This document shows, piece after piece, positions 1 through 43,491 of a DNA stretch of 43,491 bases. The stretch comes from Pseudoxanthomonas sp. (GTDB lineage Bacteria; Pseudomonadota; Gammaproteobacteria; Xanthomonadales; Xanthomonadaceae). The stretch lies in contig JAGHZW010000088.1 of the NCBI GenBank assembly GCA_017745195.1, positions 39,056 through 82,546 on the forward strand. The letters run 5' to 3'. Under the pieces are notes generated by a model. That model had not been told where the DNA came from. It made no database searches and was given only the letters and a program-made list of their open reading frames with translations. A program made the position numbers and the translations under genes. How positions within the stretch are numbered: position 1 is the first letter of the stretch; every line of letters starts with the position of its first letter.

Positions 1-597
1 AGCTGGGACTTCGACATCCTGTGGAACAACGCCGGCATGGGCGAAGCCGGCCCGGTCTGGGAAATCCCGCTGGACCTGGTCCGCAGGAACTACGAAGTGA
101 ACGTGTTCCTGCCGCTGCAGCTGACCCAGGGCGTACTGCGCAAGTGGATCAGCGAAGGCAGTGCCCGCGGCAAGAAGGTGGTGTTCACCTCGTCGATGGG
201 CGGCCTGTTCACCCCGGCCAACTGGGGCACCTACGTCTCCACCAAGCACGCGCTCGAAGCCTTCGCCGAGGCGATGCAGCAGGAGCTGGCGTCCTACGGC
301 GTCAAGGTTCAGACGATCAACCCGGGCGCGTACTACACCGGCTACAACGAGACGATGGCCGACAACCCGTTCCGCTGGCTGGACGACAGCGTCCACTTCA
401 CCCGGCGCGCCGAGCTGCGCAAGGGCTTCGATGATTTCTTCGCCACCCCGGAAGGAAAGATGGACGCGCAGGAAATGATCGATCGCATGATCGAGATCGT
501 CCCGGCCGACACCGGCAAGTTCCGCAACGTCGTGCCGAAAGTGATCGAGGACATGCTCAAGGACCACCAGCTGGCCGCCTGGGAAAACACCATCTGA
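1..597 (+). CDS. SDR family oxidoreductase (5' truncated by window edge)
   Basis: The reading frame is open from base 1, so the gene begins before the window and its Rossmann glycine motif is not visible. Classical short-chain dehydrogenase motifs follow: NNAG at 25-36, a TSS serine region near 187-195, and the catalytic pair of a YVSTK motif, with Tyr at 232-234 and Lys at 244-246. Family knowledge makes it an NAD(P)-dependent alcohol/ketone oxidoreductase; the substrate is unknown. The Met at 37 lies after NNAG and cannot be the true start. It is the first visible member of a co-directional group (SnoaL-like, second SDR, ALDH, EamA exporter). A large GC-rich hairpin starts 7 nt after its stop codon. 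Confidence 0.88.
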   Translation, partial: SWDFDILWNNAGMGEAGPVWEIPLDLVRRNYEVNVFLPLQLTQGVLRKWISEGSARGKKVVFTSSMGGLFTPANWGTYVSTKHALEAFAEAMQQELASYGVKVQTINPGAYYTGYNETMADNPFRWLDDSVHFTRRAELRKGFDDFFATPEGKMDAQEMIDRMIEIVPADTGKFRNVVPKVIEDMLKDHQLAAWENTI

Positions 598-604
598 CGC
601 CTGC

Positions 605-652
605 TCCCGGCCGCGGGGACCGCCGCGTCTCCCGCGCTTCCCGCGGCCGGGA
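605..652. repeat. long GC-rich inverted repeat downstream of the first SDR gene
   Basis: Arms at 605-617 and 640-652 are perfectly complementary over 13 bp (core CCGGCCGCGG), with a loop of about 22 nt that can shorten through extra pairs. No T-tract follows, so it is either a Rho-independent-like stop of poor quality, an mRNA-stabilising 3' hairpin, or a partial attenuator within the operon. It ends 15 nt before the ribosome binding site of the next gene. Confidence 0.6.
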
Positions 653-679
653 TCCTGCTACTCGATCAGGAGATACCTC

Positions 680-1213
680 ATGAATGCACATTCCGCCCTG
701 TTGCCGATGCGGGCCCTGTTGCTGGGCGTCACCGCCGTCGCCGCGCCGTTGGCCTCCATGGCCACCTCCCTGGAAGAACGCCCGTTGCAGGACGAGGCAG
801 CCGCCGACACCGAAATCGTGCGACGGGCCTTCGCCGCCTGGGCCGCGGGTACCGGGGGCCCATACCAGCTGCTGGACGAAGACGCCCGCTGGACCATCGT
901 CGGCCGCTCCGCTGCCGCCGGCGTCTATCCGGACCGCGAGTCGTTCATGCGCGAAGTCATCCGCCCGTTCAACGCGCGCATGCGCGAACCGCTCAAGCCC
1001 ACCATCCGCCGCATCTTCCAAAGCGGCGACACGGTCATCGTGTTCTTCGATGCCCGTGGCTTGGCCCACGACGGGATTCCGTACGAGAACACCTACACCT
1101 GGTACCTGACCATGCGCGACGGACGCATCGCCGCAAGCGTCGCGTTCTTCGACAGCATCGCCTTCGACGAACTCTGGCGTCGCGTACCGCCGGCCGCCGG
1201 ATCCGCGCGCTGA
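680..1213 (+). CDS. secreted SnoaL/NTF2-like domain protein
   Basis: A 177-residue protein. The ATG at 680 is preceded by AGGAG at 668-672 (7-nt spacing). Residues 1 to about 28 look like a Sec signal peptide (Arg11, then a Leu/Val/Ala-rich stretch ending near ASMA). The rest matches the NTF2-like alpha+beta cone fold: an N-terminal helix with FAAWAAG, a DDE-like WTIVG strand, then strands around TVIVFFDARG and YTWYLTMRDGRI. Members of this fold are isomerases, hydrolases or ligand-binding proteins, so no reaction can be assigned. Its position between two dehydrogenase genes suggests that it acts on, or binds, the same small molecule. The putative export is odd beside cytosolic dehydrogenases. 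Confidence 0.78.
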   Translation: MNAHSALLPMRALLLGVTAVAAPLASMATSLEERPLQDEAAADTEIVRRAFAAWAAGTGGPYQLLDEDARWTIVGRSAAAGVYPDRESFMREVIRPFNARMREPLKPTIRRIFQSGDTVIVFFDARGLAHDGIPYENTYTWYLTMRDGRIAASVAFFDSIAFDELWRRVPPAAGSAR

Positions 1214-1269
1214 GCGCGGGCACACCTGACCTCGCCGGGCCCCACGCCCGGCTCCCCTGGAGACCCCCC

Positions 1270-2115
1270 ATGAAGACCTGGTTCATTACCGGCGCTTCGC
1301 GCGGCTTCGGCGCGCGCATCGCCCAGCTGGCCCTGGCGCAGGGCGACAACGTGGTCGCCACCGCGCGCAATCCGCAAACGGTGGTCGAGCGCCTCGGCGC
1401 GCATCCGCGCCTGCTGGCCCTGCCGCTGGACGTGACCGACGAGGCGCAGGCCGTTGCCGCCGCCGCCCGCGCGGTCGAACGCTTCGGCCGCATCGACGTG
1501 CTGCTCAACAATGCCGGCTACGGCCTGCTCGGCGCGGTGGAAGAAGCCAGCGGCGCCGAAGTCGAAGCCCTGTACCGCACCAACGTGTTCGGCCTGCTGG
1601 CGGTGACCCGCGCGGTGCTGCCGCAGATGCGGGCGCGGCGCTCCGGCCGCATCCTCAACATCTCCTCCATCGGTGGCTACCGCGCCGGCGCCGGCTTCGG
1701 CGTGTACTGCTCGACCAAGTTCGCGGTGGAAGGATTGTCCGAGGCGTTGCATGCGGAACTGGCGCCGCTGGGCATCCACGTCACCGTGGTCGAGCCGGGT
1801 TACTTCCGCACCGACTTCCTCGATGCGACCTCGCTGTCGATCGCCGGAAGGGCCATTGCCGACTACAACGCCACCTCTGGAAACGTCCGCAACGTCGCCT
1901 CCGGCCTGAACCACCAGCAGCCCGGCGACCCGGAACGCCTGGCCCGGCTCCTGGTCGCCTTCGCCGAAGAGCCCAATCCTCCGGTCCGCCTGCCGTTGGG
2001 CAGCGACACGGTCGCCGCGATCCGGAAGAAGCACGCGTCCGACGCGGCCATCCTCGCCTCCTGGCACGAGGTGGCGTCATCCACCGATTTCGCCGCCGCC
2101 CCCCTGTCCGCGTGA
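1270..2115 (+). CDS. SDR family oxidoreductase (complete)
   Basis: A 281-residue classical SDR. It carries TGASRGFG (residues 7-14) for the nucleotide, NNAG (80-83), Asn105, the ISS serine region (131-133) and YCSTK (146-150) with the catalytic Tyr and Lys. GGAG at 1258-1261 sits 8 nt before the ATG. The C-terminal extension after residue 185 is typical of the retinol/17-beta-hydroxysteroid-like group often annotated as 'oxidoreductase'. The stop overlaps the GTG of the next gene in GTGA (2112-2115), so the two are probably translationally coupled. A reversible alcohol/carbonyl conversion followed by aldehyde oxidation is a reasonable inference, but the substrate is unknown. Confidence 0.92.
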   Translation: MKTWFITGASRGFGARIAQLALAQGDNVVATARNPQTVVERLGAHPRLLALPLDVTDEAQAVAAAARAVERFGRIDVLLNNAGYGLLGAVEEASGAEVEALYRTNVFGLLAVTRAVLPQMRARRSGRILNISSIGGYRAGAGFGVYCSTKFAVEGLSEALHAELAPLGIHVTVVEPGYFRTDFLDATSLSIAGRAIADYNATSGNVRNVASGLNHQQPGDPERLARLLVAFAEEPNPPVRLPLGSDTVAAIRKKHASDAAILASWHEVASSTDFAAAPLSA

Positions 2116-3575
2116 AGAACTTCCCCATGTCCAATCCCACACCTCTGCCCCGCGTCGACAGCTACATCGATGGACGCTCCGTGCCGCCGGCCGGCGGGCA
2201 GTACTCCGAGAAGATCGACCCGCGCACGGGCACCCGGATCAAGGCCGTTGCGCAAGGACAGGCCGAGGATCTGGTCAGGGCGGCCGCGGCCGCCGCCGCG
2301 GCGCAGGTGGCCTGGCGCGACATGCGCCCGTCCGAGCGCGGACGCATCCTGGTCGAGCTTGGCCGGGTGATCCGCGCCAACGGCGAGCTGCTTGGGCGGA
2401 TCGAAAGCCAGGAAACGGGCAAACCCGCCGGGCACATGCCCGCATTGATCGATCTCGTCGCCCAGTTCTTCGAGTTCTACGGCGGCATCGTCAACGTGGG
2501 CGATGGCGAGCTCATCAACCAGGGACCGGGCTACCACGTCTATACACGCCGCGATCCGTTCGGCGTGATCGGCGTCATCCTTCCCTGGAACGCGCCGCTG
2601 CACCAGGCCGCGCGGGCGATCGCACCGGCGCTGGCGGCAGGCAACGGCGTGGTCGCCAAGCCCTCGGAGTACACGCCCGGTTCGCTGGTCGAGCTGGCGC
2701 GGCTTGCGGTCGAAGAAGCAGGCCTGCCGGCCGGGCTGTTCAACGTCGTGCTCGGCCGCGGACAGGTGATCGGGCCGGCGATGGTCGCGCATCCGGCGAT
2801 CCAGAAGATCTCGCTGACCGGAAGCGGCCGCGCCGGACAGGAGCTGGGTCGGCTGGCCGCCGACCGGTTCCTGCCGCTGACCCTCGAACTGGGCGGCAAG
2901 TCGGCCAACATCGTGTTCGACGATGCCGACCTGGAAGCCGCGGTCGCCGGTTCGGTACGCGCGTTCACCTGGAACAGCGGGCAGTGGTGCGCCGCCGGCA
3001 CGCGGCTGCTGGTCCAGCGCGACATCCACGACGCCTTCGTCCGGAAGCTGGTGGCACGCGTCGCCGAGTTGAAGGTCGGCCCCGAGGACGACGCCACCTC
3101 CGGTCCGATCACCACCCGCGCGCAGTACGAGAAGATCCAGACCTACTTCGACATCGCCATCGCCGAAGGCCTCACCTGCGCGATCGGCGGCAAGGTCCTG
3201 AGCGGCGTTCGCTACGGCAATGGCTGGTACGTCGCGCCGACGGTCTACACCGGCGTCAGCAATGACGATGCCCTGGCCCGTGAGGAGATCTTCGGCCCGG
3301 TGGTGGTGATCCCGTTCGACGACGAGGCCAACGCGGTCCGGATCGCCAACGACAGTGAGTTCGGCCTGGCCGCCGGCATCTGGAGCCGCGATGTCGGCCG
3401 GGTGCATCGCGTCGCCGCGCGACTGGATGCCGGGCGGATTGTCGTCAATGAATACGGTGGCGGCTTCGTGCAGACCCCGTGCGGGGGTTTCCGGTCCAGC
3501 GGCTACGGTCGCGAGCAGGGGATCGAGGCGCTGGGCCACTACAGCCAGACCAAGTCGGTCATCGTCAGGCTCTGA
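2112..3575 (+). CDS. NAD(P)-dependent aldehyde dehydrogenase
   Basis: A 487-residue ALDH superfamily enzyme that oxidises an aldehyde to the acid. Key residues, in GTG-start numbering: Asn160 in PWNAPL, the general base Glu259 in LELGGKS, and the nucleophile Cys293 in GQWCAAG. The EIFGPV motif near residue 395 and the C-terminal GGFRSSGYGRE signature are also present. The GTG at 2112 gives the 4-nt overlap with the upstream SDR; an ATG at 2127 is an alternative start 5 codons in, and neither has a strong Shine-Dalgarno. The next gene starts 2 nt after the stop. Length and motifs are complete. The neighbours suggest an alcohol-to-aldehyde-to-acid sequence. Confidence 0.95.
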   Translation: MKNFPMSNPTPLPRVDSYIDGRSVPPAGGQYSEKIDPRTGTRIKAVAQGQAEDLVRAAAAAAAAQVAWRDMRPSERGRILVELGRVIRANGELLGRIESQETGKPAGHMPALIDLVAQFFEFYGGIVNVGDGELINQGPGYHVYTRRDPFGVIGVILPWNAPLHQAARAIAPALAAGNGVVAKPSEYTPGSLVELARLAVEEAGLPAGLFNVVLGRGQVIGPAMVAHPAIQKISLTGSGRAGQELGRLAADRFLPLTLELGGKSANIVFDDADLEAAVAGSVRAFTWNSGQWCAAGTRLLVQRDIHDAFVRKLVARVAELKVGPEDDATSGPITTRAQYEKIQTYFDIAIAEGLTCAIGGKVLSGVRYGNGWYVAPTVYTGVSNDDALAREEIFGPVVVIPFDDEANAVRIANDSEFGLAAGIWSRDVGRVHRVAARLDAGRIVVNEYGGGFVQTPCGGFRSSGYGREQGIEALGHYSQTKSVIVRL

Positions 3576-3577
3576 CC

Positions 3578-4558
3578 ATGCCTGCGCCTGCATCCACCGG
3601 TGAGATGGCGGAACCCAATCGCGCGCGCGCGCGGGCAGGAATCGCCTACGGCCTTGGCGCCTCCCTGATCTGGGGTGGCTATATCGCGGTGACTTACCAG
3701 GGGACCGGCGCCGGCCTGGATGCGGCCGACCTCGCGTTCCTGCGCTACGCGATCGCCGGACTGCTGCTGTTGCCGTGGCTGCTGCGCCACGACCCGCTCC
3801 GGCTCGCCGGTATCGGCTGGCGCCGCGGCATCGTGCTCGCCTTTCTGGCCGGGCCGCCCTTCGTGTTCATCGGTGCGTCGGGGTTCGCGTTCGCACCGCT
3901 CGCCCACAGCGCTGTGATCCAGCTGGGAGCGGTCACGCTGATGGGCATCGTGTTGTCGGCAGTGATCGCCCACGAGCGCCAGGGACGGCGCCGCGCGGCG
4001 GGGCTCGCGGTGATCGTCGCCGGACTTGCGGTGATTGCGGGGCCCGGCCTGCTCGACGGCGGCTCGCAGGTGTGGAAGGGCGACCTGATGTTCTTCACCG
4101 CTGGAACCATGTGGGCGCTGTTCACCGTGTTCCAGCGCCGCTGGCAGGCGCCAGCCTTGGCGGCCACGGCCGTGGTCTCGGTGCTGTCCGGCCTGGTCTA
4201 TGCGCCGCTGTACCTGGCCTGGCGCGGTGTTTCCCGGCTTGCGGACGTCGCGCCGACGGTCGTGCTCGGCCAGGCGGTGATGCTCGGTGTGCTGTCCGGT
4301 GTCGTGGCCCTGTTCGCCTTCGGCCGCACCGTCGAGCACCTGGGGCCTGGGCGGGCCTCGCTGTTCCCCGCACTGGCGCCGGGCGTCGCCATCCTGATCG
4401 GCATACCGCTCGCCGGCACGGTCCCGACGGCATGGCAGGTCACCGGTTTGCTGGTGCTGTCTTCCGGCCTGCTGCAGGCGATCCAGGCGAGCCCGCGGCG
4501 CGAGCCACACCGGCGAGAAACGACAGCCTGCACTAGAGGCTGCGGCGGTACGCGGTAG
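3578..4558 (+). CDS. EamA/DMT-family transporter (RhaT/YdcZ-like exporter)
   Basis: 326 residues if started at the ATG 2 nt after the ALDH stop; an in-frame ATG at 3605 is possible. About ten hydrophobic segments are visible, arranged as two EamA halves (roughly residues 20-145 and 165-300). The first half begins with a GLGASLIWGGY-like helix typical of drug/metabolite exporters, and the second half repeats the pattern (FTAGTMWALFTVFQRRW). Such proteins export amino acids, nucleosides or toxic metabolites through the inner membrane. Here it probably handles the substrate or product of the preceding dehydrogenases. The 3' end overlaps the convergent AraC gene by 26 nt. Confidence 0.85.
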   Translation: MPAPASTGEMAEPNRARARAGIAYGLGASLIWGGYIAVTYQGTGAGLDAADLAFLRYAIAGLLLLPWLLRHDPLRLAGIGWRRGIVLAFLAGPPFVFIGASGFAFAPLAHSAVIQLGAVTLMGIVLSAVIAHERQGRRRAAGLAVIVAGLAVIAGPGLLDGGSQVWKGDLMFFTAGTMWALFTVFQRRWQAPALAATAVVSVLSGLVYAPLYLAWRGVSRLADVAPTVVLGQAVMLGVLSGVVALFAFGRTVEHLGPGRASLFPALAPGVAILIGIPLAGTVPTAWQVTGLLVLSSGLLQAIQASPRREPHRRETTACTRGCGGTR

Positions 4559-5453
4559 GCGTAGCGCCGGTGACCTTGCGGAAACTGGCGGCGAAGGACG
4601 ACGGCGTTTCGTAGCCCACGGCCAGCGCCACGTGGGTGATCGGCAGCTGGAGATCGGCGAGCAGCTGTTGTGCGCGCTCGATGCGCAGGCGCACCAGCCA
4701 TTCGTGCGGAGTCGTTCCCGTGGCCTGGCGGAATACCGTGCAGAAATGGAAGCGGGTCATGCCGAGCAGTCCGGCCAGATCGTCAAGGCCGATCGGCGCC
4801 CCCAGGTGTCCGCGCATGTAGTCGGTGACCTTGCGCACCTGCCAGGCGGCCAGCCCGCGCCGGGGACCGCTGTCCGACAGCGCGCGATACGTCGAATGAC
4901 CGCGAACCAGCTGCGTGCACAGCAGGTCGGTGGCCTGCTCGACGAACAGCCTTGAGGACGGGTCGCCGGCATGCGCTTCCCGGCCCAGCATCTCCATCAT
5001 GCGCGCCGCGATCGGATCGTCGAACCCGACCCGCGGCACCAGGTCGAGGTCGCCACCGGTGGCGAGCTGCGCGGCACTGGCGAGCAGGCGTTCTTCAGGC
5101 AGGAACACGTGCGACACGCCGATGGGACCGGCGATGTCCCAGTTGCCGTCGTGGCCATGGGGAATGATGGTGATCGAGCCGGGGCGCGTGGTGGACAGCA
5201 GGCGCTCGCCACCGGTGCGCCACAGGATCTCCTGCGGTTCGCCGTAGTAGGTGATGACGACATGGCCATCCATGGCCGGCAGGTAGTTGTGCAGCGCGCC
5301 GTGTCCCCAGGGCCGGGTCAGGCGCGTATGGCTGCGAAGCGCCGCCTCCTCGACCGGCGGCGCCTGGTCGAGGATGCGCGCGAGTTCGCTGGCGGCATCG
5401 CCATAGGTGGCAGCTTCGGTCACCCTGGTTTTCCTGATCCGCGAGATCTGCAT
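4533..5453 (-). CDS. AraC-family transcriptional regulator
   Basis: 306 residues from the ATG at 5453, which has GGAG 8 nt upstream; a GTG at 5462 would add 3 residues. The N-terminal half (about 1-190) is a cupin-like effector domain, recognisable by the strand pattern around VVITYYGEP and GSITIIPHGHDGNWDI. The C-terminal about 100 residues hold two helix-turn-helix motifs: DDLAGLLGMTRFHFCTVF, then ITHVALAVGYETPSSFAASF and the family-typical tail TGATPTAYRR. It is convergent with the dehydrogenase/exporter operon and overlaps its 3' end by 26 nt. Control of that operon is plausible by proximity, but its promoter lies left of the window, so no operator could be examined. Confidence 0.92.
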   Translation of the reverse strand: MQISRIRKTRVTEAATYGDAASELARILDQAPPVEEAALRSHTRLTRPWGHGALHNYLPAMDGHVVITYYGEPQEILWRTGGERLLSTTRPGSITIIPHGHDGNWDIAGPIGVSHVFLPEERLLASAAQLATGGDLDLVPRVGFDDPIAARMMEMLGREAHAGDPSSRLFVEQATDLLCTQLVRGHSTYRALSDSGPRRGLAAWQVRKVTDYMRGHLGAPIGLDDLAGLLGMTRFHFCTVFRQATGTTPHEWLVRLRIERAQQLLADLQLPITHVALAVGYETPSSFAASFRKVTGATPTAYRRSL

Positions 5454-5893
5454 ACAGCCCACTCCGGCGCGTCAGCCGCGCGCGGCAACAACGTCATGGC
5501 GCGAAAGCCCGGAGGATACCGGCCTGTCGCGGATCGATGCAGGTCTTTCCGTGCTCCGATCGCGCGGTGTCCCGCACCGGCGTCGATCCCTCCGGCGATC
5601 CGCGTTCCGGAAGGTGCGGCCGGGGCCATGGGAATGATGTTGCGGGCATCGCGCGTGTCCGAAGTGCACGACCTCCACGTTGCGCCCTGCAACCGGGCGC
5701 TCCTGCGTGATCCAGGAAACGGACGTTGTCGTCGCGTTGCTCGCCACAACGCGCCAGTTCCGTGATGGCACGCCTAATTTATGTACCGGTCAGTTTGATA
5801 TTCAGGCTGGATTGGGGCTTGCCCCGAATAATTGCGTGCACCGACCGGGGTAATGGTCGGAAAAACATAAACGACATAGAGGTCGATAGAACA
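5454..5893. other. intergenic/leader region between AraC gene and ax21
   Basis: About 440 nt without a convincing gene. The left 300 nt are GC-rich, with only short random frames. From about 5770 onward the base composition becomes AT-richer (TTTGATA near 5803, AATAATT near 5827, AAAAACATAAACGACATA near 5860), as expected of a promoter and leader for the plus-strand gene. Two small dyads lie there: GGGGC/GCCCC at 5814-5825 and CCGACC/GGTCGG at 5841-5860. No exact -35/-10 pair can be assigned with confidence. Confidence 0.5.
5841..5860 (+). promoter_or_regulatory. stem-loop in the ax21 leader
   Basis: CCGACC (5841-5846) and GGTCGG (5855-5860) form a 6-bp stem with an 8-nt loop, about 33 nt before the start codon. 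It could be an operator dyad or a 5' UTR hairpin affecting mRNA stability. The position is seen directly; the role is inferred. Confidence 0.4.
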
Positions 5894-6448
5894 ATGAAGA
5901 AGTCCCTGCTTGCCCTGACCCTGCTGGTTGCCGCCCCGTTCGCCGCTTCGGCCGCCGAGGGCGTGTCCTACAACTACGTCGAGGGCGGTTACGCCGCGAC
6001 CAACACCGACGGCGCCGACGCCGACGGCTGGGGCCTGAACGGCTCCGTCGCCATCGCCCCGAACTTCCACCTGTTCGGTGGCTACAGCAACCAGGAGATC
6101 GACGACACCTCGATCGACTTCGACCAGTGGCGCGTCGGCGTGGGCTACAACCGCGAGATCGCCCCGGCGGCCGACCTGGTCACCCGCGTGGCGTACGAGA
6201 AGTTCGACGCCGGCCGTGGCTTCGACTACGACGGCTGGAGCGCCGAGGTCGGCGTGCGCGGCGCGCTGCACCCGAACTTCGAAGGCTACGTGATGGCCGG
6301 CTACGAAGACGGCGACAACTACGACGGCGAGTTCTACGGTCGCGTCGGCGCCCAGGCCAAGTTCAACCAGAACTGGGGCGTGACCGGTGACGTGAAGTTC
6401 ATCGACGGCGACACCCAGTGGTTCGTCGGCCCGCGCTTCAGCTGGTAA
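5894..6448 (+). CDS. ax21: Ax21-family outer membrane beta-barrel protein
   Basis: 184 residues. A textbook signal peptide (MKKSLLALTLL...ASA, cleavage near residue 20) is followed by GVSYNYVEGGY, alternating amphipathic strands with many Asp/Gly/Tyr, and the C-terminal WFVGPRFSW ending in an aromatic residue, the hallmark of BAM-inserted barrels. From memory of the family, the pattern matches Xanthomonas/Stenotrophomonas Ax21 along its length (DADGW-LNGSVAI-PNFH, WRVGVGYNREIAP). Ax21 is a surface and outer-membrane-vesicle protein linked to quorum sensing; earlier claims that it triggers rice XA21 immunity were withdrawn. The ATG lies at the end of an AT-rich leader without a strong Shine-Dalgarno. 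It is monocistronic, bounded by two 3' hairpins. Confidence 0.9.
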   Translation: MKKSLLALTLLVAAPFAASAAEGVSYNYVEGGYAATNTDGADADGWGLNGSVAIAPNFHLFGGYSNQEIDDTSIDFDQWRVGVGYNREIAPAADLVTRVAYEKFDAGRGFDYDGWSAEVGVRGALHPNFEGYVMAGYEDGDNYDGEFYGRVGAQAKFNQNWGVTGDVKFIDGDTQWFVGPRFSW

Positions 6449-6464
6449 GCGACACGAGTGCAAA

Positions 6465-6508
6465 AAGCCGGGAGCGGTCCTCTCTCTCCCCGTCCCCGGC
6501 TTGTTTTA
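6465..6508 (+). terminator. first hairpin after ax21
   Basis: AAGCCGGG (6465-6472) pairs with CCCGGCTT (6495-6502), followed by GTTTT. The 8-bp stem has a 22-nt loop containing a CT-repeat. Probably a weak terminator or 3' stabiliser 16 nt after the ax21 stop. Confidence 0.65.
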
Positions 6509-6539
6509 CTGGCGTGCTCCCTCCCTCCACGCCAGCCCG

Positions 6540-6568
6540 GAGCCCGGCGCAAGCCGGGCTCTTTTTTT
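6540..6568 (+). terminator. strong intrinsic terminator of ax21
   Basis: GAGCCCGG (6540-6547) and CCGGGCTC (6554-6561) form a perfect 8-bp stem with a 6-nt loop, followed directly by seven T (6562-6568). This is the classical Rho-independent form and insulates the following regulator gene. Confidence 0.92.
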
Positions 6569-6789
6569 GTCCGCATGAAACCGGCCTGGACGAGCACGCA
6601 TAGGCGAAACACTCATGTGCTCATGACCAAGCGGCATCCGTCCTCAGGATGTGCACACGACCCGCTGTGACAGACTGCAGTGGCCGGCATGTCCTGCTGC
6701 AACAGGCCCAGCGCACGCCACCGGGGAGTGGCAAGGGCCGCTCGAAGCAGCTGCATCGCCGCGCACCGCCCCAAGTCACCCCGCCGCCG

Positions 6790-7785
6790 ATGACCCTGGT
6801 CCAGCTCCGCTACTTCATCACTATCGTCGATTCGGGGCTGAACATCACCGTGGCTGCCAAGAAGGTGCACGCCACGCAGTCAAGCCTGTCCAAACAGATA
6901 AAGCAGCTGGAGGACGAACTCGGATTCCTCCTGTTCACCCGCCGTGCGCGCAGCCTCACCGCGCTGACACCGGCGGCGACGCGCGTACTCGAACACGCGC
7001 GTCCTTTGCTGGCGCATGCCGGCAACATCCGTGCGCTCAGCCAGAACCTGAGGCGCGAAACCGAAGGCGAACTGCACATCGCCACGACCCACACGCAGGC
7101 GCGCCACGTGCTGCCGTCGATGCTGGCGCGGCTCAAGCGCAGCTATCCCAAGGTGGCCATGCACCTGGCGCCCGGTGGCGATGGTGAATCGCTGGCACGG
7201 CTGGCACGGGGCGAAGCCGACCTGGCCATCGTCAGCAGCAGCGGCGTGCCGCCGCAGGCCGATATCCGCCTGCCGCTGTTCCACTGGGAGCGGGTGGTGC
7301 TGGTTCCCGCCCGCCACCGCCTCACCCGGCTGGGCAGGCCATTGCAGCTGGAAGACCTGTCGCACTACCCGCTGGTCAGCTACGAATCCAGCCGCGAACG
7401 CACCTCCTCGCTGCAACGCGCCTTCGATGCGGCGGGCCTGACCCCGCAGATCGCGATGACCGCCCGCGATGCCGACCTCATTGCCACCTACGTACGCAAC
7501 GGTCTGGGCATCGGCGTGGTCGCGGAGATGGCGGTGGACGCAGTAGGTGGCGACGACCTGGTGGTCCTGCCGAGCGAGCACCTGCTGCCGACGTGCACGA
7601 CCTGGCTGCTGTTGCGCCGCGACCGCCTTCTGCGCGACCACACCGTGGACCTGATCGCGCAGATGCTGCCCGGTGCCGACGCGCGCAGCGTGCGCCGCGC
7701 GATCGAGGCCGCCAGCGACGAGGTGGCGCCGGTCGTGCCGCACTGGCGCGATCCGGACAACCCGTTCGTGCGACGGAACCGCTGA
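6790..7785 (+). CDS. cysB: CysB-family LysR-type transcriptional regulator
   Basis: 331 residues from ATG 6790. An upstream in-frame ATG at 6649 would add 47 low-complexity residues not expected in the family; no Shine-Dalgarno supports 6790, so the start rests on homology. The winged HTH spans 1-60. The effector domain holds ATTHTQAR with Thr100, Thr102 and Gln103, the CysB sulfate-contact positions, followed by HW.R, YPLV.Y, and AGLTP..A.T.RDADLI..YVRNGLGIGV. In enteric CysB these sense sulfate/thiosulfate versus O-acetylserine and control sulfur assimilation. Position 149 is Ser rather than Thr, and the place of Thr202 seems to hold Glu. It faces the envelope redox operon with 23 nt between stop codons. 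Confidence 0.82.
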   Translation: MTLVQLRYFITIVDSGLNITVAAKKVHATQSSLSKQIKQLEDELGFLLFTRRARSLTALTPAATRVLEHARPLLAHAGNIRALSQNLRRETEGELHIATTHTQARHVLPSMLARLKRSYPKVAMHLAPGGDGESLARLARGEADLAIVSSSGVPPQADIRLPLFHWERVVLVPARHRLTRLGRPLQLEDLSHYPLVSYESSRERTSSLQRAFDAAGLTPQIAMTARDADLIATYVRNGLGIGVVAEMAVDAVGGDDLVVLPSEHLLPTCTTWLLLRRDRLLRDHTVDLIAQMLPGADARSVRRAIEAASDEVAPVVPHWRDPDNPFVRRNR

Positions 7786-7808
7786 GTCGTCCGGGCGCGA
7801 GGCCCGCG

Positions 7809-8414
7809 TCAGCGGCTCCCGGCGCGCGCGATGTCGGCGAGTACCTGGCCGACGTTGGCCTGCGGATCGACGTCCCGGTAGCGACGGGCCACGGTGCCGC
7901 CCGCATCGACCAGGAAGGTTTCGCGGCGTGCGTAGTCGCCGCGGCCTTCGCGCCAGGCGAGCACGCCGTAACGTCGCGCAACCTCCTTGCCTGCATCCGA
8001 CAGCAGCGGAAACGGCACGTGGTATCTGTCGGCGAACTCGGCCTGCGAGGCGACCTCGTCCAGGCTGACCCCGACCACCCGCGCCCCGGCCTTGCGCAGG
8101 GCGACGATGTCGTCGCGGAACGCGCACACTTGGTCGGTGCACCCGCTGGTGAACGCCTTCGGATAGAAGTACAGGACCAGCCAGCGTCCGCGGTAATCCT
8201 GCAGGCGATGGATCTTGCCGTGCTGGTCGGGCAACGCGAAGTCCGGCGCGGCGTCGCCGGCCTCGGGCCCTCCGTCCGGCGCGGGCGCGGATGCGGGTGC
8301 TGCGCCGCCCGGTTCGCGTCCGCCGGCCACCGGCGCAGCGGACACCACGGCCACCACACACAGCAGCAACGCCCCGGCGAACCGGCGCGCGGCCACCCGT
8401 TCGCGTGCCGTCAC
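7809..8414 (-). CDS. secreted Bcp/PrxQ-type peroxiredoxin
   Basis: 201 residues, GTG start. The first about 27 residues (RFAGALLLCVVAVVSAAP) form a probable signal peptide, followed by an Ala/Pro/Gly-rich linker to about residue 55 and an AhpC/TSA domain. The peroxidatic Cys92 lies in FTSGCTDQVCAFRD and the resolving Cys97 is five residues on, the atypical 2-Cys PrxQ/Bcp arrangement. The usual TPGCT Pro is replaced by Ser. Such enzymes reduce H2O2 and organic peroxides with thioredoxin-like donors; here the likely donors are the periplasmic TlpA/DsbD proteins of the same operon. The start overlaps the YceI stop as GTGA (8411-8414). It is the last gene of the minus-strand redox operon. Confidence 0.88.
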   Translation of the reverse strand: MTARERVAARRFAGALLLCVVAVVSAAPVAGGREPGGAAPASAPAPDGGPEAGDAAPDFALPDQHGKIHRLQDYRGRWLVLYFYPKAFTSGCTDQVCAFRDDIVALRKAGARVVGVSLDEVASQAEFADRYHVPFPLLSDAGKEVARRYGVLAWREGRGDYARRETFLVDAGGTVARRYRDVDPQANVGQVLADIARAGSR

Positions 8415-8992
8415 GCGCCCGCCTCGGCCAGCGCCACCAGCTCGATGCGGATCTCCAGCTCGTCACCGATGTTGGGCAGCTGCTGGACCAGCCCGAAGTC
8501 ACTGCGCTTGATCCGCGTGCTCGCTTGCACGCCCAGCGCCGGCACGTTCTTGGCCGGATGTACGCCGGCCTTGTTGACGACGGCATCGAGCACGACCGGC
8601 TTGGTCACGCCGCGCAGGGTCAGCTCGCCGTTGACGCGCAGGCGGCCATCGCCGGTGCGCTGCACGCCCGTGCTGACGAAGGTCGCTTCCGGGTGGCTGG
8701 CGGCATCCAGGTAGTCCTCGCGCTGCACACGCTGGTTGAGCTTGTCGACCTGCCCGTCGAAGCTGGACACGGGCAGCACCACCTTGACCGACGACGCATC
8801 CGGCCTGGCCGCGTCGTACACCACGTGGCCACTCGCCTGCAGCCGCGCCGACGGATGGGCGAAACCGAGGTAGTCCCAGCTCACCCGCACGTCGGTATGG
8901 CTGGAATCGATGGTGTAGTCCACCGGCGCGGCGCTGGCGGCGGCACTGGAGGCGAGCAGGATGGCGGTGGCGAGGATGTGACGCGGGTTCAT
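8411..8992 (-). CDS. periplasmic YceI-family lipocalin-like protein
   Basis: 193 residues. The signal peptide MNPRHILATAILLASSAAASA is followed by VDYTIDSSHTDVRVSWDYLGFAHPSA, the typical YceI opening. Further family motifs follow: FDG.VDKLNQRVQREDYLDA..HPEATF.ST, GELTLRGVTKPVVLD and RIKRSDFG. The fold is an antiparallel barrel that binds isoprenoid quinone-like or polyprenyl lipids. YceI genes often accompany cytochrome b561 or stress genes. The ATG at 8992 was chosen because it gives an intact signal peptide. It lies 40 nt downstream of a TlpA-like gene and is coupled to the peroxiredoxin gene by a 4-nt overlap. A lipid or quinone carrier role in the redox operon is only an inference. Confidence 0.92.
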   Translation of the reverse strand: MNPRHILATAILLASSAAASAAPVDYTIDSSHTDVRVSWDYLGFAHPSARLQASGHVVYDAARPDASSVKVVLPVSSFDGQVDKLNQRVQREDYLDAASHPEATFVSTGVQRTGDGRLRVNGELTLRGVTKPVVLDAVVNKAGVHPAKNVPALGVQASTRIKRSDFGLVQQLPNIGDELEIRIELVALAEAGA

Positions 8993-9032
8993 GCGGGATC
9001 TCCTGGTGGTGGTTTGGAAAATGAGACGGCAA

Positions 9033-9548
9033 TCAGCGATGCAGTGCGCCCTGCCAGGCGGCCAGTTCCGCGGCCGTGAGCGGGCCGGCCTTGCTGCGCA
9101 CCACGCGCCCCTGCGCGTCGAGCAGCACCGAGTACGGCAGCACGCCCTGGCGATTGCCGTAGCGGGCCGAGCTGCCGCTGTCGCCGTAGTCGACCGCCTC
9201 GAGCAGCACCGGATAACGCACCGGCCGACGCGACAGATAGGCCTGCACGCTGGCGGCTTCGTCCAGGGCGATGCCGACCACCTGGATCCCGCCGGCGCGC
9301 GATTGCGCATGGGCGAAGGCATCCAGGTCCGGCATTTCCTTGAGGCAGGGGCCGCACCAGGTCGCCCAGTAGTTGAGCAGCACTGGTTGCCCGCGCCACT
9401 GGCTCAGGCTGCGGGCCTTGCCTGACAGATCGGGCAGGCGCAGTTCGCCGGCGCCTGGAACGGGTTCGGCCGCCGCCGCCGCGACGACGGAAACGAGGAG
9501 CACTGCGGCGAATGCGCCGGCACGGAAAGCTCGGCGAAACAGGGTCAC
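9033..9548 (-). CDS. TlpA/ResA-like periplasmic thioredoxin
   Basis: 171 residues, GTG start overlapping the dsbD stop as GTGA (9545-9548). The signal peptide spans residues 1 to about 27. The thioredoxin fold has YWATWCGPCLKEMPDL, with the redox pair Cys65/Cys68, and a cis-Pro motif near VLPYSVLLD. TlpA/ResA/DsbE proteins use this fold to reduce specific periplasmic disulfides, for example in apocytochrome c or copper chaperones, and are re-reduced by DsbD/CcdA. Being directly downstream of dsbD and near a c-type cytochrome gene, it may act in heme-protein maturation or feed the peroxiredoxin; the sequence does not decide between these. Confidence 0.92.
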   Translation of the reverse strand: MTLFRRAFRAGAFAAVLLVSVVAAAAAEPVPGAGELRLPDLSGKARSLSQWRGQPVLLNYWATWCGPCLKEMPDLDAFAHAQSRAGGIQVVGIALDEAASVQAYLSRRPVRYPVLLEAVDYGDSGSSARYGNRQGVLPYSVLLDAQGRVVRSKAGPLTAAELAAWQGALHR

Positions 9549-11362
9549 GAGTTGTCTCCCTGCAGTGCGGCTTCGACCTGGGCCCGGGTGGGCATGCTGG
9601 GCAACACCACGCCCTGCGCCTGTCCCGGATGGAAGACCACGTACAGCGGCACGCCGACGGCACCGTGCTGTTCCAGGAATCGCGTGATCTGCGGATCCAT
9701 GCGCGTCCAGTCACCCTTTACGTAGACCGCGCCCCGCGCAGCAAGCGCTTCATGGAAAGCGTCGGTGGCAAACAGCCGGCGCTCGTTGGCCTTGCAGGTG
9801 ACGCACCAGTCGGCGGTCATGTTCACGAACACGGTGCGGTTCCCGCCACGCAGTTCCGCAAGCCGTTGCGGCGAGAACGCGACACTGCCGTCGATGGTGG
9901 CCTGGGCCGCATCCGCCGGTGCCGGCAGGCGATGGATCTGCCACAACGGCCACAAGGCCAGCAGCGACAGCGACAGTGCGAACGGCCGCCATTGCGGTCG
10001 GCGCGCGTAGCGCAGGCGTTCGCCCGCCCACAGCGAGAACGCCAGCAGGACCAGGCCGGTGAACAGCCAGGCCAGCGCATCGCTGCCCTGCTGGCGGCTC
10101 AGCAGCCAGGCCAGCCACGCCGCTGTCGCATACAGCGGGAACGCCAGCGCCTGCTTCAGGGTTTCCATCCACGGGCCAGGACGCGGCAAGCGCGACGACA
10201 GCGCCGGCACGAAACCCACCAGCAGGAACGGCAGCGCCAGCCCCAGACCCAGCGCGAGGAACAGCGACAGCGCCGCCCTCCCTGACAGCGCGAACGCCGC
10301 GGCCAGCGCCGCACCCATGAACGGCGCCGTGCATGGACTGGCAACGACCACCGCGAGCACGCCGGTGAAGAAGTCACCCGACAGGCCATCGCGCGAGGCC
10401 AGTCCCTGACCGACGCCGGCGAGACGGGTGCCGAAAAGCACGGCGCCGGACAACGCCAGGCCGAGGCCGAGCATGACGTAGGCCAGCAGCGCGACCACCA
10501 TCGGTTGCTGCAACTGGAAGCCCCACCCCAGCACGAGCCCTGCCTGCCGCGCCACCAGCGCGGCGCCCCCCAGTGCCGCAAAGCTGCCGAGAACTCCGGC
10601 CGCATACGCCAGCGCGCGCCGACGCGCCTGCGCTGGATCGAAGCCGGTGCCCGCCAGCGACAACACCTTCAATGACAGCACTGGCAGCACGCACGGCATC
10701 AGGTTGAGCAACAGCCCGCCGGCCAGCGCCAGCAGCAACAGGCCGGCCAGTCGTACTGCTCCTGGCCGGGTGCGCGCCGGATCGGTCAGCGCGGCCGGCT
10801 CGTTCGAGCCCGGCGCATTCGATCCCGGAGCATCCGCCTGGTCCACAACGGTCAGCGCCGCGGACGGCCGCTCCGGCTCGATGCGTCCATTGACGAATGC
10901 GAGGGTCGTCGCGTGCGGCGGATAGCAGACTAGGGGCTCCACCTCGTGGCAGCCCTGCACCACCACCCGCAAGCGGGTCGGCGAAGCCACGGCGCCAGCG
11001 TGCGCCGCGGTGAAGATCAGTCCGGCCTGCAGGTGATCGCGATAGACCTCCACGTCCCCGAAGTTCTCGTCCTGCTTGGATGCACCCGCCGGAAGTTCCA
11101 CCGCCTGCAGGACGCGATCACCTTCGACCACCTCGATCCGGATCCGCTCGCGGTACAGGTAGTAGGCATCGGCGATGCGCCACTCCAGCCGCACCCGGTC
11201 CGGCCCTTCGGCGCGTGCCGCCAGCTTGAACGCCTCCGCGACCGGCAACAGCCCTTCCTGCGCGACGGCCTGCGCCCGCGTCGGTGGCGATGCCAGCGCG
11301 ATGGAGATCAGCAGCACCAGCCACGCCGCACGCGCCACGCTTCGGCCGATACCGGCGCTCAT
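9545..11362 (-). CDS. dsbD: thiol:disulfide interchange protein DsbD
   Basis: 605 residues with all three parts of the family. The signal peptide (to about residue 30) precedes the alpha domain with its cysteine pair Cys138 and Cys146 (QGCHE...VCYPP). The eight-helix membrane core has the redox cysteines in MPCVLPV (Cys224) and SPCTAPFMG (Cys344). The C-terminal thioredoxin domain has DWCVTCK (Cys520/Cys523). It passes electrons from cytoplasmic thioredoxin to periplasmic partners. A Pro/Ser/Asn linker near 178-190 (ADAPGSNAPGSNEPA) separates alpha from the membrane part. The start overlaps the di-heme peroxidase stop as ATGA (11359-11362), so the operon is tightly coupled. Confidence 0.97.
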   Translation of the reverse strand: MSAGIGRSVARAAWLVLLISIALASPPTRAQAVAQEGLLPVAEAFKLAARAEGPDRVRLEWRIADAYYLYRERIRIEVVEGDRVLQAVELPAGASKQDENFGDVEVYRDHLQAGLIFTAAHAGAVASPTRLRVVVQGCHEVEPLVCYPPHATTLAFVNGRIEPERPSAALTVVDQADAPGSNAPGSNEPAALTDPARTRPGAVRLAGLLLLALAGGLLLNLMPCVLPVLSLKVLSLAGTGFDPAQARRRALAYAAGVLGSFAALGGAALVARQAGLVLGWGFQLQQPMVVALLAYVMLGLGLALSGAVLFGTRLAGVGQGLASRDGLSGDFFTGVLAVVVASPCTAPFMGAALAAAFALSGRAALSLFLALGLGLALPFLLVGFVPALSSRLPRPGPWMETLKQALAFPLYATAAWLAWLLSRQQGSDALAWLFTGLVLLAFSLWAGERLRYARRPQWRPFALSLSLLALWPLWQIHRLPAPADAAQATIDGSVAFSPQRLAELRGGNRTVFVNMTADWCVTCKANERRLFATDAFHEALAARGAVYVKGDWTRMDPQITRFLEQHGAVGVPLYVVFHPGQAQGVVLPSMPTRAQVEAALQGDNS

Positions 11363-12363
11363 CGCCGCACCGCCGTGTCGGCAGCAGCAGCGAAGCGGTC
11401 GTCGGTCAATGCCACCAGGAAACTTTCCAGGTCGTCCACTTCGGCCGCGCTCAGCTGCAGCGGCCCGGTGATCGACGCGTCGCGCCCGTGCGCGTCCGGC
11501 ACCACCTTGTCGGGGTTGTTGTAGTACTCGATCACCTGGCGCAGGGTCGCGAACATGCCGTTGTGCATGTACGGCGCGGTCACTGCCACGTTGCGCAGCG
11601 AAGGCACCTTGAACTGGCCATCGTCGGCCGGGTCTCCGGTGATCGCACCGCGGCCGCGATCACCAAGCGCGACCCGGTTGAACAGGCCGATGTTGCGGAA
11701 CCGGTCGGAGGTGAAGTCCTCGCCGGAATGGCACTCGGCGCACTTCCCCTTCCCGATGAAGACCAGCCGGCCACGCTTGGCCGACTCGTCGATCGCCGCG
11801 TCGTCGCCATGCGCGTAGCGGTCATAGGGCGAGTCTGTGGTATCGAGCGTCTTCTGGAAGGCCGCGAGAGCGCGTCCGAGCGTGCGTGCCGTCGCCGGTC
11901 CGGCGTAGGCAACGCGGAACGCTTCGGCATAGCCCGGATCGCTGTTGAGCCGGCGCAGCGCCTCGTCCAGCGGCAGGTCCATCTCCAGCGGATTCTCGAT
12001 CGGGAAGACAGCCTGGTCCTCGAGGGTTTCGGCACGCCCGTCCCAGAACATCGAGGTGCGGCCGGACGTGTTCATGACCGTGGGCGTATTGCGCGTGCCC
12101 AGGCGCCCGGAAACCCCGGGACTGACCGCGACCGTGTCGGCGAAGGCGTGCTCGGGCTTGTGGCAGGACGCGCAACTGACCGTGCGATCACCCGACAGCA
12201 GCGGATCGAAGAACAGGCGCCGCCCCAGTTCGACCCGCGCCTCGTGCGGATCGATGGGCGCAGGCACCGGTGCGGCCAGCGACGCGGACGACTGCCACGG
12301 CGACGACAGCAGCGCGGTGGCGGCGATCAGGATGGCCATCGGAATCGGGAAACGGGAGGACAC
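11359..12363 (-). CDS. di-heme cytochrome c peroxidase (CcpA/MauG family)
   Basis: 334 residues from the GTG at 12363, which has GGAG 5 nt upstream. A longer ATG frame from 12411 would run into the upstream gene. A signal peptide (MAILIAATALLSS...SLAAP) is followed by two c-type heme sites, C64ASCH68 and C208AECH212. Family motifs are GRRLFFDP, GTRNTPTVMN, MFWDGRAETLEDQA..P..NPLEM, KVPSLRNVAVTAPYMHNG and a YYN helix. These enzymes reduce H2O2 or, in MauG relatives, oxidise protein side chains. Met266 and Met270 lie in the region that supplies a distal ligand in related proteins, so the axial ligand class is unclear. It sits between two DsbD-type genes. Confidence 0.93.
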   Translation of the reverse strand: MSSRFPIPMAILIAATALLSSPWQSSASLAAPVPAPIDPHEARVELGRRLFFDPLLSGDRTVSCASCHKPEHAFADTVAVSPGVSGRLGTRNTPTVMNTSGRTSMFWDGRAETLEDQAVFPIENPLEMDLPLDEALRRLNSDPGYAEAFRVAYAGPATARTLGRALAAFQKTLDTTDSPYDRYAHGDDAAIDESAKRGRLVFIGKGKCAECHSGEDFTSDRFRNIGLFNRVALGDRGRGAITGDPADDGQFKVPSLRNVAVTAPYMHNGMFATLRQVIEYYNNPDKVVPDAHGRDASITGPLQLSAAEVDDLESFLVALTDDRFAAAADTAVRR

Positions 12364-12382
12364 GGCGGCTCCGGTGCGGCGT

Positions 12383-12868
12383 TCATTCCAGCGCGATCGC
12401 GAACGGCTCATGGAACAGCGTGCACAGGCCGCTGGCCTCGAAGCAGCTCTGCCCGTCGAGCACGCCCTTCACCTGGCGCGCGCCCGGCGCGACGCGCACG
12501 CGCTGGCGGAAGGTCGCGCTGCCGTCGAAATACGTGTAGCGGTACTCGCCGGCGAAATTGCTGCCGGTACGCGAACGGGCCCCGTCCGAGCGCACCGGCT
12601 GCAGCGCCTGTCCGCCACCCTGCACTGCCAACCGCGCCGGCCGTGGACCGAAGTCGCCGGGCTCGAAGTCCGATGCGTAGACGATCCAGCCTTCGTCCAC
12701 CCGCGCGCTGAGCACGAGCTCCACCTCGTCGTCCGCGCCGGCGACGCGTTCGACCCGTTCCTGCCAGTGCAGCGTGCCCGGCTCTTCCTGCGCCCGCAGT
12801 GGCGCGGCGGCCGGGACCGTTGCGAGCAGGCACAGGCTCCACGCGGCAGACACTCGTCGCCTCATCAT
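12383..12868 (-). CDS. orphan DsbD alpha-domain-like periplasmic protein
   Basis: 161 residues. The ATG at 12868 is preceded by a good GAGGAAAGG ribosome site; a longer frame from 12910 lacks one. The signal peptide MMRRRVSAAWSLCLLATVP...RA is followed by one immunoglobulin-like domain matching the N-terminal (alpha) domain of DsbD: GWIVYASDFEPGDFGPRPARL, Y.Y.YFDGSATF.QRV.V and the pair Cys142/Cys149 in GQSCFEASGLCTLFHEPF. No membrane or thioredoxin part follows. In DsbD this domain is the hub that hands electrons to periplasmic substrates, so a free copy beside a complete DsbD could be a mobile carrier. It lies 48 nt after the TlpA-like gene and 19 nt before the di-heme peroxidase. Confidence 0.85.
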   Translation of the reverse strand: MMRRRVSAAWSLCLLATVPAAAPLRAQEEPGTLHWQERVERVAGADDEVELVLSARVDEGWIVYASDFEPGDFGPRPARLAVQGGGQALQPVRSDGARSRTGSNFAGEYRYTYFDGSATFRQRVRVAPGARQVKGVLDGQSCFEASGLCTLFHEPFAIALE

Positions 12869-12916
12869 CCTTTCCTCGTCCAGGAGCGCGCCTCGTGCGC
12901 GGCGCGCCATGTCTGA

Positions 12917-14248
12917 TCAGCGGGCGATTGCCAGCTGCGCCTGCGCTGCCGGTTCCGCGGCGCCGGCCGTGCTCGCGTACGGATCGGGCTCGGCCAGCAG
13001 CTGGTCCAGCAGCGCGTTGAACCTGGCCACGTACTGCTCGTGGTATTCGCCGGTGACCGTGCCGGTATAGCCGGTGTAGATCTGGCGCACCTCGCCCTTG
13101 CGGTCGATGATGATCGTGGTCGGGAACGCCGCCATGTAGTTCAGGCCCTTGAGCTTCTCGGTGGCAACCTTCTTGTCGGCCAGCCCGCCGAACACGATGT
13201 CGTACCTGACGTCGAAGTACTGCTTGAACTTGCCCAGCACCTTCTGGAAGTACGCGAAGCTGTCTTCCTGCTCGAACGCCACCGCCACCGCCTCGACGCC
13301 GCGTTCGTGGTTCTGCTTGAACCAGGGCGCCAGGAAATAGGTCTGGTCGGTGCAGTTCGGGCACCAGGTGCCGATCACCTCGACGATCACGACCTTGCCC
13401 TTGTACTTGGGATCGGTCAGCGAGACCTGCCTGCCTTCCAGGTCGGGGAAGCTGAAGTCGATGGTCTTCTGGCCGTCCTTGAGGTAGGTCAGCTGGTACG
13501 GGTCGGGCAACTCGACGTTGGCGTCCTTGCGGCCCTCGAAGCGCACCACGTTGTAGATGCCGCTTCCGAAGGCGCCCTGGATGTTGCCGTCCTCGTCGAT
13601 CGTGCCCTTGATCAGGCGCGGGCTCGGGCCGCTGAAGTGCGACAGCCAGAAGCGGTTGCCCTGCACGGTCCCCTCCAGTTCGCGCGTGTCGCCGACCACC
13701 GTCATGAACACGCCGCTGAGATGGTTGCCGTCCTGCTTGAGCAGCGCGACCTGCTCGCGCTTGTCGGCGCGTGCGGATTTGTCCAGCTGCAGCACCGCCC
13801 ACTTGCCGTTGAGGTCGCCCTGCGGCGCCCGGTCCTTGCCCGGTTCGACGAAGCGCCAGTTCTTGCCGTACTCGGCGGTGAACGGGATATTGCGCGCGCC
13901 CTGCCGATGCGGCACCAGGTCGCGGTATTCACCGCGCAGGGTCTTGCCATCGACGACGGTGAACACCAACGCCGCGTCGTAGGTGTTCATCGGCACCGAC
14001 AGGGTATCGTCGGAAACACGCTCGACCACGAAGTTGTCGCGACGCGTGCCGTTCACCAGGGTGAACTTCGCGTCCTTCGCGTCCTTGCCCTTGACCTCGA
14101 AGTTGAACGGGATCGGATCGCCGTCGACGTTGAACTCGCCGCGCCAGACGCCTTCCTGCGGGAATTTCGCCGCGGCGTGCGCCGCCCCGGCCACCACGAT
14201 CGAAAGCACCACCGCGCCCAGGCGCAACAACGGCCTCGCACTATTCAT
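12917..14248 (-). CDS. periplasmic TlpA-like protein with large N-terminal domain
   Basis: 443 residues from the ATG at 14248, with GAGGTG just upstream. The signal peptide spans 1-27. Residues about 28-260 are beta-rich with no recognised domain; two similar stretches (GVWRGEFNVDGDPIPFNFEV and the DLNGKWAVLQL...LSGVFMT region) hint at a lipocalin-like or repeated barrel. Residues about 265-420 are a thioredoxin fold with GTWCPNCTDQ (Cys296/Cys299), a cis-Pro near AAFPTT, and an 'IIDRKGEV' strand as in TlpA/AhpC relatives. The tail is Ala-rich. The WCPNC motif resembles MauD-type proteins that assist maturation of periplasmic enzymes. It is the first of seven close-packed genes, with the TonB receptor 159 nt upstream. 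Confidence 0.85.
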   Translation of the reverse strand: MNSARPLLRLGAVVLSIVVAGAAHAAAKFPQEGVWRGEFNVDGDPIPFNFEVKGKDAKDAKFTLVNGTRRDNFVVERVSDDTLSVPMNTYDAALVFTVVDGKTLRGEYRDLVPHRQGARNIPFTAEYGKNWRFVEPGKDRAPQGDLNGKWAVLQLDKSARADKREQVALLKQDGNHLSGVFMTVVGDTRELEGTVQGNRFWLSHFSGPSPRLIKGTIDEDGNIQGAFGSGIYNVVRFEGRKDANVELPDPYQLTYLKDGQKTIDFSFPDLEGRQVSLTDPKYKGKVVIVEVIGTWCPNCTDQTYFLAPWFKQNHERGVEAVAVAFEQEDSFAYFQKVLGKFKQYFDVRYDIVFGGLADKKVATEKLKGLNYMAAFPTTIIIDRKGEVRQIYTGYTGTVTGEYHEQYVARFNALLDQLLAEPDPYASTAGAAEPAAQAQLAIAR

Positions 14249-14336
14249 CACGCACCTCGCTTGGATACAGGGAATGGATGCCACCGGGCAGGTGACTGTA
14301 GGGACCGCCGCGATGCCGGGTCCACGCCGCAGCGCG

Positions 14337-14350
14337 CGCCATGCATGGCG
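14337..14350. repeat. 14-bp palindrome upstream of the TlpA-like gene
   Basis: CGCCATGCATGGCG is a perfect palindrome located 88 nt before the start codon, in the 159-nt gap after the TonB receptor gene. It may be an operator or a 5' UTR hairpin. No promoter boxes could be assigned with confidence. Confidence 0.45.
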
Positions 14351-14407
14351 TTTGGTCATGAGCAGATCGCCGGGGAGACTGTGCAGGGCCGGCAGCGTGC
14401 GTCGCGG

Positions 14408-16960
14408 TCACCATTCGTAACCCACCGTCACCGACCAGAAACCGCCGGAAGCGTCGATCGGGCCGCCCGTGGCGTAGTAGTACTCCATGTTCGCCGGGAT
14501 CAGCGGGTCCGGATACTTGATGACCTTCTGGTCGAACACGTTGCTGCCCGACAGCGCCAGGCGCAGCCCGCTTTCGAAGCGGTAACTCGCTTCGATGTCG
14601 GCGAGCCAGGTATCGCCGATGCTGTAAGCGATCTCGGCCTGACCTGCATATGGACCGGTGGTCGGCACCGGGCTCGGCGTGCCCCAGCGCTCGATCGGCC
14701 CGTAATGGGTAACCCGCAGGCCCAGGTTGAAACCGTCCAGGCTCCAGTTGCCGCCGAGAATCTGCTTGCTGCTTGGCGCCTTGTACAGCAGGTCGTTCTG
14801 CGAGCCACGGCTGAACACCGGGATGCCCAGGTCGGCCAGCACGTCCGGCGTGTCGGCGATGTCGCGGATTTCGGCGCGGTTGTGGTGGGCGGCCAGCGAC
14901 CAGTGGATGCTGCCCCAGCTGCCGAGGTCGCTGTCGGTTTCCACCGTCAGCTCGACACCCTCGCTGCGCGTATCGGCGGCGTTGATGAAGTAGGTGATGC
15001 CGTCGTCGCGACCGAAACCGGCCGCCTCCACCAGCGCACCGGCGCCCGGATAGCTGGCCTCGCTGAACGTGGTCGACTGGGCGATGCGATCGTCGACGTC
15101 GATGCGGTACACGTCCAGGGCCACGTCCCAGCCCGTGAACGGCTGGAACACCAGGCCCACGCCGTAGTTGACCGAGGTCTCCGGTTCGAGCGGCTTGGCG
15201 CCCAGGGCGATCGCCTCGGGCGAATCCACCTTGAGCGTGTGCGTGGTCGAGTAGTTGCCATTGACCGTGCGCCGGTGCGCCTGCGCGGCCAGCGACGGCG
15301 CCTGGAAGCCGGTACTCGCGGTGGCGCGGACCGCGAAGCGCTCGTTGAAGTCGTAACGCGTGGTCAGGCGTCCGGTGACTTCGCTGCCGAAGTCGGAGTA
15401 GTCCTCGTGACGCGCGGCCAGGTCGACCAGCCATTGCTCGGTCGGATTGATCGACACGCCGGCGTAGAGCGAGGTGCTGTGCCGGTCCTCGTCCACTTCC
15501 TCGCTGGGCTTGAAGCCAGGCAGTGCCTGCGCGCCACCGAGGCCACGTCCCAGCACCTTGCCGGCATTCGGGCCGTCCAGTACCCGCTGGCCGCCGTGCG
15601 AGTACGACTGCACGTCGCCGGCGCCAACCTGGTAGTTCTCGCGCCGGTGTTCGGCGCCCAGCGACAGCTGCAGCGGCTCGGCGAGCCAGCCCACGTCGAA
15701 GCCGCGGCGCAGGTCGAAGTTGGTGGTCAGCGCCGAGTACTGCAGCCGGCCGATGTAGAAGCTGGTCTGGCTGTCCAGGCCATAGGTCGGGTTGAGCGAG
15801 TTGTCCAGATCGATGTCGATCCGGTCGAAGCCGTAGTTGCCCGACAGGTCCCACGACCAGCCCGACGCGGTCTGACCCCTGATCCCCGCGGTGGTGCCGA
15901 AGTCGTCCTCGTCCAGCTGTTCCACCGGCGCATAGCCGTCCGGGAAGATCGCGCGCACCACTTCATCGCGTGCCGGATGGCGGAAGTTCTGCGGCGCGTG
16001 GGCGTCGCGCTGCGAGTACAGCGCGAGCACGTACAGGTCGGTGTATTCGGACAACGGCAGGCCGAAGTCGATGCCGGCCGACTTCTGCTCGTAGGCGCGG
16101 ATGCCGCGGTTCTTCCACGCGTAGTCGTCGCGCGTGGCTTCCTTCGGGTTGGGCGTGGCGCCGGCGGGCAGCCGCGGACTGCTCGCCAGGTTGCCCGCCG
16201 GCAGGATCTCGTTGCCATTGGCGTCGAGCGGAAAGTAGTAGAGGAAGCTTTCGCGCGACGGTCCGGTACGGTTGGTCGCATCCTGGTCGTTCAGCTGCGC
16301 CGACAGCCGCAGGTGGCCGCCGCCGGCCACCAGCACGCCGGTGCTGGCCTGGAGCAGGCGGTTGCGTCCGTCGCCCTCGAAGTAGCGACCGTCGCGATAG
16401 GACACCGATCCGCCTTCCGGGTCGGTGTCGGTAATGATGTTGATCACGCCGGCAATTGCGTCGGAGCCGTAGATCGCCGAGGCGCCATCGCGCAACACCT
16501 CGATGCGCTTGATCACCGTGTTCGGGATCAACCCGAGGTCCACCGGTGCGGCAGCGCCGAAGCCGCCGGCGCCCAGCAGCGCGGTGCTGTGCCAGCGCTT
16601 GCCGTTGACCAGGACCAGGGTGTGGCTGGTGTTGAGGCCACGCAGCTGCCCGGAGCGGACCATGCTGTTGAGGTCGCCGGTCTCCAGTGGCAGGTTGAAC
16701 GACGGCAGGGTGGTGTTGAGCACATCGAGCAGGTTGGTGCGGTTGGCGCGCTCGATGTCTTCCGCCGACAGCACGTCGATGGGTGCCGGGCTGCTCTGCA
16801 CCGTGCGCGCGACGCCGCGGGTTCCGGTGACGATGACCGCGTCGATTTCGGTAGGTGTCGGTGCGTCTTCGGCGTGCGCATCGGCCAGCGCCGCGGCGAT
16901 CACCAGGCAAAGCATCAGCCGCCGCGGCGCACGTCGCGCCACGCTGGAGCTCGTCAGCAT
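14408..16960 (-). CDS. TonB-dependent outer membrane receptor
   Basis: 850 residues from the ATG at 16960, with AGGA 7 nt upstream. The signal peptide ends near residue 30. A TonB-box-like EIDAVIVTGTRG lies near 38-49. The plug domain (to about 170) has VLSAEDIERAN, SFNLPLE and the conserved RDGASAIYGSDAIAGVINI. A 22-strand barrel follows, with TonB-receptor signatures FQAPSLAAQ and a C-terminal region ending SVTVGYEW. Substrate class is not determined; the long plug and SDAIAGVINI type are common in Xanthomonadaceae receptors for siderophores, vitamin B12 or glycans. It lies directly upstream of the periplasmic redox genes on the same strand and has a striking inverted repeat 86 nt before its start. 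Confidence 0.95.
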   Translation of the reverse strand: MLTSSSVARRAPRRLMLCLVIAAALADAHAEDAPTPTEIDAVIVTGTRGVARTVQSSPAPIDVLSAEDIERANRTNLLDVLNTTLPSFNLPLETGDLNSMVRSGQLRGLNTSHTLVLVNGKRWHSTALLGAGGFGAAAPVDLGLIPNTVIKRIEVLRDGASAIYGSDAIAGVINIITDTDPEGGSVSYRDGRYFEGDGRNRLLQASTGVLVAGGGHLRLSAQLNDQDATNRTGPSRESFLYYFPLDANGNEILPAGNLASSPRLPAGATPNPKEATRDDYAWKNRGIRAYEQKSAGIDFGLPLSEYTDLYVLALYSQRDAHAPQNFRHPARDEVVRAIFPDGYAPVEQLDEDDFGTTAGIRGQTASGWSWDLSGNYGFDRIDIDLDNSLNPTYGLDSQTSFYIGRLQYSALTTNFDLRRGFDVGWLAEPLQLSLGAEHRRENYQVGAGDVQSYSHGGQRVLDGPNAGKVLGRGLGGAQALPGFKPSEEVDEDRHSTSLYAGVSINPTEQWLVDLAARHEDYSDFGSEVTGRLTTRYDFNERFAVRATASTGFQAPSLAAQAHRRTVNGNYSTTHTLKVDSPEAIALGAKPLEPETSVNYGVGLVFQPFTGWDVALDVYRIDVDDRIAQSTTFSEASYPGAGALVEAAGFGRDDGITYFINAADTRSEGVELTVETDSDLGSWGSIHWSLAAHHNRAEIRDIADTPDVLADLGIPVFSRGSQNDLLYKAPSSKQILGGNWSLDGFNLGLRVTHYGPIERWGTPSPVPTTGPYAGQAEIAYSIGDTWLADIEASYRFESGLRLALSGSNVFDQKVIKYPDPLIPANMEYYYATGGPIDASGGFWSVTVGYEW

Positions 16961-17045
16961 GGAGGGTCCTGGGGAAGGAGGGAGTCGCGCCGGTGCGCCG
17001 CGTTCGCGGTCCTGCACCGGACGATCAGGACTCTAGAAGCCGCCT

Positions 17046-17069
17046 ATTCATCCGTCCATGCGGATGAAT
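17046..17069. promoter_or_regulatory. 9-bp inverted repeat, probable operator of the TonB receptor gene
   Basis: ATTCATCCG (17046-17054) and CGGATGAAT (17061-17069) are perfect inverted repeats separated by 6 nt, 86 nt upstream of the TonB receptor start and well after gpsA. Half-sites about 15 bp centre to centre suit a dimeric regulator. The motif does not match Fur, Zur or LexA consensus as I know them. A CysB-type, TetR-type or other regulator cannot be chosen from sequence. Confidence 0.6.
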
Positions 17070-17116
17070 GGGGTTTCTTATGACGATCCGTCCACTGGAA
17101 ATCGCACGCCGACCAT

Positions 17117-17139
17117 CTGCCGGGACGTAGCCCCGGCAG
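17117..17139 (-). terminator. hairpin downstream of gpsA
   Basis: CTGCCGGG (17117-17124) pairs with CCCGGCAG (17132-17139) with a 7-nt loop, about 50 nt after the gpsA stop. No T-tract follows on the minus strand, so it is a possible rather than certain terminator separating gpsA from the TonB receptor gene. Confidence 0.45.
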
Positions 17140-17189
17140 GTGCTGCGGGTGGAACATGCGCCCGACAGGGCAGGCGCCGGCGGCGCCGC

Positions 17190-18224
17190 TCAGCGGAACA
17201 GCGTGTCGGGGTATTCCGGCTTCTGCTCGCGGCCGAGCAGCTGGCGCAGGCCGTCGACCGGGGTGATCTCGCCGTGCAGCACGGCGCGCACGCCGGCCGA
17301 GATCGGCAGTTCGATGCCGTGGCGTTCAGCCAGGCGCATGACTTCGTCGGCGGTCTGCACCGATTCGACCACCTGGCCGATCTGGCGGATCGCCTCGTCC
17401 ATCGCCTGGCCACGGCCCAGGGCCAGGCCCAGGCGGCGGTTGCGCGAGAGGTCGCCGGTGCAGGTCAGGACCAGGTCGCCGAGGCCGGCCAGGCCCATCA
17501 GCGTTTCCGGACGCGCGCCGATCGCCGCGGCCAGGCGCAGCATCTCGTTGAGGCCGCGGGTGATCAGGCCGGCGCGGGCATTGAGGCCCAGCTCCATGCC
17601 GTCGGCCACGCCGGTGGCCACCGCCAGCACGTTCTTCATCGCACCGCCCAGCTCGGCGCCGACCATGTCGTTGCCGGTATAGGCGCGGAAGGCCGGCCCG
17701 TGCAGTGCGTCGGCCACGACCTGGGCGAATTCCGGGTCGGCGCCATGCACGGTCACTGCGGTCGGCAGGCCGAGCGCGACTTCCTTGGCGAACGAGGGTC
17801 CGGTGACTACGGCCAGCGGCACGTCGGGGCCAAGCACGTCCTCGGCGACCTCATGCAGGAAGCGGCCGGAGCCGGGCTCGAAGCCCTTGGTCGCCCAGGC
17901 CACGCCGGCACCGGCCGGCAGCAGCGGCTTGAGCAGGTGCAGGGTTTCGGTGAAGGCGTGCGAGGGCACCACCACCAGCACCCAGGTGCTGCCGCGCACG
18001 GCGGCGGCCAAGTCGGTGGTGGCGCGCAGCGACGCCGGCAGGTCAATGCCGGGCAGGTAACGCGGGTTCTGGTGGTCGCGGTCGATCGCCGCGACCATGG
18101 CCGGGTCCCGCCCCCACAGGGTGGTGGCGAGGCCGTTCCGCGCGGCCAGGGTGGCCAGCGCGGTGCCCCAGGAACCGGCACCGAGGACCGCGAGGGTGTC
18201 GGGCACGACAGCGTTCGCGGTCAT
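17190..18224 (-). CDS. gpsA: NAD(P)-dependent glycerol-3-phosphate dehydrogenase
   Basis: 344 residues; reduces dihydroxyacetone phosphate to sn-glycerol 3-phosphate for phospholipid synthesis in the cytoplasm. The nucleotide motif GAGSWG is at 15-20, the ATKGFE motif at 111-116, GPSFAKE near 142-148, the catalytic Lys197 in GAMKNVLA, and the [13 protein letters not shown] and [13 protein letters not shown] signatures follow. Length matches the family (about 330-345). The ATG at 18224 precedes the Rossmann fold by a normal distance. It follows secB with a 17-nt gap, the standard secB-gpsA order of many proteobacteria, so co-transcription is likely. Confidence 0.97.
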
Positions 18225-18241
18225 GGACCGGGGCGCGGGAC

Positions 18242-18763
18242 TCAGGCGTTGCCGGCCGGTTCGGCCGAGGCCAGGTCGCCGGCCGCGCCCTGCTGCTGGC
18301 GCTGGCGCAGGGTCTCGGCGTACAGCGCGTCGAAGTTGATCGGCTGCAGCAGGAACGGCGGGAAGCCACCGGCCTGGATCAGCTCCCCGATGATCTGGCG
18401 CACGTACGGGAACAGGATGTTCGGGCACTGGGTGCCGAGCAGCACGTCGATCGCCTGCGGCGCCAGCCCGACCAGGCCGAACACGCCGGCCTGCTCGACT
18501 TCGGCGACGTAAGCGGTCTTTTCGCCGACCTTGCAGGTCAGGGTCACGGTCAGCACGACCTCGAACAGGGCCTCGTTCAGGCGCTGGACGCGCTGGTTGA
18601 GGTTGAGCTGAAGGTCCGGCTGGCCCGGCTCGCTGAAGATCGCCGGCGCACCGGGAGCCTCGAAGGAAACGTCCTTGACGTAGATCTTCTCGACGCTGAA
18701 GGCCGGACCGGCGGCATCCTGCTGGGCGGGGGCGGCGGCGCCGTTGGTGGTTTCGTCGGACAT
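18242..18763 (-). CDS. secB: protein-export chaperone SecB
   Basis: 173 residues. SecB is a homotetrameric cytosolic chaperone that keeps preproteins unfolded and delivers them to SecA. Diagnostic stretches are [51 protein letters not shown] and [17 protein letters not shown]. The N-terminus (about 20 residues, Ala/Gln/Asn-rich) and the Ala-rich C-terminus after residue 155 are variable in the family. It is followed closely by gpsA. In enterics grxC sits between the rhodanese gene and secB; here that interval is only 90 nt with no gene. Confidence 0.97.
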
Positions 18764-18853
18764 TTCACAAACTCCAGAATGCGTTGGTAGCGATCAGCGT
18801 GATCGGGTAAGAACTTCGGATTATGGCATGGGCGCAGCCACCCGCCGGGAGGC

Positions 18854-19291
18854 TCAGGCCCGGCCCTTGACCAGCGGCAGCCCGGCCGCTTCCCAGGCTC
18901 CGATGCCACCCTCGAGCAGGTAGACCTGCTCGAAGCCGGCCTTCTTCAGTTTCTTGGCGGCCGCGTCCGAGGCCATGCCGTTGCGGCACACCAGCACCAC
19001 CGGCGACTGCTTCGCAGCGGCCAGCAGCTTGCCCTGCGGATCAAACTGGCTGGGAATCACGTTGCGGCTGCCCGGGATGTGGCCCTTCTCGAAGTCGGCG
19101 ATCGCCGACAGGTCCACCACCAGCGTCCCGCCCTGGTTGACCAGCGCGGTCAGGCCGGCCGGCTTGAGCGCCTTGTAGCCACGGAACAGGCGGGCGATCT
19201 CGGTATAGACGATGGCCACGGTCAGGCCCGCCAGCGCCAGCGACAGCATGGGGTGGCGGCCGGCGAAGGCCATCAGGGTCTCGAAATTCAC
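18854..19291 (-). CDS. membrane-anchored rhodanese-like protein (YibN type)
   Basis: 145 residues from a GTG at 19291. The N-terminus VNFETLMAFAGRHPMLSLALAGL is the usual start of the YibN group; an ATG at 19333 would add 14 residues and is less likely. One membrane segment spans about 13-30, then a single rhodanese domain from about 40 to 140 with the active-site Cys102 in VCRNGMAS, the family LVVDLSA..DFEKGHIPGSRN motif and the C-terminal LEGGIGAWEAAGLPL. Rhodaneses transfer sulfane sulfur; the biological acceptor of YibN is not settled. It heads the yibN-secB-gpsA block on the minus strand. Confidence 0.9.
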   Translation of the reverse strand: MNFETLMAFAGRHPMLSLALAGLTVAIVYTEIARLFRGYKALKPAGLTALVNQGGTLVVDLSAIADFEKGHIPGSRNVIPSQFDPQGKLLAAAKQSPVVLVCRNGMASDAAAKKLKKAGFEQVYLLEGGIGAWEAAGLPLVKGRA

Positions 19292-19357
19292 GGCGGGTCG
19301 GGTCTGAGACGGAAAGGGCCGCGATTGTCGCACAGCCCCGCCGGCCCCGTGCCGGCG

Positions 19358-19780
19358 CTACTTGCCTTCCCAGAAGTCCGGCAATCCGGCCACCTGCCAC
19401 CAGCGCTTGGCCTTGGAATCCCAGCGCCAGCGCTCCTGATAGCGGACGGTGCGTTCGGCCTGGGTGTGGCGGTTGATGACGCCGATCTCCACCCCCCGCA
19501 CGACGGTGCCGTCATCCAGTTCGCCGTTGCCACCTTCGCGGTAGCTGGACACCTGCAGCTGGTGATAGCGCTCCAGCTCCAGGTCGGTCAGCGGCTTTTT
19601 CGCGCGCACCTCGGGGTCGACCATCTCCCATGCCGCCTCGTAGTCGCTCCAGCGCATCGACGAGGAATAGACCGCCTGCGCCTGTTCCAGCTTGCGCGAG
19701 CTGCCGCCCGCCTCGGCGCGGGGCATGGCCGCCACCAGCGCGAACGCCGCGAGCAGGAGCAGGGACGTGATCTTGCGCAT
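19358..19780 (-). CDS. small secreted protein of unknown function
   Basis: 140 residues from the ATG at 19780. MRKITSLLLLAAFALVAAMPRAEA is a clear Sec signal peptide with probable cleavage after AEA. The mature part is mostly helical and charged (EQAQAVYSSSMRWSDYEAAWEMVDPEVRAKKPLTD) then beta with many Arg/Trp (YQERWRWDSKAKRWWQVAGLPDFW). The pattern resembles NTF2-like or DUF4864-like periplasmic proteins, but I do not recognise the family with certainty. It lies 66 nt upstream of the rhodanese gene on the same strand and 55 nt after a thioesterase gene. Confidence 0.75.
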   Translation of the reverse strand: MRKITSLLLLAAFALVAAMPRAEAGGSSRKLEQAQAVYSSSMRWSDYEAAWEMVDPEVRAKKPLTDLELERYHQLQVSSYREGGNGELDDGTVVRGVEIGVINRHTQAERTVRYQERWRWDSKAKRWWQVAGLPDFWEGK

Positions 19781-19835
19781 GCGGTGGTTCCCCCGGTGGA
19801 TGCAACGCATCCTAGCAGCAGGGTCTCGCCCCGGC

Positions 19836-20291
19836 TCAGTCCTGGGCCAGGGCGACGAAGCGCCCGCTGAACACCGTGGCCTCGCCACCACCGGGCAGCA
19901 GCACGCGGGCGGCGATCCGGCAGCGCGCGCGGCCGCGCTGGCGGAACGTGTCGATGAAGGCGTTCCAGTCGCCCTCCTCCAGCCAGGCTTCGGCGCGCAG
20001 GTCGGCCTCCAGCGGCGCCAAGTAGCGGACCTGGCTGTCGGCCACGTAGACGTCGGCCTCCAGCCCGGCTTCGGCCAGGCGCAGGGTGGCCAGGCCCCAG
20101 CCGGCCAGGGTCATCAGCGAGACCAGGCTGCCGCCGAACGCCGAGCCCTTGTCGTTGACGTTCGGCGCCAGCGGCGCGGACAGCTGCAGCCGGCCGTCGC
20201 TGTCGCCAACGACATCGACCTGCATCGAGCGCGCCTGCGGGATCGACTGCAGGTGCGCGCGCAGGTCTGAGAGGGAAGCGGGTGGGCTCAT
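19836..20291 (-). CDS. hotdog-fold thioesterase (YiiD C-terminal domain type)
   Basis: 151 residues. The pattern matches the YiiD C-terminal/hotdog thioesterase family: an N-terminal helix, LSAPLAPNVNDKGSAFGGSLVSLMTLAGWGL (central helix opening with the AFGGSL motif), VYVADSQVRYLAPLEADLRAEA and a final strand GEATVFSGRFVAL. Such proteins hydrolyse acyl-CoA or acyl-ACP, and the substrate cannot be inferred here. Its ATG is only 39 bp from the divergent hemD start, so both promoters must overlap. Confidence 0.85.
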   Translation of the reverse strand: MSPPASLSDLRAHLQSIPQARSMQVDVVGDSDGRLQLSAPLAPNVNDKGSAFGGSLVSLMTLAGWGLATLRLAEAGLEADVYVADSQVRYLAPLEADLRAEAWLEEGDWNAFIDTFRQRGRARCRIAARVLLPGGGEATVFSGRFVALAQD

Positions 20292-20330
20292 CGCGTCTCT
20301 GCGGATTGCGCGGGCCCGCATAATGCCGCA

Positions 20331-21092
20331 ATGCCTGCCCCGCGTCCGCCCGCCTGGTACCTCGTCTCGCTGCGCGCCCAGGGCGAGCACGCCGCGATGC
20401 GCCGGGCCGCCGCGCGCCACGGCGGCGGGCTGCTGGCGTTGTCGCCTTGGCGGCTGCAGCCGCGCGCCGACGACGCCAGCCGGCACGCCCTGGATGTCGC
20501 ATTGCAGGCACCGGTGCTGGTATTCACCAGTCCGGCGGCGGTGCGCGCCGCCGCCGGACTCGCCCCGCTGCGACCGCGACCGGGCCAGCACTGGCTGGCG
20601 GTCGGCGCCGGCACTGCCGCCGCGCTGCGTCGCGCCGGGGTCGTTGGGGTGCAGGCCCCGGCACGGATGGACAGCGAGGGCCTGCTGGCACTGCCGGCGC
20701 TGGCCTCGACCCACCGCGTCGGCCTGGTCACCGCGCCCGAGGGCCGCGGCCTGCTCGCCGCCACGCTTGCCGCGCGCGGCACCACGGTGGACCGCGCCGA
20801 TGTCTATGCACGCGAGCCGGTGCCACTGCCCGCCGCGGCGCTGGCGCGGCTGGCCGCGCTGGAAGTGCCCGCCTGCCTGGCCCTGAGCAGCGAACAGGCG
20901 CTGCGCCTGGTCGTGGCGCAGTTGCCGGTCGACGCGGCACGGGTGCTGCGCGGTGCCGCCGTCGCCGCGGCCAGCGAGCGCCTGGCCGGGATCGCCGCCG
21001 GGCTGGGCTGGCAACGGATCGTGCTCGCCGGCAGCCCGCGCCCGGCGGCGCTGGCCCGGGCCGCCGCCGAAGCGCTTGCGACCAACGTCTGA
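20331..21092 (+). CDS. hemD: uroporphyrinogen-III synthase
   Basis: 253 residues. HemD cyclises hydroxymethylbilane to uroporphyrinogen III in heme and siroheme synthesis. The sequence is divergent as usual for this family, but the two-lobe arrangement is visible: VLVFTSPAAVRAAAGL, WLAVGAGTAAALRRAGV, a hinge near ALASTHRVGLVTAPEGRGLLAATLAARG, then ALSSEQALRLVV and VAAASERLAGIAAGLGW...LAGSPRPAALARAA. Assignment is supported by the following hemX and hemY. hemC is not adjacent; a thioesterase gene lies divergently upstream. Confidence 0.9.
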   Translation: MPAPRPPAWYLVSLRAQGEHAAMRRAAARHGGGLLALSPWRLQPRADDASRHALDVALQAPVLVFTSPAAVRAAAGLAPLRPRPGQHWLAVGAGTAAALRRAGVVGVQAPARMDSEGLLALPALASTHRVGLVTAPEGRGLLAATLAARGTTVDRADVYAREPVPLPAAALARLAALEVPACLALSSEQALRLVVAQLPVDAARVLRGAAVAAASERLAGIAAGLGWQRIVLAGSPRPAALARAAAEALATNV

Positions 21093-21133
21093 ACCGATCG
21101 CGCTTGCGGCGTCCCGGGCGCCAAGCGATCCTT

Positions 21134-21155
21134 TCACACAGGGCTTCCGGTGTGA
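21134..21155. repeat. dyad in the hemD-hemX gap
   Basis: TCACAC (21134-21139) and GTGTGA (21150-21155) are inverted with a 10-nt loop. The half-sites are in the reverse order of a CRP/Clp box (TGTGA then TCACA), so it is more likely an RNA hairpin than a Clp site. Confidence 0.35.
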
Positions 21156-21206
21156 CGCGCGTCTCTGTTGGCGGTGCGGCAGGAGCCCCCGGACAAGGAT
21201 GCTCCC

Positions 21207-22190
21207 GTGAACGAGGTTTCCCCCGCCGCTCCCCGCCGCGTCCGCTGGCGCGCGCTCATCCCGGCACTGCTGGTGCTGGTGTTGATCGCGGGCGGATGGT
21301 TCGGATGGCGAACATGGCAACAGCGCCAGCAGCAGGCGCAGCTGCGTGCGCAGGAAGACGCGCGCCAGATCGACGCGCTCGGCCAGCGCATGGACACCCT
21401 GCGCGGCGACCTGCGCGCACAGGGACGCCTGTTGCAGGATGCGGCCGCGTCCAACCGCGTGCTGCGCGACGAAGTGCTCGGCCTCGGCCAGCGCAATGCG
21501 CTGCTCGAGGAAACCGTGGCCCGGCTCGACGCGAAGAGCCGGCAGGGCCACCAGGCGCTGCGCCTGGACGAAGCCGAACTGGCGCTGGTGCTGGGCGCGC
21601 AGCGCCTGCACGTGGCCGGCGACCTGGAAGGCGCGCGCAGCGCCTACACGCTCGCCGCGGGCATGCTCGAAGGCCTCGACGACCCGGCCCTGCTCAACCT
21701 GCGCCAGACCCTCACCGCCGAACGCGCCGCGCTGGACACGCTCGGCCCCGGCCCGCGCGCGGCGCTGATGCAGCAACTGCAGGCCGTGGACGCGAAGATC
21801 GCCCGGTTGCCGCGCGAGGTCGCCGCGGCCAACGCGCCTGCGCACCAGCCGCTGTGGCAGCGGCTGCTTTCACCGTTGCTGGAGATCCGCCCCGCCGGCA
21901 GCCAGGCCCTGATCGGCGATGCCCAGCGCCGCGAAGGCCAGGATGCGCTGCAACTCGAACTGACCCTGGCCCGCGCCGCGCTTGAACGCAGCGACGTTGA
22001 CGGCTTCCACACCGCGCTGAACCGCAGCGCGCAGTGGCTTACGCGGTTGTGGCCGGATTCACCGGCGCTGCGTGAAGTTGTGGCCGAACTCGAATCGATG
22101 CGCCAGGCCCCGCTGCAACCGCAGTCGCCGCTGCTCGACAGCACGCTGCGGCAGCTGCGCGCGCTGCGTGACGGGAAGGACGCGCCATGA
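21207..22190 (+). CDS. hemX: HemX-family membrane protein
   Basis: 327 residues from a GTG at 21207 with AAGGA about 8 nt upstream; an in-frame TTG at 21168 is possible but has no ribosome site. One membrane helix (about 14-33, LIPALLVLVLIAGGWFGW) is followed by a coiled coil rich in Gln/Arg/Leu (about 36-110) and a helical periplasmic domain typical of HemX (LDEAELALVLGAQRLHVAGD..GA..AY, PLWQRLLSPLLEI). HemX was long annotated as a uroporphyrin-III C-methyltransferase, but its SAM motifs are absent here; it is better seen as an accessory protein of heme synthesis. The stop overlaps hemY as ATGA. Confidence 0.92.
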   Translation: MNEVSPAAPRRVRWRALIPALLVLVLIAGGWFGWRTWQQRQQQAQLRAQEDARQIDALGQRMDTLRGDLRAQGRLLQDAAASNRVLRDEVLGLGQRNALLEETVARLDAKSRQGHQALRLDEAELALVLGAQRLHVAGDLEGARSAYTLAAGMLEGLDDPALLNLRQTLTAERAALDTLGPGPRAALMQQLQAVDAKIARLPREVAAANAPAHQPLWQRLLSPLLEIRPAGSQALIGDAQRREGQDALQLELTLARAALERSDVDGFHTALNRSAQWLTRLWPDSPALREVVAELESMRQAPLQPQSPLLDSTLRQLRALRDGKDAP

Positions 22191-23455
22191 ACCTCAAACC
22201 GTACCGGTCGCTGGTGGTGCTGCTGATAGTGGCGGTGGCCGGCGTGCTGGGCGCGCAATGGCTGGCCCAGCACAACACCTCCGACATGGGCCAGGTGATC
22301 GTGCGCAGCGGCGGCTACGACTACAGCACCACGCTGCCGCGCGCGGCGTTGCTGTTGCTGTTGGCCTGGCTGCTGCTGGCGGCGCTGTGGTCGCTGCTGC
22401 GACTGCCGTTCCGGATCTGGCGCCGTTACCGCAAGCGCCAGGGCCGGGCGCGCCTGCTCGAGGGCCTGCGCGCGCTGCAGGGCGGGCACTGGCAGCGCGC
22501 CGAACGCCTGCTTGCCCTCGCCGCGCATGACCGCGAAGTCGGCGCGATCGCGCTGACCGCCGCGGTGCGCGCCGCCGACGGGCGTGGCGACGAAGCCGCC
22601 GCGCAGGCCTGGCTCGCCACGCTGGCCGGCCGCGATCCCACCGCGCACGCGATGCTGGCGGCCGAACGGCTGATCGAACACGGGCTGCCGGTCGACGCGA
22701 TCAACGCACTCGACGTCGCCGCCGCACAGCCGCTGCCGCCGCGCGGACTGCTGCTGCGCGCACGCGCGCTGAAGATGATCGGCCGGGCCGGCGAGGCCTA
22801 CGGACTGCTTGGCGCGCTGCGCCAGCAGTCGGCCCTGCCCGACGCCGAACTGGCGCGGCTGGAGATGGAACTGGCCGCCCAGTCGCTGCGCGAAGCGGCC
22901 GACGCCAACCTGCTGGCCGAGCGCTGGGAAGCGATGCCCAAGGCGCTGCGCACCGAACCCGGCGTGGTCGCCGCCTATGCCGGGCGCGCCGCCGCGCTGC
23001 GCTGGGACGAGGCCGCCCTGCGCCACCTGGAGCAGGCGCTGGACACGCGCTGGGACGAATCGCTGGCCGACCTGTACGGTCGACTGGCGATCGGCCACGT
23101 CGATTCGCGCCGCGCCAGCGCCCAGCGCTGGCTGCAGGCGCATCCCGCCAGTCCGGCGTTGCTGGTCGCACTGGCGCGACTGGCGCGCGCGCAGGGCCAG
23201 TGGCTGCAGGCGCAGGACTTCCTGCATCGCGCGCTGGCCCAGGGGGCCGGCGCCGAGGCCTGGGAGGAACTGGGCGCCGGCTATGCCGCGGCCGGCGAAG
23301 AAGGACTGTCCCGGCGCGCCTACGCCAACGCCGTGCGCGCCATGCGCGGCGAAGCAGTCGATGAACTGCCCGGCCGCGACCTGCGCGAGAAGATCTACGA
23401 CCTTGCCGTCGGCGAGAATCGCGACGCGCACGGCATCCCGCGGCTGAAGGATTGA
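22187..23455 (+). CDS. hemY: HemY-family TPR membrane protein
   Basis: 422 residues. Two N-terminal membrane helices (about 7-25 and 45-67) flank a short periplasmic loop containing GYDYSTTLP. They are followed by the HemY_N region and TPR-like repeats through the rest of the protein (for example ERLLALAAHDREVGAIALTA, GRAGEAYGLLGALRQQ, PALLVALARLARAQGQWLQA). This is the proteobacterial HemY of unknown biochemical role in heme synthesis, not the Bacillus protoporphyrinogen oxidase of the same name. It is translationally coupled to hemX. The strand ends at a perfect hairpin at 23628-23655. Confidence 0.95.
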   Translation: MNLKPYRSLVVLLIVAVAGVLGAQWLAQHNTSDMGQVIVRSGGYDYSTTLPRAALLLLLAWLLLAALWSLLRLPFRIWRRYRKRQGRARLLEGLRALQGGHWQRAERLLALAAHDREVGAIALTAAVRAADGRGDEAAAQAWLATLAGRDPTAHAMLAAERLIEHGLPVDAINALDVAAAQPLPPRGLLLRARALKMIGRAGEAYGLLGALRQQSALPDAELARLEMELAAQSLREAADANLLAERWEAMPKALRTEPGVVAAYAGRAAALRWDEAALRHLEQALDTRWDESLADLYGRLAIGHVDSRRASAQRWLQAHPASPALLVALARLARAQGQWLQAQDFLHRALAQGAGAEAWEELGAGYAAAGEEGLSRRAYANAVRAMRGEAVDELPGRDLREKIYDLAVGENRDAHGIPRLKD

Positions 23456-23627
23456 TCCCCGGCGCGCGGTGTCCATCCCGCGTTCTACCGACCCGTTCGC
23501 GTCGCGGCTGGCGGCCCGGTCACCGCACTGCTTCCATGCTTGCGCCCCCCCCCGCGCTCACGGTGTGGGCCGGCGTGCACGCGATCATGATCGACTCCGC
23601 GCGGCACGCTGACACCGCCCCGGAACG

Positions 23628-23655
23628 CGCAAGGGCGGCCGAAGCCGCCCTTGCG
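23628..23655. terminator. perfect 12-bp hairpin between convergent hemY and thiolase genes
   Basis: CGCAAGGGCGGC (23628-23639), a CGAA loop, then GCCGCCCTTGCG (23644-23655). Read from the minus strand the loop is a C(UUCG)G tetraloop, an exceptionally stable RNA form, placed 22 nt after the thiolase stop. There is no T-tract on either side, so it is likely a terminator/stabiliser for the thiolase transcript and possibly bidirectional. Confidence 0.75.
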
Positions 23656-23677
23656 GGAGTGGTGCATGGCAGCCTGC

Positions 23678-24955
23678 TCAGCGCTCGACGATCGCCACCA
23701 CGCCCATGCCGCCGGCGGTGCAGATCGACACCAGCGCGCGGCCACCGCCGCGTTCGACCAGTTGCTTGGCCACGGTGGCGATGATGCGCGCACCGGTGGC
23801 GGCGAACGGGTGGCCGGTGGCCAGCGAGGAACCGACCGGATTGATCTTCTCCGGATCGATCCGGCCCATCGGTGCGTCCAGGCCCAGCCGGTTGCGGCAG
23901 TAGTCCTCGCTCTCCCACGCGCGCAGCGTGCACAGCACCTGCGCGGCGAAGGCCTCGTGGATCTCGTAGATGTCGAAGTCCTGCAGGGCCAGGCCATGGC
24001 GCTTGAGCATCTCCGGCACGGCCACGGTCGGCGCCATCAGCAGGCCCTCGCCGTGGACGAAGTCGACCGCGGCGACCTGTGCGTCGCGCAGCCAGGCCAA
24101 CGGCTCGTGGCCGTGGCTGCGCGCCCACTCTTCCGAAGCGAGCAGCACCGCGGCGGCGCCGTCGGTGAGCGGAGTGGAATTGGCCGCGGTCAGCGTGCCG
24201 CGACCGGATACCTTGTCGAACGCCGGCTTCAGCGTCGCCAGCTTTTCCAGCGACGTGTCCGGACGCAGGATGTTGTCGCGCTCCACCCCCCGGAACGGCG
24301 CGACCAGGCCGGTGAAGAAGCCACGCTCGTAGGCGGCGGCCAGCTTGCGGTGCGAGGACACCGCCCACTCGTCCTGCGAATCGCGCGAAATGCTCCACTG
24401 CTTGGCCATGTCCTCGCAGTGGTCGCCCATGCTCTTGCCGGTGCGCGGCTCGGCCACGCCCGGGAATTCCGGCTTCAGCTCGGCGAACTTGAAACCCTTG
24501 AAGGCGGCGATCTTGTCCTTCGCCGTCTTCGCGCGGTTGGCGGCGAGCAGGCGCGCGCGCAACTTCTTGCCGTAGACGATCGGCACGTCGGAGGTGGTGT
24601 CCGAACCTCCGCCGATACCCGATTCGATCTGGCCGACGGCGATCTTGTTGGCGATGGTGATGATCGAGTCCAGGCTGGTGCCGCAGGCGCGCTGCAGGGT
24701 GATGCCCGGGGTCAGCGGCGACAGGCCCGACGACAGCGCCGCCTCGCGGCCGAGGTTCCAGTCCGAGGAATGCTTGATCACCGCACCCATCGCCACTTCG
24801 CCGAGCTGCTGGCCGTGCAGGCCGAAGCGCTCGACCAGCGCGCCGAGGGTCCGCACCGACATGCCGAGGTTGCCGACATCCGAGTAGGCCGTGTTCTGGC
24901 GGCAGAACGGGATGCGGACGCCGCCGAGGATGGCGACGGGACGGACGGCTGGCAT
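23678..24955 (-). CDS. acetyl-CoA C-acyltransferase (FadI-like thiolase)
   Basis: 425 residues from the ATG at 24955, with GAGGT 6 nt upstream. Catalytic elements are the nucleophilic Cys near residue 91 in QRACGTSLDS, His in HEAFAAQ near 332, GHPFAATGAR near 381, and the second Cys in CTAGGMGV near 412. The HEAFAAQ variant (rather than NEAFA) and the long middle insertion (KKLRARLLAANRAKTAKDKI) match the FadI/trifunctional-beta branch. It cleaves 3-ketoacyl-CoA in beta-oxidation, or makes acetoacetyl-CoA in reverse. No FadJ-like partner is adjacent. It is divergent from the unknown gene at 25133 across a 177-nt gap. Confidence 0.93.
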   Translation of the reverse strand: MPAVRPVAILGGVRIPFCRQNTAYSDVGNLGMSVRTLGALVERFGLHGQQLGEVAMGAVIKHSSDWNLGREAALSSGLSPLTPGITLQRACGTSLDSIITIANKIAVGQIESGIGGGSDTTSDVPIVYGKKLRARLLAANRAKTAKDKIAAFKGFKFAELKPEFPGVAEPRTGKSMGDHCEDMAKQWSISRDSQDEWAVSSHRKLAAAYERGFFTGLVAPFRGVERDNILRPDTSLEKLATLKPAFDKVSGRGTLTAANSTPLTDGAAAVLLASEEWARSHGHEPLAWLRDAQVAAVDFVHGEGLLMAPTVAVPEMLKRHGLALQDFDIYEIHEAFAAQVLCTLRAWESEDYCRNRLGLDAPMGRIDPEKINPVGSSLATGHPFAATGARIIATVAKQLVERGGGRALVSICTAGGMGVVAIVER

Positions 24956-25132
24956 GCGGTGACCTCGGGCGGATTCCATTCGGGGGGACGGCCTGCATAC
25001 GCGGCCGAATGCATAATGCGGAAGTGTAGCCCCGACCCGTCAGGCGGCCAATGATCCAGACCCACCCCGGCATGAATGGAGTTTCCCCGCACGCCGCCCG
25101 CGTGCACCGCATCGCACGGCGGAGGCATGCGC

Positions 25133-26008
25133 ATGGCTGAGGCGATCTTCAGGGGCCTGTTCGCACTGGAACTGGCCGGGGGCGACGCGCCGGGCAAACC
25201 CGCGTTGCCGCCCGACGAGGCCGGCGACCTGGCCGTCCTCGTCGGCCGCGACCTGGCCCGGCTGGTGGATGGCGTGGCCGCACTGGACCTGGTCCTGGCC
25301 GCCGCCCACTTCGATCCCGCCGAGGCGCTGCGCCCGGGCTGGCCGCTGCACCAGCGCCTGCGGGAACTGCATGCGCGTGCGCCCGGTCGTGGCGAGGGAC
25401 CGCGCGTGCTGGCCTTCGGCGCCGATGCGAACGGCGAGGTCCCGCTGCCGTTCCAGGCCGATCCCGCGCTGGCCGGCGGCGGCCTGCGCGTGCTGCCGTT
25501 CCTGCTGGCCGGAGCCGGCGAGGCGGTCGCCGCGGTGGCCGAGGACCTGGAAAACAAGCTGCTGGCGCTGGGCATGGCCCAGGCCGATACCGCGCTGGCG
25601 GCGCAGGACGGCTTCGCCGCGCGGATCGAGCACGCGCGCTACCTCAGCGCGCACGACCTGGCCGCGATGATGGCCATGCAGTACGACAACCAGGGCCTGG
25701 CGCCGCTGTGGAACCTGGTCGAAGCGGCGCTGCTGGCGCCGCAGTCGGCAGAGTGGCTGGACCAGGGACCGGAGCCGCTGCTGCGGCTGGAGCACGGCGA
25801 GGTGCGGATGGCGCTGTTCGATCCGGCCGGCTGGTGCACCCACTACAACCACGGCCACAGCGACTGCGACCGCCTGCAGCGCGTGTACGAACATTTCCTC
25901 GCCCGCCAGCGCCAGTTCGCCGCGGTGCTGGAAGCGCACGGCATCCCGGTGCTGTACGTGCATTGCGACGGCCAGGCCGACGCGCGCGCGCTGCTGGCCT
26001 CGGGCTAG
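25133..26008 (+). CDS. unknown protein with C-terminal Cys/His cluster
   Basis: 291 residues. The ATG at 25133 has GGAGG at 25121-25125 (7-nt spacing); the ATG at 25127 is too close to it. The product is acidic and rich in Ala, Leu and Asp with no signal peptide or membrane segment. A compact metal-site-like motif lies at residues 235-245: Cys235, His237, His240, His242 and Cys245 in GWCTHYNHGHSDCD, and another pair VHCDG comes near the end. I do not recognise the family; it resembles conserved hypotheticals of Xanthomonadaceae. It is convergent with sodC (52-nt gap). A function should not be assigned. Confidence 0.8.
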   Translation: MAEAIFRGLFALELAGGDAPGKPALPPDEAGDLAVLVGRDLARLVDGVAALDLVLAAAHFDPAEALRPGWPLHQRLRELHARAPGRGEGPRVLAFGADANGEVPLPFQADPALAGGGLRVLPFLLAGAGEAVAAVAEDLENKLLALGMAQADTALAAQDGFAARIEHARYLSAHDLAAMMAMQYDNQGLAPLWNLVEAALLAPQSAEWLDQGPEPLLRLEHGEVRMALFDPAGWCTHYNHGHSDCDRLQRVYEHFLARQRQFAAVLEAHGIPVLYVHCDGQADARALLASG

Positions 26009-26060
26009 GCTTCGATGGCGACCCGCGCACTGTGCACGGGCCGCCACTCCACCACGACCG

Positions 26061-26636
26061 TCAGCGGGTGACCTTGATCACGCCGCAGGCCACGCGTGCG
26101 CCGGCATTGCCGGCCGGCTGGGTCTGGTAGTCGTCCGGCGCGGCATGCACGATCACGGCGCGGCCGGCGATGTCGTTGGCGCCGCCGTCACCGAGGGTGA
26201 CCCCGAGCAGGTGGACGTTGACCCTGGCCACGCCGTTGGCGTCGGCCACGATGTTGTCCATGTCGCCGGCGTGGTGCACGGCGGTTCCGGCACGGCCATG
26301 CTGGCTGGCGGCCGGATTGAAATGCGGACCGGCGCTGCTCGCGTCGATCGCGCTGCAGTCGCCCTTCTCGTGCACGTGGAATCCGGACAGTGCATTCGGC
26401 GGCAGGCCACCGACTTCGCCGCTGATGTGCACGCCGCCGCCCATCGGCGCCAGGGTGAGCTTGCCGCTGACCCGGCTGCCCGAGGCCGAAGCGAGCACCG
26501 CCACCGCTTGTTGCGCGGTACTGGTTGCAGGCGCGGCGGCAGGCGCGGCGGGCGCCCGCGCGGGAGGCGTGCTGCTGCAGCCGGCCAGAACGGCGAGCGC
26601 GCCGGCCAGGGTGAGCGGAGCGAGTGCGGTACGCAT
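26061..26636 (-). CDS. sodC: Cu/Zn superoxide dismutase, predicted lipoprotein
   Basis: 191 residues; converts superoxide to H2O2 and O2 in the periplasm. A lipobox LAGC places the modified cysteine at residue 20, followed by an Ala/Pro-rich linker to about 40. Metal and structural residues visible: FHVHEKGDCS (His87, His89, Cys94), GPHFNP (His105), HHAGDM (His121/122), VIVHAAPDDY (His164) and GNAGARVACGVI (Cys184, disulfide partner of Cys94). The copper and zinc ligand set appears complete. It is 97 nt downstream of ntrC on the same strand, probably with its own promoter. Its H2O2 product would be a substrate for the periplasmic peroxidases in this window. Confidence 0.95.
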   Translation of the reverse strand: MRTALAPLTLAGALAVLAGCSSTPPARAPAAPAAAPATSTAQQAVAVLASASGSRVSGKLTLAPMGGGVHISGEVGGLPPNALSGFHVHEKGDCSAIDASSAGPHFNPAASQHGRAGTAVHHAGDMDNIVADANGVARVNVHLLGVTLGDGGANDIAGRAVIVHAAPDDYQTQPAGNAGARVACGVIKVTR

Positions 26637-26733
26637 GCGGGGTCTCCGGTGGTGGTCCGGCGCTCAGGATAAGGCGCGCGGCGGTTCAAGCCGGATGAAC
26701 ATCCGCCGGCGGCATCGGCGGGTGCGCGATGCC

Positions 26734-28169
<1,436 letters not shown>

Positions 28170-28173
<4 letters not shown>

Positions 28174-29225
28174 GCGGGGGTGCCTCCTTCGGCATCGTTC
28201 TGCGGCAGCAGCAAGGTGAAGACGGTGTGGCCCGGACGCGAGCGGAAGGTCAGCGAGCCGCGATGCTCGCGCGCGACCTGGTGGGCCAGCGCCAGGCCCA
28301 GGCCGGTGCCTTCGGCGCGGCCGCTGACCAGCGGCAGGAACAGGTGTTCGGCCAGCTCGTCGGGCACGCCACGGCCGTCGTCGACGATCTCCACCCGCAG
28401 CGCGCGCGCGTGCAGGTGTTCGCGGATGTGCAGGCCGCTCTCCACCCGCGTGCGCAGGATGATCGTCGAGGCACCGGCCTGCAGTGCGTTGCGGACCAGG
28501 TTCCACACCGCCTGGGTCAGGCGGTCGGCATCGCCGGACAACTCCGGGATGCTCGGGTCGTAGTCGCGCTGCACGCGCACCGTCCAGCCGCCATCGGCCT
28601 CGGCCAGGCGCAGCACGCGCTCGAGCACGGCATGGATGTTCAGCGGCGCATGCGGACGCTGCGGCGCCGGCGACAGCAGCTGGTCGACCAGCTGGCTGAG
28701 CCGGTCGATCTCCGCGCCGATCAGCTCGACCAGCTCGCCCTCGCCGCTCTCATCCGGGCGCTGGCTGGTGCGCCGGGCCAGCAGCTGGGCCGCACCTTTG
28801 AGCCCGGCCAGCGGATTGCGCAGCTCGTGGGCCAGGCCCTTGAGCGCGGCCTGCAGCGCACCGGGCAGGGCCTGGGCCGGGTCCGGCGCCGGGAACGCAT
28901 CGGCCGGATGCGCCTCCAGCAGCCAGCCGTCGGCGGTGCGGGTGACCCAGCCGTCGGCGTAGCGCGGCGCCTCGCCGGGCATGCCCAGCGCGATCCGGTG
29001 CAGGCGCAGCACTTCGCGCTCGTCCTGTTCCAGGAACCGGGCCAGGGCGTCGCCTTCCAGCTCCAGGGCCGCCAGCGGCTGGCCGAGCAGGCGCCGCGCA
29101 CCGACGCCGAGCCAGCGCGGGAACGCCGGGTTCATGCCGGTGATCCGCGCGCGGTTGTCGGTCCAGGCCACCGGCGTGCCCAGTTGTTCGAGGATCGGGT
29201 CGAGTGGAGCGGCCATGGCGGTCAT
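28170..29225 (-). CDS. ntrB: nitrogen regulation sensor kinase NtrB
   Basis: 351 residues, soluble, no membrane helix. An N-terminal PAS domain spans about 8-115. The dimerisation/phosphoacceptor domain has His133 in GLAHELRNPLAGLKGA, and the ATPase domain shows WNLVRNALQA (N box), VEIVDDGRGVP (G1) and GTGLGLALAHQV (G2). NtrB phosphorylates NtrC when GlnK/GlnB is uridylylated. ATG at 29225 abuts an NtrC-type palindrome (29225-29243); an internal ATG at 29216 is an alternative start. The order is amtB, amidase, ntrB, ntrC. Confidence 0.96.
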
Positions 29226-29243
29226 TGCACCAATTTAGTGCAA
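29225..29243 (-). promoter_or_regulatory. NtrC-type binding site overlapping the ntrB start
   Basis: On the minus strand TGCACTAAATTGGTGCA (29226-29242) is almost exactly the enteric NtrC consensus, with GCAC and GTGC arms. It abuts the ATG of ntrB. No sigma-54 motif is seen downstream of it, so the position suits repression by NtrC, as known for the glnL promoter of enterics, more than activation. Confidence 0.75.
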
Positions 29244-29291
29244 AGCGCGGCATGGCGCGACCGCCCGCGGCACTGCCGCCGACGGCCCCGT

Positions 29292-30032
29292 TCAGCGCAG
29301 CCGGCGGGCCTGCAGGACCAGCGAATGGAGGATGCGCTGGTCTTCCGCATCCAGTACCTCGGCCTCGTCGCCCCGATAGTGGCGGCGGTAGGCGCGGACC
29401 GCGGCAACCGGGTCGCCGAGCGGATAGCCGACCGCCTGCAGCGCCAGCCAGGGATCGAAGCCGGCCGGCGGGTCGCCGTCGGCGGGATCGGGCCACAGGC
29501 CGTAGCCGGCATCGGCCAGTGCCTTCCACGGGAACAGCGGCCCCGGATCGCGCTTGCGCGTGGGCGCCAGGTCGGCGTGGGCGATGATCGCGTGGCGCGG
29601 GATGCGCAGGCGCGTGCACAGGTCGTCGAGCAGGCGCAACAGCGCGGCGATCTGCGCGGGCGGGAACGGTTCAGCGCCATCGTTGTCCAGCTCGATGCCG
29701 ATGGACGCGGAATTCAGGTCGTCGATCGTGCCCCAGCTGCCACCGCCGGCATGCCAGGCGCGGCGCGAGTCCTCGACCAGCTGGTGCAGGCTGCCGTCGG
29801 CCCCGACCAGGTAGTGCGCACTGACCGGTCCGCCGCTGTTGCGCGTGCGCAGCGTCAGCAGGCTCTGCGCCACCGATTCCTGCTCGGTCGCATGCAGCAC
29901 GATCACCACCGCGCGGCGCTCGTCGTGGTTCGGCGAGGGATTCCAGTGCGCAAGCGGATTGCGCACCGGCGACTGCGCACAGGCGCACAGCAGCAATGTG
30001 GATAGGAGCAGGGACACCCAGCGCATGGCCAT
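29292..30032 (-). CDS. N-acetylmuramoyl-L-alanine amidase, AmiD-like lipoprotein
   Basis: 246 residues from ATG 30032 (ATG 30026 also possible). Signal sequence with lipobox LCAC (Cys18). The Amidase_2/AmpD domain has zinc ligands in VIVLHATEQ, and in IIAHADLAPTRKRDPGPLFPW the second His and the Asp that completes the site; SAHYLV and HAGGGSWG are also family motifs. It would cleave the amide bond between MurNAc and the stem peptide at the outer membrane or periplasm, as E. coli AmiD does. The lipoprotein signal separates it from cytosolic AmpD. It lies between amtB and ntrB although its role has no clear nitrogen link. Confidence 0.9.
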   Translation of the reverse strand: MAMRWVSLLLSTLLLCACAQSPVRNPLAHWNPSPNHDERRAVVIVLHATEQESVAQSLLTLRTRNSGGPVSAHYLVGADGSLHQLVEDSRRAWHAGGGSWGTIDDLNSASIGIELDNDGAEPFPPAQIAALLRLLDDLCTRLRIPRHAIIAHADLAPTRKRDPGPLFPWKALADAGYGLWPDPADGDPPAGFDPWLALQAVGYPLGDPVAAVRAYRRHYRGDEAEVLDAEDQRILHSLVLQARRLR

Positions 30033-30228
30033 GGCCCATTGCAGCCCGGACCGCCGCCGAAGGCAAGCGCGGGCCGCCACGCATGAGGGCGCCGGCACGG
30101 AAAAGGCGGGTCCGCGGGGAGACGGGAAACACGGGATCACCTCGGCGATGGCGGGAGCGCGAACGCCCCCCGGCCGTGCGCGTCGCCGGTGGCGGCCACA
30201 ACGAGTTGCCGCACCGGAGGAGGAACCA

Positions 30229-30257
30229 CCGTCCCGCGGCATTGCGCCGCGGGACGG
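30229..30257 (-). terminator. perfect 12-bp hairpin after amtB
   Basis: CCGTCCCGCGGC (30229-30240) and GCCGCGGGACGG (30246-30257) form a 12-bp stem with a 5-nt loop, 12 nt after the amtB stop. It lacks a T-tract, but position and strength make a transcript end or 3' stabiliser likely. Confidence 0.65.
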
Positions 30258-30269
30258 GTGCAGCAGCGA

Positions 30270-31868
30270 TTACGACTCGTAGGCGGACTCGCCGTGCGAG
30301 GTGATGTCCAGGCCGATGCGCTCGGACTCCTCGCTCACGCGCAGGCCGACCGTGTACTTCACGATCAGGTACGACACCAGTGCGACCACGCCGGACAGGA
30401 CGATGGTCACCAGCACGCCCTTGGCCTGGATCAGTACCTGGCCACCGATGCTGTAATCGGTCAGCGCGGTCTCGGTGACATAGTCCCAGATGCCCGCGCC
30501 ACCCAGCGACGGCGCCGCGAACACGCCGGTCAGCAGCGCACCGGTGATGCCGCCGATGCCATGCACGCCGAACACGTCCAGGCTGTCGTCGATGCCGAGC
30601 AGCCTCTTCAGGCCGGTCACGCCCCACAGGCACAGCGCGCCGGCGACCAGGCCGATGACCAGCGCACCGTTGAGGCCGACGAAACCGGCCGCCGGGGTGA
30701 TCGCCACCAGGCCGGCGACCGCACCGGACGCCGCGCCCAGCAGCGACGGCTTCTTCTTCAGCACCCACTCCAGCGTCGTCCACGCCACCACCGCCGCCGC
30801 CGTGGCGAGGAAGGTGTTGACGAAGGCGATCGCGGCGGTGCCACCGGCCTCGAGCGCCGAACCGGCATTGAAGCCAAACCAGCCGACCCACAGGATCGAT
30901 GCGCCGACCATGGTCAGGGTCAGGTTGTGCGGCTTCATCGCGTCGCGGCCGTAGCCCGAACGCTTGCCGATCACGATCGCGCCGACCAGGCCGGCGATGG
31001 CCGCGTTGATGTGCACCACCGTGCCGCCGGCGAAATCCAGCGCACCGAGCTTGAACAGGAAGCCGGAGCGGCCCAGCGCCGCGGTGGCCGCGTCGGCGTC
31101 GGTGAACGCGTCCGGCCCCGGGAAGAACCACACCATGTGCGCCATCGGCAGGTAGGCGAAGGTGAACCACAGCACGGTGAACAGCATCAGGCCGGCGAAC
31201 TTGATGCGCTCGGCGAAGGCGCCGACGATCAGCGCGCAGGTGATGCAGGCGAACGCGCCCTGGAACACGAAGAACGCCAGTTCCGGGATGTACACGCCCT
31301 TGGTGAAGGTGGCGCCCAGCGCGGCGGAGGTCAGCCCGCTGCTGAACAGCCGGTCGGTGCCGCCGATGAAGGCGTTGCCCTCGGTAAAGGCGAAGCTGTA
31401 GCCGTACAGCGCCCACAGCACCGCCACCAGCGAGAACACCGCCAGGTTCTGCATCAGCACTGACAGCACGTTCTTGGAACGCACCAGGCCGCCGTAGAAC
31501 AGCGCCAGGCCCGGCAGCGTCATGAAGATCACCAGCGCGGCCGAGACCAGCACCCACACGGTGTCGGGCTTGCTGATAGCCGGCGCAGGCGCGGCTTCTT
31601 CCACGGGCGCCGCGGCGGCCTGCGTCGCTTCGGCGGCTTGGACCGCCGCAACCGCGGAAGCGGCGGCGGCAGCGCCGGCCGCATCGACTTCGGCGGAGGC
31701 CGCGTTCGTGGCGGTGGCATCGGCGGGTGCTTCCGTCGCCGGCGGCTCAGCGGTTTCCTGCGCGAAGGCGGAGCCGGCGAAAATCGTGACCACCGTCGTG
31801 CTGACCACCAACGTCAGGCACGCGGCATGGAACCGGGCTTTCCACCCGGCGAGGAATCGCGTCTTCAT
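30270..31868 (-). CDS. amtB: ammonium transporter AmtB with extended N-terminus
   Basis: 532 residues, longer than the usual about 410-450. A signal peptide (to about residue 36, SAFA) precedes a 60-residue Ala/Pro/Glu-rich low-complexity stretch (residues about 37-98), then the standard 11-helix channel from PDTVWVLVSAALVIFMTLPGLALFYGG. The pore contains the twin-His elements HINAAIA and HGIGGI and the family stretches SGALDFAGGTVVH-like and GFVGLNGALV. It passes NH4+/NH3 across the inner membrane and is gated by GlnK. It is 22 nt downstream of glnK, the conserved glnK-amtB pair. The low-complexity linker is unusual and would lie in the periplasm. Confidence 0.96.
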   Translation of the reverse strand: MKTRFLAGWKARFHAACLTLVVSTTVVTIFAGSAFAQETAEPPATEAPADATATNAASAEVDAAGAAAAASAVAAVQAAEATQAAAAPVEEAAPAPAISKPDTVWVLVSAALVIFMTLPGLALFYGGLVRSKNVLSVLMQNLAVFSLVAVLWALYGYSFAFTEGNAFIGGTDRLFSSGLTSAALGATFTKGVYIPELAFFVFQGAFACITCALIVGAFAERIKFAGLMLFTVLWFTFAYLPMAHMVWFFPGPDAFTDADAATAALGRSGFLFKLGALDFAGGTVVHINAAIAGLVGAIVIGKRSGYGRDAMKPHNLTLTMVGASILWVGWFGFNAGSALEAGGTAAIAFVNTFLATAAAVVAWTTLEWVLKKKPSLLGAASGAVAGLVAITPAAGFVGLNGALVIGLVAGALCLWGVTGLKRLLGIDDSLDVFGVHGIGGITGALLTGVFAAPSLGGAGIWDYVTETALTDYSIGGQVLIQAKGVLVTIVLSGVVALVSYLIVKYTVGLRVSEESERIGLDITSHGESAYES

Positions 31869-31890
31869 GAGGGTTTCTCCGAGTGGTGGA

Positions 31891-32319
<429 letters not shown>

Positions 32320-32453
32320 TCAACATGGCCGCTCCGTGACGGCGGCGGCGCACCGATTCCCAGGCTGCACCCGACTTCTTGGGGGAGGTCATGCAGGCCC
32401 GTGAATCTCTCTCTTGCTTCCCCTGTGTTGCGTACCGCTTCTCTCTCCTCAGG

Positions 32454-32508
32454 CACCCGGCAAGGCCGGGTGCATCAGGTGCGCGCGGGGTTCCCCAACC
32501 CCGCGCGC
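32454..32508 (-). terminator. double hairpin downstream of glnA
   Basis: GCGCGCGGGGTT/AACCCCGCGCGC (32481-32508, CCCC loop) lies 9 nt after the glnA stop and is followed by CACCCGGC/GCCGGGTG (32454-32472, 3-nt loop). Both stems are perfect. There is no T-tract, so partial readthrough into glnK-amtB is possible. The remaining 140 nt to glnK show no sigma-54 motif. Confidence 0.6.
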
Positions 32509-32517
32509 GGTCCCGAC

Positions 32518-33927
32518 TCAGTTGCCGTAGTACAGCTGGTATTCCAGCGGGTGCGTGGCGGCGCGGAACTTGGTGACTTCCTGCATCTTCAGCGCGATGT
32601 AGCCGTCGATGAAGTCGTCGCTCATCACGCCGCCGGCCTTGAGGAAGTCGCGGTCCGCGTCCAGCGCCTCGAGCGCCTGGTCCAGGCTCGAGCACACCTG
32701 CGGGATCAGCTTCTCTTCTTCCGGCGGCAGGTCGTAAAGATCCTTGTCGCTCGGCGCACCCGGGTCGATCTGGTTCTTGATGCCGTCCAGGCCGGCCATC
32801 ATCAGCGCGGTGAAGGTCAGGTAGCCGGACTGCAGCGGATCGGGGAAGCGGATCTCGATGCGACGCGCCTTCGGGTTGGACACCCACGGAATGCGGCACG
32901 AAGCCGAACGGTTGCGCGCCGAGTAGGCCAGCATCACCGGCGCCTCGAAGCCCGGCACCAGGCGCTTGTAGCTGTTGGTGCCCGAGTTGGTGAAGGCGTT
33001 GATCGCCTTGGCGTGCTTGAAGATGCCGCCGATGTACCACAGCGCCAGCTGCGACAGGCCGCCGTAGCCGTCGCCGGAGAACAGGTTCTTGCCGTCCTTG
33101 CCCAGCGACTGGTGCACGTGCATGCCGCTGCCGTTGTCGCCGACGATCGGCTTGGGCATGAAGGTGACGGTCTTGCCGTTGCGGTGGGCGACGTTCTTGA
33201 TGATGTACTTCATGGTCAACAGCTCGTCGGCCTTCTTGACCAGCGTGTTGAACTTGGTGCCGATCTCGCACTGGCCGGCGGTGGCGACTTCGTGGTGGTG
33301 GACCTCGACCTCGATGCCGGCCGTTTCCAGCTCCTTGCACATCTCGGCGCGCAGGTCGTGCAGCGAGTCGTGCGGGGCGACCGGGAAGTAGCCGCCCTTG
33401 ACGCCCGGGCGGTAGCCGGTATTGCCGCTCTCGTACTTGGTGCCGCTGTTCCAGGCCGCTTCCTCCGACTCGATCTCGAAGAAGGTATGGCCCATGTCGT
33501 TGGCGAAGCGCACCGCGTCGAAGATGAAGAATTCCGGCTCCGGACCGAAGAACGCGACGTCGGCGATGCCCAGCGACTTCAGGTAGGCCTCGGCGCGCTT
33601 GGCGATGCCACGCGGGCAGCGGCCGTAGCCCTGCATCGTCGCCGGATCGAGCACGTCGCAGGTCAGGATCAGGGTCGGGTCGGCGGTGAACGGGTCGATC
33701 ACCGCGGTGTCGGCGTCGGGCAGCAGGACCATGTCCGATTCGTTGATGCCCTTCCAGCCGGCGATCGACGAGCCGTCGAACATCTTGCCGTCCTCGAACA
33801 GCGCCGGCTCGACGATGCTGGCGGGGAAGGTCACATGCTGCTGCATGCCCCGCATGTCGACGAACCGCAGATCGACGAACTCGATCTTGTTGTCCTTGAT
33901 GAGCTTCTCAACGTTTTCCACGGACAT
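32518..33927 (-). CDS. glnA: type I glutamine synthetase
   Basis: 469 residues, the standard length of dodecameric GSI; ATP-dependent synthesis of glutamine from glutamate and ammonium. Motifs are [25 protein letters not shown], and the adenylylation loop DLYDLPPEE with Tyr398 (Tyr397 in enteric numbering), indicating the GSI-beta type controlled by GlnE. ATG at 33927 has GAGG about 10 nt upstream. A sigma-54 promoter and two NtrC-like sites precede it. It is the first gene of the glnA-glnK-amtB series. Confidence 0.98.
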
Positions 33928-33964
33928 CGCTTGCAACCTCGGGGTTGATGGGTACGGATGCCCT

Positions 33965-33981
33965 AGCAGGGCCCGTGCCAA
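33965..33981 (-). promoter_or_regulatory. sigma-54 promoter of glnA
   Basis: On the minus strand TTGGCACGGGCCCTGCT matches the RpoN consensus (TGGCACG, four bases, TTGCT) with one mismatch in the -12 element (C for T). GG and GC are correctly spaced. The predicted start of transcription is near 33954, about 27 nt before the glnA ATG. Confidence 0.8.
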
Positions 33982-34040
33982 CTTGTGACAGCCGTCAACC
34001 CGTTGATTTCACAGGGGTGCTGATGATCCTCGGCCCCGGC

Positions 34041-34055
34041 GCACCAATTGGGTGA
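34041..34055 (-). promoter_or_regulatory. NtrC-like site 1 upstream of glnA
   Basis: GCACCAATTGGGTGA (plus-strand reading) has GCACC and GGTG arms spaced as in the NtrC consensus, with one terminal mismatch. It lies about 60-90 nt upstream of the sigma-54 promoter, suitable for an enhancer. Confidence 0.65.
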
Positions 34056-34075
34056 TTCATCGTGGTGCACGCGTT

Positions 34076-34090
34076 GAACCATTTTGGTGC
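34076..34090 (-). promoter_or_regulatory. NtrC-like site 2 upstream of glnA
   Basis: GAACCATTTTGGTGC (plus-strand reading) differs from the palindromic NtrC site at one position in the left arm. The centres of sites 1 and 2 are 35 bp apart. It ends 27 nt before the divergent uppP start codon, so NtrC binding could also affect uppP. Confidence 0.65.
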
Positions 34091-34117
34091 AGGACGGGCC
34101 CGGAAGGCCGTTCGCTT

Positions 34118-34948
34118 ATGCTGTGGGCCCGTTCCCGCCTGGCCTCCCATCCCGTGTCCGACCTGCTTTCCGCCCTGCTGCTGGGCATCCTCGAAGGGCT
34201 GACCGAGTTCCTGCCGATCTCCAGCACCGGGCACCTGCTGATCGCCCAGCACTGGCTCGGCGCACGCTCGGACTTCTTCAACATCGTCATCCAGGCCGGC
34301 GCGATCCTGGCCGTGACCCTGGCCTTCCGCGGCCGTCTGTGGGAGCTGGCCACGCAGCTGCACGTGCCGGCCAACCGCGACTACGCGGCCAAGATCGCCG
34401 TGGCCTTCCTGGTCACCGCGCTGGTCGGGCTGCCGGTGCGGATGGCCGGCTGGGAGCTGCCGGAAACGGTGACCCCGGTGGCCTGGGCGCTGCTGCTCGG
34501 TGGCGTGTGGATGCTGGTGGCCGAGCACTACGCCGAAAAGCGCGGCGACGTCGCCACCGTGACCTGGAAGGTGGCGGTGCTGGTCGGCCTGGCCCAGGTG
34601 GTGGCGGGCGTGTTCCCCGGCACCTCGCGTTCGGCCGCGGCGATCTTCCTGGCGATGCTGGCCGGCACCAGCCGGCGCGCCTCGGCGGCCGAGTTCGTGT
34701 TCCTGGTCGGCATCCCGACCATGTTCGCCGCCAGCGGCTTCGCCTTCCTGGAACTGGCCAAGGACGGCAGGCTCGGCGGCGAGAACTGGAGCTCGGTCGC
34801 CGTTGCCTTCGCCGCCGCGGCGATCACCGGTTTCGTGGTGGTGCGCTGGCTGATGGGATACATCAAGGCGCACCGCTTCACCGGCTTCGCGATCTACCGG
34901 ATCATCCTGGGCCTGCTGCTGCTGGCACTGATGCCCGCCGGCGCCTGA
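34118..34948 (+). CDS. uppP: undecaprenyl-diphosphate phosphatase
   Basis: 276 residues from ATG 34118, with GGAAGG about 10 nt upstream; a GTG at 34154 (VSDLLSALL) is an alternative closer to many homologues. UppP removes a phosphate from undecaprenyl pyrophosphate at the periplasmic face of the inner membrane to recycle the lipid carrier of peptidoglycan, and gives bacitracin resistance. Signature motifs are EGLTEFLPISSTGHL (first BacA motif) and VFPGTSRSAAA (PGxSRS). About eight membrane segments are present. It is divergent from glnA, sharing a promoter region with two NtrC boxes. Confidence 0.95.
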   Translation: MLWARSRLASHPVSDLLSALLLGILEGLTEFLPISSTGHLLIAQHWLGARSDFFNIVIQAGAILAVTLAFRGRLWELATQLHVPANRDYAAKIAVAFLVTALVGLPVRMAGWELPETVTPVAWALLLGGVWMLVAEHYAEKRGDVATVTWKVAVLVGLAQVVAGVFPGTSRSAAAIFLAMLAGTSRRASAAEFVFLVGIPTMFAASGFAFLELAKDGRLGGENWSSVAVAFAAAAITGFVVVRWLMGYIKAHRFTGFAIYRIILGLLLLALMPAGA

Positions 34949-34976
34949 GCCCGTTCCTTCGCGATGCAGCCCTTCA

Positions 34977-34995
34977 CGCCGGGCAAACCCCGGCG
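34977..34995 (+). terminator. small hairpin after uppP
   Basis: CGCCGGG (34977-34983) and CCCGGCG (34989-34995) form a 7-bp stem with a 5-nt loop, 28 nt after the uppP stop. No T-tract follows directly, so termination is uncertain. Confidence 0.4.
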
Positions 34996-35070
34996 GGCGC
35001 ATCCAGCCGTTTGTTCGACACCTGCCGCATTCCAACTGCCGGCCCTGCCGGCACTGTCACGGAGGTTCCG

Positions 35071-35985
35071 ATGAAACTGCCGCAAAGCCGCCGTCCCCTG
35101 CTGCTAGCGTCCGCACTGCTGCCGCTGGTCCTCGCCGCCTGCAACAAGCCCGCCGACACCGGCGCGCCGCCGCCGGGCGAAATGCCGGCCGCCGCCACGC
35201 CCGCCCCGGCCACCACCCCGCCGGAGGGTGCACCGGCCACGGCCACCCCGGACCCGGCCGCGCCGCCACCGATGGACACGCCGGTTTCGGACGTGGCCGC
35301 CCTGCTGCCGACCCACCACTGGCGCTTGACCGCGGCCACCGATGCGCAGGGACAACACATCGCGCCGCTGTTCGTGCGCGCTGATGCGCCGGTGCAGCTG
35401 GACTTCGTCGACAACCGCCTGGCCGTGTCCAACACCTGCAACCGCATGTCCGGCGGCTTCGCCCTGGAAGGCAGCACGCTGACCCTCAGCCCGGTCGCCT
35501 CGACGATGATGGCCTGCGCCGATCCCAAGCTGGCCGCACTGGATGCCGAGTTCGGCAAGCGCCTGGCCGGCGCGCTGGCGGTCGCCGCCACCGCCGGCGA
35601 CACGCCGGAAATGACCCTGACCAACGCCGGCGGCGACCGGATGGTGTTCCAGGGCACGCCGACCGCAGCCACCCGCTTCGGCGGCCCGGGCGAGCGGATC
35701 TTCCTCGAGGTGGGCCCGGAAACGAAGCCGTGCAACCACCCGCTGATCCCGGACAAGCAGTGCCTGCAGGTACGCGAGATCCGCTTCGACGCCAATGGCG
35801 TGCGCTCCGGCGAGCCGGGCCCGTGGCAGAACTTCTTCGACGAGATCGAGGGCTACACGCACCAGCCCGGCGTGCGCAACGTGCTGCGCATCGACCGCTA
35901 CACGCGCAAGAACGTGCCCGCCGACGCCTCGCGTTACGCCTACGTGCTGGACATGGTGGTGGAGTCGGAGCAGGTGAAGCGCTGA
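35071..35985 (+). CDS. META-domain (HslJ-like) lipoprotein with DUF4377
   Basis: 304 residues; GGAGG ends 5 nt before the ATG. The lipobox LAAC places the acylated Cys near residue 23, followed by a Pro/Ala/Thr-rich linker (to about 70). A META/HslJ domain spans about 78-205 (HHWRLTAATDAQGQ, VQLDFVDNRLAVSNTCNRMSGGF, LTLSPVASTMMAC), and a DUF4377-like domain about 215-300 (FLEVGPETKPC...QCLQVREIRFD, EIEGYTHQPGVRNVLRIDRYTRKN). Such lipoproteins are envelope-stress or heat-resistance factors of unclear biochemistry. It lies 122 nt after uppP and ends in a strong terminator. Confidence 0.9.
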   Translation: MKLPQSRRPLLLASALLPLVLAACNKPADTGAPPPGEMPAAATPAPATTPPEGAPATATPDPAAPPPMDTPVSDVAALLPTHHWRLTAATDAQGQHIAPLFVRADAPVQLDFVDNRLAVSNTCNRMSGGFALEGSTLTLSPVASTMMACADPKLAALDAEFGKRLAGALAVAATAGDTPEMTLTNAGGDRMVFQGTPTAATRFGGPGERIFLEVGPETKPCNHPLIPDKQCLQVREIRFDANGVRSGEPGPWQNFFDEIEGYTHQPGVRNVLRIDRYTRKNVPADASRYAYVLDMVVESEQVKR

Positions 35986-36007
35986 CGTCCACATGGCGCT
36001 GCAACAG

Positions 36008-36039
36008 AACGACCGGCCCATGGGCCGGTCGTTTTTTTT
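36008..36039 (+). terminator. strong intrinsic terminator after the META lipoprotein
   Basis: A 26-bp perfect palindrome (36008-36033; core GACCGGCCCATGGGCCGGTC) is followed by a run of eight T (36032-36039). This is a classical Rho-independent terminator, 22 nt after the stop. Confidence 0.95.
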
Positions 36040-36081
36040 GCGTCACGGGTAGCCGCGGCCGTGCGGCGGGATGCGTCCCGG

Positions 36082-36693
36082 TCAGGCCAACGCCGGATTC
36101 AGCGTGTAGGTGCCGTACACCACCGCTTCAGCCAGCACGTGGCCGTGCATCGCACGCTGCACGTCGGCGGCGGTGAAGCGTGCCGGCAGTTCGAGCGCGG
36201 CCACGTCCAGCGCGAACAGGCGGAAGAAATAGCGATGCAGGCGCAGGTCGTTGAACGGCGGATACGGGCCGTCGTAGCCGGAGTAATCGCCACCCATCTG
36301 TGCGTCGCCGGCGAACCAGCCGGTGTAGTCGTTCAGCCCCTGGCGCGCGCCGGGCAGGCCGGGCGGCACCTGCTTGCCCCTGGCGGTGATCCCGTCGCTG
36401 CAGCTGCCGGCGGCGATCGCCCGGGTGTCCGCGGCGATGTCGGCCACGGCCCAGTGCACGAAATCGCCGCGCGTTTGTTCGACCGGGATCTGCAGGTCGT
36501 CGCGGCCGACCGTTTCCGGCACCGTCGGCGCATCCGGATCGATGCACAGCAGCGCGAACGACTTCGTCGCCGCGGGCACGCCGTCCCACGCCAGGTGCGG
36601 ATTGCGATTGGCGGCGAAGCCGTCCGCCTGGCCCATGGCGAACTCGGCCGGAATCGGGCCACGGTGTTGGAAACTGTCGCTCCAGATGTGCAT
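36082..36693 (-). CDS. YbhB/YbcL-family (PEBP-like) protein
   Basis: 203 residues matching phosphatidylethanolamine-binding/Raf-kinase-inhibitor-like proteins: a pocket formed by CIDPDAPT, DFVHWAVADI and YDGPYPPFNDLRLHRYFFRLFALD. Bacterial members are cytoplasmic or periplasmic ligand-binding proteins of unclear role. No signal peptide is visible here. It is 20 nt downstream of the TPR/sulfotransferase-like gene, so co-transcribed. The pocket His (DFVHW) and Asp-Pro-Asp-Ala-Pro motif are intact. Confidence 0.92.
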   Translation of the reverse strand: MHIWSDSFQHRGPIPAEFAMGQADGFAANRNPHLAWDGVPAATKSFALLCIDPDAPTVPETVGRDDLQIPVEQTRGDFVHWAVADIAADTRAIAAGSCSDGITARGKQVPPGLPGARQGLNDYTGWFAGDAQMGGDYSGYDGPYPPFNDLRLHRYFFRLFALDVAALELPARFTAADVQRAMHGHVLAEAVVYGTYTLNPALA

Positions 36694-36713
36694 GGCGGGT
36701 TCCTCGTCCCGGC

Positions 36714-38780
36714 TCAGACGTCAGGGTAGCCCAGCCGCGCCGCTACCGGCGCCAGCCGTGCGAACGGGGCGGCGAGCACGCCGGCATAGGCGCGCCAGCG
36801 ACCGGGCGCCAGGTTGCGCGGTGCCGGAGGCGGCGGCGGCAGCTGGACGCGCAACGCCTGCCCGATCACCTGGGCCAGCGCCTGCGGCGCATCGATCACG
36901 CCGTCCAGGCGCAGCAGCACGTGCGGATACAGGTCGTGCTCGTGCAGGTCGGCCAGCTGCTCCAGCTGCTGCGCCAGCCAGTCGGCGGCGGCGGCCGCGG
37001 TGTCCAGCACCAGCGGCACCGGAGCACCACGGGCCAGCCAGTCCAGCAGCATGTCGCGCGGGTCGCGCACCGCGGCCAGCAGCAGGCCTTCCGGCAGGTG
37101 CGGGCGCAGCGCCAGCAGCAGGGCGTTGTCCCACCAGGTGAGCCAGTCGACGATGTTGCCGTCGGCGATTCCGCGTGCCGGCAGCTGCGCGCGCCACTGC
37201 CCGACCAGCGCCGCCGGATCGCCGGCGCCGGCACGCAGGACGTGTGCCGTCTGCGGCGAGGCGAGCGGGTCGACCGGCGCCTGCGCGCTGTAGCGGTCGC
37301 GGCGCACCGGGCCGCCGGCGGCAGCCAGGGTGTCGAGGATCCGTTCGACGCCGGAGCCGGGCGGGCCCCAGACCAGCAACGGACGGGCCGAACCCGGCGC
37401 CGGCACGGCCAGCGCCGGCCATGGCCCGGCAGGCGCATCGGCCAGCACGGGCCGCTGCAACCGTACGCCCGCGGCGCCGGCATGCAGCGCCAGCCAGTGC
37501 GCGACGGCTTCTTCGTGGCGACCGGTGCGATCGAGCAGGCGGCCGTACCAGCCACGCATGGCCAGGCGGTCGTCTTCCGAGGCCTGCGCGGCGACGGCCA
37601 CGCGGGCGCGCTCGAGCGCGGCGTCCGGATCATGGGCGAGCAGCGACTCGGCGAACAGCTGGCCGGCGACGATGTTCGCCGGCTGCACATCGAGCAGTTG
37701 CCGCGCGAACGCGACCGCGCCGTCGAGATCGCCAGCGCGGTCGCGGGTGAGCATCGCCGCTTCCAGCGCGGCCGGATCACCGGGCATCGCCGCCAGCCAC
37801 TGCTCGAGCACCTGCTCGCTCTCGGCGGTGCCGGGCGTTTCCAGCGCCAGGCGCACCGCCCACAGGTCGCCGGTTTCGCGATGGATGGTCAGCGCGGACT
37901 CGAGCGTGGCCCGGGCATCGTCGCGGTCATCGCGCTCGCGCCACAGGTGCATCAGGCCCTGCAGCACCGCGCGGTCGGGGGCGGTGGCCAGGGCACGGCG
38001 CAGCAGCCTGAGCGCCTCGTCGCCGCGCCCGGCCTGCAGTGCATACAGCCCGGCGATGCGGCGCAGTGCCGGCGTGGCGGTGGCGTCGTCCTCGACCAGC
38101 GGCGCGACCAGGTCGGCCGCCTCGTCCGCACGCCCCTGCGACGCGGCCAGCTGGGCCAGCATCGGCTGCAGTGCACGCGCATCGGGCAGCAATGCGGCGA
38201 CGCGACGGAACGCCTGTTCGGCGAACGCCCAGTGGCGCTTGGCCAGGTAGGCGAACGCCATCACCGAGAGCAGCGAAGGATCGTCACGCAGCTGCGTGCT
38301 GGCCGAGGACGCCAGCGCCAGCGCGCGCTCGGCATCGCCGCGGCGCAGCGCCAGCATCGCTTCCAGCGCGATCAGGCGCGCGTCGTCGGCATCGATCCGC
38401 GCCGCGGTGCGGATCAGCCGTTCGGCTTCATCCAGGTCGCCCTGCGCCAACGCGATCTGCGCCTGCGCGAGGTACGACGGCAGGTGGTTCGGGTCCAGGC
38501 CCAGGCTTTCGCCAAGCGCGACCCGCGCGCCGGCCGGGTCGCGGTCGCGCAGCAGCAGCGCCGCGCGCTCGTAGTGCAGGCCGGCCTCTTCCGGTGCCAG
38601 CAGGATCGCCTGGTCGAGCGCGACCAGGGCCGCGCCCGGGTCGCCGGCACGGGCCAGCGCGGCGGCCAGCGCGCGTTGCGCGGCGGCTTCGTCGGGCGCC
38701 TGCGCCACCCAGCCCTGGGCCAGGGCCAAGGCTTCGTCGACGGCGTTGCGCCGCAGCGCTTCGTGGATCCGTTCCTGCAT
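36714..38780 (-). CDS. TPR protein with degenerate sulfotransferase-like domain
   Basis: 688 residues. Residues 1 to about 440 are tandem TPR helices (for example DPGAALVALDQAILLAPEEAGLHYERA, AEQAFRRVAALLPDARALQPML). Residues about 455-688 resemble the sulfotransferase fold: a P-loop-like VWGPPGSGVERILDTLAAAG in place of the usual G.PRSGTT, an AVRDPRDMLLDWLARG strand-helix as in the second PAPS-binding motif, and a C-terminal region ending RLGYPDV. Because the first motif is altered, enzymatic activity is doubtful. Related TPR-sulfotransferase proteins occur in Xanthomonadaceae. It lies between a YheT-like hydrolase gene (66-nt gap) and the PEBP gene. Confidence 0.82.
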   Translation of the reverse strand: MQERIHEALRRNAVDEALALAQGWVAQAPDEAAAQRALAAALARAGDPGAALVALDQAILLAPEEAGLHYERAALLLRDRDPAGARVALGESLGLDPNHLPSYLAQAQIALAQGDLDEAERLIRTAARIDADDARLIALEAMLALRRGDAERALALASSASTQLRDDPSLLSVMAFAYLAKRHWAFAEQAFRRVAALLPDARALQPMLAQLAASQGRADEAADLVAPLVEDDATATPALRRIAGLYALQAGRGDEALRLLRRALATAPDRAVLQGLMHLWRERDDRDDARATLESALTIHRETGDLWAVRLALETPGTAESEQVLEQWLAAMPGDPAALEAAMLTRDRAGDLDGAVAFARQLLDVQPANIVAGQLFAESLLAHDPDAALERARVAVAAQASEDDRLAMRGWYGRLLDRTGRHEEAVAHWLALHAGAAGVRLQRPVLADAPAGPWPALAVPAPGSARPLLVWGPPGSGVERILDTLAAAGGPVRRDRYSAQAPVDPLASPQTAHVLRAGAGDPAALVGQWRAQLPARGIADGNIVDWLTWWDNALLLALRPHLPEGLLLAAVRDPRDMLLDWLARGAPVPLVLDTAAAAADWLAQQLEQLADLHEHDLYPHVLLRLDGVIDAPQALAQVIGQALRVQLPPPPPAPRNLAPGRWRAYAGVLAAPFARLAPVAARLGYPDV

Positions 38781-38847
38781 GGGGACTTCTACCGGGGGAA
38801 AACCGGCAGTTTACCGCGCCGCCCCTGCCCGCCTCCGGAACGCCGGT

Positions 38848-39843
38848 TCAGCGCGCCGGCAGTGCCCGGCCCAGGCGCTCGGCGACCCAGCGCTCGGCGA
38901 AGCCGTCGCCAGACAGGTTCTCCACAAACGCGCAGTGCCCGCCCCAGCGGGCCACTTCGAGTTCGGCCTGCGCCGGCAACCGCCAGCGGCGGAAGTCATC
39001 GATCGGGATCACCGGGTCGTCCTCGGCCATCAGGATGCTGGCCGGCACGTCCAGCCCGGCCAGCCGCTCGCCGGCGATGGAATAGCTGTCGAAGTAATCC
39101 TCGACCCGCTCGAAGCCGGCGTAGCGCTCGGCCAGCCACGCGGTCAGGCCGCGCATGTCCAGGGCCAGGGTGGCGTCGTCGTAGCGGTGCCGCTCCGGGA
39201 ACAGCGCACGCTTGCGCAGCAGCGAGCTGCGCCACTTGCGGCGGAAGTACCAGTCGTAGATCTGCGGCGCGTGTTCCATGCTGGTCATGGTCGCGGCCGG
39301 ATCGACCAGCGGGCAGACCGCGGCGATGTGGCGCACCGGCAACCCCGCCACCGGCGCCCGCAGCCCCAGGCGCAGCGCGTGGTTGCCGCCCAGCGAATAG
39401 CCGGCCACGACCAGATCGCGCACGCGCAGGCGGCGGACCATGTCGGCCACCGCGTGCACCACTTCGTCCAGGCGATTGGAGTGGAACAGGCCTTCGTTGA
39501 GGTGGTGGGTATCGCCGTGGTCGCGGAAGTTCAGGCGGAACACGTCCAGCCCGTCGGCGAGCAGGCGCGCGGCGGTCAGCCGCATGTAGCCCGATTCGGC
39601 GCTGCCCTCCCAGCCGTGCAGCAGCAGCGCGGTGCCGCGCGGCTCGCGGCCGGGGACGTGGCTGTGCCAGCCCTGCAGGCGCGCGCCATTGCCGCCGTCG
39701 AGGATGTATTCGGTGGTGCTGGCGCCGCTGGCGGCCAGCGCGTGCAGGCCGCGACGCCGGCGCAGGCTGCTCGAACCCAGCACCGATTGCAGGTGTGGAT
39801 TGCGCAGCAGGCGTGGTGGCTGGTAGTCGGAGGCGGTCAGCAT
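38848..39843 (-). CDS. YheT-family alpha/beta hydrolase
   Basis: 331 residues from ATG 39843. The YheT N-terminus is visible (RNPHLQSVLGSSSLRRR). The hydrolase core has LLLHGWEGSAESGYMR, the nucleophile elbow GYSLGGNHALRLG (Ser150), Asp in MAEDDPVIP, and the catalytic His in WGGHCAFVE. Members are putative esterases or lipid hydrolases, physiological substrate unknown. It stands between the PlsC-like acyltransferase gene and the TPR gene on the same strand, a context of lipid metabolism. Confidence 0.93.
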   Translation of the reverse strand: MLTASDYQPPRLLRNPHLQSVLGSSSLRRRRGLHALAASGASTTEYILDGGNGARLQGWHSHVPGREPRGTALLLHGWEGSAESGYMRLTAARLLADGLDVFRLNFRDHGDTHHLNEGLFHSNRLDEVVHAVADMVRRLRVRDLVVAGYSLGGNHALRLGLRAPVAGLPVRHIAAVCPLVDPAATMTSMEHAPQIYDWYFRRKWRSSLLRKRALFPERHRYDDATLALDMRGLTAWLAERYAGFERVEDYFDSYSIAGERLAGLDVPASILMAEDDPVIPIDDFRRWRLPAQAELEVARWGGHCAFVENLSGDGFAERWVAERLGRALPAR

Positions 39844-39923
39844 GGCGATGGCGGCGACGGGCGCCGCCGCCCATTTTGCGCCGCAGCATCCACGGCGCAA
39901 GTGCAGGGCCGGACCGCAGCGTC

Positions 39924-40721
39924 CTACGGCTGTTCCATCGCGGCCACGATCCGCTCGCGCGCCAGTTCGGCGATGCGGCGACGGCCCTCGACGTCGCCCG
40001 GCGCGACCGGCGCGAGGAAGTGCACCTCGGCCACGCGCGGGCGCTCGCCGAGCAGGCGCAGGAAGTTCTGCAGGAAATTCTCCCGCGGCGCGAACGCGAC
40101 CAAGGTCTGGGCGTCGCCGCGATGGCCGTAGCGCAGCGCCACCGGCTGCACCGGCACCTGGGCCTCGACCGCGGCCAGGAAGATCCGCGCGTGGAACGGG
40201 CCCACCGATTCGCCGCCGCGGGTGCGGCCTTCCGGGAACACGCCGACCGACCGGCCCTCGCGCAGCCGCGCGACCATCAGCTCGAGCACGCCAGACAGCG
40301 AGTCGGTGCTGCCGCGCTGGTGGAAGATGGTCTGACCCTGCGCGGCCAGCCAGCCGACCAGCGGCCAGCCGGCGATCTCGCGCTTGGCGACGAAACCCAT
40401 CATCCGCTGGCTGTGCAGGGTCTCGATGTCGATCCAGCTGACGTGGTTGGCCACGAACAGGGTCGCGCCCGGCAGCGGCTTGCCGAAGCGGCGCAGGCGG
40501 AAGCCGAAGATCCACATCAGCCCGGCCGACCAGGCCCGCACCGCGCGGTCGCCCAGCGATTCGTCGCCCCGGCCGATCTTCCGCAGCGGCGGCGCCAGGC
40601 ACAGCAGGGTCAGCGGCAACGGCACCAGCAGGTGCAGCAGCAGCAGCGGCACCCGGTACAGATAACGGAAGAATCGAACGAAACCACCGGAACGGGCGGC
40701 GGGCGTGGGGGAGTGGTCCAT
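39924..40721 (-). CDS. PlsC-like 1-acyl-glycerol-phosphate acyltransferase family protein
   Basis: 265 residues from ATG 40721; an upstream ATG frame would add 30 poorly conserved residues. One or two N-terminal membrane segments (about 22-48) are followed by the acyltransferase block I NHVSWID (His93/Asp98), block II region QRGSTDS, block III FPEGRTRGG and block IV VPVQPVALRY. It would acylate lysophosphatidic acid or a related lysolipid on the inner membrane. With gpsA elsewhere in the window, it fits phospholipid supply. It is 80 nt upstream of the YheT-like gene. Confidence 0.92.
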   Translation of the reverse strand: MDHSPTPAARSGGFVRFFRYLYRVPLLLLHLLVPLPLTLLCLAPPLRKIGRGDESLGDRAVRAWSAGLMWIFGFRLRRFGKPLPGATLFVANHVSWIDIETLHSQRMMGFVAKREIAGWPLVGWLAAQGQTIFHQRGSTDSLSGVLELMVARLREGRSVGVFPEGRTRGGESVGPFHARIFLAAVEAQVPVQPVALRYGHRGDAQTLVAFAPRENFLQNFLRLLGERPRVAEVHFLAPVAPGDVEGRRRIAELARERIVAAMEQP

Positions 40722-40884
40722 GGGCGCGCACGATACCGCGCCGTGGCGCGTCATGGATACCGCGCCGCGCGCCGCGGGACGGTCCGGCGACGCGGAACAT
40801 GCCACGCGCACAGCGACGGTGTAGCAGCGGCCCTGCGAGCTCGCCGGCAGCGACGGCGACGGAACGCGCGCCGGACCGCGTTTC

Positions 40885-41313
40885 CTAGGGCGCCGAAACC
40901 GGCACCACCGCGAGGGTCAGCCGCGAGATGCAGACCGCACGGCCGCGCGTGTCCTCGATCCGGATCTCCCAGACCTGGGTGGTGCGGCCGACATGCAGCG
41001 CGCGCGCCGTGCCGGTGACCGTGCCCTCGCGCACCGCGCGCAGGTGGTTGGCGTTGATCTCCAGACCCACCGCCATCTGTTCGCGCGTGTCCAGGCACAG
41101 GTTGCCGGCGCTGCTGCCCAGGGTTTCGGCCAGCACCACCGACGCACCGCCGTGCAGCAGGCCGTAAGGCTGGCGCGTGCGCGACTCGACCGGCATGGTC
41201 GCGCGCACCCAGTCATCGCCGGCTTCGGTGAAGACGATGCCGAGGTGTTCGATCAGGGTGCCACGGCTGAGCGCGTTGAGTGCGTCGATCGAAACGGGGG
41301 CGCGGAAGACCAT
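40885..41313 (-). CDS. PaaI-type hotdog thioesterase
   Basis: 142 residues. The family pattern is clear: the N-terminal LIEHLGIVFTEAGDDWVRATMPV, the catalytic helix YGLLHGGASVVLAETLGSSAG with Gln/Glu replaced in the usual position by HGG...E, then VGLEINANHLRAVREGTVTGTA and VWEIRIEDTRGRAVCISRLTLAV. Hydrolyses acyl-CoA thioesters, as for 1,4-dihydroxy-2-naphthoyl-CoA or phenylacetyl-CoA relatives; the substrate is open. It is separated from PlsC by 163 nt and from the DUF488 gene by 98 nt. Confidence 0.9.
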   Translation of the reverse strand: MVFRAPVSIDALNALSRGTLIEHLGIVFTEAGDDWVRATMPVESRTRQPYGLLHGGASVVLAETLGSSAGNLCLDTREQMAVGLEINANHLRAVREGTVTGTARALHVGRTTQVWEIRIEDTRGRAVCISRLTLAVVPVSAP

Positions 41314-41411
41314 GCGATGTCCGGGGCCGGGAAGGGATCCGATTATCGCGCGCGGCCCTGCCGGTGGCACCGGTCCCGCGCGACCGCTGGCACGCACGTC
41401 GTCCGGGTCGC

Positions 41412-41969
41412 TCACGGCGGAAACAGCTCCGGCTGCGCCGGCGGATACAACAGGCGTCCATCGACGATCCGTGCCGGCGCGGTGTACGGATGCGCCTGCG
41501 CATGGCTGGCGTCGAGGATGTGGACGACCTCGATGCCGCGCGATTTGAGCACGTCGGCGATCAGCGCCCGGTGGCACCGCCACCACACCGCCTCGGCGCA
41601 CATCACCGCGGTGCGGTGCCTGGCGGCCAGTTCCAGCAGTGCAGCCAGTCCGTCGGCGAACTCGCTGCTGTCGAGGTGGTCCGCATAACCCTGGAAAGAC
41701 GCGTTGCGCCAGCCACCGTTCGGGGAGCCCGGCCGCACCTTGCGGCGGCCACCCAGCTGCGGCAGCCACAGGTACCCGATGCCCGCGGCGGGCAGTTCGC
41801 GGGCCAGTGCCTCGCCGGCAAACCAGGGGTATCGCCGCGAACCCGGAAAGCGGCGCACGTCGGCCAGCGCCTCGATGCGATGGGCGCGCAGCAGCGCCAG
41901 GAATTCCTCCCACGGACGCGTGGAATGGCCCACGGTCCACACGGTCGCGACCCGCCCGGAAACGTCCAT
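41412..41969 (-). CDS. DUF488-family protein
   Basis: 185 residues from ATG 41969. Conserved DUF488 motifs are WTVGHSTRPWEEFLALLRAH near the N-terminus, the LADVRRFPGSRRYPWF core, YLWLPQLGGRR, and CAEAVWWRCHRALIADVL with its Cys/Arg/His set near residue 130. The biochemical role is unknown. The gene begins one base after the DUF2945 stop codon, so both are surely in one transcript. Confidence 0.92.
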   Translation of the reverse strand: MDVSGRVATVWTVGHSTRPWEEFLALLRAHRIEALADVRRFPGSRRYPWFAGEALARELPAAGIGYLWLPQLGGRRKVRPGSPNGGWRNASFQGYADHLDSSEFADGLAALLELAARHRTAVMCAEAVWWRCHRALIADVLKSRGIEVVHILDASHAQAHPYTAPARIVDGRLLYPPAQPELFPP

Positions 41970-41970
41970 G

Positions 41971-42183
41971 TCACCCGATGCGGCGCAGCGCTGCGCCCTT
42001 GTGCATGGCGACGTGATCGGTGCGGTCGCTCCTGATCTCGTACTGCGGGTCGTCCTCGCTGCAATGGCGCACGTGACCCTTCCAGGCCATGTCGCGGACA
42101 TGCACCTTGACGATGTGGCCGCTGACGCGACCGGCCTCGGAATTCCAGCTGACGTGGTCGCCGACCTTGAACGCATGGGCCAT
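41971..42183 (-). CDS. DUF2945 (Tudor-like) small protein
   Basis: 70 residues: FKVGDHVSWNSEAGRVSGHIVKVH, then DPQYEIRSDRTDHVAMHKGAALRRI. This is the DUF2945/hypervirulence-associated Tudor domain, a small beta-barrel of unknown function common in soil and plant-associated bacteria, usually 60-75 residues. The ATG at 42183 gives the family length. It directly precedes the DUF488 gene. Confidence 0.88.
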   Translation of the reverse strand: MAHAFKVGDHVSWNSEAGRVSGHIVKVHVRDMAWKGHVRHCSEDDPQYEIRSDRTDHVAMHKGAALRRIG

Positions 42184-42266
42184 GGCTGCAGCCCCATCGC
42201 ATCGGGACCGCCATTGCGGACGAACCCTCGTGTACACGGCGTGCATTCCGGCGCCGTGCGCCGCGG

Positions 42267-43491
42267 CTACAGGATCGGCACCAGGCCGGCACCGAACGCG
42301 GTGAGCATGCGGGTGAAGATCGACTTCGGGCCCAGGGTGACCTCGGGGAAGTCGCCCACCGGCAGGTAGCAGTGGTGGAAGGCGGGATCACGCCGCGACA
42401 GCGGCATCGGGCACTCGGGCCCGGGCTGGAAGGCGTAGTTGGTGGCATAGCGCCACGGCCACAGGTCCAGCACCGGCGAGGCCTCCAGCACCTTGCCCAT
42501 GCTGTAGTTCAGCCCGGACAGCACCGGCGATTTTTCCCGCGGCGCGACCGTCCAGGAATTGTCCGGGCCGATGTCGCGGGTGATGCTCTCGGCCAGCGCT
42601 TGGGCGAAGGCCGGATCCTCGATCACCACCACCGCCTCGGTGTTGTAGGTCTCGCTGCGCGGATCGAAGTTGTGCGTGCCGACCACGGCGATGCGGCGGT
42701 CGATCACCATCGACTTGGCGTGCAGGCCGGTGCGCGGCCCCTCGCCGGCGACCGGCATCGGCCGGTTGGCCGGCGGACTGGTGCGCAGCAGCGACGGCCG
42801 CGTCTCGGTGCGCAGCTTGTCCTCGACCTGCGGCTGCCCGTCCGCGGCGCCGTGCCCGCCGCCGCCATCCGTACCCGCCACTGCGGGTCCGGCTCCGGCG
42901 GCGGCTGGCGGCGGCGCGCCGGGCTCCGGCGCCACCGGGGCATCGGTCGGGAACGGCTTGAACTCGAAGATGTCGAAGCCCAGCTCGCGCACGTTCCGGC
43001 GTTTGTACTTGTAGGACAGCGCGTAGACGATCGGGTTGTCGGTAGCCGCCAGGCTGTTGGTCGACACCACCACGCGCGGCGGCTTTTCGCGCGCACGCAG
43101 GCCACGGAAGATCTCCAGCGCACTGTCCGACAGCACCAGGTAGGGCGTCTGCAGCAGGATCTCCTCCTGCGCGTCGGCCAGCAGCCCGGCCAGGCCAGAA
43201 GCGCCGTGCGCATCGCTGCCTGCCGAATCGCCCTCGTGGTGCTTCTCCGGCAGGTCGGCCAGGTATTGCACGTCGCCCACCGGCATCGCCCGCGCCACCA
43301 GCCGCTGGTGCACCAGCTCGGCGTCGCCGGCGGCGTGCGACATCCGCTCGACCCGCTCCGGCCGCAGCGCCTGCGGCGGTGGCAGCGCCGGCACGCCCTT
43401 GTCCAGCAGCAGCGTGGCGATGTCGTCCAGCCGCTCGACCGGCACGCTGCGCTGGTCGCCCCAGTATTCGGCGAAGTTGCGCTCCATCGTG
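42267..43491 (-). CDS. phospholipase D-family protein (5' end beyond window)
   Basis: The frame is open to the right edge, so the N-terminus and the first HKD motif are missing; the ATG at 43487 (MERNFAEYWGD) is internal in homologues. The second HKD motif HAKSMVID (HxKx4D), followed by VGTHNFDPRSETYN, is intact. It transfers or hydrolyses phosphodiesters, as in cardiolipin synthase-like enzymes. Before this motif is a 45-residue Gly/Pro/Ala-rich insertion (PVAPEPGAPPPAA..., about 42830-42945). The C-terminal about 100 residues (RRDPAFHHCYLPVGDFPEVTLGPKSIF) are typical of the large periplasmic PLD proteins of this family. Confidence 0.9.
   Translation of the reverse strand, partial: TMERNFAEYWGDQRSVPVERLDDIATLLLDKGVPALPPPQALRPERVERMSHAAGDAELVHQRLVARAMPVGDVQYLADLPEKHHEGDSAGSDAHGASGLAGLLADAQEEILLQTPYLVLSDSALEIFRGLRAREKPPRVVVSTNSLAATDNPIVYALSYKYKRRNVRELGFDIFEFKPFPTDAPVAPEPGAPPPAAAGAGPAVAGTDGGGGHGAADGQPQVEDKLRTETRPSLLRTSPPANRPMPVAGEGPRTGLHAKSMVIDRRIAVVGTHNFDPRSETYNTEAVVVIEDPAFAQALAESITRDIGPDNSWTVAPREKSPVLSGLNYSMGKVLEASPVLDLWPWRYATNYAFQPGPECPMPLSRRDPAFHHCYLPVGDFPEVTLGPKSIFTRMLTAFGAGLVPIL

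Follow-up and report, generated by a model that had tools for sequence, protein, structure and literature searches.

A TonB receptor, thiol-redox proteins and a MauG-like di-heme enzyme encoded together in Lysobacteraceae and Bacteroidota

MauG-type di-heme enzymes carry out unusual long-range protein oxidation, and few of their natural partners are known. Canonical bacterial cytochrome c peroxidases have an axial Met on the high-potential heme. The thiol proteins ResA and CcmG reduce apocytochrome c, and the ResA/CcmG/DsbD pathway as a whole serves apocytochrome reduction. In BthA, Ser replaces the bridging Trp, according to an excerpt of PMC6405878, and in methanobactin operons MbnT receptors often adjoin MbnP/MbnH pairs, according to an excerpt of PMC3621798.

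We analysed a locus of Pseudoxanthomonas sp. in which a MauG-like gene lies among genes for a TonB-dependent receptor (TBDR), thioredoxin-like proteins and a YceI protein; "the window" denotes the whole stretch of 43,491 nucleotides. Among the literature matches listed, as represented by titles and abstract openings, we found no published description of this cassette, which agrees with the initial annotation of the locus as a possibly undescribed device.

Gene set of the window and its site in Pseudoxanthomonas

The eight minus-strand genes at 7809-16960 each match their named family in Pfam (Table 1), and gene positions, families and gaps are as first annotated. TBDR is separated from TlpN by 159 nt and TlpN from the DsbD-alpha gene by 48 nt. 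The next gap, to the MauG-like gene, measures 19 nt if translation begins at GTG 12363 and turns into a 29-nt overlap with the ATG at 12411, from which we count residues of the enzyme. Overlaps of 4 nt occur at the MauG/DsbD, DsbD/TlpA and YceI/Prx junctions, and TlpA and YceI are 40 nt apart.

Table 1. Coordinates of the cassette genes, the adjacent regulator gene and two candidate regulatory motifs in the window
Feature	Position	Strand	Basis or remark
CysB-like LysR regulator, convergent with cassette	6790..7785	+	NF009325/NF009327, below cut-off
PrxQ/BCP-type peroxiredoxin (Prx), Cys92 and Cys97, signal-peptide-like N-terminus	7809..8414	-	Pfam/NCBIfam/PDB matches
YceI-family exported protein, zero Cys	8411..8992	-	PF04264
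TlpA/ResA-type thioredoxin, Cys65 and Cys68	9033..9548	-	Pfam
Full-length DsbD, alpha-TM-gamma, six Cys	9545..11362	-	Pfam and Cys positions
MauG/MbnH-type di-heme c enzyme, CCP_MauG, two CXXCH	11359..12363	-	PF03150, E 4e-57
Orphan DsbD N-terminal (alpha) domain	12383..12868	-	PF11412, E 5e-4, under Pfam cut-off
TlpN, TlpA-type thioredoxin protein	12917..14248	-	AhpC-TSA/Redoxin (Pfam)
12-bp palindrome GCCATGCATGGC	14338..14349		followed by GTGGAC-N19-TACAGT; read by eye; contig positions 53393-53404
TonB-dependent receptor (TBDR), 850 aa	14408..16960	-	PF00593, PF07715
Perfect inverted repeat ATTCATCCG-N6-CGGATGAAT	17046..17069		upstream of TBDR

The seven genes downstream of TBDR are closely spaced, as the proposal of one eight-gene operon holds, but the TBDR gene is probably a transcription unit of its own, judging from promoter-like motifs read by eye upstream of TlpN and, separately, of TBDR. 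These motifs fit an independent promoter for TBDR, the one gene for which they go against the proposed eight-gene operon. The inverted repeat upstream of TBDR matches once in the window and in none of 100 shuffles; it occurs at one place in each of the two genomes with a TBDR in the cassette and is lacking in two without. It is a likely operator. The palindrome, together with the hexamers that follow it, is likely to act as operator and promoter of the TlpN operon.

In Pseudoxanthomonas, the cassette and the LysR gene form a block between an OMP gene and gpsA. These two flanking genes are adjacent in all six cassette-less congeners examined, and the LysR gene is absent from all six empty sites. 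Its orthologs (79-100%) were found only in the five cassette genomes among the 17 compared. The LysR gene lies outside the range first annotated, yet it belongs to the same inserted block.

Three of the five cassettes of the genus (Pseudoxanthomonas NC8, J31 and G087) are missing the TBDR, and the three genomes carry a separate TlpN-TBDR pair elsewhere; no second TlpN was found in the two genus genomes with the TBDR in the cassette. The second TlpN of G087 and G188 pairs with a TBDR, a dipeptidase-like gene lying between them, and no CXXCH-bearing cytochrome gene was found at these second loci. TlpN is therefore not tied to MauG alone.

Conservation of the core across genomes

Using TlpN alone as search anchor, we collected 79 loci and counted neighbours within 8 kb. 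A MauG-like gene is present in 76 of them (75 downstream on the same strand) and was not found in three. YceI genes accompany TlpN in 70 loci, the Bacteroidota proteins being only distantly alike, and DsbD-alpha genes in 44, with none found in the other 35. A TBDR of the cassette kind, defined by more than 400 aligned residues and at least 45% identity to the window TBDR or to two Bacteroidota cassette TBDRs, is present in 71 loci, which supports linkage to a TonB receptor; accepting any TBDR near TlpN raises the count to 74. By the strict count, the receptor is absent from an intact site at L070 and L072, none is of the cassette kind at L134 and L143, and at L074, L107, L109 and L115 the retrieved sequence stops before or inside the TBDR gene.

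A TlpA/ResA-type gene is found in nine of 11 Lysobacteraceae loci. DsbD (3/79) and Prx (2/79) are restricted to Pseudoxanthomonas, and apart from the window only Pseudoxanthomonas broegbernensis showed the exact order of all eight genes, whereas the core of TlpN, YceI, DsbD-alpha, MauG-like enzyme and TBDR is clustered in both Lysobacteraceae and Bacteroidota. We consequently rejected the description as a local eight-gene operon: the conserved unit is the core, and DsbD and Prx are local additions. Thus, the search for a conserved order across relatives succeeds for core clustering in two phyla and fails for the eight-gene order beyond P. broegbernensis. The core is conserved far beyond close relatives, so that the arrangement is not refuted by a lack of conservation outside them.

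Within the family, cassette-type MauG (61-100% identity) occurs in six of 297 genomes, and the same six carry TlpN at 66% or more. The Mucilaginibacter DsbD-alpha is only about 20% identical to that of the window. That such different bacteria all keep the core genes clustered points to a shared, still undescribed job.

We counted Cys columns for the cassette families of this 79-locus set, where most rows come from Bacteroidota. Cys fills at least half of a column only at both active-site positions of TlpN and of DsbD-alpha, at the four heme-binding positions of the MauG-like enzyme, at one lipobox-like position of DUF4397 and at one position of a 450-aa membrane protein (AF2 mean pLDDT 56.9). 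In orphan DsbD-alpha sequences, Cys142/Cys149 are kept in 15 of 15 rows. In the window TBDR, the single Cys is residue 18 and falls within the signal-peptide region.

The di-heme enzyme and the thiol proteins

We aligned the cassette enzyme with two mau-operon MauGs. Tyr297 falls in the column of MauG Tyr294, Trp123 in that of Trp93 and Glu143 in that of Glu113. Together with Gln133, Pro137 and both CXXCH motifs, these residues are common to Paracoccus and Methylobacterium MauG and show conservation of 93% or more across 69 rows. The Tyr297 column is Tyr in all rows of the alignment with the mau-operon MauGs and of a further alignment, neither of which contains a canonical Met-bearing sequence. 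By alignment, the cassette enzyme retains the axial-Tyr and bridging-Trp positions of MauG, and the proposed likeness to mau clusters holds at the level of residues. The noted absence of a mau substrate is also supported: MauA (PF02975) gave no match in four cassette genomes, including that of the window (G000, 87.6% complete), with the Methylobacterium mau plasmid matching as positive control, and Pfam finds neither MauA nor MauB among the window cassette genes.

The Tyr at the axial-ligand position also bears on the suggestion that the locus is a peroxide or oxidative-stress defence operon without an uptake link, which we regard as very improbable. Prx in the window and a superoxide dismutase gene with an exported-looking product in 23 of the 79 loci speak for it, but the dismutase gene is confined to Bacteroidota, Prx is as rare as given above, a cassette-kind TBDR is a near-constant neighbour, and the LysR regulator scores far higher with CysB-type than with OxyR models (NCBIfam). 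Most loci lack the thiol peroxidase, and the heme enzyme carries Tyr at the MauG axial-ligand position; for these reasons we do not favour peroxide defence.

In the tree, a single clade (99/95) unites the cassette MauGs and leaves out 24 further CCP_MauG genes of xanthomonads. The window enzyme scores 220 bits with the MauG model TIGR03791 (cut-off 444), with which the Paracoccus mau-operon MauG reaches only 108, and 230 bits with the MbnH model TIGR04039 (cut-off 363), with which the Deinococcus enzyme beside MbnP reaches 264. As a mau-operon MauG falls short too, we dropped scores below the NCBIfam cut-offs as evidence. Trp199 is a MauG residue with a role there; its absence was likewise set aside, since the Methylobacterium mau-operon MauG lacks it in the alignment as well.

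In a maturation of the MbnH/MbnP kind, the di-heme enzyme might act on a Trp of one cassette protein, be it YceI, TlpN or the TBDR, to yield a residue that binds metal or is cross-linked, the receptor importing a metal complex. The rank of the MbnH model as best or second-best NCBIfam match, the MbnT neighbourhood described above, a Deinococcus MbnP-MbnH pair beside CopC/CopD and the invariant Trp35 and Trp150 of TlpN are in line with such a scheme. We nevertheless think it quite unlikely: the cassette clade is separate from two Deinococcus enzymes, no recurrent copper gene was recognised among the annotated recurrent families, and MbnP (PF20243) is absent from the cassette proteins scanned with Pfam. 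It also gave no match in four cassette genomes, with a control set equally without match and with the model finding Deinococcus MbnP by hmmscan. Between the two phyla, the Trp of YceI is offset by two alignment positions, and we dropped it as evidence for a shared MauG target; Bacteroidota YceI proteins of this type generally carry this Trp.

In the predicted structure of TlpN (AF2 mean pLDDT 84.6), two beta segments of eight strands, both beginning with GxW, precede a ResA/CcmG-like thioredoxin domain with a CPNC motif. Residues 252-421 match ResA/CcmG (Foldseek/VIA), and Gly33, Trp35, Gly148, Trp150, Cys296 and Cys299 are invariant in 35 rows. The N-terminal beta part matches no Pfam family. 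An eight-strand barrel with a GxW opening is characteristic of the lipocalin/calycin fold; lipocalin-type chains are absent from the best 50 rows of a search that in effect covered only the thioredoxin part, and profile comparisons between the two beta segments, and of these with YceI, are weak. We infer that the beta segments could be ligand-binding barrels.

The ResA/CcmG-like domain raises the alternative that the thiol proteins are a maturation service for the di-heme enzyme, itself a periplasmic H2O2 peroxidase, with TBDR and YceI loosely linked. In the families counted, the heme Cys are the only conserved Cys pairs outside the relay proteins, and three distant TlpN loci (L065, L066 and L068) have a CXXCH-bearing ORF between TBDR and TlpN, as this alternative would have it. 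Yet TBDR is nearly as constant as MauG (71 versus 76 of 79 loci), L080 and L062 pair TlpN with TBDR and a dipeptidase gene with no cytochrome found, Tyr occupies the column where canonical peroxidases have the axial Met, and a conserved beta N-terminus would be superfluous in a simple maturation factor. On balance, we consider a mere maturation service unlikely.

Proposed function and relation to described systems

Our preferred reading, held tentatively and at somewhat less than even confidence, is that of a mobile envelope redox cassette: a TonB-linked periplasmic module combining di-heme H2O2 oxidation with a thiol electron supply. The TonB receptor would bring a ligand into the periplasm, where this ligand, or a partner protein, may be bound by the TlpN beta segments and by YceI. 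With H2O2, the di-heme enzyme would then oxidise either the ligand or a partner protein through long-range chemistry of the MauG type. Electrons would come from the TlpN thioredoxin domain with DsbD-alpha, fed in the window from the cytoplasm by DsbD with the aid of TlpA; they might keep the two CXXCH motifs of the enzyme reduced for heme attachment, reduce the imported ligand, or both. Prx in Pseudoxanthomonas and the dismutase in Bacteroidota would be consistent with peroxide and superoxide being dealt with locally. It should be noted, against this mechanism, that the cassette proteins include no obvious MauG target and that, with Tyr and Trp positions taken from alignment, a peroxidase activity of the cytochrome c peroxidase type is still compatible. 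The 35 loci with no DsbD-alpha gene found and the three with no MauG-like gene found, the low identity of the Mucilaginibacter DsbD-alpha, the three genus cassettes that lack the TBDR and the second TlpN of G087 and G188 also count against it.

A more far-reaching possibility, to which we give about one chance in three, is a novel type of TonB-dependent uptake, encoded by a cassette that would have spread between Bacteroidota and Lysobacteraceae. In the periplasm, a MauG-type di-heme enzyme and a dedicated thioredoxin whose N-terminus holds the ligand would process what is imported, by oxidation and by reduction, or would modify one of the cassette proteins so that it can capture the ligand. 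Through the cassette, TonB receptors of both phyla are linked with MauG-type chemistry and with a thiol relay, and its fixed partners provide a short, testable partner list for an uncharacterised MauG-like clade.

The mau cluster (MauG, MauD and MauE) resembles the cassette in its di-heme enzyme with the MauG Tyr and Trp positions, its TlpA-like protein and its membrane partner. In contrast to it, no gene of the cassette encodes MauA, MauB, amicyanin or MauE; the cassette has DsbD where mau has MauE, adds TBDR, YceI and an orphan DsbD-alpha, and encodes a MauG on a separate branch of the tree. MbnH-MbnP loci likewise have a MauG-like enzyme beside a TonB receptor (excerpt of PMC3621798), with comparable profile scores, but the cassette has a thiol relay and YceI in place of MbnP, and the Deinococcus enzymes fall outside its clade. 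The CCP_MauG family of the cassette enzyme also takes in BthA and the bacterial cytochrome c peroxidases. From the latter the cassette enzyme differs by its Tyr column in place of the usual axial Met, and from BthA by keeping Trp at the bridging position. Finally, the ResA/CcmG/DsbD pathway has the ResA-like domain of TlpN, TlpA and DsbD in common with the cassette; the cassette differs from that pathway in the additional beta N-terminus of TlpN, made of two parts, in a DsbD-alpha encoded on its own and in its frequent association with TBDRs of a single kind.

The cassette as an inserted block

All eight cassette genes lie on the minus strand, and profile matches bear out the family that the initial annotation gave to each. 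Its spacing also holds, with gaps measuring 48, 19 and 40 nt and 4-nt overlaps at three junctions, provided that GTG 12363 is the start of the di-heme gene. The TonB receptor gene (TBDR) lies upstream, 159 nt from the next gene. The genome is 87.6% complete.

At a threshold of E 1e-20, the di-heme protein is matched in 77 of 297 family genomes. The cassette type (61-100% identity) occurs in only six (G000, the source of the window, G060, G087, G188, G245 and G282), the other matches having at most 46% identity. Exactly these six carry TlpN, the thioredoxin protein with a two-part beta N-terminus, at ≥66% identity. The order from TlpN to YceI is identical in all five genus cassettes; Prx is missing from that of G188 (Pseudoxanthomonas sp. 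J31), and TBDR from those of G188, G087 and G282. In G282 (Pseudoxanthomonas sp. NC8; 57% complete), many genes are frameshifted, flanking ones as well as those of the cassette, probably through an assembly fault.

Orthologs of the convergent LysR gene (79-100% identity) are found in 5 of 17 genus genomes, precisely those with the cassette. Of the remaining 12, ten have nothing closer than a 51-53% paralog and two lack any match at the same threshold; gpsA is found in all 17. At the six cassette-less sites fetched (of 12), the OMP gene directly adjoins gpsA. Given this distribution and adjacency, LysR and the cassette behave as a single block. A 53% paralog of the window LysR sits elsewhere in the same genome. 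CysB-type models score nearest for LysR, below their cut-offs, which hints at possible sulfur control.

Upstream of TlpN, GTGGAC-N19-TACA(G/T)T is present in 5/5 genus loci and the exact palindrome GCCATGCATGGC in 3/5; upstream of TBDR, ATTCATCCG-N6-CGGATGAAT is common to the window and P. broegbernensis. Across four genomes, the palindromic 12-mer occurs at 2, 3, 1 and 1 places, the cassette operon among them in three, and the TBDR repeat (≤3 mismatches) only at TBDR in two and nowhere in the other two. These distinct upstream motifs suggest that the TlpN operon and TBDR are two separately controlled units.

Positions of the features (window or fetched locus)
Feature	Sequence	Position	Strand
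OMP gene	window	5891-6448	
LysR gene	window	6790-7785	+
Cassette	window	7809-16960	-
TlpN	window	12917-14248	-
Second TlpN-TBDR pair, G188	L080	10001-15337	
Second TlpN-TBDR pair, G087	L062	5096-10480	
CXXCH-bearing ORF between TBDR and distant TlpN relative	L066	7121-7981	
Same	L068	6667-7116	
Same	L065	11127-11864	
450-aa membrane protein	L081	19050-20402	
Cassette-type MauG, Hymenobacter volaticus plasmid	L149	11552-12894	
MbnP and MauG-like enzyme, Deinococcus radiodurans plasmid	L153	5031-8544	

Conservation across phyla

A single scan of a species-genome collection with a TlpN alignment yielded 508 loci. The best 79 comprise 11 Pseudoxanthomonas/Stenotrophomonas loci and 68 Bacteroidota ones, the latter in genera such as Mucilaginibacter, Pedobacter, Dyadobacter, Chitinophaga, Siphonobacter and Spirosoma. 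Being anchored on TlpN, this sample gives no measure of how often cassette-type MauG occurs without it. Cross-phylum identity is 54-62% for TlpN and 50-61% for the MauG-like enzyme.

Genes within 8 kb of TlpN in the best 79 of 508 loci
Gene	Loci
MauG	76/79
Any TBDR	74/79
Cassette-kind TBDR, strict test	71/79
YceI	70/79
DUF4397 lipoprotein	63/79
DsbD-alpha	44/79
SOD	23/79
450-aa membrane protein	20/79
TlpA	9/79
DsbD	3/79
Prx	2/79

TlpN, MauG, TBDR and YceI occur together in 65 of these 79 loci. MauG lies downstream of TlpN on the same strand in 75, and was not found within 8 kb in L080, L134 and L143. Plain peroxide defence, one of the roles proposed in the initial annotation, ranks fourth among our readings and appears improbable.

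Six Stenotrophomonas loci (L073, L075-L079) have the order TlpN-YceI-DsbDalpha-MauG-TlpA-TBDR; in L074 the contig ends after MauG. Mucilaginibacter and Pedobacter usually show TlpN-TlpN-YceI-MauG-TBDR-DUF4397. Many Mucilaginibacter loci carry, in addition, an upstream DsbD-alpha gene, whose orthology to that of the window is unsure because identity is only ~20%. Chitinophaga has TlpN-YceI-MauG-TBDR-DUF4397, without DsbD-alpha, and in Dyadobacter TlpN-DsbDalpha-MauG point away from the TBDR-DUF4397 pair. DsbD-alpha adjoins MauG in Dyadobacter, Siphonobacter (L145), Flectobacillus, Pseudarcicella and Spirosoma. The data reveal a module, conserved and mobile, in which a TonB receptor is linked with a MauG-type enzyme and with a thiol relay; among the papers listed by our searches of open-access literature, titles and abstract openings gave no description of it.

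The 450-aa membrane protein (L081 and 19 other loci) has many invariant residues and, in three members scanned, no Pfam match. Its gene follows the SOD gene in Mucilaginibacter and lies beside TlpN in Dyadobacter and Spirosoma.

TlpN, its receptor and possible clients

The three genomes whose cassettes lack TBDR each carry an extra TlpN-TBDR pair, and no second TlpN was seen in the two genus genomes with a cassette TBDR. The second TlpN of G087 (69%) and G188 (66%) is accompanied by a TBDR (49-50%) belonging to the same family as that of the window. An M19 dipeptidase gene lies between them in G188, where membership was tested, and an ORF similar by eye in G087; no cytochrome-like CXXCH gene was found at either locus. 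These extra pairs indicate that TlpN accompanies the receptor even without MauG, and the G188 and G087 loci hint that the ligand may be a peptide or a thiol. Distant TlpN relatives (27-29%) in L065, L066 and L068 also have a TBDR nearby, with a CXXCH-bearing ORF between.

The TlpN model is of fair confidence (pLDDT 84.6, pTM 0.79). Residues 33-127 and 148-241 form two eight-strand runs, each starting with an invariant GxW, which may together be two ligand-holding barrels; profile comparison relates the two segments at only 22% probability. A ResA/CcmG-like domain follows by fold match.

In the window, YceI has no cysteine and TBDR only Cys18, in the signal-peptide region; Prx in Pseudoxanthomonas has a cysteine pair of its own. 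Apart from the cysteines of TlpN, DsbD-alpha and the heme motifs, cysteine reaches at least half of the rows in two columns of the best 79 of 508 loci (mostly Bacteroidota rows): DUF4397 has one of them, at its lipobox-like position, and the 450-aa membrane protein has the other. By this census, the heme cysteines are the sole conserved pairs in the cassette able to be relay clients, unless the client is an imported ligand or another protein. Our tentative preference is for a reading in which an imported ligand or partner is processed oxidatively and reductively; a maturation service, placed second, seems rather unlikely.

The di-heme enzyme and its relatives

We built a maximum-likelihood tree of 52 rows: 22 cassette enzymes, G245, a Hymenobacter plasmid enzyme, 24 other xanthomonad CCP_MauG proteins, two mau-operon MauGs and two Deinococcus enzymes, one of which adjoins MbnP. 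A 99/95 branch splits the cassette rows, G245 and the Hymenobacter enzyme from all others, and within this clade each phylum groups apart (97/84, 97/93); deeper placements are uncertain because several branches are long. The Hymenobacter enzyme (55.6% identity) is one example of a cassette-type MauG seen without TlpN, as the 24.8 kb fetched around it contained no match to TlpN; a short hypothetical gene precedes it. On the Deinococcus radiodurans plasmid, MbnP and the MauG-like enzyme adjoin CopC and CopD genes. MbnH-like protein tailoring ranks third and is unlikely, behind both the maturation service and the favoured processing of a ligand or partner.

Both CXXCH motifs are common to the cassette enzyme and the MauGs of Paracoccus and Methylobacterium. 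In the alignment, Tyr297, Trp123 and Glu143 fall in the columns of MauG Tyr294, Trp93 and Glu113, which we take to be the Paracoccus numbers. Canonical peroxidases have Met at the position of the MauG Tyr. Trp93 of MauG is discussed in PMC6405878, and Tyr294 and Glu113 are named in titles cited there.
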